57,156 bases of DNA from Enhydrobacter aerosaccus (GTDB lineage Bacteria; Pseudomonadota; Alphaproteobacteria; Reyranellales; Reyranellaceae), in the NCBI GenBank assembly GCA_903915535.1, contig CAIWTJ010000200.1:1-57156 (forward strand), in the 5' to 3' direction. Both the position numbers and the translations under genes were made by a program. Shown one piece after another: positions 1-57,156 of this stretch. The notes under the pieces were generated by a model, which did no database searches, had not been told where the DNA came from, and saw only the letters and a program-made list of their open reading frames with translations. Numbering within the stretch: the stretch's first letter is position 1; the number at the start of each line of letters is the position of its first letter.

Positions 1-252
1 CGCGGTGATGCGGCGCGCCGAGCTGCGGCGCAGCGCATCGATGGTGATCAGAAGCTCCATCAGATGGTCGTTCGCCGGGTAGCTGGTCGACTGCAGGACG
101 AACATGTCCTCGCCGCGCACGTTCTCGAGGATCTCGACAAAAATCTCGTTATCCGAGAAGCGGCGGATGTTGGCCTTCACCAACGGCAAGGCCAGCTTGG
201 CGGAAATGGCTTCTGCCAGCGGTTTATTGCTGTTGCCGGTGAGGATTTTCAT
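1..252 (-). CDS. prs: Ribose-phosphate pyrophosphokinase, N-terminal part (cut by window edge)
   Basis: Makes PRPP from ribose 5-phosphate and ATP in the cytoplasm, feeding purine, pyrimidine, histidine, tryptophan and NAD synthesis. Only the first 84 codons are present; the gene continues past base 1. The start ATG is read leftward from 252. The visible residues match the family N-terminus: [17 protein letters not shown], then [19 protein letters not shown] and the stretch [18 protein letters not shown], the conserved first half-domain of bacterial Prs. It is divergent from the RidA gene at 377 with 124 bp between. Family assignment is firm; nothing can be said about the C-terminal half. Confidence 0.93.
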
Positions 253-341
253 GGTTAAGCCGTTGATCTCAAACGAGAAAACGGCCATTCCCCCGGCCGC
301 GACGGGGCGGAACATACCAACGAGTCGAGGGGCTGTAAACG

Positions 342-365
342 CCCTGAAATACTGAGATTTCAGGG
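342..365. promoter_or_regulatory. Perfect inverted repeat at the ridA ribosome-binding region
   Basis: Arms CCCTGAAAT (342-350) and ATTTCAGGG (357-365) are perfect 9-bp complements around a 6-base spacer. The right arm covers most of the only Shine-Dalgarno-like run (AGGGG, 362-366) for the ATG at 377, so the hairpin could hide that site, or the repeat could be an operator in the prs/ridA divergent region. There is no T-run, so it is not an intrinsic terminator. The structure is visible; the role is inference. Confidence 0.45.
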
Positions 366-376
366 GCTTGGGCAGC

Positions 377-766
377 ATGATCGCCTATCCTGCCGGGATG
401 ACAACAGATATCCAGCGCGTTCCCAACAAGAAGCTGCCCAGCAAGTCGTCGGTGGCGATCTACCGGCTGCCGGGCGGCGGTGGATTCATGTGGGCGGTGG
501 CGACCTCGCCCGACCGCACGCAGGACATCAAGGCGCAGACCCTGGGATGCCTGGGCGTCATCGACGGTTACCTGAAAGACGCTGGCCTCGATCGCACGCG
601 CATCGTGAAGGCGGAGGTCGTCGTCACCGACCACGACAACAAGCCTGCCTTCGACGAGGCGTGGGCCACGTGGATGCCCGACAACTACGGGCCGGTGCGC
701 TCTTTCGTGGAGTCGGTGATGCCGGAGGGCGACCTCATCGAGATCATCATCACCGCCGCGCTTTAG
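377..766 (+). CDS. RidA family protein
   Basis: Member of the RidA/YjgF/YER057c family of small trimeric proteins. RidA itself hydrolyses reactive enamine/imine intermediates released by PLP enzymes; many paralogues have no known substrate. The protein is 129 aa from this start, and the family core is seen in [20 protein letters not shown] and the C-terminal [14 protein letters not shown]. The arginine and glutamate that bind carboxylates in true RidA are not obvious, so this is probably a divergent subgroup. ATG 377 is chosen because AGGGG lies 10 bases upstream; ATG 398 (MTTDIQRV) is a good alternative without a ribosome-binding site. It converges on the dioxygenase gene, overlapping its end by 4 bp. 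Confidence 0.8.
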
Positions 767-1656
767 TAGGGCGCCTTGTCGTCGATCATGATGATGCGGT
801 GCAGGCGCCGCACCGCGCTCGACTCGTCCCATTCGCTGGCGCGATGGATCGAGCAGCGATTGTCCGACATCAGCACGTCGCCCGGCTGCCAGCGGTGCTG
901 GTAGGAGAAGCGGTCCTGGATCATGTGCTGCAATAGCTCGTCGTAGAGCTCCTGCGCCGCGTCCGGTTCCATGCCGTCGATGGCCGAGCCCCATTCGCCG
1001 CCGAGATAAAGCCCACGCTTCTTGATCTCCGGATGTGTGCGCACCAGCGGGTGCACGACGTCGGGAATCTTCTTGCGTTCCGCTTCCATCTCTTCTTCCG
1101 TTGCCTCGGGAAAGAGGTTCTTGAACAGGCGCGCGCGCGAATGCAGAACCTTCAGCCCCTCGATCTCGGCGCGCTTTTCGGCTGACAGCGCCTCATAGGC
1201 CGCGATGCCGTTGGCATAGCGCGTGTCGCCCTGGTCCTTTGGCACCTGGATCGCGTGGAGGTAGGTGAACAGGCCGGGTTCGGGCAGGTGATAGTGATCG
1301 GTGTGCCAGTTGAGGCCGACCTTGGGCGAGCCGACCTTGGCTTCCTTCTCGTGCACGTTGCCGACGACGAAGATCTCGTGATGCTCGGGCAGGCAATAGT
1401 GCCGCAGCGAATGCAGGTCGGGCCGTCCGCCGAAGCGGTTGGCGAAGGCGAGATATTCGCCGGGTGTCACGTGCTCCTGCCCGCGGAACAGCAGCAGGGT
1501 GCGCTCCACGCACGCGGCGCGGATGATCCCGACCATCTCGGCATCGAGCTCTTCACTGAGATCGACGCCGTCGATGCGGGTGGCAACAGTCTCGGCAAGA
1601 TCGGTGACCTTGAGACCGCGCGCCGCAGCGGCCGAGCGCCAGTTGAACTGCTCCAT
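763..1656 (-). CDS. TauD/TfdA family Fe(II)/2-oxoglutarate dioxygenase
   Basis: Cytoplasmic non-haem iron dioxygenase of the taurine dioxygenase family, which couples 2-oxoglutarate decarboxylation to hydroxylation of a small substrate. It has 297 aa, the usual length. The iron triad is visible as H118 and D120 in NWHTDHYHLP and H271 in DNRCSIHRASEW; R287 in RRLHRIIM is the likely 2-oxoglutarate carboxylate ligand. The start has a strong AAGGAGGG site four bases before ATG. A much longer open frame upstream is a high-GC artefact. It is divergent from the amino-acid-type ABC binding protein at 1729, which suggests the imported compound is its substrate. The substrate is unknown; taurine itself is not implied. 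Confidence 0.9.
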   Translation of the reverse strand: MEQFNWRSAAAARGLKVTDLAETVATRIDGVDLSEELDAEMVGIIRAACVERTLLLFRGQEHVTPGEYLAFANRFGGRPDLHSLRHYCLPEHHEIFVVGNVHEKEAKVGSPKVGLNWHTDHYHLPEPGLFTYLHAIQVPKDQGDTRYANGIAAYEALSAEKRAEIEGLKVLHSRARLFKNLFPEATEEEMEAERKKIPDVVHPLVRTHPEIKKRGLYLGGEWGSAIDGMEPDAAQELYDELLQHMIQDRFSYQHRWQPGDVLMSDNRCSIHRASEWDESSAVRRLHRIIMIDDKAPY

Positions 1657-1670
1657 CGCACCCTCCTTGG

Positions 1671-1686
1671 TGGCACCGTTATTGCA
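1671..1686 (+). promoter_or_regulatory. Sigma-54 (-24/-12) promoter for the ABC transporter at 1729
   Basis: TGGCAC, five bases, then TTGCA: an exact match to the sigma-54 consensus with canonical spacing between the -24 GG (1672-1673) and the -12 GC (1684-1685). It predicts a transcript starting near 1697, about 30 bases before the ATG at 1729. Sigma-54 promoters need an enhancer-binding activator such as NtrC. I see no clear NtrC site nearby, but activator sites can lie inside the divergent dioxygenase gene. Confidence 0.72.
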
Positions 1687-1728
1687 CGCCATTAAAGCAA
1701 GCTTTATGCCGATAAAGGAAGGTCTCCC

Positions 1729-2559
1729 ATGCGTACTCGTTGGCTCTCTCTTTCCGTGGCGCTTGTGTGTTTTGGCGCCCTGCCGGCTATCGCGCAGACC
1801 TGCAAGTCCGCCATTCCCGACAGCGATCTTGTCGCGCCGGGCAAGATCCAGATGTCCATCAACCCCACTTTGCCGCCGCAGCAGTTCATCGACGAGAAGG
1901 GCGAGCTGCAGGGGTTGAACGTCGAACTCATGAAGGAGATCGCCAAGCGCCTGTGCATTCCGCTGGAATTCATCCGCATGGACTTCCCGCCGATGGTGCC
2001 GGCACTGACTGCAGGCCGCTTCGACGGCATCGACACCGGCATGTTCTGGACGGAGGAGCGTTCGAAGATCGCCTACACCGTGCCGTATGCCCAGCAGACG
2101 ATCAGCATCACCGTCGCCAAGGGCAAGCCGAAGCTCGCATCGATGGAGGCGATCGGCGGCAAGAAGGCGGGCGTCGAGGTGAACTCCTACCAGGAGCGCT
2201 GGCTGCGCGGCGCCGACAAGGAAGCGACCGCCAAGGGCGCCAAGCCGATCGAGATCCTGACCTTCACGACCCAGACCGACGTGATCGCGGCGCTGCGGGC
2301 CGGGCAGGTCGAGGCCGCGATCCTGATCGACCAGACCGCGAAGGAGATCGAGCGGCGCGGCGTGGTCGAGGTCACCGCGACCGGCCTGGGTGGCGCGCCG
2401 ACCACGATGATGTACCGCAACCGCGCCGTTGCGGAGAAGGTCGCGGCGACCTTGACCGCGATGAAAGCTGACGGCACCTATGACAAACTGTTCGACAAGT
2501 TCGGGATCACCAAGGCGCCCGAGTCGGTCTTCACCATCCGCGGGCCCGGTCCGAAGTAA
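1729..2559 (+). CDS. Amino-acid-type ABC transporter substrate-binding protein
   Basis: Periplasmic binding protein of the SBP_bac_3 family, which captures polar amino acids or related compounds. It has 276 aa: a Sec signal peptide of about 22 residues ending PAIAQ, then mature TCKSAIPDSDL and the typical core seen in NPTLPPQQFIDEKGELQGLN, GRFDGIDTGMFWTEERSK and the C-terminal DGTYDKLFDKFG. The ATG has an AAGGAAGG site. It is followed 30 bp later by its permease, and a consensus sigma-54 promoter lies just upstream, so expression under nitrogen limitation is likely. No ATPase gene follows. The ligand cannot be read from sequence. Confidence 0.9.
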   Translation: MRTRWLSLSVALVCFGALPAIAQTCKSAIPDSDLVAPGKIQMSINPTLPPQQFIDEKGELQGLNVELMKEIAKRLCIPLEFIRMDFPPMVPALTAGRFDGIDTGMFWTEERSKIAYTVPYAQQTISITVAKGKPKLASMEAIGGKKAGVEVNSYQERWLRGADKEATAKGAKPIEILTFTTQTDVIAALRAGQVEAAILIDQTAKEIERRGVVEVTATGLGGAPTTMMYRNRAVAEKVAATLTAMKADGTYDKLFDKFGITKAPESVFTIRGPGPK

Positions 2560-2589
2560 CGTCGGCGGCGCTCCCACATAAGGCGCGTC

Positions 2590-3300
2590 ATGCAGGGCTT
2601 TGCCGTACAGAACTTCCTCGATGCGCTGGTCAATCCGTTCCTGCTGATGGGGGCGCTGGTCACGGCGGGCCTCACCGTGGCCGGCCTGACCGGCGGCTTC
2701 ATCTTCGGCCTGCTGATCGCGGTGATGCGCTCCTCGAAATGGCGGGCGATCGCGGGCTTCGCGCGGGTCTACATCTGGTTTTTCCGCGGCACACCGCTCC
2801 TGATCCAGATGGTGGCGATCTATTCCGGCCTGCCGCAGGTCGGCATCAAGTTCGGCGTCTTTACCTCGGTGATCGTGGCGCTGGTCTCCAACGAGGCGGC
2901 CTACATGGCCGAGATCATCCGCGGCGGCTTCCTTGCCATTCCGCCCGGCCAGACGGATGCCGCCAAGGCGCTGGGACTCACGCGCTGGCAGGTGTTGACC
3001 AAGATTCAGTTGCCTCAAGCGGTGCGGATCATCCTGCCGGCAGTGGGCAATTCGGTGAACGGCCTGCTGAAAGCCACGTCGATCGCCTCCGTCATTTCCA
3101 TGGAAGAGCTGATGCGGCGCAGCGAAATGATCATGCAGCTCAAGTTCGACGTGCTCGAGGTCTTCGCCGCCGCCGCCATCGACTATCTCGTGCTGACGAC
3201 GCTGTGGGACCAGGTGCAGAAGCGCCTCGAACGCCGCTTCAGCCGCGGCGAGCGGGCCAAGGTTGCGCCTGCCGTGGAACAAGCCGCCCTGCCGCGCTGA
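2590..3300 (+). CDS. Amino-acid ABC transporter permease
   Basis: Inner-membrane permease of the HisM/GlnP family (236 aa, normal length). It has a hydrophobic N-terminal half, the conserved WFFRGTPLLIQM segment, and the EAA loop as EIIRGGFLAIPPGQTDAAKALG, which docks on the ATPase. A charged C-terminal tail follows the last membrane helix (KRLERRFSRGERAK). It lies 30 bp behind the binding protein and is surely co-transcribed. The cassette has no ATP-binding subunit and no second permease, so it must act as a homodimer with an ATPase encoded elsewhere, perhaps one shared with another system. Confidence 0.9.
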   Translation: MQGFAVQNFLDALVNPFLLMGALVTAGLTVAGLTGGFIFGLLIAVMRSSKWRAIAGFARVYIWFFRGTPLLIQMVAIYSGLPQVGIKFGVFTSVIVALVSNEAAYMAEIIRGGFLAIPPGQTDAAKALGLTRWQVLTKIQLPQAVRIILPAVGNSVNGLLKATSIASVISMEELMRRSEMIMQLKFDVLEVFAAAAIDYLVLTTLWDQVQKRLERRFSRGERAKVAPAVEQAALPR

Positions 3301-3543
3301 TATTGAAATTGGTCGGCCTGTTCCCATGTCGAAGCATCGGGGACCCGGACCCGAGGCGCCGGGACGTTCGAGCCGAAACGCGGGGGCCTCGGGAGACGCT
3401 GCACGGTGGGGCAGATCAAGCGGGGCGAGCCGCATGGCGGTTGAAGACGGCAGTTGGCGCAATTAGCGCTACCCCGCTACCCCTTCCTCTTGCCGTTTTC
3501 CCGTTATTTTAACGGGCGCCTGTTCGTACGGTAAGGTCACCGC
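3301..3543. other. Intergenic region with a short palindrome
   Basis: This 243-bp gap between the permease and the second RidA gene holds no convincing gene or tRNA. The one clear structure is a perfect 7-bp palindrome, CCCGTTA-TTT-TAACGGG (3500-3516), 27 bases before the ridA ATG. It could be a regulator binding site or a small hairpin in the leader. A tandem GCTACCCC occurs just before it. Confidence 0.4.
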
Positions 3544-3936
3544 ATGCCAGCCATAAAATTCCACACCATCGCCGGACTGCCGAAGTCCGTCTCGCCGTCC
3601 AGCCATGCCACCGAGGCCGACGGCTTCGTCTATCTCACCGGCCAGTTCGGCCGCGATCTCGACGATCCGGCAAAGCCGCTGCCCGAGGGCATCCGCGCGC
3701 AGACCGAGCGCACGCTCTCCAATATGCGTCGCGTGCTGGGCGCGCTGGACCTCACGATGGGGCAGGTGTTGCGCGTGCGCGTGTTCCTGACCCACTTCAA
3801 GCGCGATTACGACGCCATGAACGAGGTCTATGCCGGCTTCTTCCCCGCCGACGCACGTCCGGTCAGGACCTGCGTCGGCGTCACCGATCTGGTGTGCGAC
3901 GCGTTGATCGAAATCGACTGCGTCGCGAAGCGCTGA
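3544..3936 (+). CDS. RidA family protein
   Basis: Second RidA/YjgF-family protein in the window (130 aa). It keeps more of the classical family pattern than the one at 377: DGFVYLTGQFGRD, QTERTLSNMRRVLGALDLTM, RVRVFLTHFKRDYDAMNEVY and FFPADARPVRTCVGVTDL. The arginine in ARPVRTCV corresponds to the carboxylate-binding arginine of RidA proteins, and the final acidic position is met by ALIEIDCVAKR. An imine deaminase role is therefore plausible. ATG follows a weak AAGGT site. It stands alone, convergent with the small secreted protein at 3947. Confidence 0.88.
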   Translation: MPAIKFHTIAGLPKSVSPSSHATEADGFVYLTGQFGRDLDDPAKPLPEGIRAQTERTLSNMRRVLGALDLTMGQVLRVRVFLTHFKRDYDAMNEVYAGFFPADARPVRTCVGVTDLVCDALIEIDCVAKR

Positions 3937-3946
3937 GGCAAGCCTT

Positions 3947-4234
3947 CTACTTGGTTGAGGCTGTCTCGGTTGCCGGCAGCGGGATTCGGCTGCGCTGCAG
4001 AGTGTTTTTCAGGCTGGCAATGGCGGCGGTGGTATCACCGCGACGGCACTGCTCGAGCGCCATCTCGGGACCGACATTTTTACTGTAGCTCGAGGTGCCG
4101 TTGTACTTGAGCCATTGGCCATAGAGCGCCTGGCATCGCACCAGGTCGTCCTTCGGTGCCTGAGCAAGCGCTGCCCCGGCAAGACCGAGGGTGAGAGCCG
4201 TCCCAATCGACAGAAGCGTGGAGAACTGAGTCAT
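3947..4234 (-). CDS. Small secreted protein of unknown function
   Basis: I do not recognise the family. It has 95 aa with a clear Sec signal peptide (hydrophobic stretch TLLSIGTALTLGLAGAALAQ) and a mature part of about 68 residues. This carries two cysteines (RCQALYG and EQCRRGD) that could form a disulphide, and a helical segment MALEQCRRGDTTAAIASLKN like repeats seen in small periplasmic proteins that sense or bind. The start ATG has a good GGAGG site seven bases upstream; a longer upstream extension lacks both signal peptide logic and a ribosome site. It is transcribed alone between ridA and the M81 peptidase gene. Confidence 0.7.
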   Translation of the reverse strand: MTQFSTLLSIGTALTLGLAGAALAQAPKDDLVRCQALYGQWLKYNGTSSYSKNVGPEMALEQCRRGDTTAAIASLKNTLQRSRIPLPATETASTK

Positions 4235-4351
4235 TGTCGAACCTCCGTTGGGCTGAGGTTCGAGAGGTGGGAGGCGCTTCGCCGTTCGACGCGAAAATAG
4301 AAATCCGCGTCGCATTCGAAAACGGAGGGATGTTACCTCCGGGTCACCAGG

Positions 4352-5821
4352 TCACTGATGCGGGTTCGCCACAAACGGCCACTGCGTCTTGTCGGCCTTG
4401 GTGTAGGGCAGTAGCGCCCAGTCCGGCACCAGCGCGCCGGGCGCCGCGACGTAAACGACCTCCGAGGCGATCGGCGCGTAGGCGGCGTGGAAGTGCTGCA
4501 TCGATTTCACCACCACGACCTTCTTTGTCGAGGGATCGACACCGAGCTTGGTGAAGCAGTCGAGGCTGTGGCACTGGCTGCGCTTGGTGTTGACGATCAC
4601 CGTCACGTTGTCGAGTTGCAAGGCGGCGGCGTCGCCGATCGGGTTGGTGCCCTTGCGCGAGCCGCCGAACTGGATGAACACGTCCTTCTCGAGCTTCAGC
4701 ACCTTGGCGCGCGCGTCGATCGGCGGACCGGACTGCGGGCCGAGCTTGCCGCCGAGGCGAATGTCGAACTCGGCGCCTTCGCCGACCTCGAAGGCGAGCT
4801 TCACGACGCCGGGATCCCAGAACATGGCGATCGCGGCGTCCTGCACCTTCTTGTCCAGCAGTTCGCGCAGGATGAAGGTAGAGTCGGAAGCCGCACCGCC
4901 GCCGGCATTGTCCGACACGTCGGCCAGCACCATGGGCTTGGGAAGATTGTGCGAGCTCGCCCGCGCCATGGCCGTATTCAGCTCGACATAGGGCGGTTGG
5001 GTCTGGTGGCGCAGCTCGAAGAATTCCATCGCCAGCTCCTTGGCGATCTTCTGGGCCTTGGGCTTGTCGTTGTCGGTGATGGCGATGATCTTGCTGCTCA
5101 TCTCCTTGATGTCCGACCATGGGAAGCCGTGCGCGATCGAGAGCGACAGCACGCCGTCCTTGCCCTCCATCGCCGAGAGCTTGTCGACGAAGCCGCGCAT
5201 CGGCTCGCGCGTGGTGTGGAACACGCCGATCATGCGGCAGTCGTAGGAGGCCATCACCGGCCTGGTGCGGCCCTCGATGGCGCCTTCCATGACGTTGAAC
5301 AGGTCGTCGGCGCGATCCGACACGTCGACGTGCGGATATTCCTTGAACAGCACCAGCACCGTGGCGTCGCGCATCGTGCCGTCGCCGATGTTGCAGTGAA
5401 GGTCGAACTCGACCCCCACGGGAATGTCGGGGCCGACCACCTTGCGCACGTGGGCGAGCAGGTCGCTTTCGCAGTCGTCGTAGCCTTCGGCCACCATGGC
5501 GCCGTGGCAGGACAGAAACACCGCATCGACCGGCATGGCAGCCTTCAGGTCGGTCACGATCTCGTCGCGGAAGCCCTCGTAGACCTTCTTCACCGTCTTG
5601 CCGGCGGGCATGGCGAAGGCGCAGAGGCTTTCGACAACCTCCCAGCCCTTGGCTTCGGCGCGCTGGCGCCAGACGGCCAGCGGCGCGCCGAACATCGGCA
5701 CATTCTTGCCGTAGCTTCCCTTGCGGAAGAGGCAGGTGTCCTCGAACAGCTGATGGCCGGTCGGGATGGAGGCGAAGGTGTTGGTCTCGGTGCCGAGGCA
5801 CGCCGTAAATATCTTGGTCAT
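4352..5821 (-). CDS. M81 family metallopeptidase (MlrC-like)
   Basis: Homologue of microcystinase C (MlrC), a zinc peptidase that cleaves linear peptides bearing unusual residues such as Adda; most M81 proteins have unknown substrates. It has 489 aa, full family length. Hallmarks are the N-terminal GTETNTFASIPT, CHGAMVAEGYDD, the likely metal-binding EFDLHCNIGD and EYPHVDVSDRADD, and the C-terminal-domain segments DVSDNAGGGAASDSTFILRE and KRSQCHSLDCFTKLG. There is no signal peptide, so it is cytoplasmic. It lies 15 bp behind the serine hydrolase gene and downstream of a peptide ABC transporter in the same orientation, which suggests it acts on the imported peptides. Confidence 0.9.
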   Translation of the reverse strand: MTKIFTACLGTETNTFASIPTGHQLFEDTCLFRKGSYGKNVPMFGAPLAVWRQRAEAKGWEVVESLCAFAMPAGKTVKKVYEGFRDEIVTDLKAAMPVDAVFLSCHGAMVAEGYDDCESDLLAHVRKVVGPDIPVGVEFDLHCNIGDGTMRDATVLVLFKEYPHVDVSDRADDLFNVMEGAIEGRTRPVMASYDCRMIGVFHTTREPMRGFVDKLSAMEGKDGVLSLSIAHGFPWSDIKEMSSKIIAITDNDKPKAQKIAKELAMEFFELRHQTQPPYVELNTAMARASSHNLPKPMVLADVSDNAGGGAASDSTFILRELLDKKVQDAAIAMFWDPGVVKLAFEVGEGAEFDIRLGGKLGPQSGPPIDARAKVLKLEKDVFIQFGGSRKGTNPIGDAAALQLDNVTVIVNTKRSQCHSLDCFTKLGVDPSTKKVVVVKSMQHFHAAYAPIASEVVYVAAPGALVPDWALLPYTKADKTQWPFVANPHQ

Positions 5822-5836
5822 GCCCCGACTGTAGCG

Positions 5837-7213
5837 TTATTTCAGCGCCGCGACATCGGCGATCAGACGCGCCACCGAGTCGAGGTCGTTTCGCCGCTCG
5901 AACGACATGCCCATGCGGACGACGACCAGGTCGAGCGAGGGCACGACCACGACATATTGTCCGTAGGCGCCGCGCGCCATGAAAGCATCGGCCGGCATGC
6001 CGCGCCCGATGCGATAGCGCGCACCGCCGCTGTCGCCGCGATTGGTCCAGAAGCCCGCGGCGTAGCCGTACTCGTCGCTGTGCGGCGTGTATTTCGCCGA
6101 GTAGTCGACCCAGCCTTCGGGCAGGAGGCGCTCGCCGCCCACGACCCCATCGTGGAGATACAGAAGGCCGAAGCGGGCCCAGTCGCGCGCCGAGGCCAGC
6201 ATGTGGCTGGACCCGATCGGTGTGCCGGTGGCGTCGAACTCCAGCGTGACGCGGCGCATGCCGAGCTTGTCGAACAGTTCGCGATGCGCGAAGGCCAGCG
6301 TCGATGCGGCCGTGCCGCCCGACTGGTCGCGGATCACGCGGGAGAGCAGGAGCGTGTTGCCGTTGGTGTAGTTCCAGCCCGAGCCGGGCTGGAACTTCAG
6401 CGGTACTTTCTCCGCGAAGCCCGCCATGTCGCGCTCGACGAAGACCATCCGTGCCGAGGGATCGAAGGCATCGCCGGCACTGGCCGTCAGCGACTGGCCG
6501 ATGTCGAGGCCGCTGTTCATGCGCAGCAGGTTGTCGAGTGTGATCGCGTGGCGCGGATCGTTCGGGTCGGACCAGGCGGCGATCGGGGCGGGCCCCTGCA
6601 TGGATATCCGGCCCTGGCGCACCAGGATGCCGAGCAGCGCGTTGGTCACGGACTTGGTCATCGACCAGCCGATGATTTCGCTCTCGACGCCGTAGCCCGG
6701 CGCGTAGCGTTCGGCGATCACCTTACCGCCCTTCACGACCACGACGGCCTTGGTGCCGCGCTGGGGTGTGCCGGGTTCCTCGAACATCCGGTCGAGGGCC
6801 GCCTTCAGCGCGGGATCCGTCGGCTCGACCGGCGTGGGCCCCGCGATCTCCGGCAGCAGGCTGGGGGCTGGTTCGCCGAGGGCAATCCGTTCGGCCGGCG
6901 CCACCGGATCCTTCAGCACGATGCAGCCCAGCGGGCCGCGATAGGCGGCTCGGCTCTCCGCCATGCCGGCGAAGGTCGCCGTCACCTCGGCCTTGTCGCG
7001 GTCGACGGTGTGGCCGAGCAGGAAGTTGGCCGGTCCCATCGTGGGCGCCACTGCCTCGCGATAGAAGGCCTCGGGATCGACGCCGGTCACAAAGGTGGCC
7101 GAGCAGAGCTGATGGCTCACGAAGCCGGTGGCGACATGGGTGGCGCGGTCGATCGAGCCGCAGCCTGCGAGCAGCAGGGGCAGGGCGGCGAGCGGAAGCA
7201 GGAGACGGGGCAT
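5837..7213 (-). CDS. Serine hydrolase lipoprotein (beta-lactamase class C / 6-aminohexanoate-dimer hydrolase type)
   Basis: Penicillin-binding-protein-fold hydrolase (458 aa). A lipoprotein signal peptide ends at LLLAGC with the lipidated Cys18, so it is anchored in the periplasm. Catalytic motifs are SMTK (S184, K187) and YTN (Y282, N284); the third motif is less clear, perhaps in RGAYGQYVVV. An N-terminal region of about 130 residues precedes the catalytic domain. It lies between the AraC regulator (39 bp) and the M81 gene (15 bp), so it may trim amide or peptide substrates before import. Beta-lactam resistance is not implied; esterases and amide hydrolases share this fold. Confidence 0.85.
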   Translation of the reverse strand: MPRLLLPLAALPLLLAGCGSIDRATHVATGFVSHQLCSATFVTGVDPEAFYREAVAPTMGPANFLLGHTVDRDKAEVTATFAGMAESRAAYRGPLGCIVLKDPVAPAERIALGEPAPSLLPEIAGPTPVEPTDPALKAALDRMFEEPGTPQRGTKAVVVVKGGKVIAERYAPGYGVESEIIGWSMTKSVTNALLGILVRQGRISMQGPAPIAAWSDPNDPRHAITLDNLLRMNSGLDIGQSLTASAGDAFDPSARMVFVERDMAGFAEKVPLKFQPGSGWNYTNGNTLLLSRVIRDQSGGTAASTLAFAHRELFDKLGMRRVTLEFDATGTPIGSSHMLASARDWARFGLLYLHDGVVGGERLLPEGWVDYSAKYTPHSDEYGYAAGFWTNRGDSGGARYRIGRGMPADAFMARGAYGQYVVVVPSLDLVVVRMGMSFERRNDLDSVARLIADVAALK

Positions 7214-7252
7214 GAAAGGCTCCTCGGGAACGGCGGGAATGCCGCCGCCACC

Positions 7253-8362
7253 CTAGGGAGCGGGCGAAATCCTTCTCGCCGAAGTCGAAAACCCGCTCGC
7301 CGATTCCGGAATCGGCGGGCTTTTCTCTCCCGATCGTCTGAATTGGCTGGGCGTCATGCCGGTGTCCGCCTTGAAGGCCCGGTTGAAGGGCCCGAGCGAA
7401 CTGAAGCCTGCGTCCAGCGCCAGGGTCAGCACCGGTACCTCAGCCTGGGTGGGATCGATCAGGGCGGCCTTCACTTCCGCGATGCGGTGGTCGTTCAGGA
7501 AGCTGTTGAAGTTGCGATAGCCCAGCGCCTGGTTGATCAGCCGGCGCAGACGGTATTCCGGCACGCCGAGCTTCTCGGCCAGCCCGCCGATGGTGAGCCC
7601 CTCCTGCCGGTGCGCCTTGTCGATCGCCATGCTGCGCTCGAGGGCGGCGAGAAGGTCCTTGTCGACCGGTTCGGCGTCGGCGGTGGGCCCGGGGGCGCCC
7701 AGCGGGCCGGCAACGAACAGCGCCTGGCCGGTGTCGAGCCGCAGCAGCGACCAGGCAACGATGCCCGCGATGGCGAGCAGGGCGAGCGACGCGGCGATGT
7801 TCGGCGCGCCGGTCTCACGGCCGGCCGGCGCGCCAGCCAGCTGAAGCAGGGCGATCGCCCCGATGTAGAGTCCCGACGCACCGACGATGAACAGCCGCAG
7901 GCGCCGGCGGCGCTCGACCAGGTCGGCGCGCCAGGTCGTCACTGTCCGTGCAATCGCCAGACACGCGAAGACGAGCGAGGAAGACGTAAGTGCCAGGCCA
8001 AGCGGAAGGCTTGGGAGGAAGCAATCGAGCGTGCCCAGGACGACGAATACCAGCCAGATCGCACCGTGCCACCAGCGCAGGCGGAACGTGTCGTCGAACA
8101 GCACGCTGGCGAACAGCCAGAAGACGGTGTTGTTGCCGGCCGACACGGCGAGCAGGGGAATCTGCCAAGGTGTGCCGCCGCCGTGAAAGGCGTTCGCCGA
8201 CACGATCGCATACGCCGCCGCACCGAGGGCGAACAGGGCACCGAGCCGCGCCGACACGACGGCGGGGTACGCGCGCAGCAGCGCCGTCGCCGTCAGCACC
8301 GTCAACGCAACGGTGCCGCCGCGCAGCGCCCAATCGAGGGACGGGCCGAACTCCTGTCCCAT
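7253..8362 (-). CDS. Membrane-anchored AraC family transcriptional regulator
   Basis: 369 aa. The N-terminal ~220 residues are hydrophobic, with about six to seven predicted membrane helices (for example WALRGGTVALTVLTATALL). The C-terminal ~120 residues form an AraC/XylS DNA-binding domain with two helix-turn-helix units: LTIGGLAEKLGVPEYRLRRL and the signature LALDAGFSSLGPFNRAFKAD followed by TPSQFRR. This architecture is known in a group of AraC proteins that sense signals at the membrane. Its ATG overlaps the stop of the lysE-like gene (TGATG), so the two are translationally coupled. It probably regulates the surrounding peptide locus. Confidence 0.88.
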   Translation of the reverse strand: MGQEFGPSLDWALRGGTVALTVLTATALLRAYPAVVSARLGALFALGAAAYAIVSANAFHGGGTPWQIPLLAVSAGNNTVFWLFASVLFDDTFRLRWWHGAIWLVFVVLGTLDCFLPSLPLGLALTSSSLVFACLAIARTVTTWRADLVERRRRLRLFIVGASGLYIGAIALLQLAGAPAGRETGAPNIAASLALLAIAGIVAWSLLRLDTGQALFVAGPLGAPGPTADAEPVDKDLLAALERSMAIDKAHRQEGLTIGGLAEKLGVPEYRLRRLINQALGYRNFNSFLNDHRIAEVKAALIDPTQAEVPVLTLALDAGFSSLGPFNRAFKADTGMTPSQFRRSGEKSPPIPESASGFSTSARRISPAP

Positions 8363-8985
8363 CAGCGTCCGCTGTCGAAGGCGAGCTTGGCGGCGAGCCC
8401 GCCGAACACCGTTCCCAGGAAATACTGCGGCCAGCGGCTTTGGCCGATGACCGCGCGCCGCAGGCGGCTTGCCGTCACGATCACCGCGCCATTGACCGCG
8501 AGGCCGATCGCGTTGAGGACGGTGGCCAGAAGCATGATCTGCAGCGCAACCGAACCCGCCTCGGGCCGCACGAACTGCGGGAACAGCGCCAGCACGAAGA
8601 GCGCCATCTTCGGATTGAGCAGGTTGGTGAGCAGGCCCTGGCGGAACACTGTGACGATCGAATAGCGCGGCAGACCGATGGTCGTGACGAGGCTCGTGCC
8701 CGGCGACCGGAACGCCTTCCACGCGAGGAAGAGAAGGTAAGCAGCGCCCGCATAGCGCACCGCGTCGTAGGCGACCGGCACGGCGAGAAAGAGCTGCGAC
8801 AGGCCCAAGGCGGCAGCAAGCGCGTGGCAGTAGGTGCCGGCCTGGATGCCGGCCAAAGTCGCGAAGCCCGAGCCCTTGCCCTGCGTGGCACTGCGCGAGG
8901 CGATCAGCAGCATGTCCGGGCCGGGCGTCGCGGTCAGCGCGAGGCAGGCTACCGAAAAGAGCGCGAGAGTGGAGAAATCGAGCAT
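8362..8985 (-). CDS. LysE/RhtB family translocator
   Basis: Inner-membrane exporter of the LysE superfamily (207 aa, six predicted helices), which in characterised members exports amino acids such as lysine, threonine or homoserine lactones. The family start MLDFSTLALFSVACLALTATPGPDMLL is visible, with the conserved TPGPD motif, and the LLNPKMALFVLALFPQFV segment follows near the middle. Its stop overlaps the AraC start, and it lies 35 bp downstream of the peptide ABC ATPase. In a peptide-breakdown locus it may relieve excess amino acids after hydrolysis; this is inference. Confidence 0.88.
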   Translation of the reverse strand: MLDFSTLALFSVACLALTATPGPDMLLIASRSATQGKGSGFATLAGIQAGTYCHALAAALGLSQLFLAVPVAYDAVRYAGAAYLLFLAWKAFRSPGTSLVTTIGLPRYSIVTVFRQGLLTNLLNPKMALFVLALFPQFVRPEAGSVALQIMLLATVLNAIGLAVNGAVIVTASRLRRAVIGQSRWPQYFLGTVFGGLAAKLAFDSGR

Positions 8986-9020
8986 GACGGTCGGGCCTCC
9001 GGGGCCCGATCGTATCTCGT

Positions 9021-10651
<1,631 letters not shown>

Positions 10652-10652
<1 letters not shown>

Positions 10653-11590
10653 CAGACCTTTTTGCTCATCTTTGGATCGAGCGTGTCGCGCAGACCGTCG
10701 CCCATGATGTTGATCGCCAGCACCGTGAAAGCAAGGAAGATGCCGGGGTAGAGGATGTTGTGCGGGAACACGCGGAACAGGGTGCGGCCCTCGGCCATGA
10801 TGTTGCCCCAGCTCGGCGTTTCCGGCGGGATGCCGATGCCCAGGAAGCTCAAGATCGCCTCGGTCAGGATCGCGGCGGCGGCGGTGAAGGTCGCCTGCAC
10901 GATCAGCGGTGCGATGGTGTTGGGCAGGATGTGGCGGAACAGCAGGATCCAGGTCGGCGTGCCGACGGAGATGGCGCCTTCGACATAGGGCTCCTCGCGC
11001 ACGGTGAGCACGATCGAGCGCACCAGGCGCACGACTCTGGGTACATCGGGAATGACGATGGCGAAGATCACGGTGATGAGGCCGGCGCGCCAGATCGAGA
11101 CCAGCGCGATGGCGAGCAAGATGCCCGGGATCGCCATCAGTCCGTCCATGATGCGCATGATGATGCTGTCGGCCCACCTCACGTATCCCGAGATCAGGCC
11201 GATCACGAGGCCCATGCCGACGGCGCAGATCGCGACCGAGACGCCCACCATCAGCGACACGCGCGTGCCGTAGAGCACACGGCTGTAGACGTCGCGGCCC
11301 AGGCTGTCGGTGCCCATGATGACCGTGCGCTTGGCCGACGTACCGTCTTCCAGCTTGTAGGTGATCTCGGTGCCCGGCTTCTTGTTGCGCGAGGCCGGAT
11401 CGATGCGCGTCGGATCCACCGTGCCCAGCACCGGCGCGGCGATGGCGATGAACAGCATCACCAGCAGGATCACGCCGCCGAAGATGACGGACGTATTGCG
11501 GATGGCGAGCTGCCACAGCGGGCGGCGCTTGTTCGACGCCGCCGCAATCGAGGCGGAATCGACGATGTCGTCAGGAACTATCGCGCTCAA
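10652..11590 (-). CDS. Peptide ABC transporter permease (DppC/OppC-like)
   Basis: Inner-membrane permease of the dipeptide/oligopeptide/nickel family (312 aa). It has an N-terminal cytoplasmic stretch, a first membrane helix at about 35-55, a periplasmic loop containing DSLGRDVYSRVLYGTRVSL, which is typical of DppC, and the C-terminal EAA region seen in AILTEAILSFLGIGIPPETP followed by MGDGLRDTLDPK. The start codon is TTG, overlapping the stop of the DppB-like gene; no ATG fits better. The downstream ATPase start overlaps its own stop, so translation of the three genes is coupled. Confidence 0.92.
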
Positions 11591-12528
11591 TAACGGATCC
11601 TCGGGTCGAACAGGGTGTAGCTGATGTCGATCAGGAGATTGACCACAACGTAGACGACGGAGAACAGCAGGATCACCGTCTGGATGGTCGGGAAGTCACG
11701 GCTCAGCACCGCCTCGACGGTGAGACGGCCGAGGCCCGGCAGGCCGAACACGCTTTCCGTTACCACCGCGCCGCCCATCAGCAGCGCGATGCCGATGCCG
11801 ATCACGGTCAGGATCGGCACCGCGGCGTTGCGCAGGGCATGGCGCATCAGCACGACGCGGTTGGACAGGCCCTTGGCGCGGGCGGTGCGGATGTAATCCT
11901 CGTTCAGCACTTCGAGCACGGACGCGCGCGTGATGCGGGCGACCAGTGCGATATAGATGACGCCCAGGGTCGTGCTGGGAAGGACCATGCGCTCGAGGAA
12001 GCCCCAGAAGTCGACGCCGATGCGGATATAGCCCTGCACAGGCAGCCAGCCGAGTTCGATCGCGAAGACGTAGATCAGGCAGTAGCCGATCACGAAGGAG
12101 GGCACCGAGAAGCCCAGCACCGACAGGCCCATGACGAAGCGGTCCAGGATCGAGCCCTGCTTGTAGGCGGCGATCACGCCCAGCGGAATGGCGGCGCTCA
12201 GCGCCACGACCAGGGTGCAGACAGCCAGCGCCAGGGTCGGCTCGATACGCTGGGCGATCAACTCGGCCACGGTTTTCTTGAAGAAGTAACTCTCGCCGAA
12301 ATTGCCCTGCAGGATGTCGCCCATCCAGATCCCGAACTGCTGCCAGATCGGCAGGGTGAGGCCCAGCTTCTCGCGGATCATGGCGATCTGGTCGGACGTC
12401 GCATTGTCGCCCGCGATGACCGCGGCGGGATCGCCGGGCGTCAGCCGCAGCATCAGGAAGACGAACACGGCCACAACCCCGAGAACGGGGACGATGGCGA
12501 TCAGACGTCGGGCGATGAAATCGAGCAT
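11587..12528 (-). CDS. Peptide ABC transporter permease (DppB/OppB-like)
   Basis: Inner-membrane permease (313 aa) pairing with the DppC-like protein. It starts MLDFIARRLIAIVPVLGVV, the standard DppB N-terminal helix, followed by RLTPGDPA, GNFGESYFFKKTV and the EAA loop region NEDYIRTARAKGLSNRVVLMRHALRN. It ends YTLFDPRIRY, the usual family ending. The ATG is preceded by GGAG four bases upstream. It follows the binding-protein gene at 12582, with a long hairpin in the 53-bp gap. Confidence 0.93.
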   Translation of the reverse strand: MLDFIARRLIAIVPVLGVVAVFVFLMLRLTPGDPAAVIAGDNATSDQIAMIREKLGLTLPIWQQFGIWMGDILQGNFGESYFFKKTVAELIAQRIEPTLALAVCTLVVALSAAIPLGVIAAYKQGSILDRFVMGLSVLGFSVPSFVIGYCLIYVFAIELGWLPVQGYIRIGVDFWGFLERMVLPSTTLGVIYIALVARITRASVLEVLNEDYIRTARAKGLSNRVVLMRHALRNAAVPILTVIGIGIALLMGGAVVTESVFGLPGLGRLTVEAVLSRDFPTIQTVILLFSVVYVVVNLLIDISYTLFDPRIRY

Positions 12529-12546
12529 GAGTCTCCAGAATGAGGA

Positions 12547-12572
12547 CGCCGTCCCGGCAATCCGGGACGGCG
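12547..12572. repeat. Intercistronic hairpin between binding-protein and permease genes
   Basis: CGCCGTCCCGG (12547-12557) and its exact complement (12562-12572) form an 11-bp GC-rich stem with a CAAT loop. It sits just after the stop of the binding-protein gene and before the permease. There is no T-run on the leftward strand, so it is not a simple terminator. Hairpins in this position commonly protect the upstream message and raise binding-protein levels over membrane subunits, as in malE-malF. Confidence 0.6.
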
Positions 12573-12581
12573 GTGCAAAGA

Positions 12582-14183
12582 TCAGGCCTTTTCGATGTTC
12601 CACATAACGGGGACCGGCGCCTTCAGCCAACCCTTGATGGCAGTGCGCGCCGCGCCCGGTCCGTACCACTGGCCGACCCAGCCGTACTGCGCCGTCTCGA
12701 TGGCGCGGTTCTGCACGGCTTCGGCCAACTTCTTGGCCTTCGCCGGGTCGGTTTCCTTGGCGTAGCTGTCGCGCAGCTTTTCGATCTCCGGATCGGTCGG
12801 CCAGCCAAACCACGACTTCTCGCCCAGGGCCACCATGTAGCTGTTGGAGATCGGGTTCAGGATGTCGGCGGCCACGGTGAAGGTGTGGAAGAGATTCCAG
12901 CCGCCCTGGTTGGCCGGCTCCTTCTTGGTGCGGCGTGTGACGACGGTCTGCCAGTCCATCGACTGCATGTCGACCTTGAAGCCGCCCTTCTCGAGCTGCG
13001 ACTTCGTGACCGGCGCCATGTTGGTGAGCACCGGAAGGGTCGTCGACTGCATCAGCACGATCGGGGTGCCGTCGTAGCCGGCTTCCTTCAGCAGCGCTTT
13101 GGCCTTTTCATAGTTCGGCTTGATGAACAGTCCATCCGGCGCCTCGAACGCATTGGGAGTGCCGGCGATGAAGGCGGCCGAGCTCACCTTGTAGTACTGG
13201 GGCTCGCCCACCGTCGCCTTGAGATATTCCTCCTGCTCGATGCAGAGCAGTGCGGCCTGGCGGATCTTGGGGTTGTTGAACGGCGGGACCACGTGGTTCA
13301 TGCGATAGACGAACTGCTGGCCGAGCGGATTCCAGTCGACCATCTGAAGGCTCTTCTCCTTCTTCATGACCGGGATCAGGTCATGCGGCGGCTGTTCGAT
13401 CAGGTCGATCTCGCCCGCGATGATCGCGTTCACCTGCTGTTGCGGGTCGGGCATCTCGATGATCTCGACGCGGTCGACCTTCACCACCTTGCCACCCGAC
13501 AGGCCCGAGGGCGCCTCGGCGCGCGGCTTGTACTTGGCGTTCTTGACGTAGACGTGCTTCTCGCCGGGCTTGGATTCGGCGTTCACGTAGATGAACGGGC
13601 CCGAGCCCATCTGGCTGTCGATCTGCTTGAACGCATCGGTCTCGGCGACCTTCTTCGGCATCATGAAGGGCACGTTCGACGACGGCTTGCCGAGCGACTC
13701 GAGCACCAGGCCGTACGGCTCTTTCAGCTTCATGGTGAAGGTCTTGGCGTCGATCGCCTTGAACTCCGCCACGAAGTCCATGAGCTTGAGGCCCATCGGG
13801 TCTCGCTTGCCCCAGCGCTGGATCGAGGGAATGCAGTCCTCCGACGTGACCGGCGTGCCGTCATGCCATTCGAGACCGTCGCGGAGCGTGAAGGTCCACA
13901 GCGTCTTGTCGGCCGACACTTCGTACTTGTCGACCATCTGCGGCTTCACTTCGTTGTTCGCGTCCATCGAGAACAGCGTGTCGTAGATGAAGTAGCCGTG
14001 CGTGCGCGTGACGTAAGCCGTCGTCCAGATCGGATCGAGGATCGTCATGTTGCCGTTCTGCACGAACTTCAGGACCTTGTCGGCTGCGTGGGCCTTTCTG
14101 GTCGTCGTGGCGCCGCCTGCCGCGACCACGGCGCCCGCTGTCAATGCACCGAACGTACGCCGCTTGATTCCTGTCTTCTTCAT
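12582..14183 (-). CDS. Peptide-type ABC transporter substrate-binding protein (second of a pair)
   Basis: SBP_bac_5 (DppA/OppA-like) periplasmic protein, 533 aa. The N-terminus carries a Tat-type signal (KRRTFGALTAGAVVAAGG) ending near KAHA. Core blocks include DPIWTTAYVTRTHGYFIYDT, the family loop WTFTLRDGLEWHDGTPVTSED and PFMMPKKVAET. The ATG has GGAGGGG nine bases upstream; an upstream in-frame Met lacks a site. It is clearly paralogous to the gene at 14292-15884 and lies in the same operon, so the transporter has two binding proteins, probably with different ligand ranges. Confidence 0.92.
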   Translation of the reverse strand: MKKTGIKRRTFGALTAGAVVAAGGATTTRKAHAADKVLKFVQNGNMTILDPIWTTAYVTRTHGYFIYDTLFSMDANNEVKPQMVDKYEVSADKTLWTFTLRDGLEWHDGTPVTSEDCIPSIQRWGKRDPMGLKLMDFVAEFKAIDAKTFTMKLKEPYGLVLESLGKPSSNVPFMMPKKVAETDAFKQIDSQMGSGPFIYVNAESKPGEKHVYVKNAKYKPRAEAPSGLSGGKVVKVDRVEIIEMPDPQQQVNAIIAGEIDLIEQPPHDLIPVMKKEKSLQMVDWNPLGQQFVYRMNHVVPPFNNPKIRQAALLCIEQEEYLKATVGEPQYYKVSSAAFIAGTPNAFEAPDGLFIKPNYEKAKALLKEAGYDGTPIVLMQSTTLPVLTNMAPVTKSQLEKGGFKVDMQSMDWQTVVTRRTKKEPANQGGWNLFHTFTVAADILNPISNSYMVALGEKSWFGWPTDPEIEKLRDSYAKETDPAKAKKLAEAVQNRAIETAQYGWVGQWYGPGAARTAIKGWLKAPVPVMWNIEKA

Positions 14184-14251
14184 AACGCCCCTCCAGTTTT
14201 TATGTTCTTCCATCGAGGAAAGCAGGCCCCCAGCCCGCTCTCGTCGATGGA

Positions 14252-14282
14252 CGCGCGGGGCCCTTTTCAGGAGCCCCGCGCG
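14252..14282. repeat. Hairpin between the two paralogous binding-protein genes
   Basis: CGCGCGGGGC (14252-14261) and its exact complement (14273-14282) make a 10-bp stem with an 11-base loop, directly downstream of the first binding-protein stop at 14292 on the leftward strand. No T-run follows on the leftward strand. It is like the hairpin after the second binding-protein gene, and a transcript-stability role is likely for both. Confidence 0.55.
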
Positions 14283-14291
14283 CCGTCGTCG

Positions 14292-15884
14292 CTACTTCTT
14301 GGTCATGTTCCAGAACACCGGCGCCGGCGCCACCATCATGCCGTCCAGGCTCGTGCGCAGCACGGCCGGCTGGTACCACTGGCCGAGGATGACGTGGGTC
14401 GGATGATCGACCCAGTACTTCTGCAGGTCGATGGCGATCTGCTTCTGCTTGGCGGGATCGCTCTCCTTGGCGTAGCCGTCGCGCATCTTCTCGATCTGCT
14501 CGTCGCACGGCCAGCCGAACATCGCCTTGTCGCACGAGGCGTTGAAGAAGCCCGCCATCACCGGATTGAGGATGTCTGCGGCGACCCACGAGGTCAGCAT
14601 CAGGTTCCAGCCGCCCTTGTCCGGCGCGTCCTTCTTGACGCGGCGCGCGACGACCGACTGCCAGTCGCTCGACTGCATGTCGACCTTGAAGCCCGCCGCC
14701 TCGAGCTGGGACTTGGCGACCGGCGCGAGGTTGGTCAGCACCTGCAGGTCGGTCGACTGCAGCAGCACGATCGGCGTGCCGTCGTAGCCGGCTTCCTTCA
14801 GCAGCTCCTTGGCCTTGGCTGCGTTCTGGTTCAGCACGTCGGCCATGCCCTCTTCGCTCGCCAGCGGCGTGCCGCAGATGAACACGGCCTTGCAGACCTT
14901 GTAGTATTTCGAATCGCCGATCGTGGCCTTGAGGAAGTCCTCCTGGCCGAACGCGACCATCACGGCGTGGCGGATCTTGGCGTTGTCGAACGGCTTCTGG
15001 ATCTGGTTGAAGCGCATGACGTACTGGTTGCCGAGCGGATTGAACTCGACCAGCTTGACGTTCTTGTCCTTGGCCAGCAGCGGCAGCAGATCGGTGCTGG
15101 GCTGCTCGATCATGTCGATCTCGCCGTTCTGCAGGGCCGCGATCTGGGTCTGCGAGTCGGGCATGGCGATCCACTCGACGCGGTCGACCTTCACGACCTT
15201 GCCGCCGGCCAGGCCCGAGGCGGGCTCGGCGCGGGGCTTGTAGGCCGGGTTCTTCGTGAACACGACCTTCTCGCCGGGCTTCCATTCCTTGGCGATGAAC
15301 AGGAACGGGCCGGAGCCGATCACGTCCTCGACCTTGATCTGGGTGTTGGGGTCGGTCTCGGCCGTCTGCTTCGGCATCATGAACGGCACGTTCGACGACG
15401 GCTTGCCGAGCGACTGCAGCACCAGACCGTAAGGCTCCTTCATCTTCATCTTGAAGGTCTTGTCGTCGACCTTCTCGAAGCCGGCGACCGAGCCCAGCAT
15501 CTTCTGGCCCATCGAGTCGCGCGCGGCCCAGCGCTTGATCGACGCGATGCAGTCGTCGGAGGTGACCGGCTTGCCGTCCGACCAGACGAGGCCATCGCGC
15601 AGGGTGAAGGACCAGGTGAGCTTGTCGGCCGAGACGTCGTACTTGTCGACCATCTGCGGCTTGACGTCGAATTTCTCGTCCATGGCGAAGAGCGTGTCCC
15701 ACACCATGTAGCCGAAGTTTCGCTGGATGTAGGCCGTGGTCCAGATCGGGTCGAGAATCTTCACGTCCGAGTGCATGACCGCCTTGATGGTCTGTGCCCC
15801 GGCTGGTGCCGCGATGGCGCCCATCAGGCCGCCAACGCTCACGGCAACGGCCAACGCCGCAACCGACTTCCTGACATCGATCAT
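14292..15884 (-). CDS. Peptide-type ABC transporter substrate-binding protein (first of a pair)
   Basis: SBP_bac_5 family protein of 530 aa with a Sec signal peptide ending about APAGAQ. Its conserved blocks mirror those of the downstream paralogue: DPIWTTAYIQRNFGYMVWDT, WSFTLRDGLVWSDGKPVTSD, PFMMPKQTAETD and GGKVVKVDRVEWIAMPDSQT. The C-terminal thirds also align closely (GGWNLM, AADILNPV, FGWPCDEQIEKMRDGYAKE). It is the first gene of the leftward peptide locus, with 127 bp upstream to the lipoprotein gene. The pair looks like a tandem duplication followed by divergence; the leader peptides differ (Sec here, Tat-like in the second). Confidence 0.92.
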   Translation of the reverse strand: MIDVRKSVAALAVAVSVGGLMGAIAAPAGAQTIKAVMHSDVKILDPIWTTAYIQRNFGYMVWDTLFAMDEKFDVKPQMVDKYDVSADKLTWSFTLRDGLVWSDGKPVTSDDCIASIKRWAARDSMGQKMLGSVAGFEKVDDKTFKMKMKEPYGLVLQSLGKPSSNVPFMMPKQTAETDPNTQIKVEDVIGSGPFLFIAKEWKPGEKVVFTKNPAYKPRAEPASGLAGGKVVKVDRVEWIAMPDSQTQIAALQNGEIDMIEQPSTDLLPLLAKDKNVKLVEFNPLGNQYVMRFNQIQKPFDNAKIRHAVMVAFGQEDFLKATIGDSKYYKVCKAVFICGTPLASEEGMADVLNQNAAKAKELLKEAGYDGTPIVLLQSTDLQVLTNLAPVAKSQLEAAGFKVDMQSSDWQSVVARRVKKDAPDKGGWNLMLTSWVAADILNPVMAGFFNASCDKAMFGWPCDEQIEKMRDGYAKESDPAKQKQIAIDLQKYWVDHPTHVILGQWYQPAVLRTSLDGMMVAPAPVFWNMTKK

Positions 15885-15915
15885 CGAGTGCCTCTCCCTT
15901 GTCCCCGTTTATCTC

Positions 15916-15931
15916 TGCAAAATTCGAGCCG
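15916..15931 (-). promoter_or_regulatory. Possible sigma-54 promoter for the peptide transporter
   Basis: On the leftward strand CGGCTC, five bases, TTGCA matches the -12 element fully and the -24 element at four of six positions, with canonical spacing between GG and GC. It would start the message about 20 bases before the ATG at 15884. Weaker than the elements at 1671 and 20709; chance similarity is possible. Confidence 0.3.
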
Positions 15932-16011
15932 TCCCCGGCCGACAGTAGCAGCCGGAGGCCCCCCTCTGACAAGCCGATTCAGGCCGTGCGCAAGGTCGTG
16001 CGACAGCGCGA

Positions 16012-17022
16012 CTAACGCGCCTTGTTCAGTGCTTTTTCAAGGAGTTCGAGGACGCCGTCGACGGCCGCCGACGCCACGATGTCGCCGAAGCCCGCCCAGC
16101 TGCCGCGCGTGGCGGCAACCGGCACCGCATTGGACTGCTCGATATTGCCGACTTCCTTGCCGGCGGGGTCGCGGAGCGTCCACTTGATCGTCAGTTGCTG
16201 GGAGCGATCGTCGATCGGCGCCAGGGTCACGACGCCCGTCACGGTGAAGGTGTCGCTGCCGGCCTTGTCGATGACCACGATCTTGCTCGAGCCCAGGGCA
16301 CGGCGCATGGCGGAAAAAAGCTGCTGGTTGCCATCGGAAGGCGCGCCGGTGATCGGCGCCACCATCACCTTGACCTGCGGTGGCGGAGGCGGGGGCGGTG
16401 GGCCGGCCTTGGGATCGCGCGGCACGCCGGCACCGGGCGTCGCGGCCGCGGCCTGGACGGCAGCGTCGGCCGGGTTCTCGGGCACGGTCACGCCGGCGGC
16501 GACGGCGCCCACCGAGCGCGAGCCCGCACTGGGCGTGCGGCCCATCAGGGTGGCGACCCGCGGCGCGGCCTGCTGCGCCATGCGCGACACCAGGGCATCG
16601 CTGGCTTGGGCATAGTCGCTGGGCTGGGTGGTGGTCCTGCTGACGATCGGTCCCTGCACCTTGCCGCCGGCCAGCAGGTACCAGTCGATCGCGATCTCGA
16701 TTCCGGTACCTGAGTCGGCATCGCGCGAGGTCATGGCGCCGGTGATCTTGATCGGTGAACGCGCGGGCTGAAGCGCCGCCACGATGCCGTAGGCCTGCAA
16801 CTCGATCGCGAGCGCGGCGGCCAGGCGCTCGGCCATCTGTTGCGGCATGTTCGCGGGCGTCTCGATCGTGACCTCGGCCACGTCGCGCGGCTGGCGGTCC
16901 GGGCGAAAGACCGGGACGTCGGTGATGTCGTGCTCGAACGGCCGCGGCGGGCTGATGCAGCCCCCGAGAACCGACATCGCGGCCACCGCGAACGCCACCA
17001 GCAGCGCTACATCAAGGCGCAT
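16012..17022 (-). CDS. Predicted lipoprotein of unknown function
   Basis: 336 aa with a lipoprotein signal peptide (hydrophobic ALLVAFAVAAMSV, lipobox LGGC, Cys22). I do not recognise a named family. Two similar alpha/beta stretches can be seen, around 45-165 (MAERLAAALAIELQAYGIVA, then IDWYLLAGGKVQGP) and around 215-330 (FSAMRRALGSSKIVVIDKAG, then IKWTLRDPAGKEVGNIEQ), separated by a low-complexity linker with eight consecutive prolines at 208-215. This hints at an internal duplication of a small envelope domain. It follows pgeF closely, with a possible tiny ORF between. Outer- or inner-membrane location is open. Confidence 0.72.
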   Translation of the reverse strand: MRLDVALLVAFAVAAMSVLGGCISPPRPFEHDITDVPVFRPDRQPRDVAEVTIETPANMPQQMAERLAAALAIELQAYGIVAALQPARSPIKITGAMTSRDADSGTGIEIAIDWYLLAGGKVQGPIVSRTTTQPSDYAQASDALVSRMAQQAAPRVATLMGRTPSAGSRSVGAVAAGVTVPENPADAAVQAAAATPGAGVPRDPKAGPPPPPPPPQVKVMVAPITGAPSDGNQQLFSAMRRALGSSKIVVIDKAGSDTFTVTGVVTLAPIDDRSQQLTIKWTLRDPAGKEVGNIEQSNAVPVAATRGSWAGFGDIVASAAVDGVLELLEKALNKAR

Positions 17023-17075
17023 GTCGCGACCAGGCCGAGCAAACAGCAGACCACCAGGATGATGAAGTACGGCAC
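17007..17075 (-). CDS. Possible 22-residue hydrophobic peptide
   Basis: Between pgeF and the lipoprotein gene a GTG, one base after the pgeF stop, opens a frame encoding VPYFIILVVCCLLGLVATCA plus Leu-Met, a single membrane-span-like peptide with three cysteines. Its last bases overlap the lipoprotein start (17022). It could be translated by coupling to pgeF, but the evidence is only composition and placement. It may be chance. Confidence 0.28.
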   Translation of the reverse strand: MPYFIILVVCCLLGLVATCALM

Positions 17076-17076
17076 G

Positions 17077-17844
17077 TCACTTCTCGAGCGCGATCGCCGA
17101 CAGGCCCCGGCCGTAGTCGCGCACGCCGTCGAGCGTGTTGCGCCGATAAGAAAAGAAGTCGTCGGTCGCTGTCAGCGTGTCGTGACCGGTCGCCGTGGCG
17201 GTGACGCCGACACGCGCGATGCGGCGCACGAGATAGCCCGCGAGATCGAAGATGAAATGGCCGGCGCGCGGCGACGGCTTGAAGAAATCCTTGTTGGCCT
17301 CGTCCTGGGCCAGGAAGGGCGCGGGAAACTCGGGGCCCACTTCGTAGGAGTCGCGGCCGATGCAGGGACCGACCACGACCTTGAGCCGCTCGCGCCGGGC
17401 GCCGAGCTTTTCCATCGCCGCGATCGTGGCTTCGGCCACGCCGCCCAGGGCGCCTTTCCAGCCGGCGTGCGCCGCGCCGATCACCCGCGCCTCGCCGTCG
17501 GCAAACAGGACCGGCGCGCAGTCGGCGGCCATCACGCCCAGCACGACGCCCGGCCGGTCGGTCACCAGCCCGTCGGCCTTGGGCGCGCCGGGCGACGTCC
17601 AGCGCTCGGCGGCGACGGTCATCACGTCGGTCGAATGGATCTGGTGCAGGGTGAGAAGGTCGGGCTCGCCAAGGCCAAAGACCTCCGCGACGCGGCGGCG
17701 GTTCTCGCGCACGTTGTCGGGACTGTCGCCCGAGCCGTAGCCGCAGTTCAGCGACGAATAGAGTCCGGCGCTGATGCCGCCCTTGCGGGTGAAGAAGCGA
17801 TGCTGCACGCCGGAGAGGTCGGCGAGCGGTTTTGCCTGAATCAT
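17077..17844 (-). CDS. pgeF: Peptidoglycan editing factor PgeF (laccase-domain protein, YfiH family)
   Basis: 255-aa member of the YfiH/Cu-oxidase_4 family. E. coli PgeF (YfiH) removes wrongly incorporated residues from UDP-MurNAc-tripeptide precursors; other members act as purine nucleosidases or polyphenol oxidases. Visible motifs are TRKGGISAGLYSSLNCGYGS, TLHQIHSTD, MAADCAPVLFAD, AAHAGWKGALGGV and VVGPCIGRDSYEV, which carry the metal-binding His and Cys residues. Its ATG overlaps the stop of the midA-like gene (ATGA). In this run (lgt, midA, pgeF, lipoprotein) the envelope theme fits the peptidoglycan-editing role. Confidence 0.9.
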   Translation of the reverse strand: MIQAKPLADLSGVQHRFFTRKGGISAGLYSSLNCGYGSGDSPDNVRENRRRVAEVFGLGEPDLLTLHQIHSTDVMTVAAERWTSPGAPKADGLVTDRPGVVLGVMAADCAPVLFADGEARVIGAAHAGWKGALGGVAEATIAAMEKLGARRERLKVVVGPCIGRDSYEVGPEFPAPFLAQDEANKDFFKPSPRAGHFIFDLAGYLVRRIARVGVTATATGHDTLTATDDFFSYRRNTLDGVRDYGRGLSAIALEK

Positions 17845-18941
17845 GTCACGCCCGAAATACCTGGCTCAAAGCCAACTGGCGCAGCGCTTCTGTCGTCGCC
17901 CACCGCCATTACGCGGAACAAGGTGCCCATTTGGTCGGGGGCGATCAAGCGCTGCAGTGCTGCGTCGACGGCATGGCGTTGCGGGGGCGATGCATGCGTC
18001 ATCAACATGTCGGCGCGCTGCCTGATTCCCAGCTGCTGCAAAAAATCGCCCTGGCCCGTCGGTCCGAAAACGCGCGCCTTTGACGCAGCGGCCCTTACTG
18101 CAGCAGCAAGCGCTCCGAAATCGACGTGCGCGCTGAGGTCGGTCTCGCCCGGCCTGTCGAGCAGGTCGGCGCCGCGATGGGCGCGCACGGCCTGCAGGGA
18201 CGAGCCCGGTCCCGAGACGTCGCGGCCGTAATCGATCAGCAGTGCCCAGCCGCCGTCGCGCATCACCCGCGTGCCGATGTCGGCGGCGAGCGCGCGACCC
18301 TGCTCGCAGAGTTCGGCTTCGGCACCCTCGGCGGCCTCGGGCAGGAACGCTGCGAACGGCGTCGATCCGGGCGCCAGTGCGAAAGCGAGCGATTTGCCGT
18401 CGGACGAAAGGCCCACCATGCGCTCGCTCCAGCCGCGCGCGGTCTTGTGGAACTGGCGCACCGGCAACGCATCGAAGAATTCGTTGGCGACCAGCAGCAA
18501 CGGCCCCGCCGGCACCTGGTCGAAGCGTTCGTGCCACGACGGCTTGAAAGCGGACAGCACCGTCGCCTGCCGCGCCGCCAGCATCTCGTTGGTCTCCACG
18601 AGATGGAGGTCGATCGCGGCATGAAAGCCCGGAACGCTGCGTGTCGCGCGCAAGGCATCGGCCATCAACGTGCCGCGGCCCGGTCCCAGTTCGACGAGGC
18701 GCACCGGCCCGGGGTTTCCCATCGCCTGCCAGCGCTCGGCCAGCCACGCGCCCACGAGCTCGCCGAACATCTGCGAGATTTCCGGCGCGGTGGTGAAGTC
18801 GCCCGCGGCGCCGAGCGGCATGGCGCGGCGATAGTAGCCCAAGGTCGGATGGCCAAGGGCCTCGGCCATGAAGTCGGCGACGGAGATAGGACCTGCGATC
18901 GCGATGCGGCGCGCGATGCGGCGGCCGAGCTCGCTGGTCAC
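17841..18941 (-). CDS. MidA/NDUFAF7-type SAM-dependent methyltransferase
   Basis: 366-aa class I methyltransferase. Mitochondrial relatives (NDUFAF7/MidA) dimethylate an arginine of the complex I subunit NDUFS2; the bacterial substrate may be NuoD but this is inference. Seen: the N-terminal PISVADFMAEALGHPTLGYY, then GDFTTAPEISQMFGELVGAW and the SAM-binding VRLVELGPGRGTLMADALRA at about 82-101, then LLVANEFFDALPVRQF. The start is GTG, overlapping the lgt stop; the end overlaps the pgeF start. The order lgt-midA-pgeF is a familiar alphaproteobacterial arrangement. Confidence 0.9.
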   Translation of the reverse strand: MTSELGRRIARRIAIAGPISVADFMAEALGHPTLGYYRRAMPLGAAGDFTTAPEISQMFGELVGAWLAERWQAMGNPGPVRLVELGPGRGTLMADALRATRSVPGFHAAIDLHLVETNEMLAARQATVLSAFKPSWHERFDQVPAGPLLLVANEFFDALPVRQFHKTARGWSERMVGLSSDGKSLAFALAPGSTPFAAFLPEAAEGAEAELCEQGRALAADIGTRVMRDGGWALLIDYGRDVSGPGSSLQAVRAHRGADLLDRPGETDLSAHVDFGALAAAVRAAASKARVFGPTGQGDFLQQLGIRQRADMLMTHASPPQRHAVDAALQRLIAPDQMGTLFRVMAVGDDRSAAPVGFEPGISGVT

Positions 18942-19750
18942 GGAAGCGCGGGCTTTCTGTAGGCCCGAACGATCAGTGCCGCGCCGAACAGCACCATCGG
19001 CAGCGACAGCACCATGCCCATGCTGAGCCAGTTCGTTCCCAGGAGGAATCCCAGGAACGAGTCCGGCTCACGAAAGAATTCGCCGGTGATGCGCGCCATG
19101 CCGTAGCCGGCGCAGAACACGCCGGTCAGCAGGCCAGGCCGGCGGCGGCCGTCGGTGAAATGCCAAACGACATGGACGATCGTCAGCAACACGACGCCTT
19201 CGAAGAATGCCTGGTAGAGCTGGCTGGGATGGCGCGGCATCGGCCCGCCGCGCGGGAAGATCATCGCCCACGGCACGTCGCTCGCGCGGCCCCATAGCTC
19301 GCCGTTGATGAAGTTGGCGATGCGTCCGAAGAACAGCCCGACCGGCGCCACGATCGCCACCATGTCCGAGAGCATGAACGGGCTGGTCCGGTTGCGCAGC
19401 GCGTAGACGATGATCGCGGTGATCACGCCCAGCAGGCCGCCATGGAAGGACATGCCGCCTTCCCAGATCAGGAAGATCTGCTTGGGGTCGTGCAGGAAAT
19501 CGCCGGGCTTGTAGAACAGGACGTAGCCGATGCGCCCGCCCAGGATCACGCCCAGCGCCGCCCACAGCAGGAAGTCGTCGATCTTCTCCGGCGAAAGGAT
19601 CGCCGGCGGCTGCTGGCAGACGCGGCGCATGATGCGCCAGCCGATGATCAGGCCCGCGATATAGGCGAGCGCGTACCAGCGGATGGCGAACGGCCCGAGC
19701 TGCAGCAGCACCGGGTCGATCTCGGGATAGGGAATGAGGAGGAAGGTCAT
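18938..19750 (-). CDS. lgt: Prolipoprotein diacylglyceryl transferase
   Basis: Inner-membrane enzyme (270 aa, about seven helices) that moves diacylglyceryl from phosphatidylglycerol to the lipobox cysteine of prolipoproteins, the first step of lipoprotein maturation. The Lgt signature is present as GLFFGRIANFINGELWGRAS, with the essential H-containing segment MSFHGGLLGVI and the start PEIDPVLLQLGPFAIRWYAL. ATG at 19750 begins the run; midA starts within its stop codon. The product would process the lipoproteins encoded nearby, as it does all others in the cell. Confidence 0.95.
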   Translation of the reverse strand: MTFLLIPYPEIDPVLLQLGPFAIRWYALAYIAGLIIGWRIMRRVCQQPPAILSPEKIDDFLLWAALGVILGGRIGYVLFYKPGDFLHDPKQIFLIWEGGMSFHGGLLGVITAIIVYALRNRTSPFMLSDMVAIVAPVGLFFGRIANFINGELWGRASDVPWAMIFPRGGPMPRHPSQLYQAFFEGVVLLTIVHVVWHFTDGRRRPGLLTGVFCAGYGMARITGEFFREPDSFLGFLLGTNWLSMGMVLSLPMVLFGAALIVRAYRKPALP

Positions 19751-19806
19751 GCGCGACGGTTATAACGCGCAATCGCGTCGGAAGATCGCATGCCGTCAAA
19801 TTGGTC

Positions 19807-19837
19807 GCGGCGCCGTCCCTGGGGGGAACGGCGCCGC
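19807..19837. repeat. GC-rich hairpin in the ybjN-lgt gap
   Basis: GCGGCGCCGT (19807-19816) and its exact complement (19828-19837) form a 10-bp stem in the 161-bp gap between the YbjN-domain gene and lgt, both leftward. It may end or attenuate ybjN transcription, but no T-run follows on the leftward strand. Confidence 0.4.
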
Positions 19838-19911
19838 TGGAGGACGATCCGAACAGTAGCTTTTATTGGTCTTAGAGAGGGGGCGTCGGAGGGTCCTTTT
19901 CCGTGGTCGGC

Positions 19912-20421
19912 TCAGGCTTCGCCGACAGTCTCGAGAATGGCGGCCGTCATGGCGTCGGCCGGCGACTTGCCCGCCCACACGACGTACTGGAAGGCAGGAT
20001 AGAAACGCTCGCTTTCGGTGACGGCCACCTCGACGAGGTCGTTCAGCTGCTCGGCACACAGGCCTTCGGTGCCCCGGAGGGGAATGGAATGCCGGAACAT
20101 CGGCAGGCCTTCCTCGGTCCAGAGGTCGAAGTGGCCGAGCCACATCTTTTCGTTGATCAGGGCCAGCAGGCCATGGATATCGGAATGGCGCTCGGCGGGG
20201 ATGCGGACGTCGTAGGCGCAGGTGAAGTGCAGCGCCTCGACATCGTCGCGCCAGCTGAAGAACATGCGATAGTCGCACCAGCGGCCGGCAACCTCGACGG
20301 CGATTTCACGGTCGGATGTGCGATCGAAGGGCCAATCGTTGGCCGAGACGACTTTCTCGATCATCTCGAGCGGGTTCAGATCGGGCTTCTCTCTGATCCG
20401 CTCATGTCGCGATAACGCCAT
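19912..20421 (-). CDS. YbjN domain-containing protein
   Basis: 169-aa cytoplasmic protein of the YbjN family, small alpha/beta proteins related to type III secretion chaperones in fold, with a poorly defined role in stress and motility in E. coli. Seen: NPLEMIEKVVSANDWPFDRT at the N-terminus, WCDYRMFFSWRDDVEALHFT, ALINEKMWLGHFDLWTEEGL and RHSIPLRGTEGLCAEQLNDL. ATG 20421 has GGGAG about eight bases upstream; ATG 20436 would add five residues and also has a purine-rich site. It is expressed leftward from the region shared with the nrtA-like gene. Confidence 0.82.
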   Translation of the reverse strand: MALSRHERIREKPDLNPLEMIEKVVSANDWPFDRTSDREIAVEVAGRWCDYRMFFSWRDDVEALHFTCAYDVRIPAERHSDIHGLLALINEKMWLGHFDLWTEEGLPMFRHSIPLRGTEGLCAEQLNDLVEVAVTESERFYPAFQYVVWAGKSPADAMTAAILETVGEA

Positions 20422-20616
20422 CCACCCACTCCCCATCTCTTCCGCTCTGCAGTTCCTGGCGGAACCGTTCTCGTCGCGGCGGCCGACATATCGTGGTGGG
20501 CACCCAACTACCCACAAGCTGTAGCCTGCCACAACGTTGACTCGCTCTGCAATAACAAATGCCGCTTGAATTGGGAAAAGAGTCAGCGATTCCATGATTT
20601 TAATCCCCAGCGCTCA

Positions 20617-20648
20617 GATTCGAGTCGCGGAATTCCGCTGAACGAATC
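20617..20648. promoter_or_regulatory. Nested palindrome, candidate operator
   Basis: A perfect 12-bp palindrome GCGGAATTCCGC (20627-20638) lies inside a wider pair GATTCG (20617-20622) and CGAATC (20643-20648). The nesting around one centre and the position just upstream of the NtrC-like site suggest a protein-binding site. The binding protein is unknown. Confidence 0.4.
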
Positions 20649-20656
20649 GCGATAGG

Positions 20657-20673
20657 TGCACATTTTTGGGGCA
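20657..20673 (+). promoter_or_regulatory. NtrC-like binding site
   Basis: TGCACATTTTTGGGGCA matches 11 of the 14 defined positions of the NtrC consensus TGCACC-A-N3-TGGTGCA. It lies about 44 bases upstream of the -24 element at 20709, closer than usual for an enhancer but workable. Together with the sigma-54 promoter it suggests control by nitrogen status. Confidence 0.5.
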
Positions 20674-20708
20674 ATTCCCCCATCGCGTCGCGGATTTTAC
20701 ACCTCCGC

Positions 20709-20724
20709 TGGCATACGCCTTGCG
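20709..20724 (+). promoter_or_regulatory. Sigma-54 (-24/-12) promoter for the NrtABC-like operon
   Basis: TGGCAT, five bases, TTGCG, with canonical spacing between GG (20710-20711) and GC (22-23 in the same ten-block, 20722-20723). It predicts initiation near 20735, some 30 bases before the ATG at 20764. The NtrC-like dyad upstream strengthens the call. Confidence 0.62.
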
Positions 20725-20763
20725 TGAGTTTCGCCGACCGGCCGAAAGGCCAAGGGAGGCGTC

Positions 20764-22131
20764 ATGTCGATGTTTAAGGACCCGTTCGATCCCAAGACGC
20801 GGCTTGGGCAGCGCTGCGCCTGCGGCGGGGACCATCTCGCGGCGGATCATTCCCGGCTGACCGCTTCGGCGGTCCCCTCCGGAGAGGAAGAGCGCTGGAA
20901 CCGGGTCGTCGACGCCGCCGTGCTGCGCGCGGTCTTTCCCGCCGACGCGGCGCGCCGGCAATTCCTGAAAACCGTCGGCGCGTCGACCGCGCTGGCTGCC
21001 GTCGCTTCGGTGCTGCCCCTCGGCGTCGCGCGCGAGGCCTTCGCCCAGGGCGGCGCGCCCGAGAAGAAGAGCCTGAAGATCGGCTTCATTCCCATCACTT
21101 GCGCCACGCCGATCATCATGGCCCATCCGATGGGCTTCTATGCCAAGCAGGGTCTCGACGTCGAAGTAGTGAAGACGGCGGGCTGGGCGGTGATCCGCGA
21201 CAAGGCGCTGGCCAAGGAATACGACGCGGCCCACATGCTCTCGCCGATGCCGCTCGCGATCTCGCTCGGTGTCGGTTCGGCCGCCTCGCCGTGGACGATT
21301 CCTGCGATCGAGAACATCAACGGCCAGGCGATCACCCTGGCGACCAAGCACAAGGACAAGCGCGATCCCAAGGACTGGAAGGGCTTCAAGTTCGCCGTGC
21401 CCTTCGACTACTCGATGCACAATTATCTGCTGCGCTACTACGTGGCCGAGCACGGGCTCGATCCCGACAAGGACATCTCGATCCGCTCGGTGCCGCCGCC
21501 GGAGATGGTGGCCAACCTGCGCGCCGACAATATCGACGGCTTCCTCGGGCCCGATCCGTTCAACCAGCGCGCCGTCTATGACGGCGTGGGCTACATCCAC
21601 CTGCTGACCAAGGAACTGTGGGACGGCCATCCGTGCTGCGCCTTCGGCGTGAGCAAGGAATTCGCGAGCCAGAACCCCAACTCCTACAAGGCGATGCTGA
21701 AGGCGATCATCGACGCCACGGCCTATGCCTCCAAGCAGGACAATCGCAAGGAGATCGCCAAGGCGATCGCGCCCGCGAACTACCTCAACCAGCCCGAGAC
21801 GGTGCTGGAGCAGATCCTGACCGGCACCTATGCCGATGGCCTCGGCGCGGTGAAGAAGGAGCCCAACCGCATCGACTTCGATCCGTTCCCCTGGAATCAG
21901 TTCGCGGTCTGGATGCTGTCGCAGATGAAGCGCTGGGGTCAGCTCAAGGCCGACGTCGACTACGCCAAGGTCGCCGCCGACGTGTTCCTCGCCACCGATA
22001 CCACGGCCATGATGAAAGAGCTGGGCTATACGCCGCCCGATCCGTCGAAGAAGACGATCGTGGTGATGGGCAAGCCGTTCGATCCCACCAAGCCGCAGGC
22101 CTACGTCGACAGCTTCGCCATCAAGCGCTGA
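20764..22131 (+). CDS. CmpA/NrtA family ABC transporter substrate-binding protein
   Basis: 455-aa binding protein of the NrtA/CmpA family (nitrate, cyanate, bicarbonate and related organic ligands). Unusually, about 70 residues precede the Tat signal: a cysteine-bearing GQRCACGGDHLAADH segment (16-30), then DAARRQFLKTVGASTALAAV at about 60-79 with the twin arginines. The mature part starts KKSLKIGFIPITCATPIIMA and has the family blocks NINGQAITLATKHKDKRDPK and FDYSMHNYLLRYYVAEHGLD. The AAGGGAGG site fixes the ATG. Its stop overlaps the permease ATG. No nitrate reductase lies nearby, so the ligand may be another nitrogen compound. Confidence 0.9.
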   Translation: MSMFKDPFDPKTRLGQRCACGGDHLAADHSRLTASAVPSGEEERWNRVVDAAVLRAVFPADAARRQFLKTVGASTALAAVASVLPLGVAREAFAQGGAPEKKSLKIGFIPITCATPIIMAHPMGFYAKQGLDVEVVKTAGWAVIRDKALAKEYDAAHMLSPMPLAISLGVGSAASPWTIPAIENINGQAITLATKHKDKRDPKDWKGFKFAVPFDYSMHNYLLRYYVAEHGLDPDKDISIRSVPPPEMVANLRADNIDGFLGPDPFNQRAVYDGVGYIHLLTKELWDGHPCCAFGVSKEFASQNPNSYKAMLKAIIDATAYASKQDNRKEIAKAIAPANYLNQPETVLEQILTGTYADGLGAVKKEPNRIDFDPFPWNQFAVWMLSQMKRWGQLKADVDYAKVAADVFLATDTTAMMKELGYTPPDPSKKTIVVMGKPFDPTKPQAYVDSFAIKR

Positions 22132-22976
22132 TGAAAGCCTCGCTCGGCCTGCGCGCGGGGCTGCTGTCGCTGCTGATCTTCGCCGCGATCGTGCTGGTCT
22201 GGCAGATCGCCGCGCGGCCAACCGCGGTCAGCGGCCCGGCCGTCGACCCGGAATACGCCAAGCTGGTCGGTGCCGCGGCGGCGACCGGCCAGAAGTCGGC
22301 GATGCCGACGCCGGCCGATATCGGCGCCACGATCTGGAAGCATCTGCAGGATCCGTTCTACGTGCGCGGCTCCAACGACAAGGGCATCGGCATCCAGCTC
22401 GCCTACTCGCTGGGGCGCGTGCTGCTGGGCTTCTTCCTCGCCGCCATCGCCGCGGTGCCGCTGGGCTTCCTGATCGGCATGTCGCCGCTCGTGCACCGCG
22501 CGCTCGATCCCTTCATCCAGGTGCTGAAGCCGGTGTCGCCGCTCGCCTGGATGCCGCTCGCGCTCTACACGATCAAGGACAGCGCCGTGTCCTCGATCTT
22601 CGTGATCTTCATCTGCTCGGTCTGGCCGATGCTGATCAACACCGCGTTCGGCGTGGCGAGCGTGCGCAAGGAATGGCTGAACGTGGCGCGTACGCTGGAA
22701 GTGGGTCCCCTGCGCACGGCGTTCCGCGTGATCCTGCCGGCCGCCGCGCCCACCATCATGACCGGCATGCGCATTTCGATCGGCATCGCCTGGCTGGTGA
22801 TCGTGGCAGCCGAGATGCTCGTGGGCGGCACCGGCATCGGCTACTTCGTCTGGAACGAGTGGAACAACCTCTCGATCGCCAACATCGTGACGGCGATCCT
22901 GCTGATCGGCGTGGTGGGCCTGCTGCTCGACCAGGTGCTGGCCCGCCTCACCAAGCTCGTCACTTATCCCGAATGA
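22131..22976 (+). CDS. NrtB/SsuC-like ABC transporter permease
   Basis: 281-aa inner-membrane permease of the nitrate/sulfonate/taurine family. It starts MKASLGLRAGLLSLLIFAAI with a first membrane helix, has a periplasmic loop of about 60 residues, then GFFLAAIAAVPLGFLIGMSP and the EAA loop region VRKEWLNVARTLEVGPLRTA, followed by GMRISIGIAWLVIVAAEMLV, a strongly conserved NrtB segment. TGATG overlap with the binding-protein gene shows translational coupling. The larger open frame upstream of this ATG is out-of-frame shadow. Confidence 0.92.
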   Translation: MKASLGLRAGLLSLLIFAAIVLVWQIAARPTAVSGPAVDPEYAKLVGAAAATGQKSAMPTPADIGATIWKHLQDPFYVRGSNDKGIGIQLAYSLGRVLLGFFLAAIAAVPLGFLIGMSPLVHRALDPFIQVLKPVSPLAWMPLALYTIKDSAVSSIFVIFICSVWPMLINTAFGVASVRKEWLNVARTLEVGPLRTAFRVILPAAAPTIMTGMRISIGIAWLVIVAAEMLVGGTGIGYFVWNEWNNLSIANIVTAILLIGVVGLLLDQVLARLTKLVTYPE

Positions 22977-22986
22977 CGATGATCCA

Positions 22987-23889
22987 ATGACGATACCTGC
23001 GCGTCCCCTGATCAGCGTCGAAGGACTGGCGCGGCGCTTCGGCAATACCGGGCCGGCTGTGTTCGAGGACATCTGGTTCGGCGTCGAGCGCGGCGAGTTC
23101 TGCTGCCTGATCGGCCATTCCGGCTGCGGCAAGACCACGATCCTGAACGTGCTGGCGGGCCTCGACGCGCCGAGCGGCGGCGCGGTGATCGTCGACAATC
23201 GCGAGATCGACGGGCCGAGCCTCGACCGCGCCGTGATCTTCCAGGGCCACGCGCTGCTGCCGTGGCTCACGGTGCTGGGCAACATCGCCTTCGCCGTCGC
23301 CTCGCGCTGGCCGTCGTGGGACCGCGCCAAGGTGCGTGCGCACGCCATGACGTTCATCGAGCTGGTGGGGCTGAAGGGGGCAGAGAACAAGCGGCCTGCC
23401 CAACTTTCGGGCGGCATGAAGCAGAGGGTCGGCATCGCGCGCGCCCTGTCGATCCAGCCCAAGATGCTGCTGATGGACGAGCCGTTCAGCGCGCTCGACG
23501 CGCTCACCCGCGGCATGTTGCAGGAGGAAGTGCTGCGCCTCTGCAACGAGACCCATCAGACCGTCTTCATGATCACGCACGACGTCGACGAGGCGATCCT
23601 GCTCGCCGACAAGATCGTGCTGATGACCAACGGGCCGGGGGCGCGGATTGCCGAGATCGTCGTCAACACCATGCCGCGGGCCGAGCGGCACCGGAACGAC
23701 CTGCACCGCCATCCGCAGTACTACGCCATCCGAAATCACCTGGTGGAGTTCCTGGTCAACCGCTCGCGCAACTTCGATGCCGAGATCGCGGGTCAGGGTT
23801 ACGATCCGCGCCGCCTCAGGGTGGTGAAGCCGGGTCTTGCGGCGGTCAATCCGCCGGCCGAAGTCGTGTCCCTCGGGCTTTCACGTTAG
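22987..23889 (+). CDS. NrtD/SsuB-like ABC transporter ATP-binding protein
   Basis: 300-aa ATPase that drives the NrtA/NrtB-like importer. Walker A is GHSGCGKTT at about 49-57, the Q-loop is FQGHALLPWL, the signature is LSGGMKQRVGIARAL and Walker B is MLLMDEPFSALD, followed by the switch histidine in MITHDVDEA. A C-terminal tail of about 80 residues extends past the ATPase fold (PRRLRVVKPGLAAVNPPAEV). It begins 10 bp after the permease stop. The three genes form a complete transporter. Confidence 0.93.
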   Translation: MTIPARPLISVEGLARRFGNTGPAVFEDIWFGVERGEFCCLIGHSGCGKTTILNVLAGLDAPSGGAVIVDNREIDGPSLDRAVIFQGHALLPWLTVLGNIAFAVASRWPSWDRAKVRAHAMTFIELVGLKGAENKRPAQLSGGMKQRVGIARALSIQPKMLLMDEPFSALDALTRGMLQEEVLRLCNETHQTVFMITHDVDEAILLADKIVLMTNGPGARIAEIVVNTMPRAERHRNDLHRHPQYYAIRNHLVEFLVNRSRNFDAEIAGQGYDPRRLRVVKPGLAAVNPPAEVVSLGLSR

Positions 23890-24029
23890 CGACGCTCGAA
23901 GACCATCTTCACCGCGTCCCGCACGGGCCGGAGGAAGAGGACCAGGCGGGGTCCCAGGGTAGTTGTCGCACTGATTTTATTGGCTTGGCGCGTCTCCCCG
24001 GCCATACTTCACCAAGGAGGCAATTCGCC

Positions 24030-24890
24030 ATGACCCCAGCCACGATCAAACCCGCGACTTACGACACGATCGAAGTCAGCAAGCTCACGGGCGGCTGCGG
24101 GGCGGAGATTTCCGGCGTCGACCTCCGGGCAATGAGCAATCGCCAGTGGAACGAAGTCCAGCAGGCCTTTGTCCGGCACGGCGTCATTTTCTTCCGCGAC
24201 CAGGAGCTGACGCCCGAGCAACACATCGAATTCGCGCAGCGCTGGGCGCCCATCGACATCAACAGGTTCTTCCCGGCCGTCGCGGGCTATCCGCAGATCG
24301 CGGAAGTGCGCAAGGAGCCGGAGGGCAAGAAGAACATCGGCAATCTCTGGCACACCGACCACAGCTACGACGAGAAGCCGGCGATGGGGTCGATCCTGCT
24401 CGCGCGCGAGGTGCCGGACGAGGGTGGCGACACGCTGTTCGCCAACATGTATCTCGCCTTCGAGACGCTGTCGGAGGGAATGAAGAAGATGCTGCGCGGC
24501 CTCAGCGCAGTCCATTCGTCGGTCCACGTATTCGGACCCAAGAACGACCGGAGCGCCTTGGGCTTCAAGGGCACCGACCAGGTGGGCGACGTGATCCATC
24601 CCGTGGTGATCCGGCATCCGCTCAGCGGCCGCGAGGCGCTCTACGTGAACGCCGACTTCACCACCCAGTTCGAGGGCTGGACCGTCGAGGACAGCAAGCC
24701 GCTGCTCGAGCAACTCTATCGCCACGCCGTTCGGCCCGAATTCACCTGCCGCTTCCGCTGGCGCAACAACTCGATCGCCTTCTGGGACAATCGTGCCACC
24801 TGGCACTACGCCGCCAACGACTATCACGGCGCCCGCCGGCTGATGCATCGCATCACGGTTGCCGGTTGCGCCCTCGAAGCGGCAGCCTGA
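24030..24890 (+). CDS. TauD/TfdA family Fe(II)/2-oxoglutarate dioxygenase
   Basis: 286-aa cytoplasmic dioxygenase. The iron ligands are H108 and D110 (NLWHTDHSYDEKP) and H259 (FWDNRATWHYAAND); R274 in LMHRITVAG is the likely 2-oxoglutarate contact. The TauD-like opening LTGGCGAEISGVDLR and ARGPHPRSGR-type region (VIRHPLSGREALYVN) are present, making it closer to TauD/AtsK than the one at 763. AAGGAGG precedes the ATG. It lies 140 bp downstream of the NrtABC-like genes, same strand, so it may oxidise what they import. Substrate unknown. Confidence 0.9.
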   Translation: MTPATIKPATYDTIEVSKLTGGCGAEISGVDLRAMSNRQWNEVQQAFVRHGVIFFRDQELTPEQHIEFAQRWAPIDINRFFPAVAGYPQIAEVRKEPEGKKNIGNLWHTDHSYDEKPAMGSILLAREVPDEGGDTLFANMYLAFETLSEGMKKMLRGLSAVHSSVHVFGPKNDRSALGFKGTDQVGDVIHPVVIRHPLSGREALYVNADFTTQFEGWTVEDSKPLLEQLYRHAVRPEFTCRFRWRNNSIAFWDNRATWHYAANDYHGARRLMHRITVAGCALEAAA

Positions 24891-24993
24891 TCGCCGGGCT
24901 TCGGGGCGCACGCCCGAGGGGTTCCGCGCGTGGCGGTTGAATGACGGGCGTCATGGCGCGGCATATGCTTGCGAAGAATTATTGGGGGATCAC

Positions 24994-25827
24994 ATGACCA
25001 TTTCGCGTCGTTCGGCACTCACCGGCATCGCCGCCGGTTCCGCTCTTGCCTTGCTGCCGTTCGTGGCGCGCGCCGAAGGCACGCTGGATGAGATCAAGAA
25101 GCGCGGCACCATCCGCCTCGGCGTCACCCAGGCACCGCCCTGGTACTCCAAGGATCCGAAGACCGGCGAATGGACGTCGGGCATGGGCATCTTCATGGGC
25201 AAGGCGATGGCGCAGACGCTGGGCGTGAAGCTGGAGCCGGTCGAGGTGAACTGGGGCAATGCGATCGCCGCCCTCCAGGGCAACAAGATCGATCTGATGT
25301 TCGTGATCGACGCCACGGCGGAGCGCAAGCAGGCCGTCGACTTTCCCGATGCGCCGCTTCTTTATTATTCGCTGTCCGTGCTGGCGCGCGACGATCTCGC
25401 CGTGAAGGCCTGGGAAGACCTGAACAAGACGGGCATCAAGATCTCCTGCGCCCAGGCCACCACCATCGATACCTATGTGACCAAGAACCTGCCCAAGGCG
25501 GAGATCCAGCGTTTCCCCGGCAATGTCGAGGCCATCGCCGCCTTCCAGTCGGGCCGCGTCGATGCCGTGGCGATGTATCACCCGCCGCTGCTGGCCGCTA
25601 AGCAGAAGCTCGGCAAGGGCCAGCTCGTCGTGCCGACCCCTACCGAGTCCGTCGCCTCCAGCACCGCCGCGCGCAAGGGCGATACGGCCTTCGTCGCCTG
25701 GCTCGACAAGACGACGGGCGACTACTATCGCAGCGGCCAGTCCGAGAAGTGGTACGAGCAGGCGCTCGCCGACTTTGGCCTCGATCCGAAGACCGTGCCG
25801 CCGATCATGAAGGAAATGATCAAGTAG
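24994..25827 (+). CDS. Polar amino-acid ABC transporter substrate-binding protein
   Basis: 277-aa SBP_bac_3 family periplasmic protein. The N-terminus MTISRRSALTGIAAGSALAL is a Tat-type signal (twin arginine at 5-6) with cleavage after VARA. The core includes EIKKRGTIRLGVTQAPPWYS, LQGNKIDLMFVIDATAERKQ and AFQSGRVDAVAMYHPPLLAA. The ATG follows GGGGGATC. A perfect ATGACG-GG-CGTCAT palindrome (24941-24954) lies upstream and may be an operator. It heads a complete transporter (25916, 26599, 27255); a very long hairpin separates it from the first permease. Confidence 0.9.
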   Translation: MTISRRSALTGIAAGSALALLPFVARAEGTLDEIKKRGTIRLGVTQAPPWYSKDPKTGEWTSGMGIFMGKAMAQTLGVKLEPVEVNWGNAIAALQGNKIDLMFVIDATAERKQAVDFPDAPLLYYSLSVLARDDLAVKAWEDLNKTGIKISCAQATTIDTYVTKNLPKAEIQRFPGNVEAIAAFQSGRVDAVAMYHPPLLAAKQKLGKGQLVVPTPTESVASSTAARKGDTAFVAWLDKTTGDYYRSGQSEKWYEQALADFGLDPKTVPPIMKEMIK

Positions 25828-25851
25828 GTCGGACTTCGTTCATGCTCATCC

Positions 25852-25907
25852 GGACCGCGAGCTTTCAGCTCGCTCGTGATTCTGAGCGAGCTGGAAGCTC
25901 GCGGTCC
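25852..25907. repeat. Long near-perfect palindrome, probable dispersed REP-like element
   Basis: Two 24-base arms (25852-25875 and 25884-25907) differ from perfect complementarity at one position, which forms a G-T wobble, and enclose an 8-base loop. The sequence begins GGACCGCGAGCTTTCAGC. It lies between the binding-protein stop and the GTG of the permease. Length and precision exceed a normal terminator, and there is no T-run. It resembles the repetitive extragenic palindromes found between genes of alphaproteobacteria; copy number cannot be judged from this window. Confidence 0.65.
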
Positions 25908-25915
25908 AAGAGCCC

Positions 25916-26596
25916 GTGAGTTATCAGTGGGACTTCGCGCCCGTCTTCGCCAGCGCGCCACTGCTGGCGGAGGGGCTGGGTAACACGCTCAGGCTGACGG
26001 CGGTGGCGCTGGCGTTCGGTCTCGTGCTCGGGCTGGCGCTCGCACTGATGCGTCTGTCGCCGCGCCCCTGGTTCTCCTGGCCGGCCGGTTTCGTCATCGA
26101 GGTCTTCCGCACGACGCCGCCGCTGGTCCAGCTCTTCTGGTTCTTCTTCGCCCTGCCGATGATCGTCGGCATCGAGATGACGCCGTTCATCGCCGCGGTC
26201 GTCACCTTCTCGATTCAGTCGTCGGCCTTCTTCGCCGAGGTCTTCCGCGCCGGCATCCAGTCGATCGAGCGCGGCCAGTGGGAGGGCGCGCTGGCGATCG
26301 GCATGTCGCGCAGGCAGGCGCTCAATCGCATCGTGCTGCCCCAGGCGGTGACGCGCATGATCCCCGCCTTCATGGAGCGCGCGATCGAGCTGATGAAGAC
26401 CACCACGCTGGTCGCAACGATCGCCTATGCCGACCTGCTCTACGACGCCAATGCGGTCGCCCAGAAAACCTACCGCCCGCTCGAGACCTTTACCGTCGCC
26501 GCTCTCGTCTATTTCGTCGTGATCTTCGCCTTCAGCCTGCTGGGTCGCCGCCTCGAGCGCCGGCTGGCGGTCGGCGGCGACTCGACGGTCCATTGA
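25916..26596 (+). CDS. Amino-acid ABC transporter permease (first)
   Basis: 226-aa inner-membrane permease of the HisM/GltJ type. It starts with GTG ([20 protein letters not shown]), has membrane helices at about 22-44 and beyond, the conserved [20 protein letters not shown] segment and the EAA loop [20 protein letters not shown]. Its start lies only 9 bases after the end of the palindrome. It overlaps nothing but is two bases from the second permease. The two permeases are similar and should form a heterodimer. Confidence 0.9.
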
Positions 26597-26598
26597 CC

Positions 26599-27258
26599 AT
26601 GGTCTGGGACTTCTCTTCCGTACTCGCCAACAGCGACGCCCTGATCGCGGGCGCCATCGGCACGGTGCGGCTGTTCGCGATCTGCCTGGTGTCGGGGATG
26701 ACCTTCGGCCTGGTCGTGGGCCTGGGACGCTATGCGCGCACGCGCTGGTTCAACTGGCCGGCGACCCTGTTCGTGGAGTTCTTCCGCAACACGCCGGTGC
26801 TGGTCCAGATCCTGTGGTTCTATTTCGCGCTGCCGATCGTGGCGCCGTTCGAGATCAGCCCCCTGAGCGCGGCGGCGCTCGGCATCTCGCTCAATGCGGC
26901 GGCCTTCTCGGCCGACATCTATCGCGGCGGCATCCAGTCGATCGAACGCGGCCAGTGGGAGGCCGCGCGCGCCATCGGCATGGGCTGGGGCCAGGCGATG
27001 CGCCGGATCATCCTGCCGCAGGCCCTGAAGCGCATGACGCCTGCGCTCACGAGCCGCGCCATCGAGATCTTCAAGTCGACGACGCTCGCCTCGACGGTCG
27101 CCTATGTCGAACTGCTGCAGCAGGGCAAGCTGATCGCGTCGATCAACTTCAACCCGATCGAGGCCTATACCACCGTCGCGGTGATCTTCTTCGTGATCCT
27201 GTGGCCGTTGGTGCAGTTGACCTACGCGCTGGAGCGCCGGATGAAGAGGGCGGAATGA
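26599..27258 (+). CDS. Amino-acid ABC transporter permease (second)
   Basis: 219-aa permease, partner of the gene before it. It starts [20 protein letters not shown] and carries [20 protein letters not shown] and the EAA loop [20 protein letters not shown], nearly the same as in the partner, which suggests an old tandem duplication. The ATG is two bases past the previous stop and its own stop overlaps the ATPase start (ATGA). No separate ribosome site is strong, so translation is probably coupled. Confidence 0.9.
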
Positions 27259-28019
27259 CGATCCTGCGCGTGCGCGGCCTCACCAAGCGCTTCGGAGACA
27301 ACGAGGTGCTGCATGGCATCGATCTCGACGTGGTCGCGGGCGAGCGCATCGCCATCCTGGGGGCATCGGGCTCGGGCAAGAGCACGCTATTGCGCTGCCT
27401 CAACTTCATGGAGCTTCCCACCGCCGGCACCGTCGAGCTCGACGGCAAGACGGTCGGCAGCGAGCGCGGCGGCGGGCGCATCTATCGCGAGAGGGACCTT
27501 ACCGGCGTGCGGCAACGGGTCGGGATGGTGTTCCAGCAGTTCAACCTCTTCCCGCACATGACCGCCGCGGGCAACGTCATGGAAGGACTGCGGACGGTGC
27601 GGAGGCAGCCGAAGGCAGAGGCCCGCGCCCGAGCCGAAAAGGAGCTGGCGCGGGTCGGGCTCGCCGAGAAGGCCGACACTTTCCCTGCCCATCTCTCGGG
27701 CGGCCAGAAGCAGAGAGTCGCGATCGCGCGCGCGCTCGCCATGGATCCGGAGATGCTGCTGTTCGACGAGCCGACCTCGGCGCTCGATCCCGAGCTGGTC
27801 GGCGAGGTGCTGACGGTCATCCGGTCGCTCGCGGAGGAGGGGCGGACCATGCTGCTGGTCACGCACGAGCTGGGTTTTGCCTACCATGTGGCGACACGTG
27901 TGATCTTCCTGGCCGAGGGCGCGATCCACGAGCAAGGCACGCCGGACGAAATTCTCAAGAGCCCGAAGAAGGACAAGACCCGCGCCTTCCTCGCCGGCCA
28001 TCGTCAATTCAGTTTCTAG
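27255..28019 (+). CDS. Amino-acid ABC transporter ATP-binding protein (GlnQ/HisP type)
   Basis: 254-aa ATPase of the polar amino-acid uptake family. Walker [10 protein letters not shown] lies at about 35-43, Q-loop [13 protein letters not shown], signature [15 protein letters not shown], Walker [13 protein letters not shown] and switch histidine [10 protein letters not shown]. The insertion [20 protein letters not shown] before the Q-loop is a little longer than usual for GlnQ and is seen in HisP-like members. It completes the four-gene transporter and is followed 13 bp later by the class IV aminotransferase-like gene. Confidence 0.94.
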
Positions 28020-28032
28020 AAAAGAGGCCACC

Positions 28033-28953
28033 GTGACCGACGACAAGACCGCGCAGAGCGCGCAGGGCTACAAGAAGGATCCGCGCAACGACGACGTGCT
28101 GGTCTACCTCAACGGCGAACTGGTGAAGCGCAACGAGGCGCGGGTGTCGTTGTTCGATGCGGGCTTCGTGCTGGGAGACGGCGTCTGGGAGGGGCTGCGC
28201 CTGGTGAAGGGCAAGCTGATCAGTCTCGAGGCGCATCTCGACCGGCTGTTCGAGGGCGCGACCGCCATCGATCTCGATCTGGGCATGGACCGTGCGGGCG
28301 TGGTGAAAGTCATTCAGGACACGCTCGACGCCAACGGCATGAAGGACGGCGCGCATATCCGCCTGATGATCACGCGCGGCATCAAGAGCACGCCCAACCA
28401 GGACCCGCGCTTCGTGATTTCGGGCCCGACTGTCACCTGCGTGGCCGAATACAAGTCGCCGCTGCCGGAAGCCAAGGCCAAGGGCTACACGCTGTTCACG
28501 TCGGCCTTCCGCACGACGGGTCCCGATCAGTTCGACATGCGCCTGAACTCGCACTCGCGACTCAACCTGATCCAGGCGCTGATCCAGGCCATCAAGGCCG
28601 GTGCCGACGAGGCGTTGATGCTCGACCCACGCGGCTTCGTGGCCTCGTGCAATTCGACCAACTTCTTCATCGTGCGCGGCCGTGAGCTCTGGACCTCGAC
28701 CAGCCTCTACAGCTTCAAGGGCATCACCCAAGGCAACGTGATCGCCGCGTGGCGCGCCGCCGGCGGCATCGCGCGCGAATGCGATTTTGCACTGATGCAG
28801 GTCTATTCCGCCGACGAGGCTTTCGTGACCGGCACTCTGGGCGGCGTAACGCCGGTCACGAAGGTCGACGGCCGACTGATCGCCGACGGCAAGCCCGGCC
28901 CGGTCACGAAGGAAGCGAGCGACCTCTATTTGAAGTCGGTCGGCGCGATGTAG
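28033..28953 (+). CDS. Class IV aminotransferase-like protein lacking the canonical PLP lysine
   Basis: 306-aa protein of the D-amino-acid/branched-chain aminotransferase fold. Start GTG (MTDDKTAQSA). Family features are clear: VLVYLNGELVKRNEARVSLF, GFVLGDGVWEGLRL, and AGADEALMLDPRGFVASCNS with TNFFIV. In class IV enzymes a lysine three or four residues before the NY/NL motif binds PLP; here that stretch reads LNSHSRLNLI (171-180), with Arg176 as the nearest basic residue. The PLP N1-contacting Glu is also replaced (ASCNSTNF instead of TEGxxxNF). It is last in the amino-acid transporter operon, so it may handle the imported compound or only bind PLP or ligand. The alignment is by eye. Confidence 0.82.
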   Translation: MTDDKTAQSAQGYKKDPRNDDVLVYLNGELVKRNEARVSLFDAGFVLGDGVWEGLRLVKGKLISLEAHLDRLFEGATAIDLDLGMDRAGVVKVIQDTLDANGMKDGAHIRLMITRGIKSTPNQDPRFVISGPTVTCVAEYKSPLPEAKAKGYTLFTSAFRTTGPDQFDMRLNSHSRLNLIQALIQAIKAGADEALMLDPRGFVASCNSTNFFIVRGRELWTSTSLYSFKGITQGNVIAAWRAAGGIARECDFALMQVYSADEAFVTGTLGGVTPVTKVDGRLIADGKPGPVTKEASDLYLKSVGAM

Positions 28954-29644
28954 CGCAACCGCCCGCGCCGGCGAGCGTTGAGGCCCACGACGCCACCGCG
29001 TCGAGAATTTCGTGAAGGGCCTGGATGTTCGTGCGACCCGAGCTGACACGCACGTTGAAGGAATGATCGGCCCCGTCGATCATGTGCAGGGCCGCGCGCC
29101 CGCCCAGGCGCTTGAGCGTGGGAAGAAGCAGGCGCCTCTCCGCGAGGGCGTCCCTGTCGCCCTGAACGAACAGCATCGGAATTTTCACGTCTGCCAGATG
29201 CCGGGCCCGTTCGCTGGCCGGCTTCTTGGCGGGATGAAGGGGAAAGCCCAGGAATGCGAGGCCGCGGGCCTTCGGAAGCGGCTTGAGGGCCTGGACCTGC
29301 GAGGTCATGCGGCCACCGAAGGACTTTCCGCCGGCGATGAGAGTCTTGCGCGGGGCAAGTTTTGCCGCCGTGCGAACGGCGGCCAACACCGTCGCATGGG
29401 CAAGTGCAGGCCCATCGGGACGGCGCGAGCCGGCCTCAATGTAGGGGAACTGGTATCGCAGGGTGGCGATCTTGCGTTCGGCCAGGCCTTTTGCCACGGC
29501 GGACATGAAGGCGTGCGTCATGCCGGCTCCGGCGCCGTGCGCCAGGACGTAGCAAGCGATGGCCCCGCGCGGCGCCATGTATAGCGCGGAGACCGTGTGG
29601 TCGGCGTCGACGACGATCTTCAAGCGCCTGGTCGCATAAGTCAT
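28904..29644 (-). CDS. Alpha/beta hydrolase, KANL3/Tex30-like
   Basis: 246-aa cytoplasmic alpha/beta hydrolase of the dienelactone-hydrolase-like/KANL3-Tex30 group. The nucleophile elbow is GGKSFGGRM (Ser at about 108), the acid is in FVQGDRDALAER and the histidine in IDGADHSFNV. The oxyanion region is ACYVLAHGAGAGMTH. The start ATG is at the head of the divergent lipid-kinase gene. The last 50 bp overlap convergently the end of the aminotransferase-like gene, giving this protein an odd basic tail (GGCATSRRPTSNRGRSLPS). The substrate is unknown; esters or acyl groups are likely. Confidence 0.83.
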   Translation of the reverse strand: MTYATRRLKIVVDADHTVSALYMAPRGAIACYVLAHGAGAGMTHAFMSAVAKGLAERKIATLRYQFPYIEAGSRRPDGPALAHATVLAAVRTAAKLAPRKTLIAGGKSFGGRMTSQVQALKPLPKARGLAFLGFPLHPAKKPASERARHLADVKIPMLFVQGDRDALAERRLLLPTLKRLGGRAALHMIDGADHSFNVRVSSGRTNIQALHEILDAVASWASTLAGAGGCATSRRPTSNRGRSLPS

Positions 29645-29677
29645 TCGAGTCAGATCCTACAACCGGTGTCGACAGAG

Positions 29678-30625
29678 ATGGACTCCCTCCTCGTATTGAT
29701 CAATGCCGGCGCTGGTGCGGTTCAAAAAACTGGCGCCGACACCTTCTCCAGACAGGTCAGCGAGGGTCTTGCGCAAAGGGGTGTCAAGGCGAGCGTCGTC
29801 GTGGTCGAGGGGGGCGCGTTGAAGGCCCGGGCCGAGGAGTTCGCTCAGGCGCCGGGCGATGCCCGGTCCAGGACGCTGATCGTCGGAGGCGGCGACGGCA
29901 CGGTCAATACTGCGGCCGCGGTGTGCGCCTCCACCGATGTCATCCTCGGCCTCCTGCCGCTCGGCACCCTTAATCATTTCGCCAAGGATCTGGGAATTCC
30001 GGTGGTCCTGGACGGCGCACTCGACGTCATCGCTGCCGCAAACGTAAGGACCGTCGATGCGGGGGAGGTGAACGGCCGGCTGTTCGTCAACAACTCGTCG
30101 ATCGGCATTTACCCGTTCCTCGTCGATCAGCGGGACGCCGAACAGAAGCAGCGCAACGTCGGCAAACTGGTGGCCCTCGTCCCCGCCTTGTTCCGGACGC
30201 TGCGCAGCGCGTCCTGGCATCGGATCACCCTCACGACTGAGGAGGGGCCGGAGACGGCGATTCGGGGAACGCGGCGCACCCCCTGCCTGTTCGTCGGCAA
30301 CAATACCTACGATCTCGCGGCGCTCGGCAAACGCTCGAGCCTCACGGCGGGCACGCTCTGCGTCTATATCGTCCGGCGCAGCAGCTGGTGGGGCGTGCTC
30401 ACCTTGCCGTTCAAAATCGCCTTTCAGCGGACCTTGGGACATCTCGATCCCAAGCGCGACATCGAATTGCTGAAGGTGTCCGCGTTGTCGATACGCTCCC
30501 ATCGGCCGCGACTGCGGATCGCCATCGACGGTGAGACGGTCCATGAGCAGACGCCGCTGGTCTATCGCAGCCGCCCCGGTGCGCTGCGCGTGCTGGCTCC
30601 CGCCGCGCAGGAAGCAGGACCGTGA
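29678..30625 (+). CDS. Diacylglycerol kinase-family lipid kinase (YegS/BmrU type)
   Basis: 315-aa soluble or membrane-associated lipid kinase. The DAGKc domain is shown by LLVLINAGAGAVQKTG at the start, the nucleotide-binding loop TLIVGGGDGTVNTAAA at about 65-80 and LLPLGTLNHFAKDLGIP. The C-terminal domain follows with SSIGIYPFLVDQRDAEQ and the final IAIDGETVHEQTPLVYRSRP. It could phosphorylate diacylglycerol, sphingoid or ceramide-like lipids. A GTG or ATG farther upstream is possible but ATG 29678 fits the family start. It overlaps the phosphoesterase start by 4 bp. Confidence 0.88.
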   Translation: MDSLLVLINAGAGAVQKTGADTFSRQVSEGLAQRGVKASVVVVEGGALKARAEEFAQAPGDARSRTLIVGGGDGTVNTAAAVCASTDVILGLLPLGTLNHFAKDLGIPVVLDGALDVIAAANVRTVDAGEVNGRLFVNNSSIGIYPFLVDQRDAEQKQRNVGKLVALVPALFRTLRSASWHRITLTTEEGPETAIRGTRRTPCLFVGNNTYDLAALGKRSSLTAGTLCVYIVRRSSWWGVLTLPFKIAFQRTLGHLDPKRDIELLKVSALSIRSHRPRLRIAIDGETVHEQTPLVYRSRPGALRVLAPAAQEAGP

Positions 30626-31455
30626 AGACGATCGTTCACCTGTCGGACCTGCACTTCGGCACAGTCGACGACGCCGTACGGATTGGCCTCGAGGCCGCCG
30701 TGCGGCAGGCTACGCCCGACCTCGTCGTCGTCTCGGGCGATCTCACCCAGCGGGCCAAGGTGCGTGAGTTCTTGCAGGCGCGCCGGTTCCTCGACGCCTT
30801 GCCGGCTCCGACGCTCGTTGTGCCGGGCAATCATGACGTGCCCTTGTACGATGTCTTCCGCCGCTTCCTTCGCCCGCTGACGCGTTATCGACGGATCATC
30901 ACCGACGATCTCGAGCCCTTCTATGCAGACACCGAAATCGCCGTTGCGGGACTCAACACGGCGCGCTCGGCGACCTTCAAGAACGGCCGGATCAACGAAG
31001 GCCAGCTCGCACGGATGGCGGAGCGATTCGCTGCGTTGTCGCCGGAAACGACGCGCATTGTCGTCGTCCACCATCCCTTCGGTCACGCCGCGACGATGGA
31101 CGAGAGGGACATCGTGGGGCGTGCCGCCCTGGCGGTCGATGCCTTTTCAAGAAGCCGAATCGATATCGTTCTGGCGGGTCATCTGCATTCCGCACATGCC
31201 GGTGCGAGCAGCGAGCGCTACGATATCGACGGCTACGCCGCATTGCTCATCCAGGCGGGCACCGCGACCTCGACGCGACGGCGGGGCGAAGCGAATTCGT
31301 TCAATGTCCTGCGCATCGCGCGCCCTCATGTCGAACTCGACTGCCGGACCTGGAAGGGCAACGAAGGCTTCGTCAGCACCGCCCGGGAGCGATTCGAGTT
31401 CGCTGCCGGCGGCTGGACGAAAGCGCCTCACCTGGACGGCGTGCGCCTGCAATAG
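30622..31455 (+). CDS. Calcineurin-like metallophosphoesterase
   Basis: 277-aa cytoplasmic phosphoesterase with two-metal active site. All five blocks are seen: DLHFG (D-x-H), VVSGDLTQRA, VVPGNHDVP, VVHHPFGH and LAGHLHSAH. The start is GTG, overlapping the lipid-kinase stop, so the two are coupled and may act in one pathway. Relatives include cAMP phosphodiesterase CpdA-type and LpxH-like enzymes, both possible. The C-terminus overlaps the convergent PAP2 gene by 28 bp. Confidence 0.9.
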   Translation: MKTIVHLSDLHFGTVDDAVRIGLEAAVRQATPDLVVVSGDLTQRAKVREFLQARRFLDALPAPTLVVPGNHDVPLYDVFRRFLRPLTRYRRIITDDLEPFYADTEIAVAGLNTARSATFKNGRINEGQLARMAERFAALSPETTRIVVVHHPFGHAATMDERDIVGRAALAVDAFSRSRIDIVLAGHLHSAHAGASSERYDIDGYAALLIQAGTATSTRRRGEANSFNVLRIARPHVELDCRTWKGNEGFVSTARERFEFAAGGWTKAPHLDGVRLQ

Positions 31456-31970
31456 GCGATGCCGGCCACCAGCCAGACGCCTCCGGTGGCGTAGCCGGCT
31501 GCAACGTCGGTCACGAAATGCAGGCTGAGAAAAATCCGGCTGAAGCCGATGGCGAATACTACCGCGGCGGTGAATATGTAGATGGCCGCCCGCTGCCGCA
31601 CGTCGCTGAAACGGAGCGCGATCACATAAGCCAGGAACCCGTAGACCGCGAGGGAGCCGGCGGAATGGCCGCTGGGAAAGGAGGGAGAGGTGGCGCTCGC
31701 GGCGGAGATGAAATCCGGCCTGGGCCGCCCGACGGCATATTTGCTCGCCCAGACCGTCGCTTCCATTCCGAGATAGGTGAGCCAGAGAGGAGCGACCAGC
31801 GCGCGGCGCCCTGTTGTCGCGAGCAGGGCACTCGCGACGAAAACAACGACCAGCACCGTCGGCCCGGCGCCCAGCGTCGTGATCCAGAGAAAGATCTCGA
31901 TCAGGGGCGTGTGGCGATAGGCGGCGAAGAAGCCGTTCGCGGCGGCATCGAAATCCGAAAGCCCTTTCAC
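31428..31970 (-). CDS. PAP2 family phosphatase
   Basis: 180-aa integral membrane phosphatase, about five helices. The three PAP2 motifs are complete: KYAVGRPRPD (domain 1), SFPSGHSAG (domain 2) and SRIFLSLHFVTDVAAG (domain 3), with the catalytic histidines in the last two. It likely dephosphorylates phosphatidate, undecaprenyl pyrophosphate or similar lipids at the periplasmic face. The start is GTG with GGAG upstream. It faces the lipid kinase and metallophosphoesterase, so the three may form a lipid phosphorylation-dephosphorylation set. Confidence 0.9.
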   Translation of the reverse strand: MKGLSDFDAAANGFFAAYRHTPLIEIFLWITTLGAGPTVLVVVFVASALLATTGRRALVAPLWLTYLGMEATVWASKYAVGRPRPDFISAASATSPSFPSGHSAGSLAVYGFLAYVIALRFSDVRQRAAIYIFTAAVVFAIGFSRIFLSLHFVTDVAAGYATGGVWLVAGIAYCRRTPSR

Positions 31971-32013
31971 GGGGTCTCCGTCTGCCGGTTGGCCAGGTGA
32001 AGCGATTTTCGCA

Positions 32014-32042
32014 TTGACATTCTGTGCTTAATTCGCAATAAT
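32014..32042 (+). promoter_or_regulatory. Strong sigma-70 promoter-like sequence pointing into hyuB antisense
   Basis: TTGACA (32014-32019), 17 bases, AATAAT (32037-32042): a near-consensus housekeeping promoter reading rightward. No rightward gene lies downstream; the transcript would cover the AT-rich palindrome and run antisense into hyuB. The leftward strand holds a weaker pair (TTGCGA, 17 bases, AATGCG) that could serve the PAP2 gene. The match is visible; activity is untested. Confidence 0.42.
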
Positions 32043-32077
32043 TCCCGGTGGCTCAAGGCAAACGCGGACGGCGGCGT

Positions 32078-32103
32078 CCATTAAATTTCCATTTATTTAA
32101 TGG
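32078..32103. terminator. AT-rich palindrome after hyuB, possible transcription end
   Basis: CCATTAAAT (32078-32086) and ATTTAATGG (32095-32103) are exact 9-bp complements around 8 bases, 19 bp downstream of the hyuB stop on the leftward strand. The stem is AT-rich, so it is a weak hairpin and may instead be an operator for the promoter-like sequence at 32014. Confidence 0.35.
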
Positions 32104-32122
32104 CGAGCCCGCCCCGGAAGAC

Positions 32123-33805
32123 CTATTCCGCCGCCAGTTTCCGGGCGTTGCGAGGATCGCGCGTCAGCAGCCCGTCGGCGAGGTCGCGGTCGATCATGGC
32201 GTCGGGCCGCTCGGAAATTCTTCCGAAGCCCGCGCCGCCACCCACGAACATCTCGACGATGTCGCCCTTGGCGAGGTCGACGGCGGCTTTGCTGCGCAAC
32301 TCCTCGACAGTGCCGTTGGCGCGGTAGATGCGGCAGTAGCCGCGCTGGCCGGGCTCGCCGCCCAGAAGGCCCTCGGGCGCGAGCTTGAAGCGGTCGGAGT
32401 AGATCGCGAGCTGCACGTCGTCGGTCAGGATCTCGCAGCGCCGTGTGAAGCCCGCGCCCCCGCGGCGGGCGCCGAGGCCGAAGGAATCCGGCGCCAGCTC
32501 GTAGCCGACGATGCGGAAGAAATCGTAGTCGATGTCGAGCGACTCGACCGGCGCGTTCGAGCAGTTGCTGAGCGGCGAATCGACGGCGTCGCAGCCGTCG
32601 GCGCCCTTCGACGCGCCGTAGCCGCCGCCGAAAATCTCGAGATAGACGCTGTAGCCTTTCTCGCCGAGACGGCTGAGACAGAACGCGGTCGTGCAGTCGA
32701 AGCCCGTCGCGATCGCCTGATCGGGCAGCGCCTGCGCCAGCGCCTTCATCACCGCGTTGAACACGCGATAGGCGGGGATCATGCGCGCGCGCACCGGTGC
32801 GGGGTGGCGCGGGTTGAGCAGCGAGCCGTACGGCACCTTGATGCGCACCGGCCGCGCCATGCCCTCGTTGTACGGAATGTCGGGGCTGGTCAGCACCGAC
32901 TTCACGCAGGAAAGCGCCGCCGACAGCGTGCTCGAGTAGGGGCAGTTGAGGTTGCGCTTCACCTGCCCGCAGGTGCCTTCGAAATCGATCTCGACGGAGT
33001 CCTCGGCGATCGTGACCTTGGCCTTGATCACCAGCGGCTCGTCGGTGAGCCCGTCGTCGTCGATCGCGTCCTCGCCGTAGAACACGCCCTTCGGTGCCTT
33101 GGCGATCGCGGCCCGCACGCGGCGCTCGGAGTAATCCTGCATCTCCTGCATCGCCGCTTCGACCTTGTCGGCGCCATAGCGCTCGCAGAGCTGCTTCACC
33201 CGCATCACGCCGATGGCGTTGGCCGCGAACTGCGCATTGAAGTCGCCGATGGTGAGGTCGGGCACGCGCACGTTGGCCGTCACCAGTCGCTCGAACGAGC
33301 CGCCGTTCCAGTCGTGCTCGAAGCTGTATTTGCTGGGCGGGAAGCGCAGGCCCTCCTGGTAGACGTCGGAAGCGTGGATGTTGAGGCCGGGCGCGCCGCC
33401 GCCGAGATCGAGATGGTGCGCAACGGAGGCACCGAAACCCACCAGTTGAGATTTACCTGCGCGGCCGGCCACGAAGATCGGCGTGAAGATGAAGACGTCG
33501 GGAATGTGCTGGCCGCCCTCGAACGGGTCGTTGTTGATCAGGAAGTCGCCTTCCCGGAGCGTGTCGACCGGATAGCGCTTGAGGCACGCGCGCAGGGTCT
33601 CGCCGATCGGGCCCAGCTGCATGGGAATGAGCTCGGCCTGCGCCACGGTGTTGCCGTTGCGGTCCATCAGCCCGGCCGAGCCGTCGCGCGCCTCGCGCAG
33701 GATGGTGGAATAGGCCGAGCGGATCAGCTTCACGCCCATCTCGCGTGCCGAGGCGATCAACGCCTGGCTGATCACGGCGTAATCGATCGGGGTCAACTCG
33801 CTCAT
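32123..33805 (-). CDS. hyuB: Hydantoinase/oxoprolinase family protein, subunit B
   Basis: 560-aa HyuB-type subunit that with HyuA hydrolyses cyclic amides such as N-methylhydantoin or 5-oxoproline using ATP. It starts MSELTPIDYAVISQALIASA, followed by RSAYSTILREARDGSAGLMD and the metal-binding-region segments INNDPFEGGQHIPDVFIFTP and GFGASVAHHLDLGGGAPGLN, all typical. The C-terminal half carries EIFGGGYGASKGADGCDAVD. The ATG overlaps the HyuA stop (ATGA), so the subunits are made in step. The substrate is not readable; hydantoinase and oxoprolinase activities share these features. Confidence 0.9.
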   Translation of the reverse strand: MSELTPIDYAVISQALIASAREMGVKLIRSAYSTILREARDGSAGLMDRNGNTVAQAELIPMQLGPIGETLRACLKRYPVDTLREGDFLINNDPFEGGQHIPDVFIFTPIFVAGRAGKSQLVGFGASVAHHLDLGGGAPGLNIHASDVYQEGLRFPPSKYSFEHDWNGGSFERLVTANVRVPDLTIGDFNAQFAANAIGVMRVKQLCERYGADKVEAAMQEMQDYSERRVRAAIAKAPKGVFYGEDAIDDDGLTDEPLVIKAKVTIAEDSVEIDFEGTCGQVKRNLNCPYSSTLSAALSCVKSVLTSPDIPYNEGMARPVRIKVPYGSLLNPRHPAPVRARMIPAYRVFNAVMKALAQALPDQAIATGFDCTTAFCLSRLGEKGYSVYLEIFGGGYGASKGADGCDAVDSPLSNCSNAPVESLDIDYDFFRIVGYELAPDSFGLGARRGGAGFTRRCEILTDDVQLAIYSDRFKLAPEGLLGGEPGQRGYCRIYRANGTVEELRSKAAVDLAKGDIVEMFVGGGAGFGRISERPDAMIDRDLADGLLTRDPRNARKLAAE

Positions 33806-35817
33806 GCGCTTCTCCGCAGGATGAGATTGTCGGACGGGTCGAGTTCCGCTGTCCAGCCGGGCGCCACCCAGGTCGTGGCCGTATGGCCTTCGATCACCGC
33901 GGGGCCGACAATCTTCTGGCCGGGCGTCAGGGCTTCAGCGGTGTGGCGTGGGCAGTCGAGCCAGGCCTCGCCGTGGAAGATCTTGGCCTGGTCGGGTGCG
34001 CGGGCGGCGAGTTTCTCGCGATCGAGCTTCGGCGCGGCGCCGATGGGCAGGGTCGCGCCCACGCGCAGCGTCACGATCTCGATGGGCCGGTCGGTCTTGG
34101 CGCCGTGCATGAAGGTGCGGTGATGGGCGTCGGCGAAAAGTTCCGAGAGATAGGCGGCGTCGAGCGCGCCGAGCTTGCCGGCGTGAATCTCCACGCCGAC
34201 CTCGAAGGCCTGGCCCACGAAGCGCATGTCGAGCGTGTGGGTGTAGACGAGACCGCCCGGCAGCTTCATGTCGGCGAACTGCGCCGCCAGACGCGCGCGC
34301 ATCTCGCCGAAGGTCTTGCCGGCTTCTTTCGCCGCGGCGTCATCGAGCTTCATCTTGCGCGTGACGGCATCGAACTTGGTGTAGTCGGATGCGACCAGCC
34401 CGTAGGCCGAGATCACGCCGGCGTTAGGCGGCACGACGATGGTCGAGATGCCCAGCTCCTCGGCGATGCGTGCGGCGTGCAGCGGGCCCGCACCGCCGAA
34501 CGGTACCAGCGCATAGTCGCGCGGATCGCGGCCGCGTTCGGTCGAGACCAGCTGGATCGCGCGCACGATGTTGGCGTCGGCCAGTTGAAGCGCGGAGGAG
34601 GCGGCCTGTTCGGGCGAGAGCTTGAAGCGCTCGGCGATGGCGGCGAAGGAGCGCCTGGCCGCGTCGGCATCGAGCGTCATGCGGCCGCCCAGGAAGGCTG
34701 CCGGCCGGATGGTGCCGATCACGACATGCGCGTCGGTCGTGGCAGGTTCGGTGCCGCCCTTGCCGTAGCAGGCGGGTCCGGGATCGGCGCCCGCGCTCTG
34801 CGGGCCCACGCGCGGCATGCCGCCGTCGTCGACCCAGGCGATCGAGCCGCCGCCCGCGCCCACCGACACGATGTCGAGCACCGGCGTGCGGATCGGCAGC
34901 CCGTCGATCTCGCTTTCGGATGCGAGCGAGGGGCGGCCGTCCTGCACCAGGCAGACGTCGGTCGAGGTGCCGCCCATGTCGAAGGTGATCAGGTCCTTGA
35001 AGCCCGAGCGCGCAGCCTGGCGCGTGGCGCCGACCACGCCGGCCGCCGGACCGGAATAGAGCGCGGTGATGGCACTCTGACGCATCGCCGAGGCGGGCAG
35101 GCGGCCGCCGTTGCTTTGCATCACCGTGAAGCGGCCCGTGAAGCCTGCATCGGCGAGCTTGCTCTCGAAGCGATGCAGGTAGCCGTCGATCACCGGCTGC
35201 ACATAGGCTGACAACAGCGTCGTCGACGCACGCTCGAACTCGCGGAACTCGCGCGCGACCTGATGGCTGCAGGTCACCAGCACGCCCGGCAGCGCCTCGC
35301 CGATCATCGCCGCGAGTTTCTGTTCGTGCGCGGGATTGGCGTAGGCGTTGAGAAGACAAATCGCGACGGCGCGGTAGCCGCCTACCTTGAGCGTGGGCAG
35401 CAATTCGGTGCGTACCTTCGCCTCGTCGAGCGGCGTTTCGACCGAGCCGTCTGCTTTCAGCCGCTCCGGCGCCTCGAAGCAATCCTTGCGGCGCACCGGC
35501 GGGGAGGGCTTGGCGTAGAACAGATCGTAGATGTTGCGGCGGTCGTGGCGCTGCATGAACAGCAGGTCGCGGAAGCCCGCGGTCGCGATGAACGCCACCG
35601 TCGCGCCCTTGCGCTCGAGCACCGCATTGGTGGCGACGGTCGAGCCATGGCCGAGGTCTTCGATTTTCGAAAGATCGATACCGGACTCGGTCAGCGCGTT
35701 GAAGGCGCCGATGTCGGGCGACTTGGGCGTACTCGGCACCTTGGTGACGACGATCCGGCCGCCCTCGACCGCGACCAGGTCGGTGAAGGTGCCGCCGACC
35801 TCGACGCCGACCCTCAT
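33802..35817 (-). CDS. hyuA: Hydantoinase/oxoprolinase family protein, subunit A
   Basis: 671-aa ATP-dependent subunit with an actin-like ATPase fold. The N-terminal domain begins MRVGVEVGGTFTDLVAVEGG with the phosphate loop, then LGHGSTVATNAVLERKGATV and QRHDRRNIYDLFY. The main domain shows ITFDMGGTSTDVCLVQDGRP and VSVGAGGGSIAWVDDGG, then PFGGAGPLHAARIAEELGIS. The C-terminal part ends GPAVIEGHTATTWVAPGWTA. It starts 3 bp after the ubiK stop, an odd pairing that makes co-transcription likely. With HyuB it forms a cytoplasmic cyclic-amide hydrolase, consistent with organic nitrogen use. Confidence 0.92.
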   Translation of the reverse strand: MRVGVEVGGTFTDLVAVEGGRIVVTKVPSTPKSPDIGAFNALTESGIDLSKIEDLGHGSTVATNAVLERKGATVAFIATAGFRDLLFMQRHDRRNIYDLFYAKPSPPVRRKDCFEAPERLKADGSVETPLDEAKVRTELLPTLKVGGYRAVAICLLNAYANPAHEQKLAAMIGEALPGVLVTCSHQVAREFREFERASTTLLSAYVQPVIDGYLHRFESKLADAGFTGRFTVMQSNGGRLPASAMRQSAITALYSGPAAGVVGATRQAARSGFKDLITFDMGGTSTDVCLVQDGRPSLASESEIDGLPIRTPVLDIVSVGAGGGSIAWVDDGGMPRVGPQSAGADPGPACYGKGGTEPATTDAHVVIGTIRPAAFLGGRMTLDADAARRSFAAIAERFKLSPEQAASSALQLADANIVRAIQLVSTERGRDPRDYALVPFGGAGPLHAARIAEELGISTIVVPPNAGVISAYGLVASDYTKFDAVTRKMKLDDAAAKEAGKTFGEMRARLAAQFADMKLPGGLVYTHTLDMRFVGQAFEVGVEIHAGKLGALDAAYLSELFADAHHRTFMHGAKTDRPIEIVTLRVGATLPIGAAPKLDREKLAARAPDQAKIFHGEAWLDCPRHTAEALTPGQKIVGPAVIEGHTATTWVAPGWTAELDPSDNLILRRSA

Positions 35818-35820
35818 CGT

Positions 35821-36072
35821 CTACTTCCCGGCGAGTTTGGCCTGGAGCTCGGCGAGCTGCTTTTTCAGCTCCTCGTTCTCCTCGCGCGCCTTGGCGGCCA
35901 TAGCCTTCACGGCGTCGAACTCGTCGCGCCGCGGAATATCCATGCCGTCCAGTATCTTGGCGATCTGATCGCGGACGCGGTTCTCGACTTCGTCCTTCAT
36001 GCCGGTCAGCGCGCCCATGGCGCCGTTGGCCATTTTGGTGAGGTCGTCGATGAAAGGATTGCGGGTCTGCAT
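35821..36072 (-). CDS. ubiK: Accessory factor UbiK family protein
   Basis: 83-aa homologue of UbiK (YqiC/BMFP), a coiled-coil trimer-forming protein that supports aerobic ubiquinone synthesis and binds membranes. The N-terminal amphipathic part reads NPFIDDLTKMANGAMGALTG and the C-terminal coiled coil is FDAVKAMAAKAREENEELKK followed by QLAELQAKLAGK; the linker KILDGMDIPRRDEF is the family hallmark. ATG follows AGGAG. It is the first gene of the leftward ubiK-hyuA-hyuB run and divergent from the enoyl-CoA hydratase. Confidence 0.88.
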   Translation of the reverse strand: MQTRNPFIDDLTKMANGAMGALTGMKDEVENRVRDQIAKILDGMDIPRRDEFDAVKAMAAKAREENEELKKQLAELQAKLAGK

Positions 36073-36153
36073 GGGGTGACTCCTGATGCCCCAAGTATGG
36101 GCGGCTGATACGATCCGGTCAAAGAACGCCAATGACGCAATAGGAGGACGCAA

Positions 36154-36888
36154 GTGGGTCTGGTCAAAGTCGAATCGAGTGAAGGCATCACCACCATCAC
36201 CATGACGCGCGCCGAGAAGCGCAACGCTTTGTCGCAAGGTCTGTGCGACGACCTGTACGAGGCCTACCGAGCCTTCGAGACGGGCGACGACCAGGTGGCG
36301 GTCCTGCAGGCCGACGGGCCGGCGTTCTGTGTCGGCGCCGATCTCAAGGAGCCGCCGGCCGCCATGTGGAAGGCGGTCCCGGACGTTTCCTACAAGCTGA
36401 CCAAGCCGGTGATCGCCGCGACGCAAGGCTGGGTGATCGGCGGCGCGATCTGCATTGTCATGACCTGCGACCTGATGGTCTCGGCCGATACGACCAAGTT
36501 CATGTACCCCGAGGCCAAGGTCGGCGTGTTCGGCGGTCTGATGCCGGGCATCGTCTCGCGCATGCCGCACAAGGTCGCCATGGAACTGCTTCTGCTGGGT
36601 GAAGAAATATCGGCCAAGCGGGCCTACGACGTGGGCTTCGTGAACAAAGTCGTGCCGCTGGGCGAGGAGCGCAAGGAAGCGCGCCGCATGGCGAGCGTGA
36701 TCGCCAACTCCGCGCCGCTGGTCGTGCGCACCCTGCGCGACTTCGCGAACCAGACGCTGCCCAAGGGACCGGCCGAGTTCTTCGTGCCGGAGCGCTACAA
36801 GCTCGAGAAGATCGCCGGCAGCGAGGATCGCAAGGAAGGTGCGGCTGCCTTCCGCGAGAAGCGCGCGCCCAAGTTCAAGGGACGCTGA
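36154..36888 (+). CDS. Enoyl-CoA hydratase/isomerase family protein
   Basis: 244-aa crotonase-fold enzyme. The oxyanion-hole blocks are FCVGADLKEPP and GWVIGGAICIVMTCDLMVSA; both catalytic glutamate positions of classical hydratases look occupied (PEAKVGVFGG and AMELLLLGEE). The region after the first glutamate reads FGGLMPGIVSRMPH rather than the usual PGxGGTQRL, so specificity may differ. The start is GTG with AGGAGGA seven bases before. The next gene, proC, starts 2 bp after the stop, so both share a transcript, although no common pathway is evident. Confidence 0.87.
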   Translation: MGLVKVESSEGITTITMTRAEKRNALSQGLCDDLYEAYRAFETGDDQVAVLQADGPAFCVGADLKEPPAAMWKAVPDVSYKLTKPVIAATQGWVIGGAICIVMTCDLMVSADTTKFMYPEAKVGVFGGLMPGIVSRMPHKVAMELLLLGEEISAKRAYDVGFVNKVVPLGEERKEARRMASVIANSAPLVVRTLRDFANQTLPKGPAEFFVPERYKLEKIAGSEDRKEGAAAFREKRAPKFKGR

Positions 36889-36890
36889 TC

Positions 36891-37688
36891 ATGGGAAAAT
36901 TGCTGTTGGTCGGTTGCGGCAAGATGGGCGGCGCCATGCTCGACGGCTGGCTGGCGCGCGGGCTGGCGGCGTCGGACGTGATCGTGGCCGAACCGGCCGA
37001 GACACTGCGGCCCCAGAAGCCCGGTTTGAAAGGCGTTGCCGCGTCGAGCGAGGTCACTGAGACGCCTGAGATCGTGGTCCTGGCGGTGAAGCCGCAGTCG
37101 ATGGATGCCGTGCTGCCGGACCTCAAACGCTTTGCCGACAAGGGCTCGGTGTTCCTGTCGATCGCCGCGGGCAAGACGCTGAAATACTTCGCGGGCTATC
37201 TCGGCGCCGGGGCGAAGGTCGTGCGCGCCATGCCCAACACGCCGGCGGCAGTGCGCCAAGGGATCACCGTGTCGACGGCGTCGAAGGGCGTTTCCGAGGC
37301 CGAGAAGAAGCGCTGCCACGAATTGCTCGAAGCCGTTGGCCAGTCGCTGTGGGTCGACGACGAAGGGCTGATCGATCACGTCACGGCCCTGTCGGGCAGT
37401 GGACCGGCCTATGTCTTCCTTCTGGTCGAGGCGATGGCAGCGGCGGGCGCGAAGCTCGGGCTCACGCCCGAGATGGCGATGCAGCTTGCGCGCGCGACGG
37501 TGGCGGGCAGCGGCGAGTTGCTCCGCCAGTCGAGCGAACCTGCGTCGCAGCTGCGCGTTAACGTGACCAGCCCCGGCGGCACCACCGCCGAGGCGCTGAA
37601 AGTGTTGATGGCGGGCGACGGCATCCAGCCGGTGTTCGACAAGGCGCTGGCCGCGGCATCGCGGCGATCGAAGGAGCTGGCGGGATGA
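36891..37688 (+). CDS. proC: Pyrroline-5-carboxylate reductase
   Basis: 265-aa cytoplasmic enzyme that makes L-proline from pyrroline-5-carboxylate with NAD(P)H. The Rossmann motif is LLVGCGKMGGAMLDGW at 4-19; the family signature is seen in VRAMPNTPAAVRQGITVSTA and in the dimer domain VTALSGSGPAYVFLLVEAMA and NVTSPGGTTAEALKVL. Length is normal. It starts 2 bp after the hydratase and its stop overlaps the TetR start (ATGA), giving a three-gene operon. Confidence 0.95.
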   Translation: MGKLLLVGCGKMGGAMLDGWLARGLAASDVIVAEPAETLRPQKPGLKGVAASSEVTETPEIVVLAVKPQSMDAVLPDLKRFADKGSVFLSIAAGKTLKYFAGYLGAGAKVVRAMPNTPAAVRQGITVSTASKGVSEAEKKRCHELLEAVGQSLWVDDEGLIDHVTALSGSGPAYVFLLVEAMAAAGAKLGLTPEMAMQLARATVAGSGELLRQSSEPASQLRVNVTSPGGTTAEALKVLMAGDGIQPVFDKALAAASRRSKELAG

Positions 37689-38305
37689 GCGATACGCCCA
37701 ATGACACACGAGGGCAGGTCCTCGATGCCTTCCTGCGCCTCCTCGAGGAGCGCGGCTACGATGACGTGAGCCTCGGCGACGTCGGCGCCGCGTCCAGTCT
37801 GGGCATGGCCGAGCTCTATCGTCTCTATCCCGACAAGCTCGCGCTCGTGCAGGCGTTCATGGCGCGGATCGATGGCGAGGTGCTGGCCGGCACGCCGGCC
37901 ACGCTCGATCCCGAGGAGACTGTGCGCGACCGACTATTCGATCTCTTGATGCGCCGCTTCGATACGTTGAAGCCCCACCGGGCGGCGCTGGCCGCGATCC
38001 GCCGGGCCGGGCGGCGCGACCCCATGATGGCCCTGGTCCTGGGGCCGGGCCTGATGCGCTCGATGGCGGCAATGCTGGAGGCTGCCGGGGTTTCCGGCCG
38101 TGGATTGACCGGCGTGGTTCGGCAAAATGCCCTGCTGGCGATCTATGCCGCCGTCTCCCGGGTGTTTGACAAGGACGAGTCGGCTGACCTCTCCAGGACC
38201 ATGGGGGCCCTCGACAGCCGGCTGAAGACGGCAGAGCGCTGGGCACAAGTTGTTGATAAATATACGGATTTCCGCCGGGAGCGGGTTGTTTCGCCTGCTC
38301 CGTGA
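37685..38305 (+). CDS. TetR/AcrR family transcriptional regulator
   Basis: 206-aa regulator. The N-terminal helix-turn-helix region reads RGQVLDAFLRLLEERGYDDV followed by SLGDVGAASSLGMAELYRLY, typical of TetR although the third helix is less canonical. The C-terminal ligand domain (about 65-195) contains RDRLFDLLMRRFDTLKPHRA and RQNALLAIYAAVSRVFDKDE. The latter resembles COQ9-like TetR relatives, so a lipid-binding role cannot be excluded. It overlaps proC by 4 bp and lies just upstream of the phasin gene, whose promoter has palindromes that it or another regulator might bind. Confidence 0.8.
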   Translation: MSDTPNDTRGQVLDAFLRLLEERGYDDVSLGDVGAASSLGMAELYRLYPDKLALVQAFMARIDGEVLAGTPATLDPEETVRDRLFDLLMRRFDTLKPHRAALAAIRRAGRRDPMMALVLGPGLMRSMAAMLEAAGVSGRGLTGVVRQNALLAIYAAVSRVFDKDESADLSRTMGALDSRLKTAERWAQVVDKYTDFRRERVVSPAP

Positions 38306-38308
38306 GTA

Positions 38309-38327
38309 TTTTGTGCAATGCACAAAA
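38309..38327. promoter_or_regulatory. Perfect 9-1-9 palindrome at the phasin promoter
   Basis: TTTTGTGCA-A-TGCACAAAA is a perfect palindrome seven bases upstream of the -35 box of the phasin promoter. A second half-site TTGTGCA recurs at 38370-38376, inside the pair TGCGGTGCA (38343-38351)/TGCACCGCA (38373-38381) that brackets the -10 box. TGC-rich dyads of this kind are bound by PhaR-type repressors that control phasins in other bacteria. The palindrome is certain; the binder is inferred. Confidence 0.6.
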
Positions 38328-38333
38328 GTACAC

Positions 38334-38361
38334 TTGACTTGCTGCGGTGCATCCCTATTTT
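38334..38361 (+). promoter_or_regulatory. Promoter of the phasin gene
   Basis: TTGACT (38334-38339), 16 bases, TATTTT (38356-38361). Good -35, fair -10, located in the 132-bp gap before the phasin ATG at 38438 and flanked by palindromes that would allow repression. Confidence 0.5.
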
Positions 38362-38437
38362 AGCCTCCGTTGTGCACCGCAACATAAACGTCGGCGGTGC
38401 GGTAGTTTCAGCACCCTCAAGTCCCAGGAGACCCCCG

Positions 38438-38872
38438 ATGTACGCCAACACCGCTTTCAAGAACCCCTTCGCCGACTTCGACTTCAGCAAGATCGCCGCT
38501 GAGTTCAAGCTCCCGGCCGTGAACGTCGAGTCGATGGTCGAGACCGGCCGCAAGAACTTCGCCGCCATGACCACGGCCTCCACGACCGCCGTCGAGTCGA
38601 TGAAGGCGATCGCGCAGCGCCAGGGCGACATGATCCGCTCGGCGATGGAAGACTTCTCCAAGCACGGCAGCGACGTGATGTCGGCCGCGACCATCGAGGA
38701 GAAGGCCGCCAAGCAGATCGACTTCGCCAAGAAGAGCTACGAGCTCGCCGTGGCGAACACCAAGGAACTGGCCGACCTCTACACCAAGAGCTCGACCGAA
38801 GCCTTCGAGGCGCTGAGCGCCCGCGTTGCCGAGCTGACCGAAGTGGTTAAGGCCGCGATCGCGAAGAAGTAA
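38438..38872 (+). CDS. Phasin family protein
   Basis: 144-aa phasin of the Phasin_2 type, which coats polyhydroxyalkanoate granules and controls their size and number. It is almost wholly helical with no signal peptide; the central core reads NVESMVETGRKNFAAMTTAS and QRQGDMIRSAMEDFSKHGSD, followed by KAAKQIDFAKKSYELAVANT. The start has AGGAG eight bases before ATG; an upstream in-frame Met lies in the promoter and is unlikely. It is a single-gene unit with its own promoter and a strong terminator. It implies the organism stores PHA, though no synthase is in the window. Confidence 0.92.
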   Translation: MYANTAFKNPFADFDFSKIAAEFKLPAVNVESMVETGRKNFAAMTTASTTAVESMKAIAQRQGDMIRSAMEDFSKHGSDVMSAATIEEKAAKQIDFAKKSYELAVANTKELADLYTKSSTEAFEALSARVAELTEVVKAAIAKK

Positions 38873-38904
38873 GACCGAAGGCGCTGCAAAGCGCCGACGG
38901 CGAG

Positions 38905-38940
38905 AAGGGGCTGCCTGAAAAGGCAGCCCCTTTTCTTTTT
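38905..38940 (+). terminator. Rho-independent terminator of the phasin gene
   Basis: AAGGGGCTGCCT (38905-38916), GAAA loop, exact complement (38921-38932), then TCTTTTT. A 12-bp GC-rich stem with a T-run 32 bp after the phasin stop; textbook intrinsic terminator. Confidence 0.93.
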
Positions 38941-38955
38941 GGCTATAGTCGCGCG

Positions 38956-39294
38956 ATGAACCAGATCATCTACGCCGACTTCGAGAAGGTCGACATCCGT
39001 GTCGGCACCGTGCGCGATGCCCGTCCGCTCGAGGGCGCGCGCAAACCCGCGCTTCGCCTGGAGATCGACTTCGGTCCCGAGATCGGCGTGAAGAAATCCT
39101 CCGCGCAGATCACGGTGCACTACACGCCCGAGGCACTGGTCGGCCGCCAGGTCGCGGCCGTGGTCAATTTCCCGCCGCGCCAGATCGGCAAGTTCATGTC
39201 GGAAGTGCTGACGCTCGGTTTCCCCGACGCCGACGGTGCGGTCGTCCTGATCTCGCCGTCGAAGCCGGTGCCCGACGGCGGCAAGCTCTTCTAG
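38956..39294 (+). CDS. csaA: CsaA-type tRNA-binding protein
   Basis: 112-aa single-domain OB-fold protein of the tRNA-binding (EMAP II/Trbp111/CsaA) family. B. subtilis CsaA has export-chaperone activity; most members are thought to bind structured RNA. Family features: ADFEKVDIRVGTVRDARPLE, KSSAQITVHYTPEALVGRQV and VVNFPPRQIGKFMSEVLTLG. Length and sequence are typical. It starts 16 bp after the phasin terminator and converges on the lyase gene at 39296, with one base between stops. Confidence 0.92.
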   Translation: MNQIIYADFEKVDIRVGTVRDARPLEGARKPALRLEIDFGPEIGVKKSSAQITVHYTPEALVGRQVAAVVNFPPRQIGKFMSEVLTLGFPDADGAVVLISPSKPVPDGGKLF

Positions 39295-39295
39295 G

Positions 39296-40171
39296 CTACT
39301 CCGCCGCCTGCTTGGTCTCGGTGCGGAAGCGCGTGCGATAGCCATCCCATTCGTCGGCACCGTTGAGACGGAAGCCCTGCTGCGGCGTGATGTTCGAGGC
39401 GGGCACGGGATGACGGCCCTTCGCCTTGAGTTCCGCGAGAGCGGCGTCGCAGGCGCCGACGATGGTGCGGGTCAGCAGGCCAGGCAGGATCATGAAGGCA
39501 TAGTCGAGCTTCGACGCCTCTTCGAGGGAGAGGTCCGGCGTCTTGCCCTTCCACACCATGTTGAGCATGCACGGCCCTTTCACGAGCTTGGGCACAGCCG
39601 TCGTCTCTTCGAGGGTCTGCGGCGCCTCGACAAAGGCCATGTCGGCGCCGGCCTCGATTGCGGCGTTGGCGCGGCGAATCGCTTCCTCGAAGCCCAGCAC
39701 GGCCCGCGAGTCGGTGCGCGCGATGACGAGGAAGTCCTTGTCGACTTTTGCGCTGACGGCGGCGCGGATCTTCGCGACGTAGTCCTCGAGCGGAACGATG
39801 GTCTTGTCCTCGAGATGGCCGCACTTCTTGGGGAAGCCCTGGTCCTCGATATGGATTCCGGCGACACCGCGCTTCTCGTACTCTCGTACGGTGCGGATGG
39901 CGTTCAACTCGTTGCCATAGCCGGTGTCGGCGTCGGCGATCACCGGCAGCTTGATGGCGGTGGCGATACGGCCCGCGTTGTCCGCCATCTCCGTCATGGT
40001 GACCAGACCGTAGTCGGGATAGCCGAGGCTGGCGGCGGTGCCGGCGCCGGTCATGTAGACGGCCTCGAAGCCGGCACGTTCGATGGAGCGTGCGGTGACG
40101 CAGTCGTAGCAGCCGGGCGCGGTCACCATCCCGCGCTTCAGGGCCTCACGGAACATCTTGCCTTTTGACAT
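39296..40171 (-). CDS. Isocitrate lyase/PEP mutase family protein
   Basis: 291-aa cytoplasmic TIM-barrel enzyme that cleaves or forms C-C or P-C bonds next to a carboxylate. Metal-binding DADTGYGN and the active-site signature KKCGH (in IEDQGFPKKCGHLEDK) match methylisocitrate lyase and oxaloacetate-hydrolase-like members; the start VTAPGCYDCVTARSIERAGF is typical. It could be a 2-methylisocitrate or dimethylmalate lyase; the exact substrate is open. AAGGAGG precedes the ATG. It is downstream of a dioxygenase and Bug protein on the same strand, so a shared catabolic route is likely. Confidence 0.88.
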   Translation of the reverse strand: MSKGKMFREALKRGMVTAPGCYDCVTARSIERAGFEAVYMTGAGTAASLGYPDYGLVTMTEMADNAGRIATAIKLPVIADADTGYGNELNAIRTVREYEKRGVAGIHIEDQGFPKKCGHLEDKTIVPLEDYVAKIRAAVSAKVDKDFLVIARTDSRAVLGFEEAIRRANAAIEAGADMAFVEAPQTLEETTAVPKLVKGPCMLNMVWKGKTPDLSLEEASKLDYAFMILPGLLTRTIVGACDAALAELKAKGRHPVPASNITPQQGFRLNGADEWDGYRTRFRTETKQAAE

Positions 40172-40183
40172 GGCGTTTCCTCC

Positions 40184-41254
40184 TTAAGCGGCTTTCATGC
40201 CCAGTGTTGCAGCCTGTCGTGCATCGAAGTCTCGCCGCGCGTCGTCGTACTGGTGGCCTTTCATGCCGCCACGCACGGTACCGGGTTCGGTTGTGCCGTA
40301 GAACACCTCCCAGCTTTGCGGTAGCCGGCGCGAATCCGGCCGGGCGAGCCACAGCCTGTAGAGCGTCCGCTTTTTCTCTTCCTCCGGATAGTCCTCAAAG
40401 CCGGTACGCGAGTGGAGCATCGTCTGATTGCACAGCATCTGGAGGTCGCCGGCCTCGAGATGCATGCAAAACATGTTCTCGGGCCGACGCAGGACCGTGT
40501 CGAAATACTCCATGGCCTCGCGCTGAACTGCCGTGAGCTGCGGCACGCCCTCCAGTTTCTGCGCGTTCTGGATGCGGTTGCGGTTCCACTTGCAGAAGAC
40601 GCGGCCGTTCTCCGTCGTGCAGATGGGTGCGGCGTACCAGGGCTCTTCGCCCTCCGACTGCTCGCCGTTGCGGCTGAACGTATAGTCGGTCGTCAGCGCT
40701 TCCGCGTAGTCCGGCCGCTCGGCCTTTACGACGTCGTAGGCGGTGGCCGCACTCGCGCACATGCTCATGCCGCCGACCGGCGCCTGGTTGTAGCAGGACA
40801 GCAACACGACGTCGGAGCCGTCGACGTGGAAGTCGAGCTCGGCCTTGGAGTTGTAGCCGCGGCCGGTCGGGCTGCGATAGGCGTGCCCGGCGTCCCTGAC
40901 CTCGGTGATGTAATCACTGGTGCGGTTCTGCGGCCGGGCGACCCCGAAGTGCAGGCCGATCGCCCAGGTCATCAGCCTGAATTCGGCGGGCGTGACGCCC
41001 TTGCGTGGCAGGTTCTTCACCAGGGCCATGCCGCGACCGTCGCGCACTTCGCGGAACGCCGCCGCGAGCGTCGGGATCGCGTCACGGAGCGCGAAATCCT
41101 CGCGGCGCCGCGACAGGATTGGACGCTCGGGATCGCCGGCGCCGCGCACGGCGGCGATCAGCTCGGCGCCTTCGGCCGCGGTGAGGGGATAGGTCCAACC
41201 GGTGTCCGCCTGGACGTCGGCGACGGTCCAGCGGGCGCGCAAAGTCTCTGCCAT
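40184..41254 (-). CDS. TauD/TfdA family dioxygenase (gamma-butyrobetaine hydroxylase-like branch)
   Basis: 356-aa Fe(II)/2-oxoglutarate-type oxygenase, longer than classical TauD. Iron ligands are H143 and D145 in LDFHVDGSDVVLLS and H281 in NQTMLHSRTGFEDY, with R296/R300 in KKRTLYRLWLARP for 2-oxoglutarate. The long N-terminal portion (1-75) has no obvious domain. ACGGAGGA gives the ATG. It sits 12 bp from the lyase gene and 11 bp from the Bug protein gene, forming a tight three-gene unit opposite the GntR regulator. The compound oxidised is unknown. Confidence 0.87.
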   Translation of the reverse strand: MAETLRARWTVADVQADTGWTYPLTAAEGAELIAAVRGAGDPERPILSRRREDFALRDAIPTLAAAFREVRDGRGMALVKNLPRKGVTPAEFRLMTWAIGLHFGVARPQNRTSDYITEVRDAGHAYRSPTGRGYNSKAELDFHVDGSDVVLLSCYNQAPVGGMSMCASAATAYDVVKAERPDYAEALTTDYTFSRNGEQSEGEEPWYAAPICTTENGRVFCKWNRNRIQNAQKLEGVPQLTAVQREAMEYFDTVLRRPENMFCMHLEAGDLQMLCNQTMLHSRTGFEDYPEEEKKRTLYRLWLARPDSRRLPQSWEVFYGTTEPGTVRGGMKGHQYDDARRDFDARQAATLGMKAA

Positions 41255-41265
41255 TGTGTCCTCCG

Positions 41266-42252
41266 TTATTCCGCTGTCATGCCGAGCCGGCGGATCGTCT
41301 CGCCGGACTCCCGGATGTCGCGCTGGAAGCGCTCGGTGAATTCGGCCGGCGTCGGACCGCCCGGCAGGGATCCGTATTCGACCAGCTTGGCCTTGAACTC
41401 GGGCGTCGCCAGCACCCTGGCGATGTCTTGCTGGATCGCCGAAACCACCGCAGGCGGCGTCCCCGCCGGCGCGAACAGCCCGGCCCATGAATTCTCGTCG
41501 AGCCCTTCGAAACCCTGCTCCTTGAAGGTCGCGACGTTCGGAAGGGCGGGGATGCGCTGGGTGCCCATGATGCCGAGCGACTTCAGCTTCCCGGCATTGA
41601 TCAGCGACAGGCCCGAAGTCACGCTCGAGAGGCCGGTGTCGACCCGGCCGGCCGAGATATCGCCGACGAACGAGGCCGCGCCCTTGTACGGGATGTTCAC
41701 CAGCTTGATTCCGGCTTTCTCGAAGATGCGCTCGGCGATCAGCCGGCTGCCCGGATCGGGACTGGCGAAGGTGCGCTTGTCCGGCCCCTCCTTCCTGACC
41801 AGCGCGGCCAGCTCCTTGAGGTCGTTGGCCGGCAGGGTCGGCGAAGCAATCAGCGTGGCGACGGGGTAAGCCACCACCGTCACCGGCGCGAAGGCCGTCA
41901 CGGTGTCGTAGGGCAGCTTCATGAGATGGCCGTTGATGGCGATGCCCGACACCGCAAGGACCATGGTGTGGCCGTCGGGCGGGGCGCGCGCGACGATGGC
42001 GGCGCCCACCGAACCGCTGCCGCCGGTACGATTGTCGATGATGACCGTCTGGCCCCACATGTCCTCGAGGGCCTTGGCCATCATGCGGCCGACGGCGTCG
42101 GTGCCTCCGCCGGGGCTGTAGGGCACGACGATCGTGACCGTCTTGGTGGGATGGAATGCCGGCTTCTGATCCGTCTGCGCCTGGCTGGCGACGGGCCCGG
42201 CAAGGACAAAGGCCGCCGCAATCGACGCGAACGCAGCTATGACCTTTCTCAT
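41266..42252 (-). CDS. Bug family tripartite tricarboxylate-type binding protein
   Basis: 328-aa periplasmic Bug (TctC-like) solute-binding protein with a Sec signal peptide ending near ASQAQ. Core motifs are TVTIVVPYSPGGGTDAVGRM, VIIDNRTGGSGSVGAAIVAR, the VNIPYKGAASFVGDISAGRV block and SWAGLFAPAGTP. Bug proteins bind carboxylates and aromatic acids. No TctA/TctB permease genes are nearby, as is usual for orphan Bug proteins, so it may share a permease encoded elsewhere or act as a sensor. It is the first gene of the unit leading to the dioxygenase and lyase. Confidence 0.9.
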   Translation of the reverse strand: MRKVIAAFASIAAAFVLAGPVASQAQTDQKPAFHPTKTVTIVVPYSPGGGTDAVGRMMAKALEDMWGQTVIIDNRTGGSGSVGAAIVARAPPDGHTMVLAVSGIAINGHLMKLPYDTVTAFAPVTVVAYPVATLIASPTLPANDLKELAALVRKEGPDKRTFASPDPGSRLIAERIFEKAGIKLVNIPYKGAASFVGDISAGRVDTGLSSVTSGLSLINAGKLKSLGIMGTQRIPALPNVATFKEQGFEGLDENSWAGLFAPAGTPPAVVSAIQQDIARVLATPEFKAKLVEYGSLPGGPTPAEFTERFQRDIRESGETIRRLGMTAE

Positions 42253-42273
42253 CGTTTCCTCTTTTCTTTGTTG

Positions 42274-42288
42274 GTATATAATTATTAC
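42274..42288. promoter_or_regulatory. AT-rich imperfect dyad between bug and gntR genes, probable GntR operator
   Basis: GTATATAATTATTAC, with GTA and TAC ends in the GT-N-AC style of GntR operators, lies in the 39-bp gap between the two divergent start codons. It is the only strongly AT-rich spot in the area. It probably combines -10 elements and the operator for both directions. Confidence 0.5.
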
Positions 42289-42291
42289 AAC

Positions 42292-43134
42292 ATGCCAAAT
42301 GACCCCGACACAAGCCGGTCCGCAATCGCGGTTCCAGCACGCAAAACGGCCCCGCCGCGGATGAAATTGAACTCCCGCGGCGCGCTGCTGCATCGCCAGC
42401 TCTATGTCCTGCTAAAGGAACAGATCGTTACCGGTCGTTATCGGGCGGGCGACCTGCTGCCGACACAGGAGGCGCTTTGCCGCCAGTTCTCGATCTCGCG
42501 CATCACGGTGCGGCGCGCGCTGGCCGATCTCGGCGAGGACGGCTTCATCGTCAACCGGCAGGGCGTGGGCGCGTTCGTCGCCGCCCGTGCCGCCAGGATG
42601 AAGCCGGGCCCGGACTTCAGCTTCATCGGCGAGATGCGCCGTACGCTGAAGGAGACGACGATGAAGATCCTGCAGCTGGAGATTCGGCGTTGCCCGCAGT
42701 CGATCGCGGCCCACCTGGGACTGGCAGAAGAAGAGGACGCGCTGCACCTCGTGCGCACGCGGTCCTGCGGCAGCCGGCCGGTGGCCCTTTTCGACGGTTG
42801 GATTCCGTTGCGGTTCGCCGGGTCGGTCACGGCCAAGAGGCTGCGCAGCACGTCGCTGCACGAACTCATTGCCGGCAGTTTCGAGAAGCTGGGCCGGGTC
42901 GCTCAAGAGGTCAACGCGGCCCTGGCAGATCCGATCGTGGCGCAGGCGCTGAACGTCGAGATCAACTCCGCCGTGCTCAAGGTCGATCGCCTCGTGCACA
43001 ACCGGGACGGCGCCGCCGTTCACTACGTCACGGTCTGGACCACGCCGCTAAGGACGCGCCTGGTCATGGAAGTGGGCGCCGACGATATCGATGGTTACAA
43101 CGTCGGGCGCCTGCTGCACGACGTCCAACGATGA
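42292..43134 (+). CDS. GntR family regulator (HutC subfamily)
   Basis: 280-aa repressor-type regulator. The N-terminal winged helix-turn-helix (about 30-100) reads LLHRQLYVLLKEQIVTGRYR, ALCRQFSISRITVRRALADL and GFIVNRQGVGAFVA, and the C-terminal UTRA domain (about 115-270) includes EEDALHLVRTRSCGSRPVAL and GWIPLRFAG. This pairs with HutC/YvoA type regulators that respond to small metabolites. ATG is followed by MPNDPDTSRSA. It is divergent from the Bug-dioxygenase-lyase unit and is the obvious candidate to control it; the effector may be the Bug ligand. Confidence 0.9.
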   Translation: MPNDPDTSRSAIAVPARKTAPPRMKLNSRGALLHRQLYVLLKEQIVTGRYRAGDLLPTQEALCRQFSISRITVRRALADLGEDGFIVNRQGVGAFVAARAARMKPGPDFSFIGEMRRTLKETTMKILQLEIRRCPQSIAAHLGLAEEEDALHLVRTRSCGSRPVALFDGWIPLRFAGSVTAKRLRSTSLHELIAGSFEKLGRVAQEVNAALADPIVAQALNVEINSAVLKVDRLVHNRDGAAVHYVTVWTTPLRTRLVMEVGADDIDGYNVGRLLHDVQR

Positions 43135-43144
43135 CGCCGCCGGC

Positions 43145-44233
43145 TTAAAAGACCTTGTGAATCCACTTGTGCGGGTCGCTGGCGCGGCCGCGCTGGATGT
43201 CGACCAGGGCCTTCTTCAGTTCGCCCGTGCGGGCGCCCGACTGACCATTGCCGATCACGAACTCGCCGTCCGGCGCGCGGACCGTGCCGATCGGCGTCAG
43301 CACCGCGGCGGTGCCGCACGCGAAGGCCTCGCGCAGCTTGCCGCTCTTGGCGTCCGCTCTCCACTGGTCGAACGAGTACTTCTCCTCGCGCACCGGGATG
43401 CCCTTGTCCCGCGCCAGAGTCAGCACCGACGAGCGCGTAATGCCGGGCAGGATAGTGCCGAGCGGCGGCGTCGTCATCGAGCCATCGTTGAACACGAAGA
43501 ACACGTTCATGCCGCCCAGCTCCTCGATCCATTTGCGCTCGGCGGCGTCGAGGAAGACGACCTGGTCGCACTTGTGGTGGGTGGCTTCGGCCTGGGCGAG
43601 CAGGCTGGCGGCATAGTTGCCGCCGCACTTGGCCGCGCCGGTGCCGCCGGGCGCCGCGCGGGTGTACTCCTGGCTCACCCACACCGAGACCGCGGCGTCC
43701 GCGCCGGACTTGAAGTAGGCGCCGACCGACGAGGCGATGACGATGAACAGATAGTCCGACGACGGTTTCACGCCGAGGAAGGTCTCGTTGGCGAACATGA
43801 ACGGCCGGATGTAGAGGCTGCCGTCGCCGTCGGGAATCCAGTCTCGGTCGATGTTGACCAACTCGTCGATCGCCTCGAGGAAAATCTTCTCCGGCAGCTT
43901 CGGCATCGCCAGCCGCTCGGCCGACTGCTGGAAGCGGCGCGCATTCTCGATCGGCCGGAACAGGGTCGCGCCGCCGTCGGCGGTCTTGTAGGCCTTCAGC
44001 CCCTCGAAGATCTCCTGCGCGTAGTGCAGTACGGCCGCGGCCGGATCCATGGGGATGGGCGCGCGTGGCTCGACCCGGGCGTCGTGCCAGCCCTTCGCAT
44101 CGCTGTAGCGGATGGTCACCATATGGTCGCTGAAGACGCGGCCGAAGCCCGGGTTGGCCAGAAGCGCGGCGCGCTTGTCGGCGGGCGTGGGAGTCGGATG
44201 CGGATGACGAACGAACTTCAAGGTGTCTGACAT
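43145..44233 (-). CDS. ilvE: Branched-chain amino acid aminotransferase (class IV, long form)
   Basis: 362-aa PLP enzyme for the last step of leucine, isoleucine and valine synthesis and the first of their breakdown. The PLP lysine is K202 in GTGAAKCGGNYAASL; other BCAT hallmarks are HYAQEIFEGLKAY, LYIRPFMFANETFLGV, VFLDAAERKWIEELGGMNVF and EAFACGTAAVLTPIG. This is the eukaryotic-like long subgroup. It ends just after the GntR gene, convergent with it, and starts 45 bp after the histidine-kinase stop, in the same direction. A second, short-form BCAT lies at 47007. Confidence 0.93.
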   Translation of the reverse strand: MSDTLKFVRHPHPTPTPADKRAALLANPGFGRVFSDHMVTIRYSDAKGWHDARVEPRAPIPMDPAAAVLHYAQEIFEGLKAYKTADGGATLFRPIENARRFQQSAERLAMPKLPEKIFLEAIDELVNIDRDWIPDGDGSLYIRPFMFANETFLGVKPSSDYLFIVIASSVGAYFKSGADAAVSVWVSQEYTRAAPGGTGAAKCGGNYAASLLAQAEATHHKCDQVVFLDAAERKWIEELGGMNVFFVFNDGSMTTPPLGTILPGITRSSVLTLARDKGIPVREEKYSFDQWRADAKSGKLREAFACGTAAVLTPIGTVRAPDGEFVIGNGQSGARTGELKKALVDIQRGRASDPHKWIHKVF

Positions 44234-44278
44234 TGCTTCTCTCGGCGCTCTCTCTCGATTTTACATCTTACTGTAGCA

Positions 44279-45634
44279 CTAGATCGGAATACGCACGATC
44301 ACCCGCAAGCCGCCCAGCGGGGACCGGTCGAGCGTCACATCGCCGCCGTGGCTGCGGGCGATGTCGCGCGCAATCGTCAGGCCCAAGCCAACGCCGCCGG
44401 TATCGACGTTGCGCGATTCGTCGAGGCGCAGGAAGGGCCGGAACACATCCTCGTATTTGTCGGGCGGGATGCCGGGACCGTTGTCGTCGACTGTGACCTC
44501 CACCGAGGTCCGGCCGCGCACCGCGCGCAGCTCGACCCTGGTGCCGTGACGCAGCGCGTTGGAGACCAGGTTGGTCAGGCACCGCTTCATGGCGAACGGC
44601 CTCAGCTCGACATGCATGTCGCCATCGGTCTCGACCGCGACGTCGGCGTTGTCGCGCCGGGCACCGGTCGCGACATCCTGCAGGATCTCGCCGAGATCCG
44701 ACGGCAGGGGCTCCTCGTCGCCCTCGCCGCGGGCAAAGGCCAGGTAGCCTTCGATCATGCGCTCCATGTCGACGACGTCGTCGCCCAGCTCCTTGGTCTC
44801 GGGCGATTCGGAAAGAAGCGCGAGCGACAGCTTCATGCGGGTAAGCGGGGTGCGCAGATCGTGGCTGACACCAGCAAGCATCTCGGTACGCTGCTGCAAC
44901 GATCGCTGCAGCCTGATCCTCATGGTCTGGAAGGCAGTCGCGGCGTTGCGCACCTCGCGCGTGCCGCCCGAGAAGGCGAAGTCGGGCACGTCGCGCCCCT
45001 TGCCCAGCGCATCGGCCGCGACGCCGAGGTGCTCGATCGGCACCAGCTCGCGGCGCATGAACCAGATCGCGAGGCCGAAAAGCACCAGCGACAGGCCGAC
45101 CTGGGCCAGCACGTAGGCGAAGCTCGAGCCGAAGGTCAGTCGGACGTAGGGCACCAGCACCTGCATCACCTCGCCGTCGGTGATCTGGATCTCGATCAAC
45201 ACCTGCTCGCCGCCCACGCTGTTGTCGAGGAAGTAGGGCCGCCTGAGGTCGGCGTCGAGCGCGCCCTGCAGCTCGCGCGCCACGATATCGAAATATTCGG
45301 GCGGCCGGAAAGGCCGCACCGTGCCGGGATGGAAGGCCACGAAGATCAGCAGGTCCGAGCGCGCATGGCGCACGACCCAGGATTTGTGCTCGTCGTCGGG
45401 AAAGTCGGCGCGCAGCGAGATCAGGGTGCGCAGGTCGCGCACCAGGATCAGCGCCAGGCGGTTGGTCACGTTGTCGCCGCGCTGGCTGTAGAACCACCAG
45501 GCGCTCAGCGCCTGCAGCAGGAGCATCGGCACCACGATGATGATCAGCGCACGCGCGAACAACGTCTGCGGCGAATGCCGGTCGGCCCAGCGCGCGATGC
45601 TCTCGAAAATTTCGCCGATCGCCAAAAGCTTCAC
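44279..45634 (-). CDS. Sensor histidine kinase (EnvZ/PetR-partner type)
   Basis: 451-aa inner-membrane sensor kinase. Two membrane helices at about 26-48 and 173-193 bracket a periplasmic sensor domain; a HAMP region (194-245) follows, then the H-box AGVSHDLRTPLTRMK with phospho-acceptor H258, the N-box NLVSNALRHG, G1 DNGPGIPPDKYEDVF and G2 GGVGLGLTIAR. GTG start overlaps the response regulator stop. Together with 45631 and 46335 this forms a MarR-RR-HK operon like alphaproteobacterial petPR loci; the signal sensed is unknown. Confidence 0.92.
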   Translation of the reverse strand: MKLLAIGEIFESIARWADRHSPQTLFARALIIIVVPMLLLQALSAWWFYSQRGDNVTNRLALILVRDLRTLISLRADFPDDEHKSWVVRHARSDLLIFVAFHPGTVRPFRPPEYFDIVARELQGALDADLRRPYFLDNSVGGEQVLIEIQITDGEVMQVLVPYVRLTFGSSFAYVLAQVGLSLVLFGLAIWFMRRELVPIEHLGVAADALGKGRDVPDFAFSGGTREVRNAATAFQTMRIRLQRSLQQRTEMLAGVSHDLRTPLTRMKLSLALLSESPETKELGDDVVDMERMIEGYLAFARGEGDEEPLPSDLGEILQDVATGARRDNADVAVETDGDMHVELRPFAMKRCLTNLVSNALRHGTRVELRAVRGRTSVEVTVDDNGPGIPPDKYEDVFRPFLRLDESRNVDTGGVGLGLTIARDIARSHGGDVTLDRSPLGGLRVIVRIPI

Positions 45635-46335
45635 GCGTCCACCAGCCGATAGCCTTGCCCGCGCACCGTGCGCAGGTAGCGCGGGAAGCCGGGGTCGGGC
45701 TCGATCTTGCGCCGCAGGCGCGTCACCTGCACGTCGATCGCGCGCTCGTTGACGTCGCTGCCGACGCTCTTGGACAGCACCTCGCGGCTCAGCACCTGGC
45801 CGAGCTCGCCGACCAGGGCGCGCAGAAGCGCGATCTCCGCGTCGGTCAGCGCCACGCGCTTGCCCTTTTGCGTGAGCTCGCCGAGGTCGAGATCGAACTG
45901 GAAGGGCCCGAACGTTACCTTGCGATCGACCGGGGCCGGCGCTTCAGCGGCGACCGGCCGGCCGCGGCGCAGCACGTTCTGGATGCGCAACAGCAGTTCG
46001 CGCGCTTCGAAGGGCTTGGCGAGATAGTCGTCGACACCCTTCTCGAGACCGGCGATGCGGTCCTTGGGCTCGCCCATCGCGGTCAGCATCAGGATCGGCA
46101 CATCGTTGGTCTGGCGCAGCTCGGCGGCGAAATCGAGGCCGGTCTGCCCCGGCATCATGACGTCGAGCACGATCAGGTCGAAGTCGAGCGCATCGAGATG
46201 CTGGCGTGCTTCGGCCGCATGCTTGGCGGTGCTGACGCGAAAGCTGTTGCGGGACAGGAACGTCTTCAGCAGTTCCCGCAGGCGCGTGTCGTCGTCGACG
46301 ACCAGTATGTGCGGCTTGTCCGGAGAAGCATCCAT
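45631..46335 (-). CDS. OmpR family response regulator (PetR-like)
   Basis: 234-aa regulator with an N-terminal receiver (phospho-acceptor D58 in DLIVLDVMMPGQTG, acidic pair in VVDDDTRLRE, lysine in DDYLAKPFE) and a C-terminal winged-helix domain (about 135-232; ALTDAEIALLRALVGELGQV, then SDVNERAIDVQVTRLRRKIE and VRGQGYRLVDA). Its ATG overlaps the MarR stop (TGATG) and its stop overlaps the kinase start, so all three are co-translated. Rhodobacter PetR, a close relative by arrangement, affects cytochrome bc1 expression. Confidence 0.92.
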   Translation of the reverse strand: MDASPDKPHILVVDDDTRLRELLKTFLSRNSFRVSTAKHAAEARQHLDALDFDLIVLDVMMPGQTGLDFAAELRQTNDVPILMLTAMGEPKDRIAGLEKGVDDYLAKPFEARELLLRIQNVLRRGRPVAAEAPAPVDRKVTFGPFQFDLDLGELTQKGKRVALTDAEIALLRALVGELGQVLSREVLSKSVGSDVNERAIDVQVTRLRRKIEPDPGFPRYLRTVRGQGYRLVDA

Positions 46336-46835
46336 CAGCGTCCGCCGTTGCGGATCCGCTTGTCGACATGCCCCCGCTCGGTCGGATCGAGGAGGCCAAG
46401 CAGCACCTTGCGGAAGCCCTCCACCGCTTCTGCGCCGGTCTCGCGATAGGCACGCGCGAAACGCTGGCTCTGGCGATCGGTCAGGTCGCGCTCCAGCTTC
46501 TCGCCGCGCTCGGTGAGAAACAACCGCCGCTCGCGCCGGTCGCGCGCGCCGCTTTTCTGCTCGACATATTCCTGCTCGATCAGATCCTTCAGCACGCGGC
46601 TGATCGATTGCTTGGTGACCTTCAGGATCCCGAGCAGATGGCCCACTGTCTGGCCGGGATGGCGGCCGATGAAGTAGAGCGCGCGATGATGCGCGCGGCC
46701 GAGCTTGTAGTGCTTGAGCTGCTGGTCCGATTCGAACGTGAAATCGCGATAGGCATAGAACATCAGCTCTATGCCCTGGCGCAGTTCTTCGTCGCGCAGG
46801 AACAGCGGATTGGCGGGGGGCCGAGTCTCAACCAT
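46335..46835 (-). CDS. MarR family transcriptional regulator (PetP-like)
   Basis: 166-aa winged-helix regulator. It starts MVETRPPANPLFLRDEELRQ and shows the PetP-type FYAYRDFTFESDQQLKHYKL, then the DNA-binding part KVTKQSISRVLKDLIEQEYV and KSGARDRRERRLFLTERGEK. A GTG at 46904 could extend it by 23 residues but would leave little room for a promoter. It is divergent from the short-form BCAT gene, whose promoter carries a perfect palindrome; the regulator probably binds there and may control both directions. Confidence 0.87.
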   Translation of the reverse strand: MVETRPPANPLFLRDEELRQGIELMFYAYRDFTFESDQQLKHYKLGRAHHRALYFIGRHPGQTVGHLLGILKVTKQSISRVLKDLIEQEYVEQKSGARDRRERRLFLTERGEKLERDLTDRQSQRFARAYRETGAEAVEGFRKVLLGLLDPTERGHVDKRIRNGGR

Positions 46836-46910
46836 TGGGTCGCCATCTAGAGGCCGAAGGCGGCCAAAGTATAGGCCGACCCGCGCCGTTTTTGTTGCCG
46901 GCACGAGCCC

Positions 46911-46940
46911 TTGACAAGGTCAGTATTGCTGACCTATTTA
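46911..46940 (+). promoter_or_regulatory. BCAT promoter with embedded palindromic operator
   Basis: TTGACA (46911-46916), 18 bases, TATTTA (46935-46940). Within the spacer lies a perfect palindrome: AGGTCAG (46917-46923) and CTGACCT (46929-46935) around five bases. A protein on it would block polymerase directly. The divergent MarR-type gene is the obvious candidate repressor. Confidence 0.65.
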
Positions 46941-47006
46941 TTCCGAATATTGCGTAATCGTGGAGTCAAAAGAACCATTCAGAATCCTCAGAAAGGAGAC
47001 GAGGCA

Positions 47007-47921
47007 ATGTCCGGAAATATGGCTGATCGCGACGGGTTCATCTGGTTTGACGGCAAGATCGTGCCGTGGCGCGAGGTGACGGCTCATGTCCTGACCCATG
47101 CACTGCATTACGGGTCGGCCGTCTTCGAGGGCGAGCGGATCTACGACGGCCGGATCTTCCGCCTCGCGGCGCATAGCGCCCGCCTGATCAACTCGGCCCG
47201 CCTGCTCGACTACGAATTGCCATGGACGCGCGAGGAGATCGAAGAAGCGACGCGCGCGGTCGTGAAGGCGAATGGTCTGCAGACCGGCTACGTGCGTCCG
47301 ATCGCCTGGCGCGGATCGGAAGTGCTTGGCGTGTCGGGGATCGGCACGACGGTGCATCTCGCCATCGCCCCGTGGGCGCAAGAAGGCCGCCTGTCGGTGC
47401 AGGCGAAGCCGGGCGGCATCAACGTCACGATGGCCAAATTCCGCCGCCCGTCGCCCGACGTGGCTCCGGGCGGCGCCAAGGCGGCGGGACTCTACATCAT
47501 CTGCGGTATCGAGAAGGATCGCGCGCTGAAGGCGGGCTTCGACGACGCGCTGATGCTCGATTGGCAGGGTCGCCTGGCCGAATCGACCGGCGCAAACATC
47601 TTCCTGGCGATGGGCGACAGGCTGGTGACGCCCAAGGTCGAGAACTTCCTCGATGGCATCACGCGGCGCACGGTGATCGCCATGGCAACGAGGCGCGGCT
47701 GGTCGGTCGACGAGCGCGCTGTCATGCCGGGGGAACTGGCCGAGGCGAGCGAAGTGTTCCTGTGCGGCACGGCGGCGGAGATTGTGCCGGTGGGCGCTGT
47801 CGACGATTCCCGCTACCAGGTCGGGCCGATGACCCGCGCCCTGATGGAGGATTACGCGAAGCTGGTCCGCCAGCCGGACAGCGAAGGCTTCGGCGAATCC
47901 TCTCACCTCGCGGCGGCTTGA
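47007..47921 (+). CDS. Branched-chain amino acid aminotransferase (class IV, short form)
   Basis: 304-aa PLP aminotransferase of the bacterial IlvE type. PLP lysine K158 is in VAPGGAKAAGLYIICG, where the usual Asn of the NY pair is Leu; the E of GRLAESTGANIFLA is retained. Other marks: ALHYGSAVFEGERIYDG and EVFLCGTAAEIVPVG. The start is chosen by AAAGGAGA upstream; the longer frame starts in the promoter. It is controlled by the palindromic promoter next to the MarR gene. Two BCATs of different subgroups flank the three regulatory genes, suggesting branched-chain amino acid metabolism is what the regulators watch. Confidence 0.9.
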   Translation: MSGNMADRDGFIWFDGKIVPWREVTAHVLTHALHYGSAVFEGERIYDGRIFRLAAHSARLINSARLLDYELPWTREEIEEATRAVVKANGLQTGYVRPIAWRGSEVLGVSGIGTTVHLAIAPWAQEGRLSVQAKPGGINVTMAKFRRPSPDVAPGGAKAAGLYIICGIEKDRALKAGFDDALMLDWQGRLAESTGANIFLAMGDRLVTPKVENFLDGITRRTVIAMATRRGWSVDERAVMPGELAEASEVFLCGTAAEIVPVGAVDDSRYQVGPMTRALMEDYAKLVRQPDSEGFGESSHLAAA

Positions 47922-47952
47922 CAGCGGCCGCCGCCAGCAGTCTCTTTTGACA

Positions 47953-48054
47953 ATCCGAGGGGTGTCCGGTCTTCGTGTAAAGACCGGTCTGAGATGGCCT
48001 TTTGTGGCCGAACCCTTTGAACCTGATCCGGGTCATTCCGGCGTAGGAACGGGA
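47953..48054 (+). ncRNA. TPP riboswitch (THI box) before the thi operon
   Basis: Conserved blocks are easy to see: GGGGTG near the 5' end, CTGAGA (47989-47994), ACCCTTTGAACCTGATC and GGGTCATTCCGGCGTAGGAA. The 3' end CGGGA (48050-48054) pairs with TCCG at 47954-47957 as P1 and overlaps the Shine-Dalgarno GGGAG (48051-48055) of thiO. Bound thiamine pyrophosphate would therefore block translation start. It begins only 32 bases after the BCAT stop, so read-through from that gene is likely. Confidence 0.95.
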
Positions 48055-48062
48055 GTTGTCGA

Positions 48063-49085
48063 GTGAGCGAGTCCAAAGTCATTGTGGTCGGAGCAGGCGT
48101 CGCGGGATTGGCCGCGGCGTTCGAGCTCGTCGAGCGTGGCCTGAAGGTCGAGGTCGTCGACCGCGGCAGCGCGCTGGGCGACGGCGGCTGTTCGTGGATG
48201 GCGGGGGGCATGCTCGCGCCATGGTGCGAGCGCGCCTCGACGGATGCGAGCGTGGCCGAGCTCGGCGCAGCCTCGATCTCGTGGTGGATGAGCAATTTCA
48301 TCGGGACGGTGCAGAGCGGCAGCCTGGTGGTGGCCGCCTCCCGCGATCTGCCGGAGCTCACCCACTTCGCCGAGCGCACCGAGCGCTACGAGTGGATCGA
48401 CGGCGATCGCATCAACGCCCTCGAGCCCGACCTCGCGGGCCGCTTTCGCAAGGCATTTTATTTTCCCGACGAAGCCCATCTCGATCCGCGCCGGGCGCTG
48501 CCGGCGTTGGCCGACCTGCTGAAATACCGCGGTGTCCAGGTCCGGTTCGGTGTCGACTTCCATCCCGCACAGGAGCGCGGCACCCAGATCGTCGATTGCC
48601 GCGGGTTGGCCTCGCGCGACGTGCTCAAGGATCTGCGCGGCGTGCGCGGCGAGATGCTGATCGTTCGGTCGGCCGACATCACCCTGTCGCGGCCGGTGCG
48701 AATCCTGCATCCGCGCATCCCGCTCTACATCGTGCCGCGCGGCGGCGGCGTCTTCATGATCGGCGCCACCATGATCGAAAGTGAATCGCATGCCGGAGCG
48801 AGCGTGCGCTCCACTCTGGAGATGTTGGGCGCGGCCTGTGCGCTCCATCCGGCGTTTGCCGAAGCGGAAATCCTCGAGATCAACACCGGCCTGCGGCCGG
48901 CCTTCACCACCAACCTGCCGGCCATACGGCGGATTGGTTCACGCACGCATTTCGTGAACGGTCTTTTCCGTCACGGCTTTCTGCTTGCACCGGCTATGGC
49001 AAAGCAGGTCGCCGATGCAGTGCTTCACCAAATCCAGGGGACGTCCGATGCGGGTCTTCGTAAACGGCGATCAAAGGGACATTGA
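48063..49085 (+). CDS. thiO: Glycine oxidase ThiO, FAD-dependent
   Basis: 340-aa flavoprotein that oxidises glycine to iminoglycine (dehydroglycine) for thiazole formation in aerobic thiamine synthesis. The FAD motif is VIVVGAGVAGLAAAFELVER; later marks are GCSWMAGGMLAPWCERAS, the substrate-domain YFPDEAHLDPRRALPALADL and the C-terminal INTGLRPAFTTNLPAIRR with NGLFRHGFLLAPAMAKQVAD. GTG start follows GGGAG that the riboswitch controls. Its last 38 bp overlap thiS, so the two are coupled. Confidence 0.9.
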   Translation: MSESKVIVVGAGVAGLAAAFELVERGLKVEVVDRGSALGDGGCSWMAGGMLAPWCERASTDASVAELGAASISWWMSNFIGTVQSGSLVVAASRDLPELTHFAERTERYEWIDGDRINALEPDLAGRFRKAFYFPDEAHLDPRRALPALADLLKYRGVQVRFGVDFHPAQERGTQIVDCRGLASRDVLKDLRGVRGEMLIVRSADITLSRPVRILHPRIPLYIVPRGGGVFMIGATMIESESHAGASVRSTLEMLGAACALHPAFAEAEILEINTGLRPAFTTNLPAIRRIGSRTHFVNGLFRHGFLLAPAMAKQVADAVLHQIQGTSDAGLRKRRSKGH

Positions 49086-49245
49086 GTCCGCGACGCTGGC
49101 GCTGGCGCTGAACGCGCTGGGCTATGGCGGCAAGAAAATCGCGACGGCGGTGAACGGTCGGTTCGTGCCGGCCCCCGCGCGCCAGACCGTGAAGCTCGCC
49201 GATGGCGACAAGATCGAAGTCGTCGCACCCATGCAGGGAGGGTGA
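49048..49245 (+). CDS. thiS: Sulfur carrier protein ThiS
   Basis: 65-aa ubiquitin-fold sulfur carrier. It starts MRVFVNGDQRDIESATLALA and ends VVAPMQGG; the terminal Gly-Gly is adenylated by ThiF and then thiocarboxylated to donate sulfur to thiazole. The ATG lies within thiO in another frame with AGGGGAC before it. Normal size for ThiS; the slightly divergent N-terminus (GDQRDIESATLALALNAL) is within family range. Confidence 0.93.
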   Translation: MRVFVNGDQRDIESATLALALNALGYGGKKIATAVNGRFVPAPARQTVKLADGDKIEVVAPMQGG

Positions 49246-49248
49246 AGC

Positions 49249-50022
49249 ATGCCGTTCTACGGTGTCGACCTCTCCTCGCGCCTCCTGCTGGGCACGGCAC
49301 GCTATCCGTCTCCCGCGGTGCTCGGCCAAGCGATCAAGGCCTCGGGCGCCGAGGTCGTGACCGTGTCGCTGCGCCGCGAGTCGGGGCCGGGCCGCGCCGG
49401 CCAGGCCTTCTGGTCGCTCGTTCAGGAAACCGGGTTGCGCGTTCTGCCCAACACCGCGGGCTGCCACACGGTGAAGGAAGCCGTGACCACCGCCCACATG
49501 GCGCGCGAGCTCTTCGACACGAAATGGATCAAGCTCGAGGTGATCCGCGACGACGACACCCTGCAGCCCGACATCTTCGGCCTGGTCGAGGCGGCGCGCG
49601 TGCTGAGCGACGAGGGCTTCGAAGTCTTTCCCTACACGACGGAGGATCTCGCGGTGGCCGACCGTCTCGTCGAGGCGGGCTGTCGCGTGTTGATGCCGTG
49701 GGGGGCGCCGATCGGCTCGGCGCGCGGACTGAACAACGTCTACGGGCTTCGGACCCTGCGCGCGCATTTTCCCGACATTCCGATGGTCGTCGATGCGGGT
49801 CTCGGCGTGCCGTCGCACGCCGCGGCGGCGATGGAACTGGGCTACGACGCGGTTCTGCTGAACACCGCCGTTGCCGAGGCGGGCGATCCGGTCGGCATGG
49901 CGAAGGCCTTTGCGCTTGCCGTGGACGCCGGCCGGCTGGCGCACCTCGCCCGGCCGATGGAGCCGCGCGACATGGCTGTGCCCTCGACGCCGGTTTTCGG
50001 CAAGGCGGCGCTCGGTGATTGA
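49249..50022 (+). CDS. thiG: Thiazole synthase ThiG
   Basis: 257-aa TIM-barrel enzyme that builds the thiazole phosphate of thiamine from deoxyxylulose phosphate, iminoglycine and ThiS-thiocarboxylate. The Schiff-base lysine lies in [19 protein letters not shown]; other markers are [40 protein letters not shown] and the phosphate site [20 protein letters not shown]. Starts 3 bp after thiS. Normal length; thiE begins inside its last codons. Confidence 0.95.
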
Positions 50023-50617
50023 TCGCTTCTATCCTGTCGTGCCGACCGCTGACTGGGTGGCGCGCCTGGTGCCCGCGGGGACTCGGTTCATCCAGTTGCG
50101 CATCAAGGACCAGCCGGAGTCCGAGGTGCGGCGCGAGGTGCGCGCGGCGCAGGCGGTGTGCGCGAAGCATGGCGCGCAGCTGATCGTGAACGATTACTGG
50201 CAGGCCGCCATCGACGAGAAGTGCCCCTGGGTGCATCTTGGCCAGGAGGATCTGGTGGGCGCCGATATTGCCGCGATCCGCCGCGCCGGCCTGTTGCTGG
50301 GCGTCAGCACGCACGATCATGCCGAACTCGACAAAGGCCTGGCGGTCGACCCCGACTACGTGGCGCTGGGACCGATCTATCCGACGCTGCTCAAGAAGAT
50401 GCCGTTTGCGCCTCAAGGTCTCGATCGCATCGGAGAATGGAAGAAGCTCGTCGGCGGCAAGCCGCTGGTCGCGATCGGCGGTCTCACGCTCGAGCGCGCG
50501 CTGCTCTGCCTGAAGGCGGGCGCGGACTCGACAGCGGTCGTGGGGGACATCGTCAACAATGCCGATCCCATTGCGCAGGCTGGCAAGTGGATGGCTGAAA
50601 CGCGGGCCATCGCATGA
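50015..50617 (+). CDS. thiE: Thiamine phosphate synthase ThiE
   Basis: 200-aa TIM-barrel enzyme coupling thiazole phosphate and HMP pyrophosphate to thiamine phosphate. Markers are [75 protein letters not shown] and [12 protein letters not shown]. The start is GTG 50015, 8 bases before the thiG stop; no ATG is available, and the frame cannot extend usefully upstream. Translation is coupled to thiG and its stop overlaps the thiF start. Confidence 0.9.
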
Positions 50618-51582
50618 GCGATCGCTACGCCCGTCAGAGGGTGCTGGGCGAAGTGGGCGCCGCGGGCCAGGCGCGCCTCGCGGCAGCTTCGGTGCTGGTG
50701 GTGGGCGCGGGCGGCCTTGGCTGTCCCGTGGTGCAGTATCTCGCGGGCGCGGGTGTCGGGCGAATCGTCGTTGTCGATCATGACGTGGTGGAGGAGAGCA
50801 ATCTCCATCGCCAGCCGCTTTACGGCATGCCCGACATCGGCAAGCCGAAGGCGGAGGCGGCGCGTGCTGCGCTGTTGCGTTTCAATCCGGAGGTCGCGAT
50901 CGAGGCAAAGGTCGAGCGGCTGACGCCGCAGAATGTCGGCGCGCTGATCGGCGGCGTGGACCTCGTCGTCGATGCCGCCGACAGCTTCGCCGCGACCTAT
51001 ATTTTGAGCGATGCCTGTCACGCCGTCTCCACGCCGATGGTCAGCGCATCGGTGATCGGGCTCACGGGCTACGCCGGCGCCTTCTGCGGCGGGGGGCCGA
51101 GCTATCGCGCGGTTTTCCCCGACGTCTCGGTCGACACAGGCACCTGCGCCACGGTGGGCGTGCTGGGCACTGCGGTTGCCGTGCTGGGCGGCCTGCAGGC
51201 GCATCTGGCGCTGCACCTGCTGCTCGAACTAGAACCCACAGTGCTGGGTCGCGTGCTCACCTTCGACGCGGCCAAACTCGCCTTTGGCGGCTTCTGTTTC
51301 GCCGGGGCGCCCGAGCCTGACGCATCATTGCCGTTCATTGCCGCCGAGCAGGTCGTGGCCGGCGATCTGGTCATCGACCTGCGCAGTCTCGAAGAAGCGC
51401 CGCGCTCGCCGTTCGCAGGGGCGCGACGACTCGATGTCGATCACGTCCTGGAAATCGTCACGGAACCCTTGCCCTCCGGGCGCGTTGTCCTTTGTTGCCG
51501 AAGCGGCCATCGCGCGCTCGTGGCCGCCGGGCGGCTGCAAGCGCAAGGGATCGAGAAGATCGCGCTGGTGGCGCTCGGTTAG
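50614..51582 (+). CDS. thiF: ThiF/MoeB-type adenylyltransferase with C-terminal rhodanese domain
   Basis: 322-aa E1-like enzyme that would adenylate ThiS (and possibly MoaD) and pass sulfur through its rhodanese domain, as MOCS3 does. The nucleotide loop is VVGAGGLGCPVVQYL (30-44), then the arginine in NLHRQPLYG, and the catalytic-cysteine region TGTCATVGVLG (C178). The rhodanese loop is CCRSGHRALVAAG (294-306). Unlike classical ThiF/MoeB the first Zn cysteine pair is absent: the usual C-x-x-C before FP reads SYRAVFPD (163-170). ATG overlaps the thiE stop. Last gene of the operon. Confidence 0.88.
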   Translation: MSDRYARQRVLGEVGAAGQARLAAASVLVVGAGGLGCPVVQYLAGAGVGRIVVVDHDVVEESNLHRQPLYGMPDIGKPKAEAARAALLRFNPEVAIEAKVERLTPQNVGALIGGVDLVVDAADSFAATYILSDACHAVSTPMVSASVIGLTGYAGAFCGGGPSYRAVFPDVSVDTGTCATVGVLGTAVAVLGGLQAHLALHLLLELEPTVLGRVLTFDAAKLAFGGFCFAGAPEPDASLPFIAAEQVVAGDLVIDLRSLEEAPRSPFAGARRLDVDHVLEIVTEPLPSGRVVLCCRSGHRALVAAGRLQAQGIEKIALVALG

Positions 51583-51597
51583 GCGGAGGGAGTTTTC

Positions 51598-51843
51598 ATG
51601 ACGCAGCACACCACCGACCAGACGATCCTGTCGAACATAAGTCATCTGGTCGAAGAGGAGCGGAAGCTCTACGCCAAGGGCGAATTTACCGATGCCGAGC
51701 GCGACCGTCTGAAGAAAATCGGCATAGAGCTCGACCAGTGCTGGGATCTGCTGCGCCAGCGCCGCGGGCTGCGCGAGTTCGGTCGCGATGCCGACAAGGC
51801 CGAGGTGCGGCCGGCCAAGATCGTCGAGAACTACAAGGGCTAA
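51598..51843 (+). CDS. DUF2630 family protein
   Basis: 81-aa small cytoplasmic protein of unknown function, DUF2630. It is helical with two charged helices (SNISHLVEEERKLYAKGEFT and ERDRLKKIGIELDQCWDLLR) ending QRRGLREFGRDADKAEVRPA. The size and sequence fit the family well. It follows thiF by 15 bp and may be co-transcribed, but no thiamine role is known. It converges on moaE with eight bases between stops. Confidence 0.85.
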   Translation: MTQHTTDQTILSNISHLVEEERKLYAKGEFTDAERDRLKKIGIELDQCWDLLRQRRGLREFGRDADKAEVRPAKIVENYKG

Positions 51844-51851
51844 CCCGGGGG

Positions 51852-52328
51852 CTAGGCCTTCTTCTTCTCCCAGCGCGCGGCGGCCTTGTCGTCGCCCGCT
51901 GTCGCGCCGACCCACTTTTCGCCGGCGGGAGTTTCCTCCAGCTTCCAGAAGGGTGCCTTGGTCTTGAGCCAGTCGACCAGGAATTCGCAGGCCTCGAATG
52001 CGGCCTCGCGGTGCGGCGAGCCGACGGCAACCAGCACGATGCGTTCGCCCGCTTCCATGCGGCCGTGGCGATGCACGATCAGGGTCGCCTCGAGCGGCCA
52101 GCGCTTCTTCGCCTCGGTCTCGATCTCCTCCAGCGCCTTCTCGGTCATTCCAGGGTAGTGCTCGAGCGTCAGCGCATCCACCCGATCCTTGTGATAGCCT
52201 TCGCGCACGTGCATCTCCCGCACCAGGCCCACGAACACGGCCAGTCCGCCGATCTTCCTGTTGCCGGCGGTAAGCCTGTCGAGTTCGGCGCCGACATCGA
52301 AGTCGGCTTCCTGCACGCGCACAGCCAT
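51852..52328 (-). CDS. moaE: Molybdopterin synthase catalytic subunit MoaE
   Basis: 158-aa MoaE, which with MoaD converts cyclic pyranopterin monophosphate to molybdopterin by adding two sulfurs. Seen: the start VRVQEADFDVGAELDRL, GGLAVFVGLVRE, LEHYPGMTEKALEEIETEAK, HRHGRMEAGERIVLVAVGSP and the catalytic-lysine region FLVDWLKTKAPFWKLEETPA with GEKWVGAT. The ATG has no strong site and lies four bases after moaD; a longer upstream frame is not needed. Presence of moaED indicates molybdoenzymes elsewhere. Confidence 0.95.
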   Translation of the reverse strand: MAVRVQEADFDVGAELDRLTAGNRKIGGLAVFVGLVREMHVREGYHKDRVDALTLEHYPGMTEKALEEIETEAKKRWPLEATLIVHRHGRMEAGERIVLVAVGSPHREAAFEACEFLVDWLKTKAPFWKLEETPAGEKWVGATAGDDKAAARWEKKKA

Positions 52329-52332
52329 GGCA

Positions 52333-52584
52333 TCAGCCTCCCGTGAACGGCGGGAAGAACGCCACTTCACGCGCGCCCGCGAGCTTCACGTCGAACGTCG
52401 CCGTACGTTGATCGACAGCGGCGCCGAAGGCGGCGCCTTCGGCCAGGGCTTCGGCGTGTCCCGGACTGCGCGCGCGCAGCCACGTCACGAGATCGCCCAC
52501 GGTCGCGATGTCGGCGGGCGGACTCACCTCTTCTTCGGGCACGCCGACCGTGCGCTTCATCCAGGCGAAGTAGCGGACTTTCAT
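52333..52584 (-). CDS. moaD: Molybdopterin synthase sulfur carrier subunit MoaD
   Basis: 83-aa ubiquitin-like carrier. It opens MKVRYFAWMKRTVGVPEEEV and ends AFFPPFTGG with the required Gly-Gly that is thiocarboxylated. VGDLVTWLRARSPGHAEALA is a typical internal helix. Its ATG overlaps the pgsA stop (ATGA) and moaE follows after four bases; the pgsA-moaD-moaE order recurs in alphaproteobacteria. It could be activated by the ThiF-rhodanese protein at 50614, since no moeB is in the window. Confidence 0.94.
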   Translation of the reverse strand: MKVRYFAWMKRTVGVPEEEVSPPADIATVGDLVTWLRARSPGHAEALAEGAAFGAAVDQRTATFDVKLAGAREVAFFPPFTGG

Positions 52585-53150
52585 TCCGCCGATCCCGGTG
52601 GCGCGTCCTCAGCCATGTGACGCAGGCCGGTGCGGAGATAGTCGTAGCCGGTGATCAGGGTCAGCCCGGCGGCGATCCAGATCAGGTAAAGGCCCGCCTG
52701 CGTGACCCAATGCGCGGCGGCATCGCCCACCAGCAGGAAGGAGATGGCGGCCATCTGCACGGCTGTCTTCCATTTGGCGAGCTGGCTGACCGGCAGGCCG
52801 ACGCGCAACTCGGCCAGGAATTCGCGCAGGCCGGAGACGAGGATTTCACGCGCCAGGATGATGAGTGCCGCCAGGACATGGATGCCATTCAGCGGGCCGT
52901 CCTCGACCAGCATGACAAGGGCGGCGGCGACCAGGAGCTTGTCGGCGATGGGATCGAGGAAGCGGCCGAGGCGCGAGATCTGGTGATAACGGCGCGCGAA
53001 ATAGCCGTCGAAGTAATCGGTGATGCCGGCGGCGACGAACAGGCCCATCGACAGCCACTGCGACCAGCCCTTGTCGAGCCAGAAGCAGGCGACGACCAGC
53101 GGGATGGCCGCGATGCGCGACAGCGTCAGGATATTTGCGGTGTTCAGCAT
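52581..53150 (-). CDS. pgsA: CDP-diacylglycerol--glycerol-3-phosphate 3-phosphatidyltransferase
   Basis: 189-aa inner-membrane enzyme that makes phosphatidylglycerophosphate, the first step to phosphatidylglycerol and cardiolipin. The CDP-alcohol phosphotransferase motif is complete: D45, D48-G49, A52-R53, G62, D66 and D70 in DYFDGYFARRYHQISRLGRF and LDPIADK. It starts MLNTANILTLSRIAAIPLVV, as in PgsA proteins; an upstream GTG would add four residues. Four to six membrane helices are predicted. Its stop overlaps moaD. Confidence 0.94.
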   Translation of the reverse strand: MLNTANILTLSRIAAIPLVVACFWLDKGWSQWLSMGLFVAAGITDYFDGYFARRYHQISRLGRFLDPIADKLLVAAALVMLVEDGPLNGIHVLAALIILAREILVSGLREFLAELRVGLPVSQLAKWKTAVQMAAISFLLVGDAAAHWVTQAGLYLIWIAAGLTLITGYDYLRTGLRHMAEDAPPGSAE

Positions 53151-53184
53151 GTACAGGCGCACCTTAGGGCGCGACGGAACAACT

Positions 53185-53250
53185 TGTCACCCCGAGCGAA
53201 TGAGGGGGCTCTTGCGACATCAAAGTTTCCTCGCTTCGCTCGGGAGGACA
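53185..53250. repeat. 66-bp palindromic intergenic repeat (REP/MITE-like)
   Basis: Arms of 16 bases (53185-53200 and 53235-53250) match at 14 positions as inverted repeats; the inner CCCGAGCGAA/TTCGCTCGGG pair is perfect. It fills most of the gap between the uvrC stop and the pgsA start. The TGTC...CCCGAGCGAA style is the same as dispersed palindromes common in alphaproteobacterial genomes. No T-run. Copy number is not visible here. Confidence 0.65.
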
Positions 53251-53257
53251 GTTCGCC

Positions 53258-55168
53258 TCAATGTCCGCCTCTGAAATGATCGTGAATCTTCTGGGCCAGA
53301 GCGCGCGAAATTCCGGGCACCGACTTGATGTCCTCCAAGGTTGCCGCACCCACCGCGCGGGCACTGCCGAAGTGATGCAGCAGCGCGCGCTTGCGGTTTG
53401 CGCCGATGCCGGGCACTTCGTCGAGCGCCGAGCGAGTGAGTTCGTTGGCGCGGCGCGTGCGATGAGTGCCGATGGCGAAACGATGCGCCTCGTCGCGCAA
53501 CCGCTGCAGGAAGTAGAGCACCGGATCGCGCGGCTCGAGGGAGAACGGCGGCCGGCCGGCCATGAAGAAGCGCTCGCGACCGGCATCGCGGTCGGGACCC
53601 TTGGCGATGCCGACAATGGCGATGTCTTCCAGGCCGAGCTCGGCAAGCACCTGGCGCGCTACTTCAAGCTGGCCCTGGCCGCCGTCGATCAGCAGAAGGT
53701 CGGGCCAATGTTCCTCGTCGCGCTCGGGGTTTTCCTTGAGCGCCCGACCGAAGCGGCGCGTCAGCACCTCGCGCATCATGGCAAAGTCGTCGCCTGCGGC
53801 GCCCTCGGTCTTGATGTTGAACTTGCGGTAGGAATTCTTGATGAAGCCGTCGGCGCCGGCCACCACCATGGCGCCGATCGCAGCCGTGCCCTGGATGTGG
53901 CTGTTGTCGTAGATCTCGATGCGCTCGGGGGGCGCGTCGAGCTTGAACACGCGGGCGAGGCCCTCGAGCAATTGACGCTGCGTGCCGCGCTCGGCCAGGC
54001 GCCGCGCCAGCGCCTCGCGGGCATTGTTCACGGCGAGATCGAGGGCGTCCTTCTGGTCTCCGCGCTTGGGCGTGCGGATCTCCACCTTCTGCCCGGCGCC
54101 GAGGGCCAGGGCGCTTTCGAGCAATTCGCGCTCGTCGATGTCGTGGCTGGTCAGGATGAGCTTTGGCGCCGGCCGGGCTTCGTAGAACTGGCCCATGAAG
54201 GCCGCGAGGACGGCCGGCGGATCGAGCTCCTTGGCGTGGCTGGGAAAATAGGCGCGGTTGCCGAGATTCTGTCCTGCGCGCAGGAAGTAGACCTGGATGC
54301 AGACCTGGCCGGCATCGGCGTGGGCCGCGAAGATGTCGGCCTCGTCGATCGAGGGCAGGCTGATCGACTGGTGCGACTGGATCTGTGCCAGCGCACGGAT
54401 GCGATCGCGCAGGACCGCAGCCCCTTCGAATTCGAGCGCGGCGGAAGCCTGGTCCATGCGCTTGGACAACGCCTGCTGGACTTCGCGGTTGCGGCCGCCC
54501 AGGAACCCGCGCACCTCGTCGACGATCGCCGAGTATTCCGGTTCTTCGATGCGGCCGACGCACGGCGCCGTGCAGCGCTTGATCTGGTACTGCAGACAGG
54601 GTCGCGTGCGCGTCGAGAACATGCCGTCGGAGCACGAGCGCAGCGGGAAGGCGCGCTGCAGGGCGTAGAGCGTGCGGTTGACGGCTGTGGCCGAAGCGAA
54701 GGGACCGAAATATTCGTTGCCCGGCTGACGCACGCCACGGTGCTTGGCGAGCTGCGGCCACTCGGTGTCGCGGCGGATGACGATGTAGGGGAACGACTTG
54801 TCGTCGCGCAGCAGCACGTTGAAGCGTGGCCTGAAGCGCTTGATCAGGTTGTTCTCAAGCAGCAGCGCCTCGGCCTCGCTGCCGGTGACCGAGAACTCCA
54901 TCGTCCTGGTGGCCGACACCATGCGGATCAGGCGCGTGGCGAGCCGGTTCGGCTGGGTATAGGAGCCGACCCGGCTGCGCAGCGACTTGGCCTTGCCGAC
55001 GTACAGAACCTCGCCGTCGGCCGCGATCATGCGGTAGACGCCCGGCTTGCGGGGCAGGGTGCGCACGAACTCGGCGATGATCTGCGTGCCCTCGGCCAGA
55101 GTGCCTTCGGGCGGCTTTTCGCTCTGGCCGTCGCGCGGCTTTTGTTCGGTCTCGATGTCGTCGATCAC
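53258..55168 (-). CDS. uvrC: Excinuclease ABC subunit C
   Basis: Cytoplasmic nuclease of nucleotide excision repair that cuts on both sides of a lesion with UvrB. From GTG 55168 it has 636 aa. In order: GIY-YIG nuclease (LPRKPGVYRMIAADGEVLYV, GKAKSLRSRVGSYTQ), the cysteine-bearing RPCLQYQIKRCTAPCVGRI, the UVR motif around ALEFEGAAVLRDRIRAL, the UvrC endonuclease domain (IEIYDNSHIQGTAAIGAMVV; LLLIDGGQGQLEVARQVL) and C-terminal helix-hairpin-helix (DEVPGIGANRKRALLHHFGS; VPGISRALAQKI). The start is uncertain: the frame is open to a TTG at 55240. Confidence 0.93.
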   Translation of the reverse strand: MIDDIETEQKPRDGQSEKPPEGTLAEGTQIIAEFVRTLPRKPGVYRMIAADGEVLYVGKAKSLRSRVGSYTQPNRLATRLIRMVSATRTMEFSVTGSEAEALLLENNLIKRFRPRFNVLLRDDKSFPYIVIRRDTEWPQLAKHRGVRQPGNEYFGPFASATAVNRTLYALQRAFPLRSCSDGMFSTRTRPCLQYQIKRCTAPCVGRIEEPEYSAIVDEVRGFLGGRNREVQQALSKRMDQASAALEFEGAAVLRDRIRALAQIQSHQSISLPSIDEADIFAAHADAGQVCIQVYFLRAGQNLGNRAYFPSHAKELDPPAVLAAFMGQFYEARPAPKLILTSHDIDERELLESALALGAGQKVEIRTPKRGDQKDALDLAVNNAREALARRLAERGTQRQLLEGLARVFKLDAPPERIEIYDNSHIQGTAAIGAMVVAGADGFIKNSYRKFNIKTEGAAGDDFAMMREVLTRRFGRALKENPERDEEHWPDLLLIDGGQGQLEVARQVLAELGLEDIAIVGIAKGPDRDAGRERFFMAGRPPFSLEPRDPVLYFLQRLRDEAHRFAIGTHRTRRANELTRSALDEVPGIGANRKRALLHHFGSARAVGAATLEDIKSVPGISRALAQKIHDHFRGGH

Positions 55169-55246
55169 GGTATGTGGGGAAGTCTGTGAAGAAGTCCGAA
55201 GAGCTCCCAGCGTTACAAGGGAGTCACGATATTGACTCAATGTAGG

Positions 55247-55272
55247 GAGGGTGGCAGCGCGCCGCCACCCTC
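55247..55272. repeat. Hairpin upstream of uvrC
   Basis: GAGGGTGGC (55247-55255) and GCCACCCTC (55264-55272), perfect 9-bp arms with an 8-base loop. A second exact pair, GCGGCAGACG (55336-55345) and CGTCTGCCGC (55364-55373), lies farther into the gap. Both sit in the 160-bp region between phoH and uvrC, where phoH transcription should end; neither is followed by a T-run on the leftward strand. Confidence 0.4.
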
Positions 55273-55402
55273 AACCTAGTACATTGTTCGGACTTGCTTA
55301 TTTCCTCTGGGGACAGCTTCCAGAAATGTGCTGCGGCGGCAGACGTTCTTGTTTTGATCCGATCGTCTGCCGCGCTTCGATATGTGGATAAAATAGGTCG
55401 CT

Positions 55403-56146
55403 TTACAGTACCGACAGCATCCGGCCGACCAGCGGATGGCGGACGACATCGGTGTCGACCAGCTTCACCACCGCGACGTCCTCGAAGCCATCGAGGCGAC
55501 GGGAGATGTCGGCCAGACCCGACAGTTCCGGCAGCAGGTCGGTCTGATCGGGATCGCCCGTCATGACCATCGTCGAATGCCAGCCCAGACGCGTCAGCAG
55601 CATCTTGAGCTGACCGTAGGTGCAGTTCTGCGCCTCGTCGATGAGTACGAAGCTGTTGTTGAGCGTGCGCCCGCGCATGAAGGCCACCGGCGCGATCTCG
55701 ATCGTGCCGTCGTCTAGAGCCGCGCGCAGGCGCTTGGCGCCCATGCGGTCGTTCAGGGCGTCCCATAGAGGGCGCAGATACGGATCAAGCTTCTCGCGCA
55801 TGTCGCCCGGCAGAAACCCGAGGTTTTCACCCGCTTCGACGGCGGGGCGGGAGAGCACGATGCGCGACACCGTGCCGGCTTCGAGGGCTTCGACGGCGGC
55901 GCTGATGGCGAGGTAGGTCTTGCCGGTGCCGGCGGGGCCGACGGCGATCGTCAGGGGTTTGCTTTCAATGGCCTCCATGAGGCGGCGCTGATTGTCGCTG
56001 CGGGGTCGTACTTTTCGAACGTAGCTTTGATCCCTGTCATTGGCGGGCGGAGTGCGATCGAAGACCAGGCTGTGGACACGATCGGTGTGGCCACGGTCAT
56101 TCTCGATGGCGTGCAATTTGGCGCGGCGTGCGGCGCGTTTTGCCAT
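55403..56146 (-). CDS. PhoH family ATPase
   Basis: 247-aa PhoH-type P-loop ATPase, shorter than the ~330-350 aa PhoH/YbeZ partner of YbeY. Walker A GPAGTGKT is at 70-77 and Walker B SFVLIDEAQN at 165-174; ENLGFLPGDMREKLDPYLRP and the FMRGRTLNNSF block are diagnostic. The N-terminal 45 residues are basic (MAKRAARRAKLHAIENDRGH). Relatives are linked to RNA metabolism and phosphate or stress response. ATG follows CGGAG. A strong intrinsic terminator ends only 30 bases before the start codon, so read-through must be regulated. Confidence 0.9.
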   Translation of the reverse strand: MAKRAARRAKLHAIENDRGHTDRVHSLVFDRTPPANDRDQSYVRKVRPRSDNQRRLMEAIESKPLTIAVGPAGTGKTYLAISAAVEALEAGTVSRIVLSRPAVEAGENLGFLPGDMREKLDPYLRPLWDALNDRMGAKRLRAALDDGTIEIAPVAFMRGRTLNNSFVLIDEAQNCTYGQLKMLLTRLGWHSTMVMTGDPDQTDLLPELSGLADISRRLDGFEDVAVVKLVDTDVVRHPLVGRMLSVL

Positions 56147-56175
56147 TGGCAGACTCCGGAGACTGTTTGAGAAAC

Positions 56176-56203
56176 AAAAAAGGCCCCCGCGATGCGGAGG
56201 CCT
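56176..56203 (-). terminator. Rho-independent terminator just upstream of phoH (attenuator or sRNA end)
   Basis: Read leftward: AGGCCTCCGC, ATC loop, GCGGGGGCCT, then TTTTTG. A 10-bp stem (one U-G pair) with a T-run, in the direction of phoH and ending about 30 bases before its ATG. There is no room for a separate promoter between terminator and start codon, so phoH either depends on read-through or on an attenuation choice. Confidence 0.8.
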
Positions 56204-56320
56204 GGACTGTCGGTAAAAGGCAGGGTGCGGTTGAGAGGGCACGCGGCGGCGAAACCACCGGTGATCCAAGTTCCGTCAGGGCGCAGCGTCCTTGGACGGA
56301 TAAGCAACCTCCTTTAACTG
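56204..56320 (-). ncRNA. Candidate structured leader or small RNA upstream of phoH
   Basis: The leftward strand upstream of the terminator can fold: TCCAAG/CTTGGA (about 56282 and 56263 regions), a competing CCGTC/GACGG pair, and CGGTGG-TTTCG-CCGCCG hairpin near 56245-56261. It begins near a GGAGG run at 56310. I recognise no known riboswitch or Rfam family. Together with the terminator it could be a regulatory leader of phoH or an independent sRNA. Boundaries are approximate. Confidence 0.4.
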
Positions 56321-56567
56321 ACGAGAATGAGCGTATCGCGAATGTCGCGAAGCGGCCACCAGATTTATGGGGCGCCATCCAAATTTCACACTAGGGGAGG
56401 TTTGGCCGTTCGATTGGGGCGCGGTGCGGGCGAAAGTGTTGCGCCTTTGCCACAGCGGACTGGCAAGCGGTTCCGCTCAAGCAACAAATTTTCATCGAGC
56501 GCCGTTGTGTAGGTGCTGCTTTGGCGGGTCACGAGATTCGCCCGTGTCATTATTACAAGGGATTCCC

Positions 56568-57156
56568 ATGAAAAAAGCACTGCTTGCCTCCGCTGCCGCC
56601 CTCGTGATGTTCCCGATGGCGTCCCAGGCCCAGAGCCTCCAGTACCCCGGCTTCTTCGCCGGCGTGGAAGCAGGCGGCAACTACATGTTCCAGACGGGCG
56701 TGAACGGCGGCGTCTCCGGCGGTTCGCAGATCTACCCGACCATCGGCTATTCGTTTGGCGGCATGGTCGGCTACGACTTTGTCGGCCCGCGTGTCGCCAT
56801 CGAAGGCCTCTACAACAACAGCAAAGCGACGGTGAGTGGCGGCCCTGTGCCGGCCTATGGCGCGACCAAGGATGAAATCGCCGTGATGGCGAACTTCTAT
56901 TACGACTTCAATGCCGGCGGCACGTGGGTGCCCTATATCGGCGCCGGCGCCGGTATCGCCTTCGAGAAGAACTCTGCTCTCAACCAGCAGGACAACAGCA
57001 CGGTCTTCGCGTACCAGGGCATCGTCGGTATTGGCTACAACATCGATCCGACGTGGCGCGTGAACCTCGAAGGCCGCTACCTCGGCACGAGCAACCCGAA
57101 CTTCCAGGGCGGGAGCTTCCAGAACAACAACATCATCGCGATGCTGCAGCTTCAGA
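56568..57156 (+). CDS. Outer-membrane beta-barrel protein, N-terminal part (cut by window edge)
   Basis: 196 codons visible, open at base 57156. A Sec signal peptide (MKKALLASAAALVMFPMASQ, then AQS) precedes a beta-barrel of the OmpA-like/porin-family OMP_b-brl type: alternating aromatic and glycine-rich strands such as GFFAGVEAGGNYMF, PTIGYSFGGMVGYDFVGPRV, EIAVMANFYYDFNAGGTWVP, YIGAGAGIAFEKNS and GIVGIGYNIDPTWRVNLEGR. About six of eight strands are seen, so the C-terminus is close. AAGGGA precedes ATG. Divergent from phoH. Confidence 0.87.
   Translation, partial: MKKALLASAAALVMFPMASQAQSLQYPGFFAGVEAGGNYMFQTGVNGGVSGGSQIYPTIGYSFGGMVGYDFVGPRVAIEGLYNNSKATVSGGPVPAYGATKDEIAVMANFYYDFNAGGTWVPYIGAGAGIAFEKNSALNQQDNSTVFAYQGIVGIGYNIDPTWRVNLEGRYLGTSNPNFQGGSFQNNNIIAMLQLQ

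Follow-up and report, generated by a model that had tools for sequence, protein, structure and literature searches.

A conserved structured RNA ending in an intrinsic terminator directly precedes phoH in Reyranella and is most likely its 5' leader

To our knowledge the function of the PhoH ATPase is still poorly defined, and the phoH locus examined here raises the question of whether its transcription is itself gated. The window is the whole stretch of DNA that was analysed (57,156 nucleotides); in it uvrC lies downstream of phoH, and the open frame on the upstream side is divergent. The phoH product has one relative in the PDB (3b85, E 2e-62), and its start codon (ATG at 56146-56144, minus strand) is consistent across 31 aligned loci. 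An original prediction had proposed that the DNA directly before this start codon holds either a transcriptional attenuator or a small RNA whose end abuts phoH. The features on which the argument rests are as follows.

55406..56146, minus strand: phoH, 247 aa, PhoH family ATPase (Pfam PF02562, E 2e-80)
56153..56159, minus strand: CCGGAGT, conserved in the alignment, likely Shine-Dalgarno of phoH
56173..56322, minus strand: candidate leader RNA, a three-way junction plus terminator (covariance model R1, 144 bits; 5' start at ~56322 predicted)
56176..56203, minus strand: intrinsic terminator, left arm holding CCTCC at 56200-56196 (terminator scan and covariation)
56213..56318, minus strand: P1, the helix closing the junction, 56318-56311 with 56220-56213 and one U-U mismatch (covariation, partner-swap test)
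56240..56263, minus strand: P3 hairpin, CACCGGTGG/CCGCCG-C-GTG (97.9% of cells paired, two-sided changes)
56272..56300, minus strand: P2 hairpin, TCCGTC/GACGGA (99.4% of cells paired)
56308..56312, minus strand: GGAGG, overlapping the end of P1, invariant in 58/58 sequences
56330..56335, minus strand: predicted -10 hexamer TACGCT, weak by consensus
56356..56390, minus strand: conserved promoter-side element TGTGAAATTT-N10-CCATAAATCTGGTGG, aligned upstream of the RNA

A stem of 10 bp and a T-run pointing toward phoH had been placed about 30 bases before the start codon, and both are there: the stem (56203-56181) has 10 pairs, 8 of them GC, with a loop of 3, and is followed by a T6 whose last base, read on the sequence, is 56176, leaving 29 nt to the phoH ATG. 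The 1957-nt region has three terminator-like sites where shuffles would give 1.9 ± 1.6, a number that carries no significance by itself; the phoH terminator is the longest of the three, the other two having 6 and 5 pairs. Upstream of it at least two hairpins had been expected, which we recover as P2 and P3 together with the closing helix P1, and the RNA from 56322 to 56176 (~147 nt) folds at -63.2 kcal/mol (z -3.79, with 0 of 200 shuffles as good). The GGAGG run and the CCTCC in the terminator stem, named as possible partners, are likewise present (56312-56308 and 56200-56196). The interval originally given, 56146-56320, located the RNA nearly correctly; the covariance-model match spans 56173-56322.

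The RNA had been described as belonging to no recognized class, and Rfam agrees, with no family above its gathering cut-off in the region. At gathering threshold the whole window returned only a TPP riboswitch at 47948-48066, the best match in the phoH upstream region at a permissive threshold reached 19.8 bits against a gathering value of 55, and 20 other phoH loci gave 0 matches. The suhB/mmgR sRNA (RF00519) shares a GC-rich terminator hairpin with this RNA and scores 16.6 bits against a gathering value of 41, with mainly the terminator aligning. 6S RNA (RF00013), which resembles the leader in length and stability and occurs in the same genomes, was rejected because it lies in a different place (G000:C71) and has no match at phoH. 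Mimicry of the 16S rRNA 3' end by GGATCACC was also dropped, as these bases are variable among the sequences (GGACCACC, GGTTCACC) and are accounted for by J2/3 together with the P3 strand. No title on a phoH leader or attenuator appeared among the literature matches listed, and phoH is absent from the main text of PMC9549626.

How widely does the RNA occur? A blastn search with a 191-base query detected the element in 51 of 61 genus genomes (just 27 nt in G025), and the same bases gave two short matches only among 40 genomes outside the genus. Of 65 genus genomes, 60 contain the RNA according to covariance model R1 (scores of at least 126.9 bits), with one strong copy in each and two in the window's genome; three genus genomes have one additional weak match each (26.7-31.4 bits). 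The cultured strains R. soli NBRC 108950 (L042) and R. massiliensis 521 (L053) both carry the locus. None of the five genomes without an R1 match offers an intact phoH upstream region: phoH of this kind was not found in G017, G040, and G043, is present as a fragment in G009, and begins at a contig end in G029, where the coordinates equal those of L050 and the contig stops 2 bases before the start. With phoH not found, fragmentary, or at a contig end there, none of the five is a counterexample. The extra copy in the window's genome (L002, contig C131, G000:C131:19871-23056) is 97% identical in the element, and since its flanking phoH (99.6%) and uvrC (97.5%) match as well, we dropped it as a second true copy; it is probably a strain duplicate in the assembly, with two strains in one MAG.

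Across 385 genomes of the class, four genus members were the only genomes above 37.2 bits, and 23 genomes outside the genus gave R1 matches at E 0.01 or better, reaching at most 37.2 bits. On 40 other phoH loci the highest score was 24.8 bits, chiefly from the terminator, apart from L083, which is in the model. In the wider family (Vineibacter terrae L085, Reyranella sp. CPCC 100927 L084, L086) the leader interior is different; judged by eye and from single-sequence folds, these loci retain an AAGGAGG-like start, a CCTCC-bearing terminator, and a matching P1 partner (GCGAAGG/CCTTCGC; CTTGGGG/CCCCAGG).

For a view of the fold, 58 distinct RNA sequences were aligned, the four helices were set as the structure, and pairs were counted. 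P1 was placed by hand, as MAFFT lines up its 3' strand poorly, and the structure is to that extent author-chosen; RNAalifold on the first alignment reported just 4 two-sided pairs, partly owing to misalignment of the P1 3' strand. With kinship ignored, 37 cells changed on both sides compared with 16.0 ± 3.6 after shuffling (0/500 reached 37) and with 8-13 when partners were slid, a control that favours the hand-set structure to some degree. P1 has 81.0% of its cells paired and 4 pairs with changes on both sides, P3 has 97.9% and 4, and the terminator 99.1% and 2. P2 is near-invariant (99.4% paired) with no two-sided change and hence stands outside the covariation support. P1 strands pair better with their own than with swapped partners (-9.20 versus -8.48 ± 0.17 kcal/mol, 0/2000 permutations, kinship ignored), a test in which a simple rule delimited the 3' segment, wrongly so for some rows. 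L083 diverges most among the aligned members, and its P1 forms all 10 base pairs with a different sequence. Covariation in these alignments thus supports the P1, P3, and terminator helices, and the single-stranded parts of the RNA are conserved while P1 and P3 covary.

Similarity among loci is greatest from AAGGAGG to the T-run. The motif used to excise the RNA itself contains GGAGG, and no row failed it. Upstream regions were reduced from 87 to 57 by removing identical ones, and loci with less than 330 nt upstream (e.g., L050) or whose phoH falls short of 80% identity (from L084 on) were left out. The terminator pattern is found in 55 of these 57 regions, and the two misses (L066, L072) show a stem and T-rich tail by eye. 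The structured RNA of the original prediction is conserved, in 60 of 65 genus genomes, and shows covariation in P1, P3, and the terminator.

The arrangement of neighbouring genes bears on whether this RNA belongs to phoH. All 31 loci fetched by the RNA, two of them from the window's own genome, have phoH directly downstream. Upstream neighbours vary: 39 of 54 loci have one co-directional gene, 6 have the window's divergent gene, and 9 have others, and these calls, as well as the control genes used below, rest on a crude ORF caller. The co-directional family (L005 and 38 other loci), presumably a guanine deaminase, ends before the leader, and in the window's group of six an outer-membrane-like gene lies divergently upstream of it.

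The second half of the promoter-side element is also written CCATAAAT in the alignment (TGTGAAATTT-N10-CCATAAAT). Allowing up to 3 mismatches, a search of 21 genomes returned 11 matches, all in 9 of the 13 genus members; no match at that level was found in the other 4 of the 13. Nine matches lie at the phoH locus, one on the duplicate contig, and one elsewhere, near a contig end (G005:C100:86-120). In 54 of 57 relatives GGAGG is preceded, at a distance of 21-24 nt, by a TA[CGA][GC][CA][TG] hexamer; a sigma-70 scan of the region found no promoter. Between the T-run and the ATG there are 21-52 nt in 54 of the 55 sequences with the pattern (94 nt in L021), with just 21-26 nt in several genomes; the best TATAAT-like hexamer in this gap matches at 3-4 of 6 positions in all 57 regions, and clear conservation is confined mainly to CCGGAGT.

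We then compared phoH upstream regions across the class. A protein search of 190 class genomes yielded 31 more phoH-subfamily genes outside the genus at 286.6 bits or more; the next match, at 252.2 bits, was taken as a paralog, the split between subfamily and paralogs being made by score and not by tree. With a terminator defined as a single hairpin of -9 kcal/mol or lower that has a T-rich octamer behind it and lies no more than 150 nt upstream, a scan that misses imperfect stems and depends on guessed starts, all 31 genes were examined and 18 have one. Controls gave 0/20 for phoH paralogs, 3/182 for random windows of the same loci, and 5/81 for other genes, taken from 20 control regions (one of them 9 kb, not 20 kb) and having 170 nt or more of free DNA upstream. 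Fisher's test of 18/31 against 5/81 gives p 1e-8, or 4e-8 when counted as 15/25 families. By the automated criterion 13 of the 31 lack a terminator; L197, L205, and L210 show one by eye and were not added to the 18, which include L193 with a weak 41-nt hairpin.

An EM motif search in 38 upstream regions reached a log-likelihood of 196.7 compared with 85-91 for shuffled regions, a value inflated by related rows. The motif is not universal (14 of 38 regions score less than 9 nats, with five of these around 1 or lower), and in some regions the best site sits at an odd position. Retrained on 30 phoH genes outside the family, with no loci common to the test set, it has the consensus tnGcGTgAaTtTTtngTgAc and places 56 of 57 held-out Reyranella regions above the 95% level and 36 above the 99% level of 500 control windows; the weakest site of the 57 is that of L102. 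In six of the regions the site was located: it falls between -246 and -269 relative to the ATG and coincides with TGTGAAATTT or a variant of it. The left half of the promoter-side element matches this motif learned from other alphaproteobacterial phoH genes.

Class-wide (L187-L213, L245-L247), motif tnGcGTgAaTtTTtngTgAc typically occurs 220-340 nt upstream of phoH and does not resemble the PhoB box present at some pstS genes. A PhoB box as the promoter-side element was considered and is unsupported, a comparison judged by eye only. The E. coli PhoB consensus occurs within 5 mismatches in 4 of 11 pstS upstream regions (best 2, in L221), the other 7 having no consensus match, at least partly from miscalled starts; E. 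coli K-12 phoH has a PhoB-like site by eye and no terminator. The element of alphaproteobacterial phoH genes is a different motif from the PhoB box. More distant phoH genes (L088-L090) show no terminator by eye and have in common a GTGATTC-GAAG-GAGTCAC-like hairpin ~200 nt upstream, possibly another leader type.

From these comparisons, the likeliest reading of the RNA is a 5' leader belonging to phoH. We read it so because the upstream gene changes while the RNA and phoH stay together, because the conserved element and a TACGCT-like hexamer precede the RNA at a near-fixed distance, because the gap from T-run to ATG is short and without a good -10, and because many phoH genes across the class show terminators too. 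A trans-acting sRNA gene whose terminator abuts phoH by chance, with phoH served by its own or an internal promoter, would also account for an RNA that combines a promoter-side element and a strong terminator of its own with a good fold in isolation, and synteny inside one genus is expected of such a gene too. We nonetheless hold it to be unlikely. Off the phoH locus the 65 genus genomes contain no strong copy, merely the three weak matches and the duplicate contig, and outside the genus nothing in the 385 class genomes exceeds the 37.2 bits given above; other alphaproteobacterial phoH genes carry similarly placed terminators behind leaders that R1 does not recognize, and there is scant space for a second promoter between terminator and ATG. 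That the terminator merely ends the transcript of the upstream gene is hardly credible: the called upstream gene is indeed co-directional and of one family in 39 of 54 relatives, but it is divergent in the window and five other members of its cluster, and ~145 nt of conserved RNA with its own upstream element lie in between. Of the two forms originally envisaged, the conserved structured RNA, its conserved terminator, and the cis layout stand, and the attenuator is favoured over the free-standing sRNA.

For the leader itself, we consider it likely on these comparative grounds that transcription terminates by default and that phoH is expressed by read-through, which is probably regulated. Transcription would start immediately past the promoter-side element, ~175 nt ahead of the phoH start codon, and a transcript starting there must pass the terminator on its way to phoH. 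The resulting ~147-nt RNA is predicted to fold into the three-way junction of P1, P2, and P3, and polymerase would stop by default at the terminator ~29 nt before the start codon. PhoH would then probably be made only when polymerase reads through this stop signal, and the fraction of polymerases that do so is probably set by a factor acting on the junction or on the terminator. Leader transcripts that end there may remain as a small RNA. The simplest account is that polymerase stops by default and reads through only in part, perhaps under regulation.

The original prediction had suggested a switch in which GGAGG competes for the CCTCC of the terminator, and the folds do not support it in that form. 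In 58 transcripts cut after the left arm of the terminator, P1-side pairing has a mean probability of 0.83, loosely measured as the 5' strand being paired anywhere in the 3' part, compared with 0.15 for GGAGG:CCTCC; the latter passes 0.5 in 6 of the 58 sequences, and for the window's transcript it is 0.00. No antiterminator of good predicted stability was found in these folds. P1 can coexist with the terminator and so does not by itself block termination. The GGAGG:CCTCC pairing, conserved in sequence and predicted to be energetically weak, would need a bound factor or co-transcriptional timing to act as a switch.

Terminator-type riboswitches consist of a junction closed by a P1 helix and then a terminator, before one gene. 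The phoH leader has the same arrangement, but differs in lacking an Rfam aptamer match or a stable predicted antiterminator. One version of the leader reading would make it riboswitch-like: a ligand or protein that stabilizes P1 would exclude the GGAGG:CCTCC antiterminator and let the terminator form, and without the ligand phoH would be on. The invariance of GGAGG (58/58) where it overlaps P1 fits this, as do the U that the left arm of the terminator keeps in 52 of 58 sequences, as a G-U pair in 45, and the persistence by eye of GGAGG and CCTCC in L084-L086 despite their different leader interior. That U is replaced by C in 6 of 58, however, P1-side pairing wins over the antiterminator in 52 of the 58 folds, the window's among them, and no Rfam riboswitch matches the phoH upstream region, which leaves this version doubtful. 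We rejected a ribosome-coupled attenuator with a leader peptide, in which AAGGAGG, close to the predicted 5' end and much like a strong Shine-Dalgarno, would serve translation of the peptide. No ATG, GTG, or TTG lies 3-13 nt past GGAGG in 57 of 58 sequences, and the length from GGAGG to the P1 3' strand is 79, 80, 81, or 82, in steps not divisible by 3, as is also true of the length from GGAGG to the terminator. With no conserved start codon and non-triplet length changes, such a mechanism is very improbable here; open frames are frequent in the GC-rich leader and uninformative for or against it.

The proposed default-terminating leader has a parallel in its class. UpsM of Rhodobacter sphaeroides is described as deriving from a 268-nt mraZ 5' leader with a terminator before the first gene. 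According to the same paper mraZ has no separate promoter, read-through is estimated at once in 100, the terminated leader is the 206-nt sRNA UpsM, and UpsM is cleaved by RNase E under stress (PMC5089854). The probable phoH leader resembles it as an alphaproteobacterial 5' leader with a terminator before the gene, a comparison by layout only: UpsM precedes mraZ and the dcw cluster, whereas the RNA here precedes phoH. Most likely the phoH leader is an attenuator at which termination is the default, and like UpsM it may give rise to an sRNA.

More tentatively, it is possible that alphaproteobacterial phoH genes are widely attenuated, with a promoter-side element in common and a terminator that closes a fast-evolving leader of ~130-200 nt just ahead of the gene, and that the Reyranella leader is a new junction-type RNA sensing a metabolite, the state of RNA processing, or PhoH. 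A leader that gates phoH by termination and recurs across alphaproteobacterial families would offer a direct handle on the role of PhoH, as whatever relieves termination is likely the condition or molecule to which PhoH responds. Such a leader would in addition represent a new structured RNA family and, within the class, a second case resembling UpsM.

Elsewhere in the window, the TPP riboswitch (plus strand, 73.3 bits) lies upstream of a run of open frames that presumably encode thiamine genes, an ordinary arrangement.
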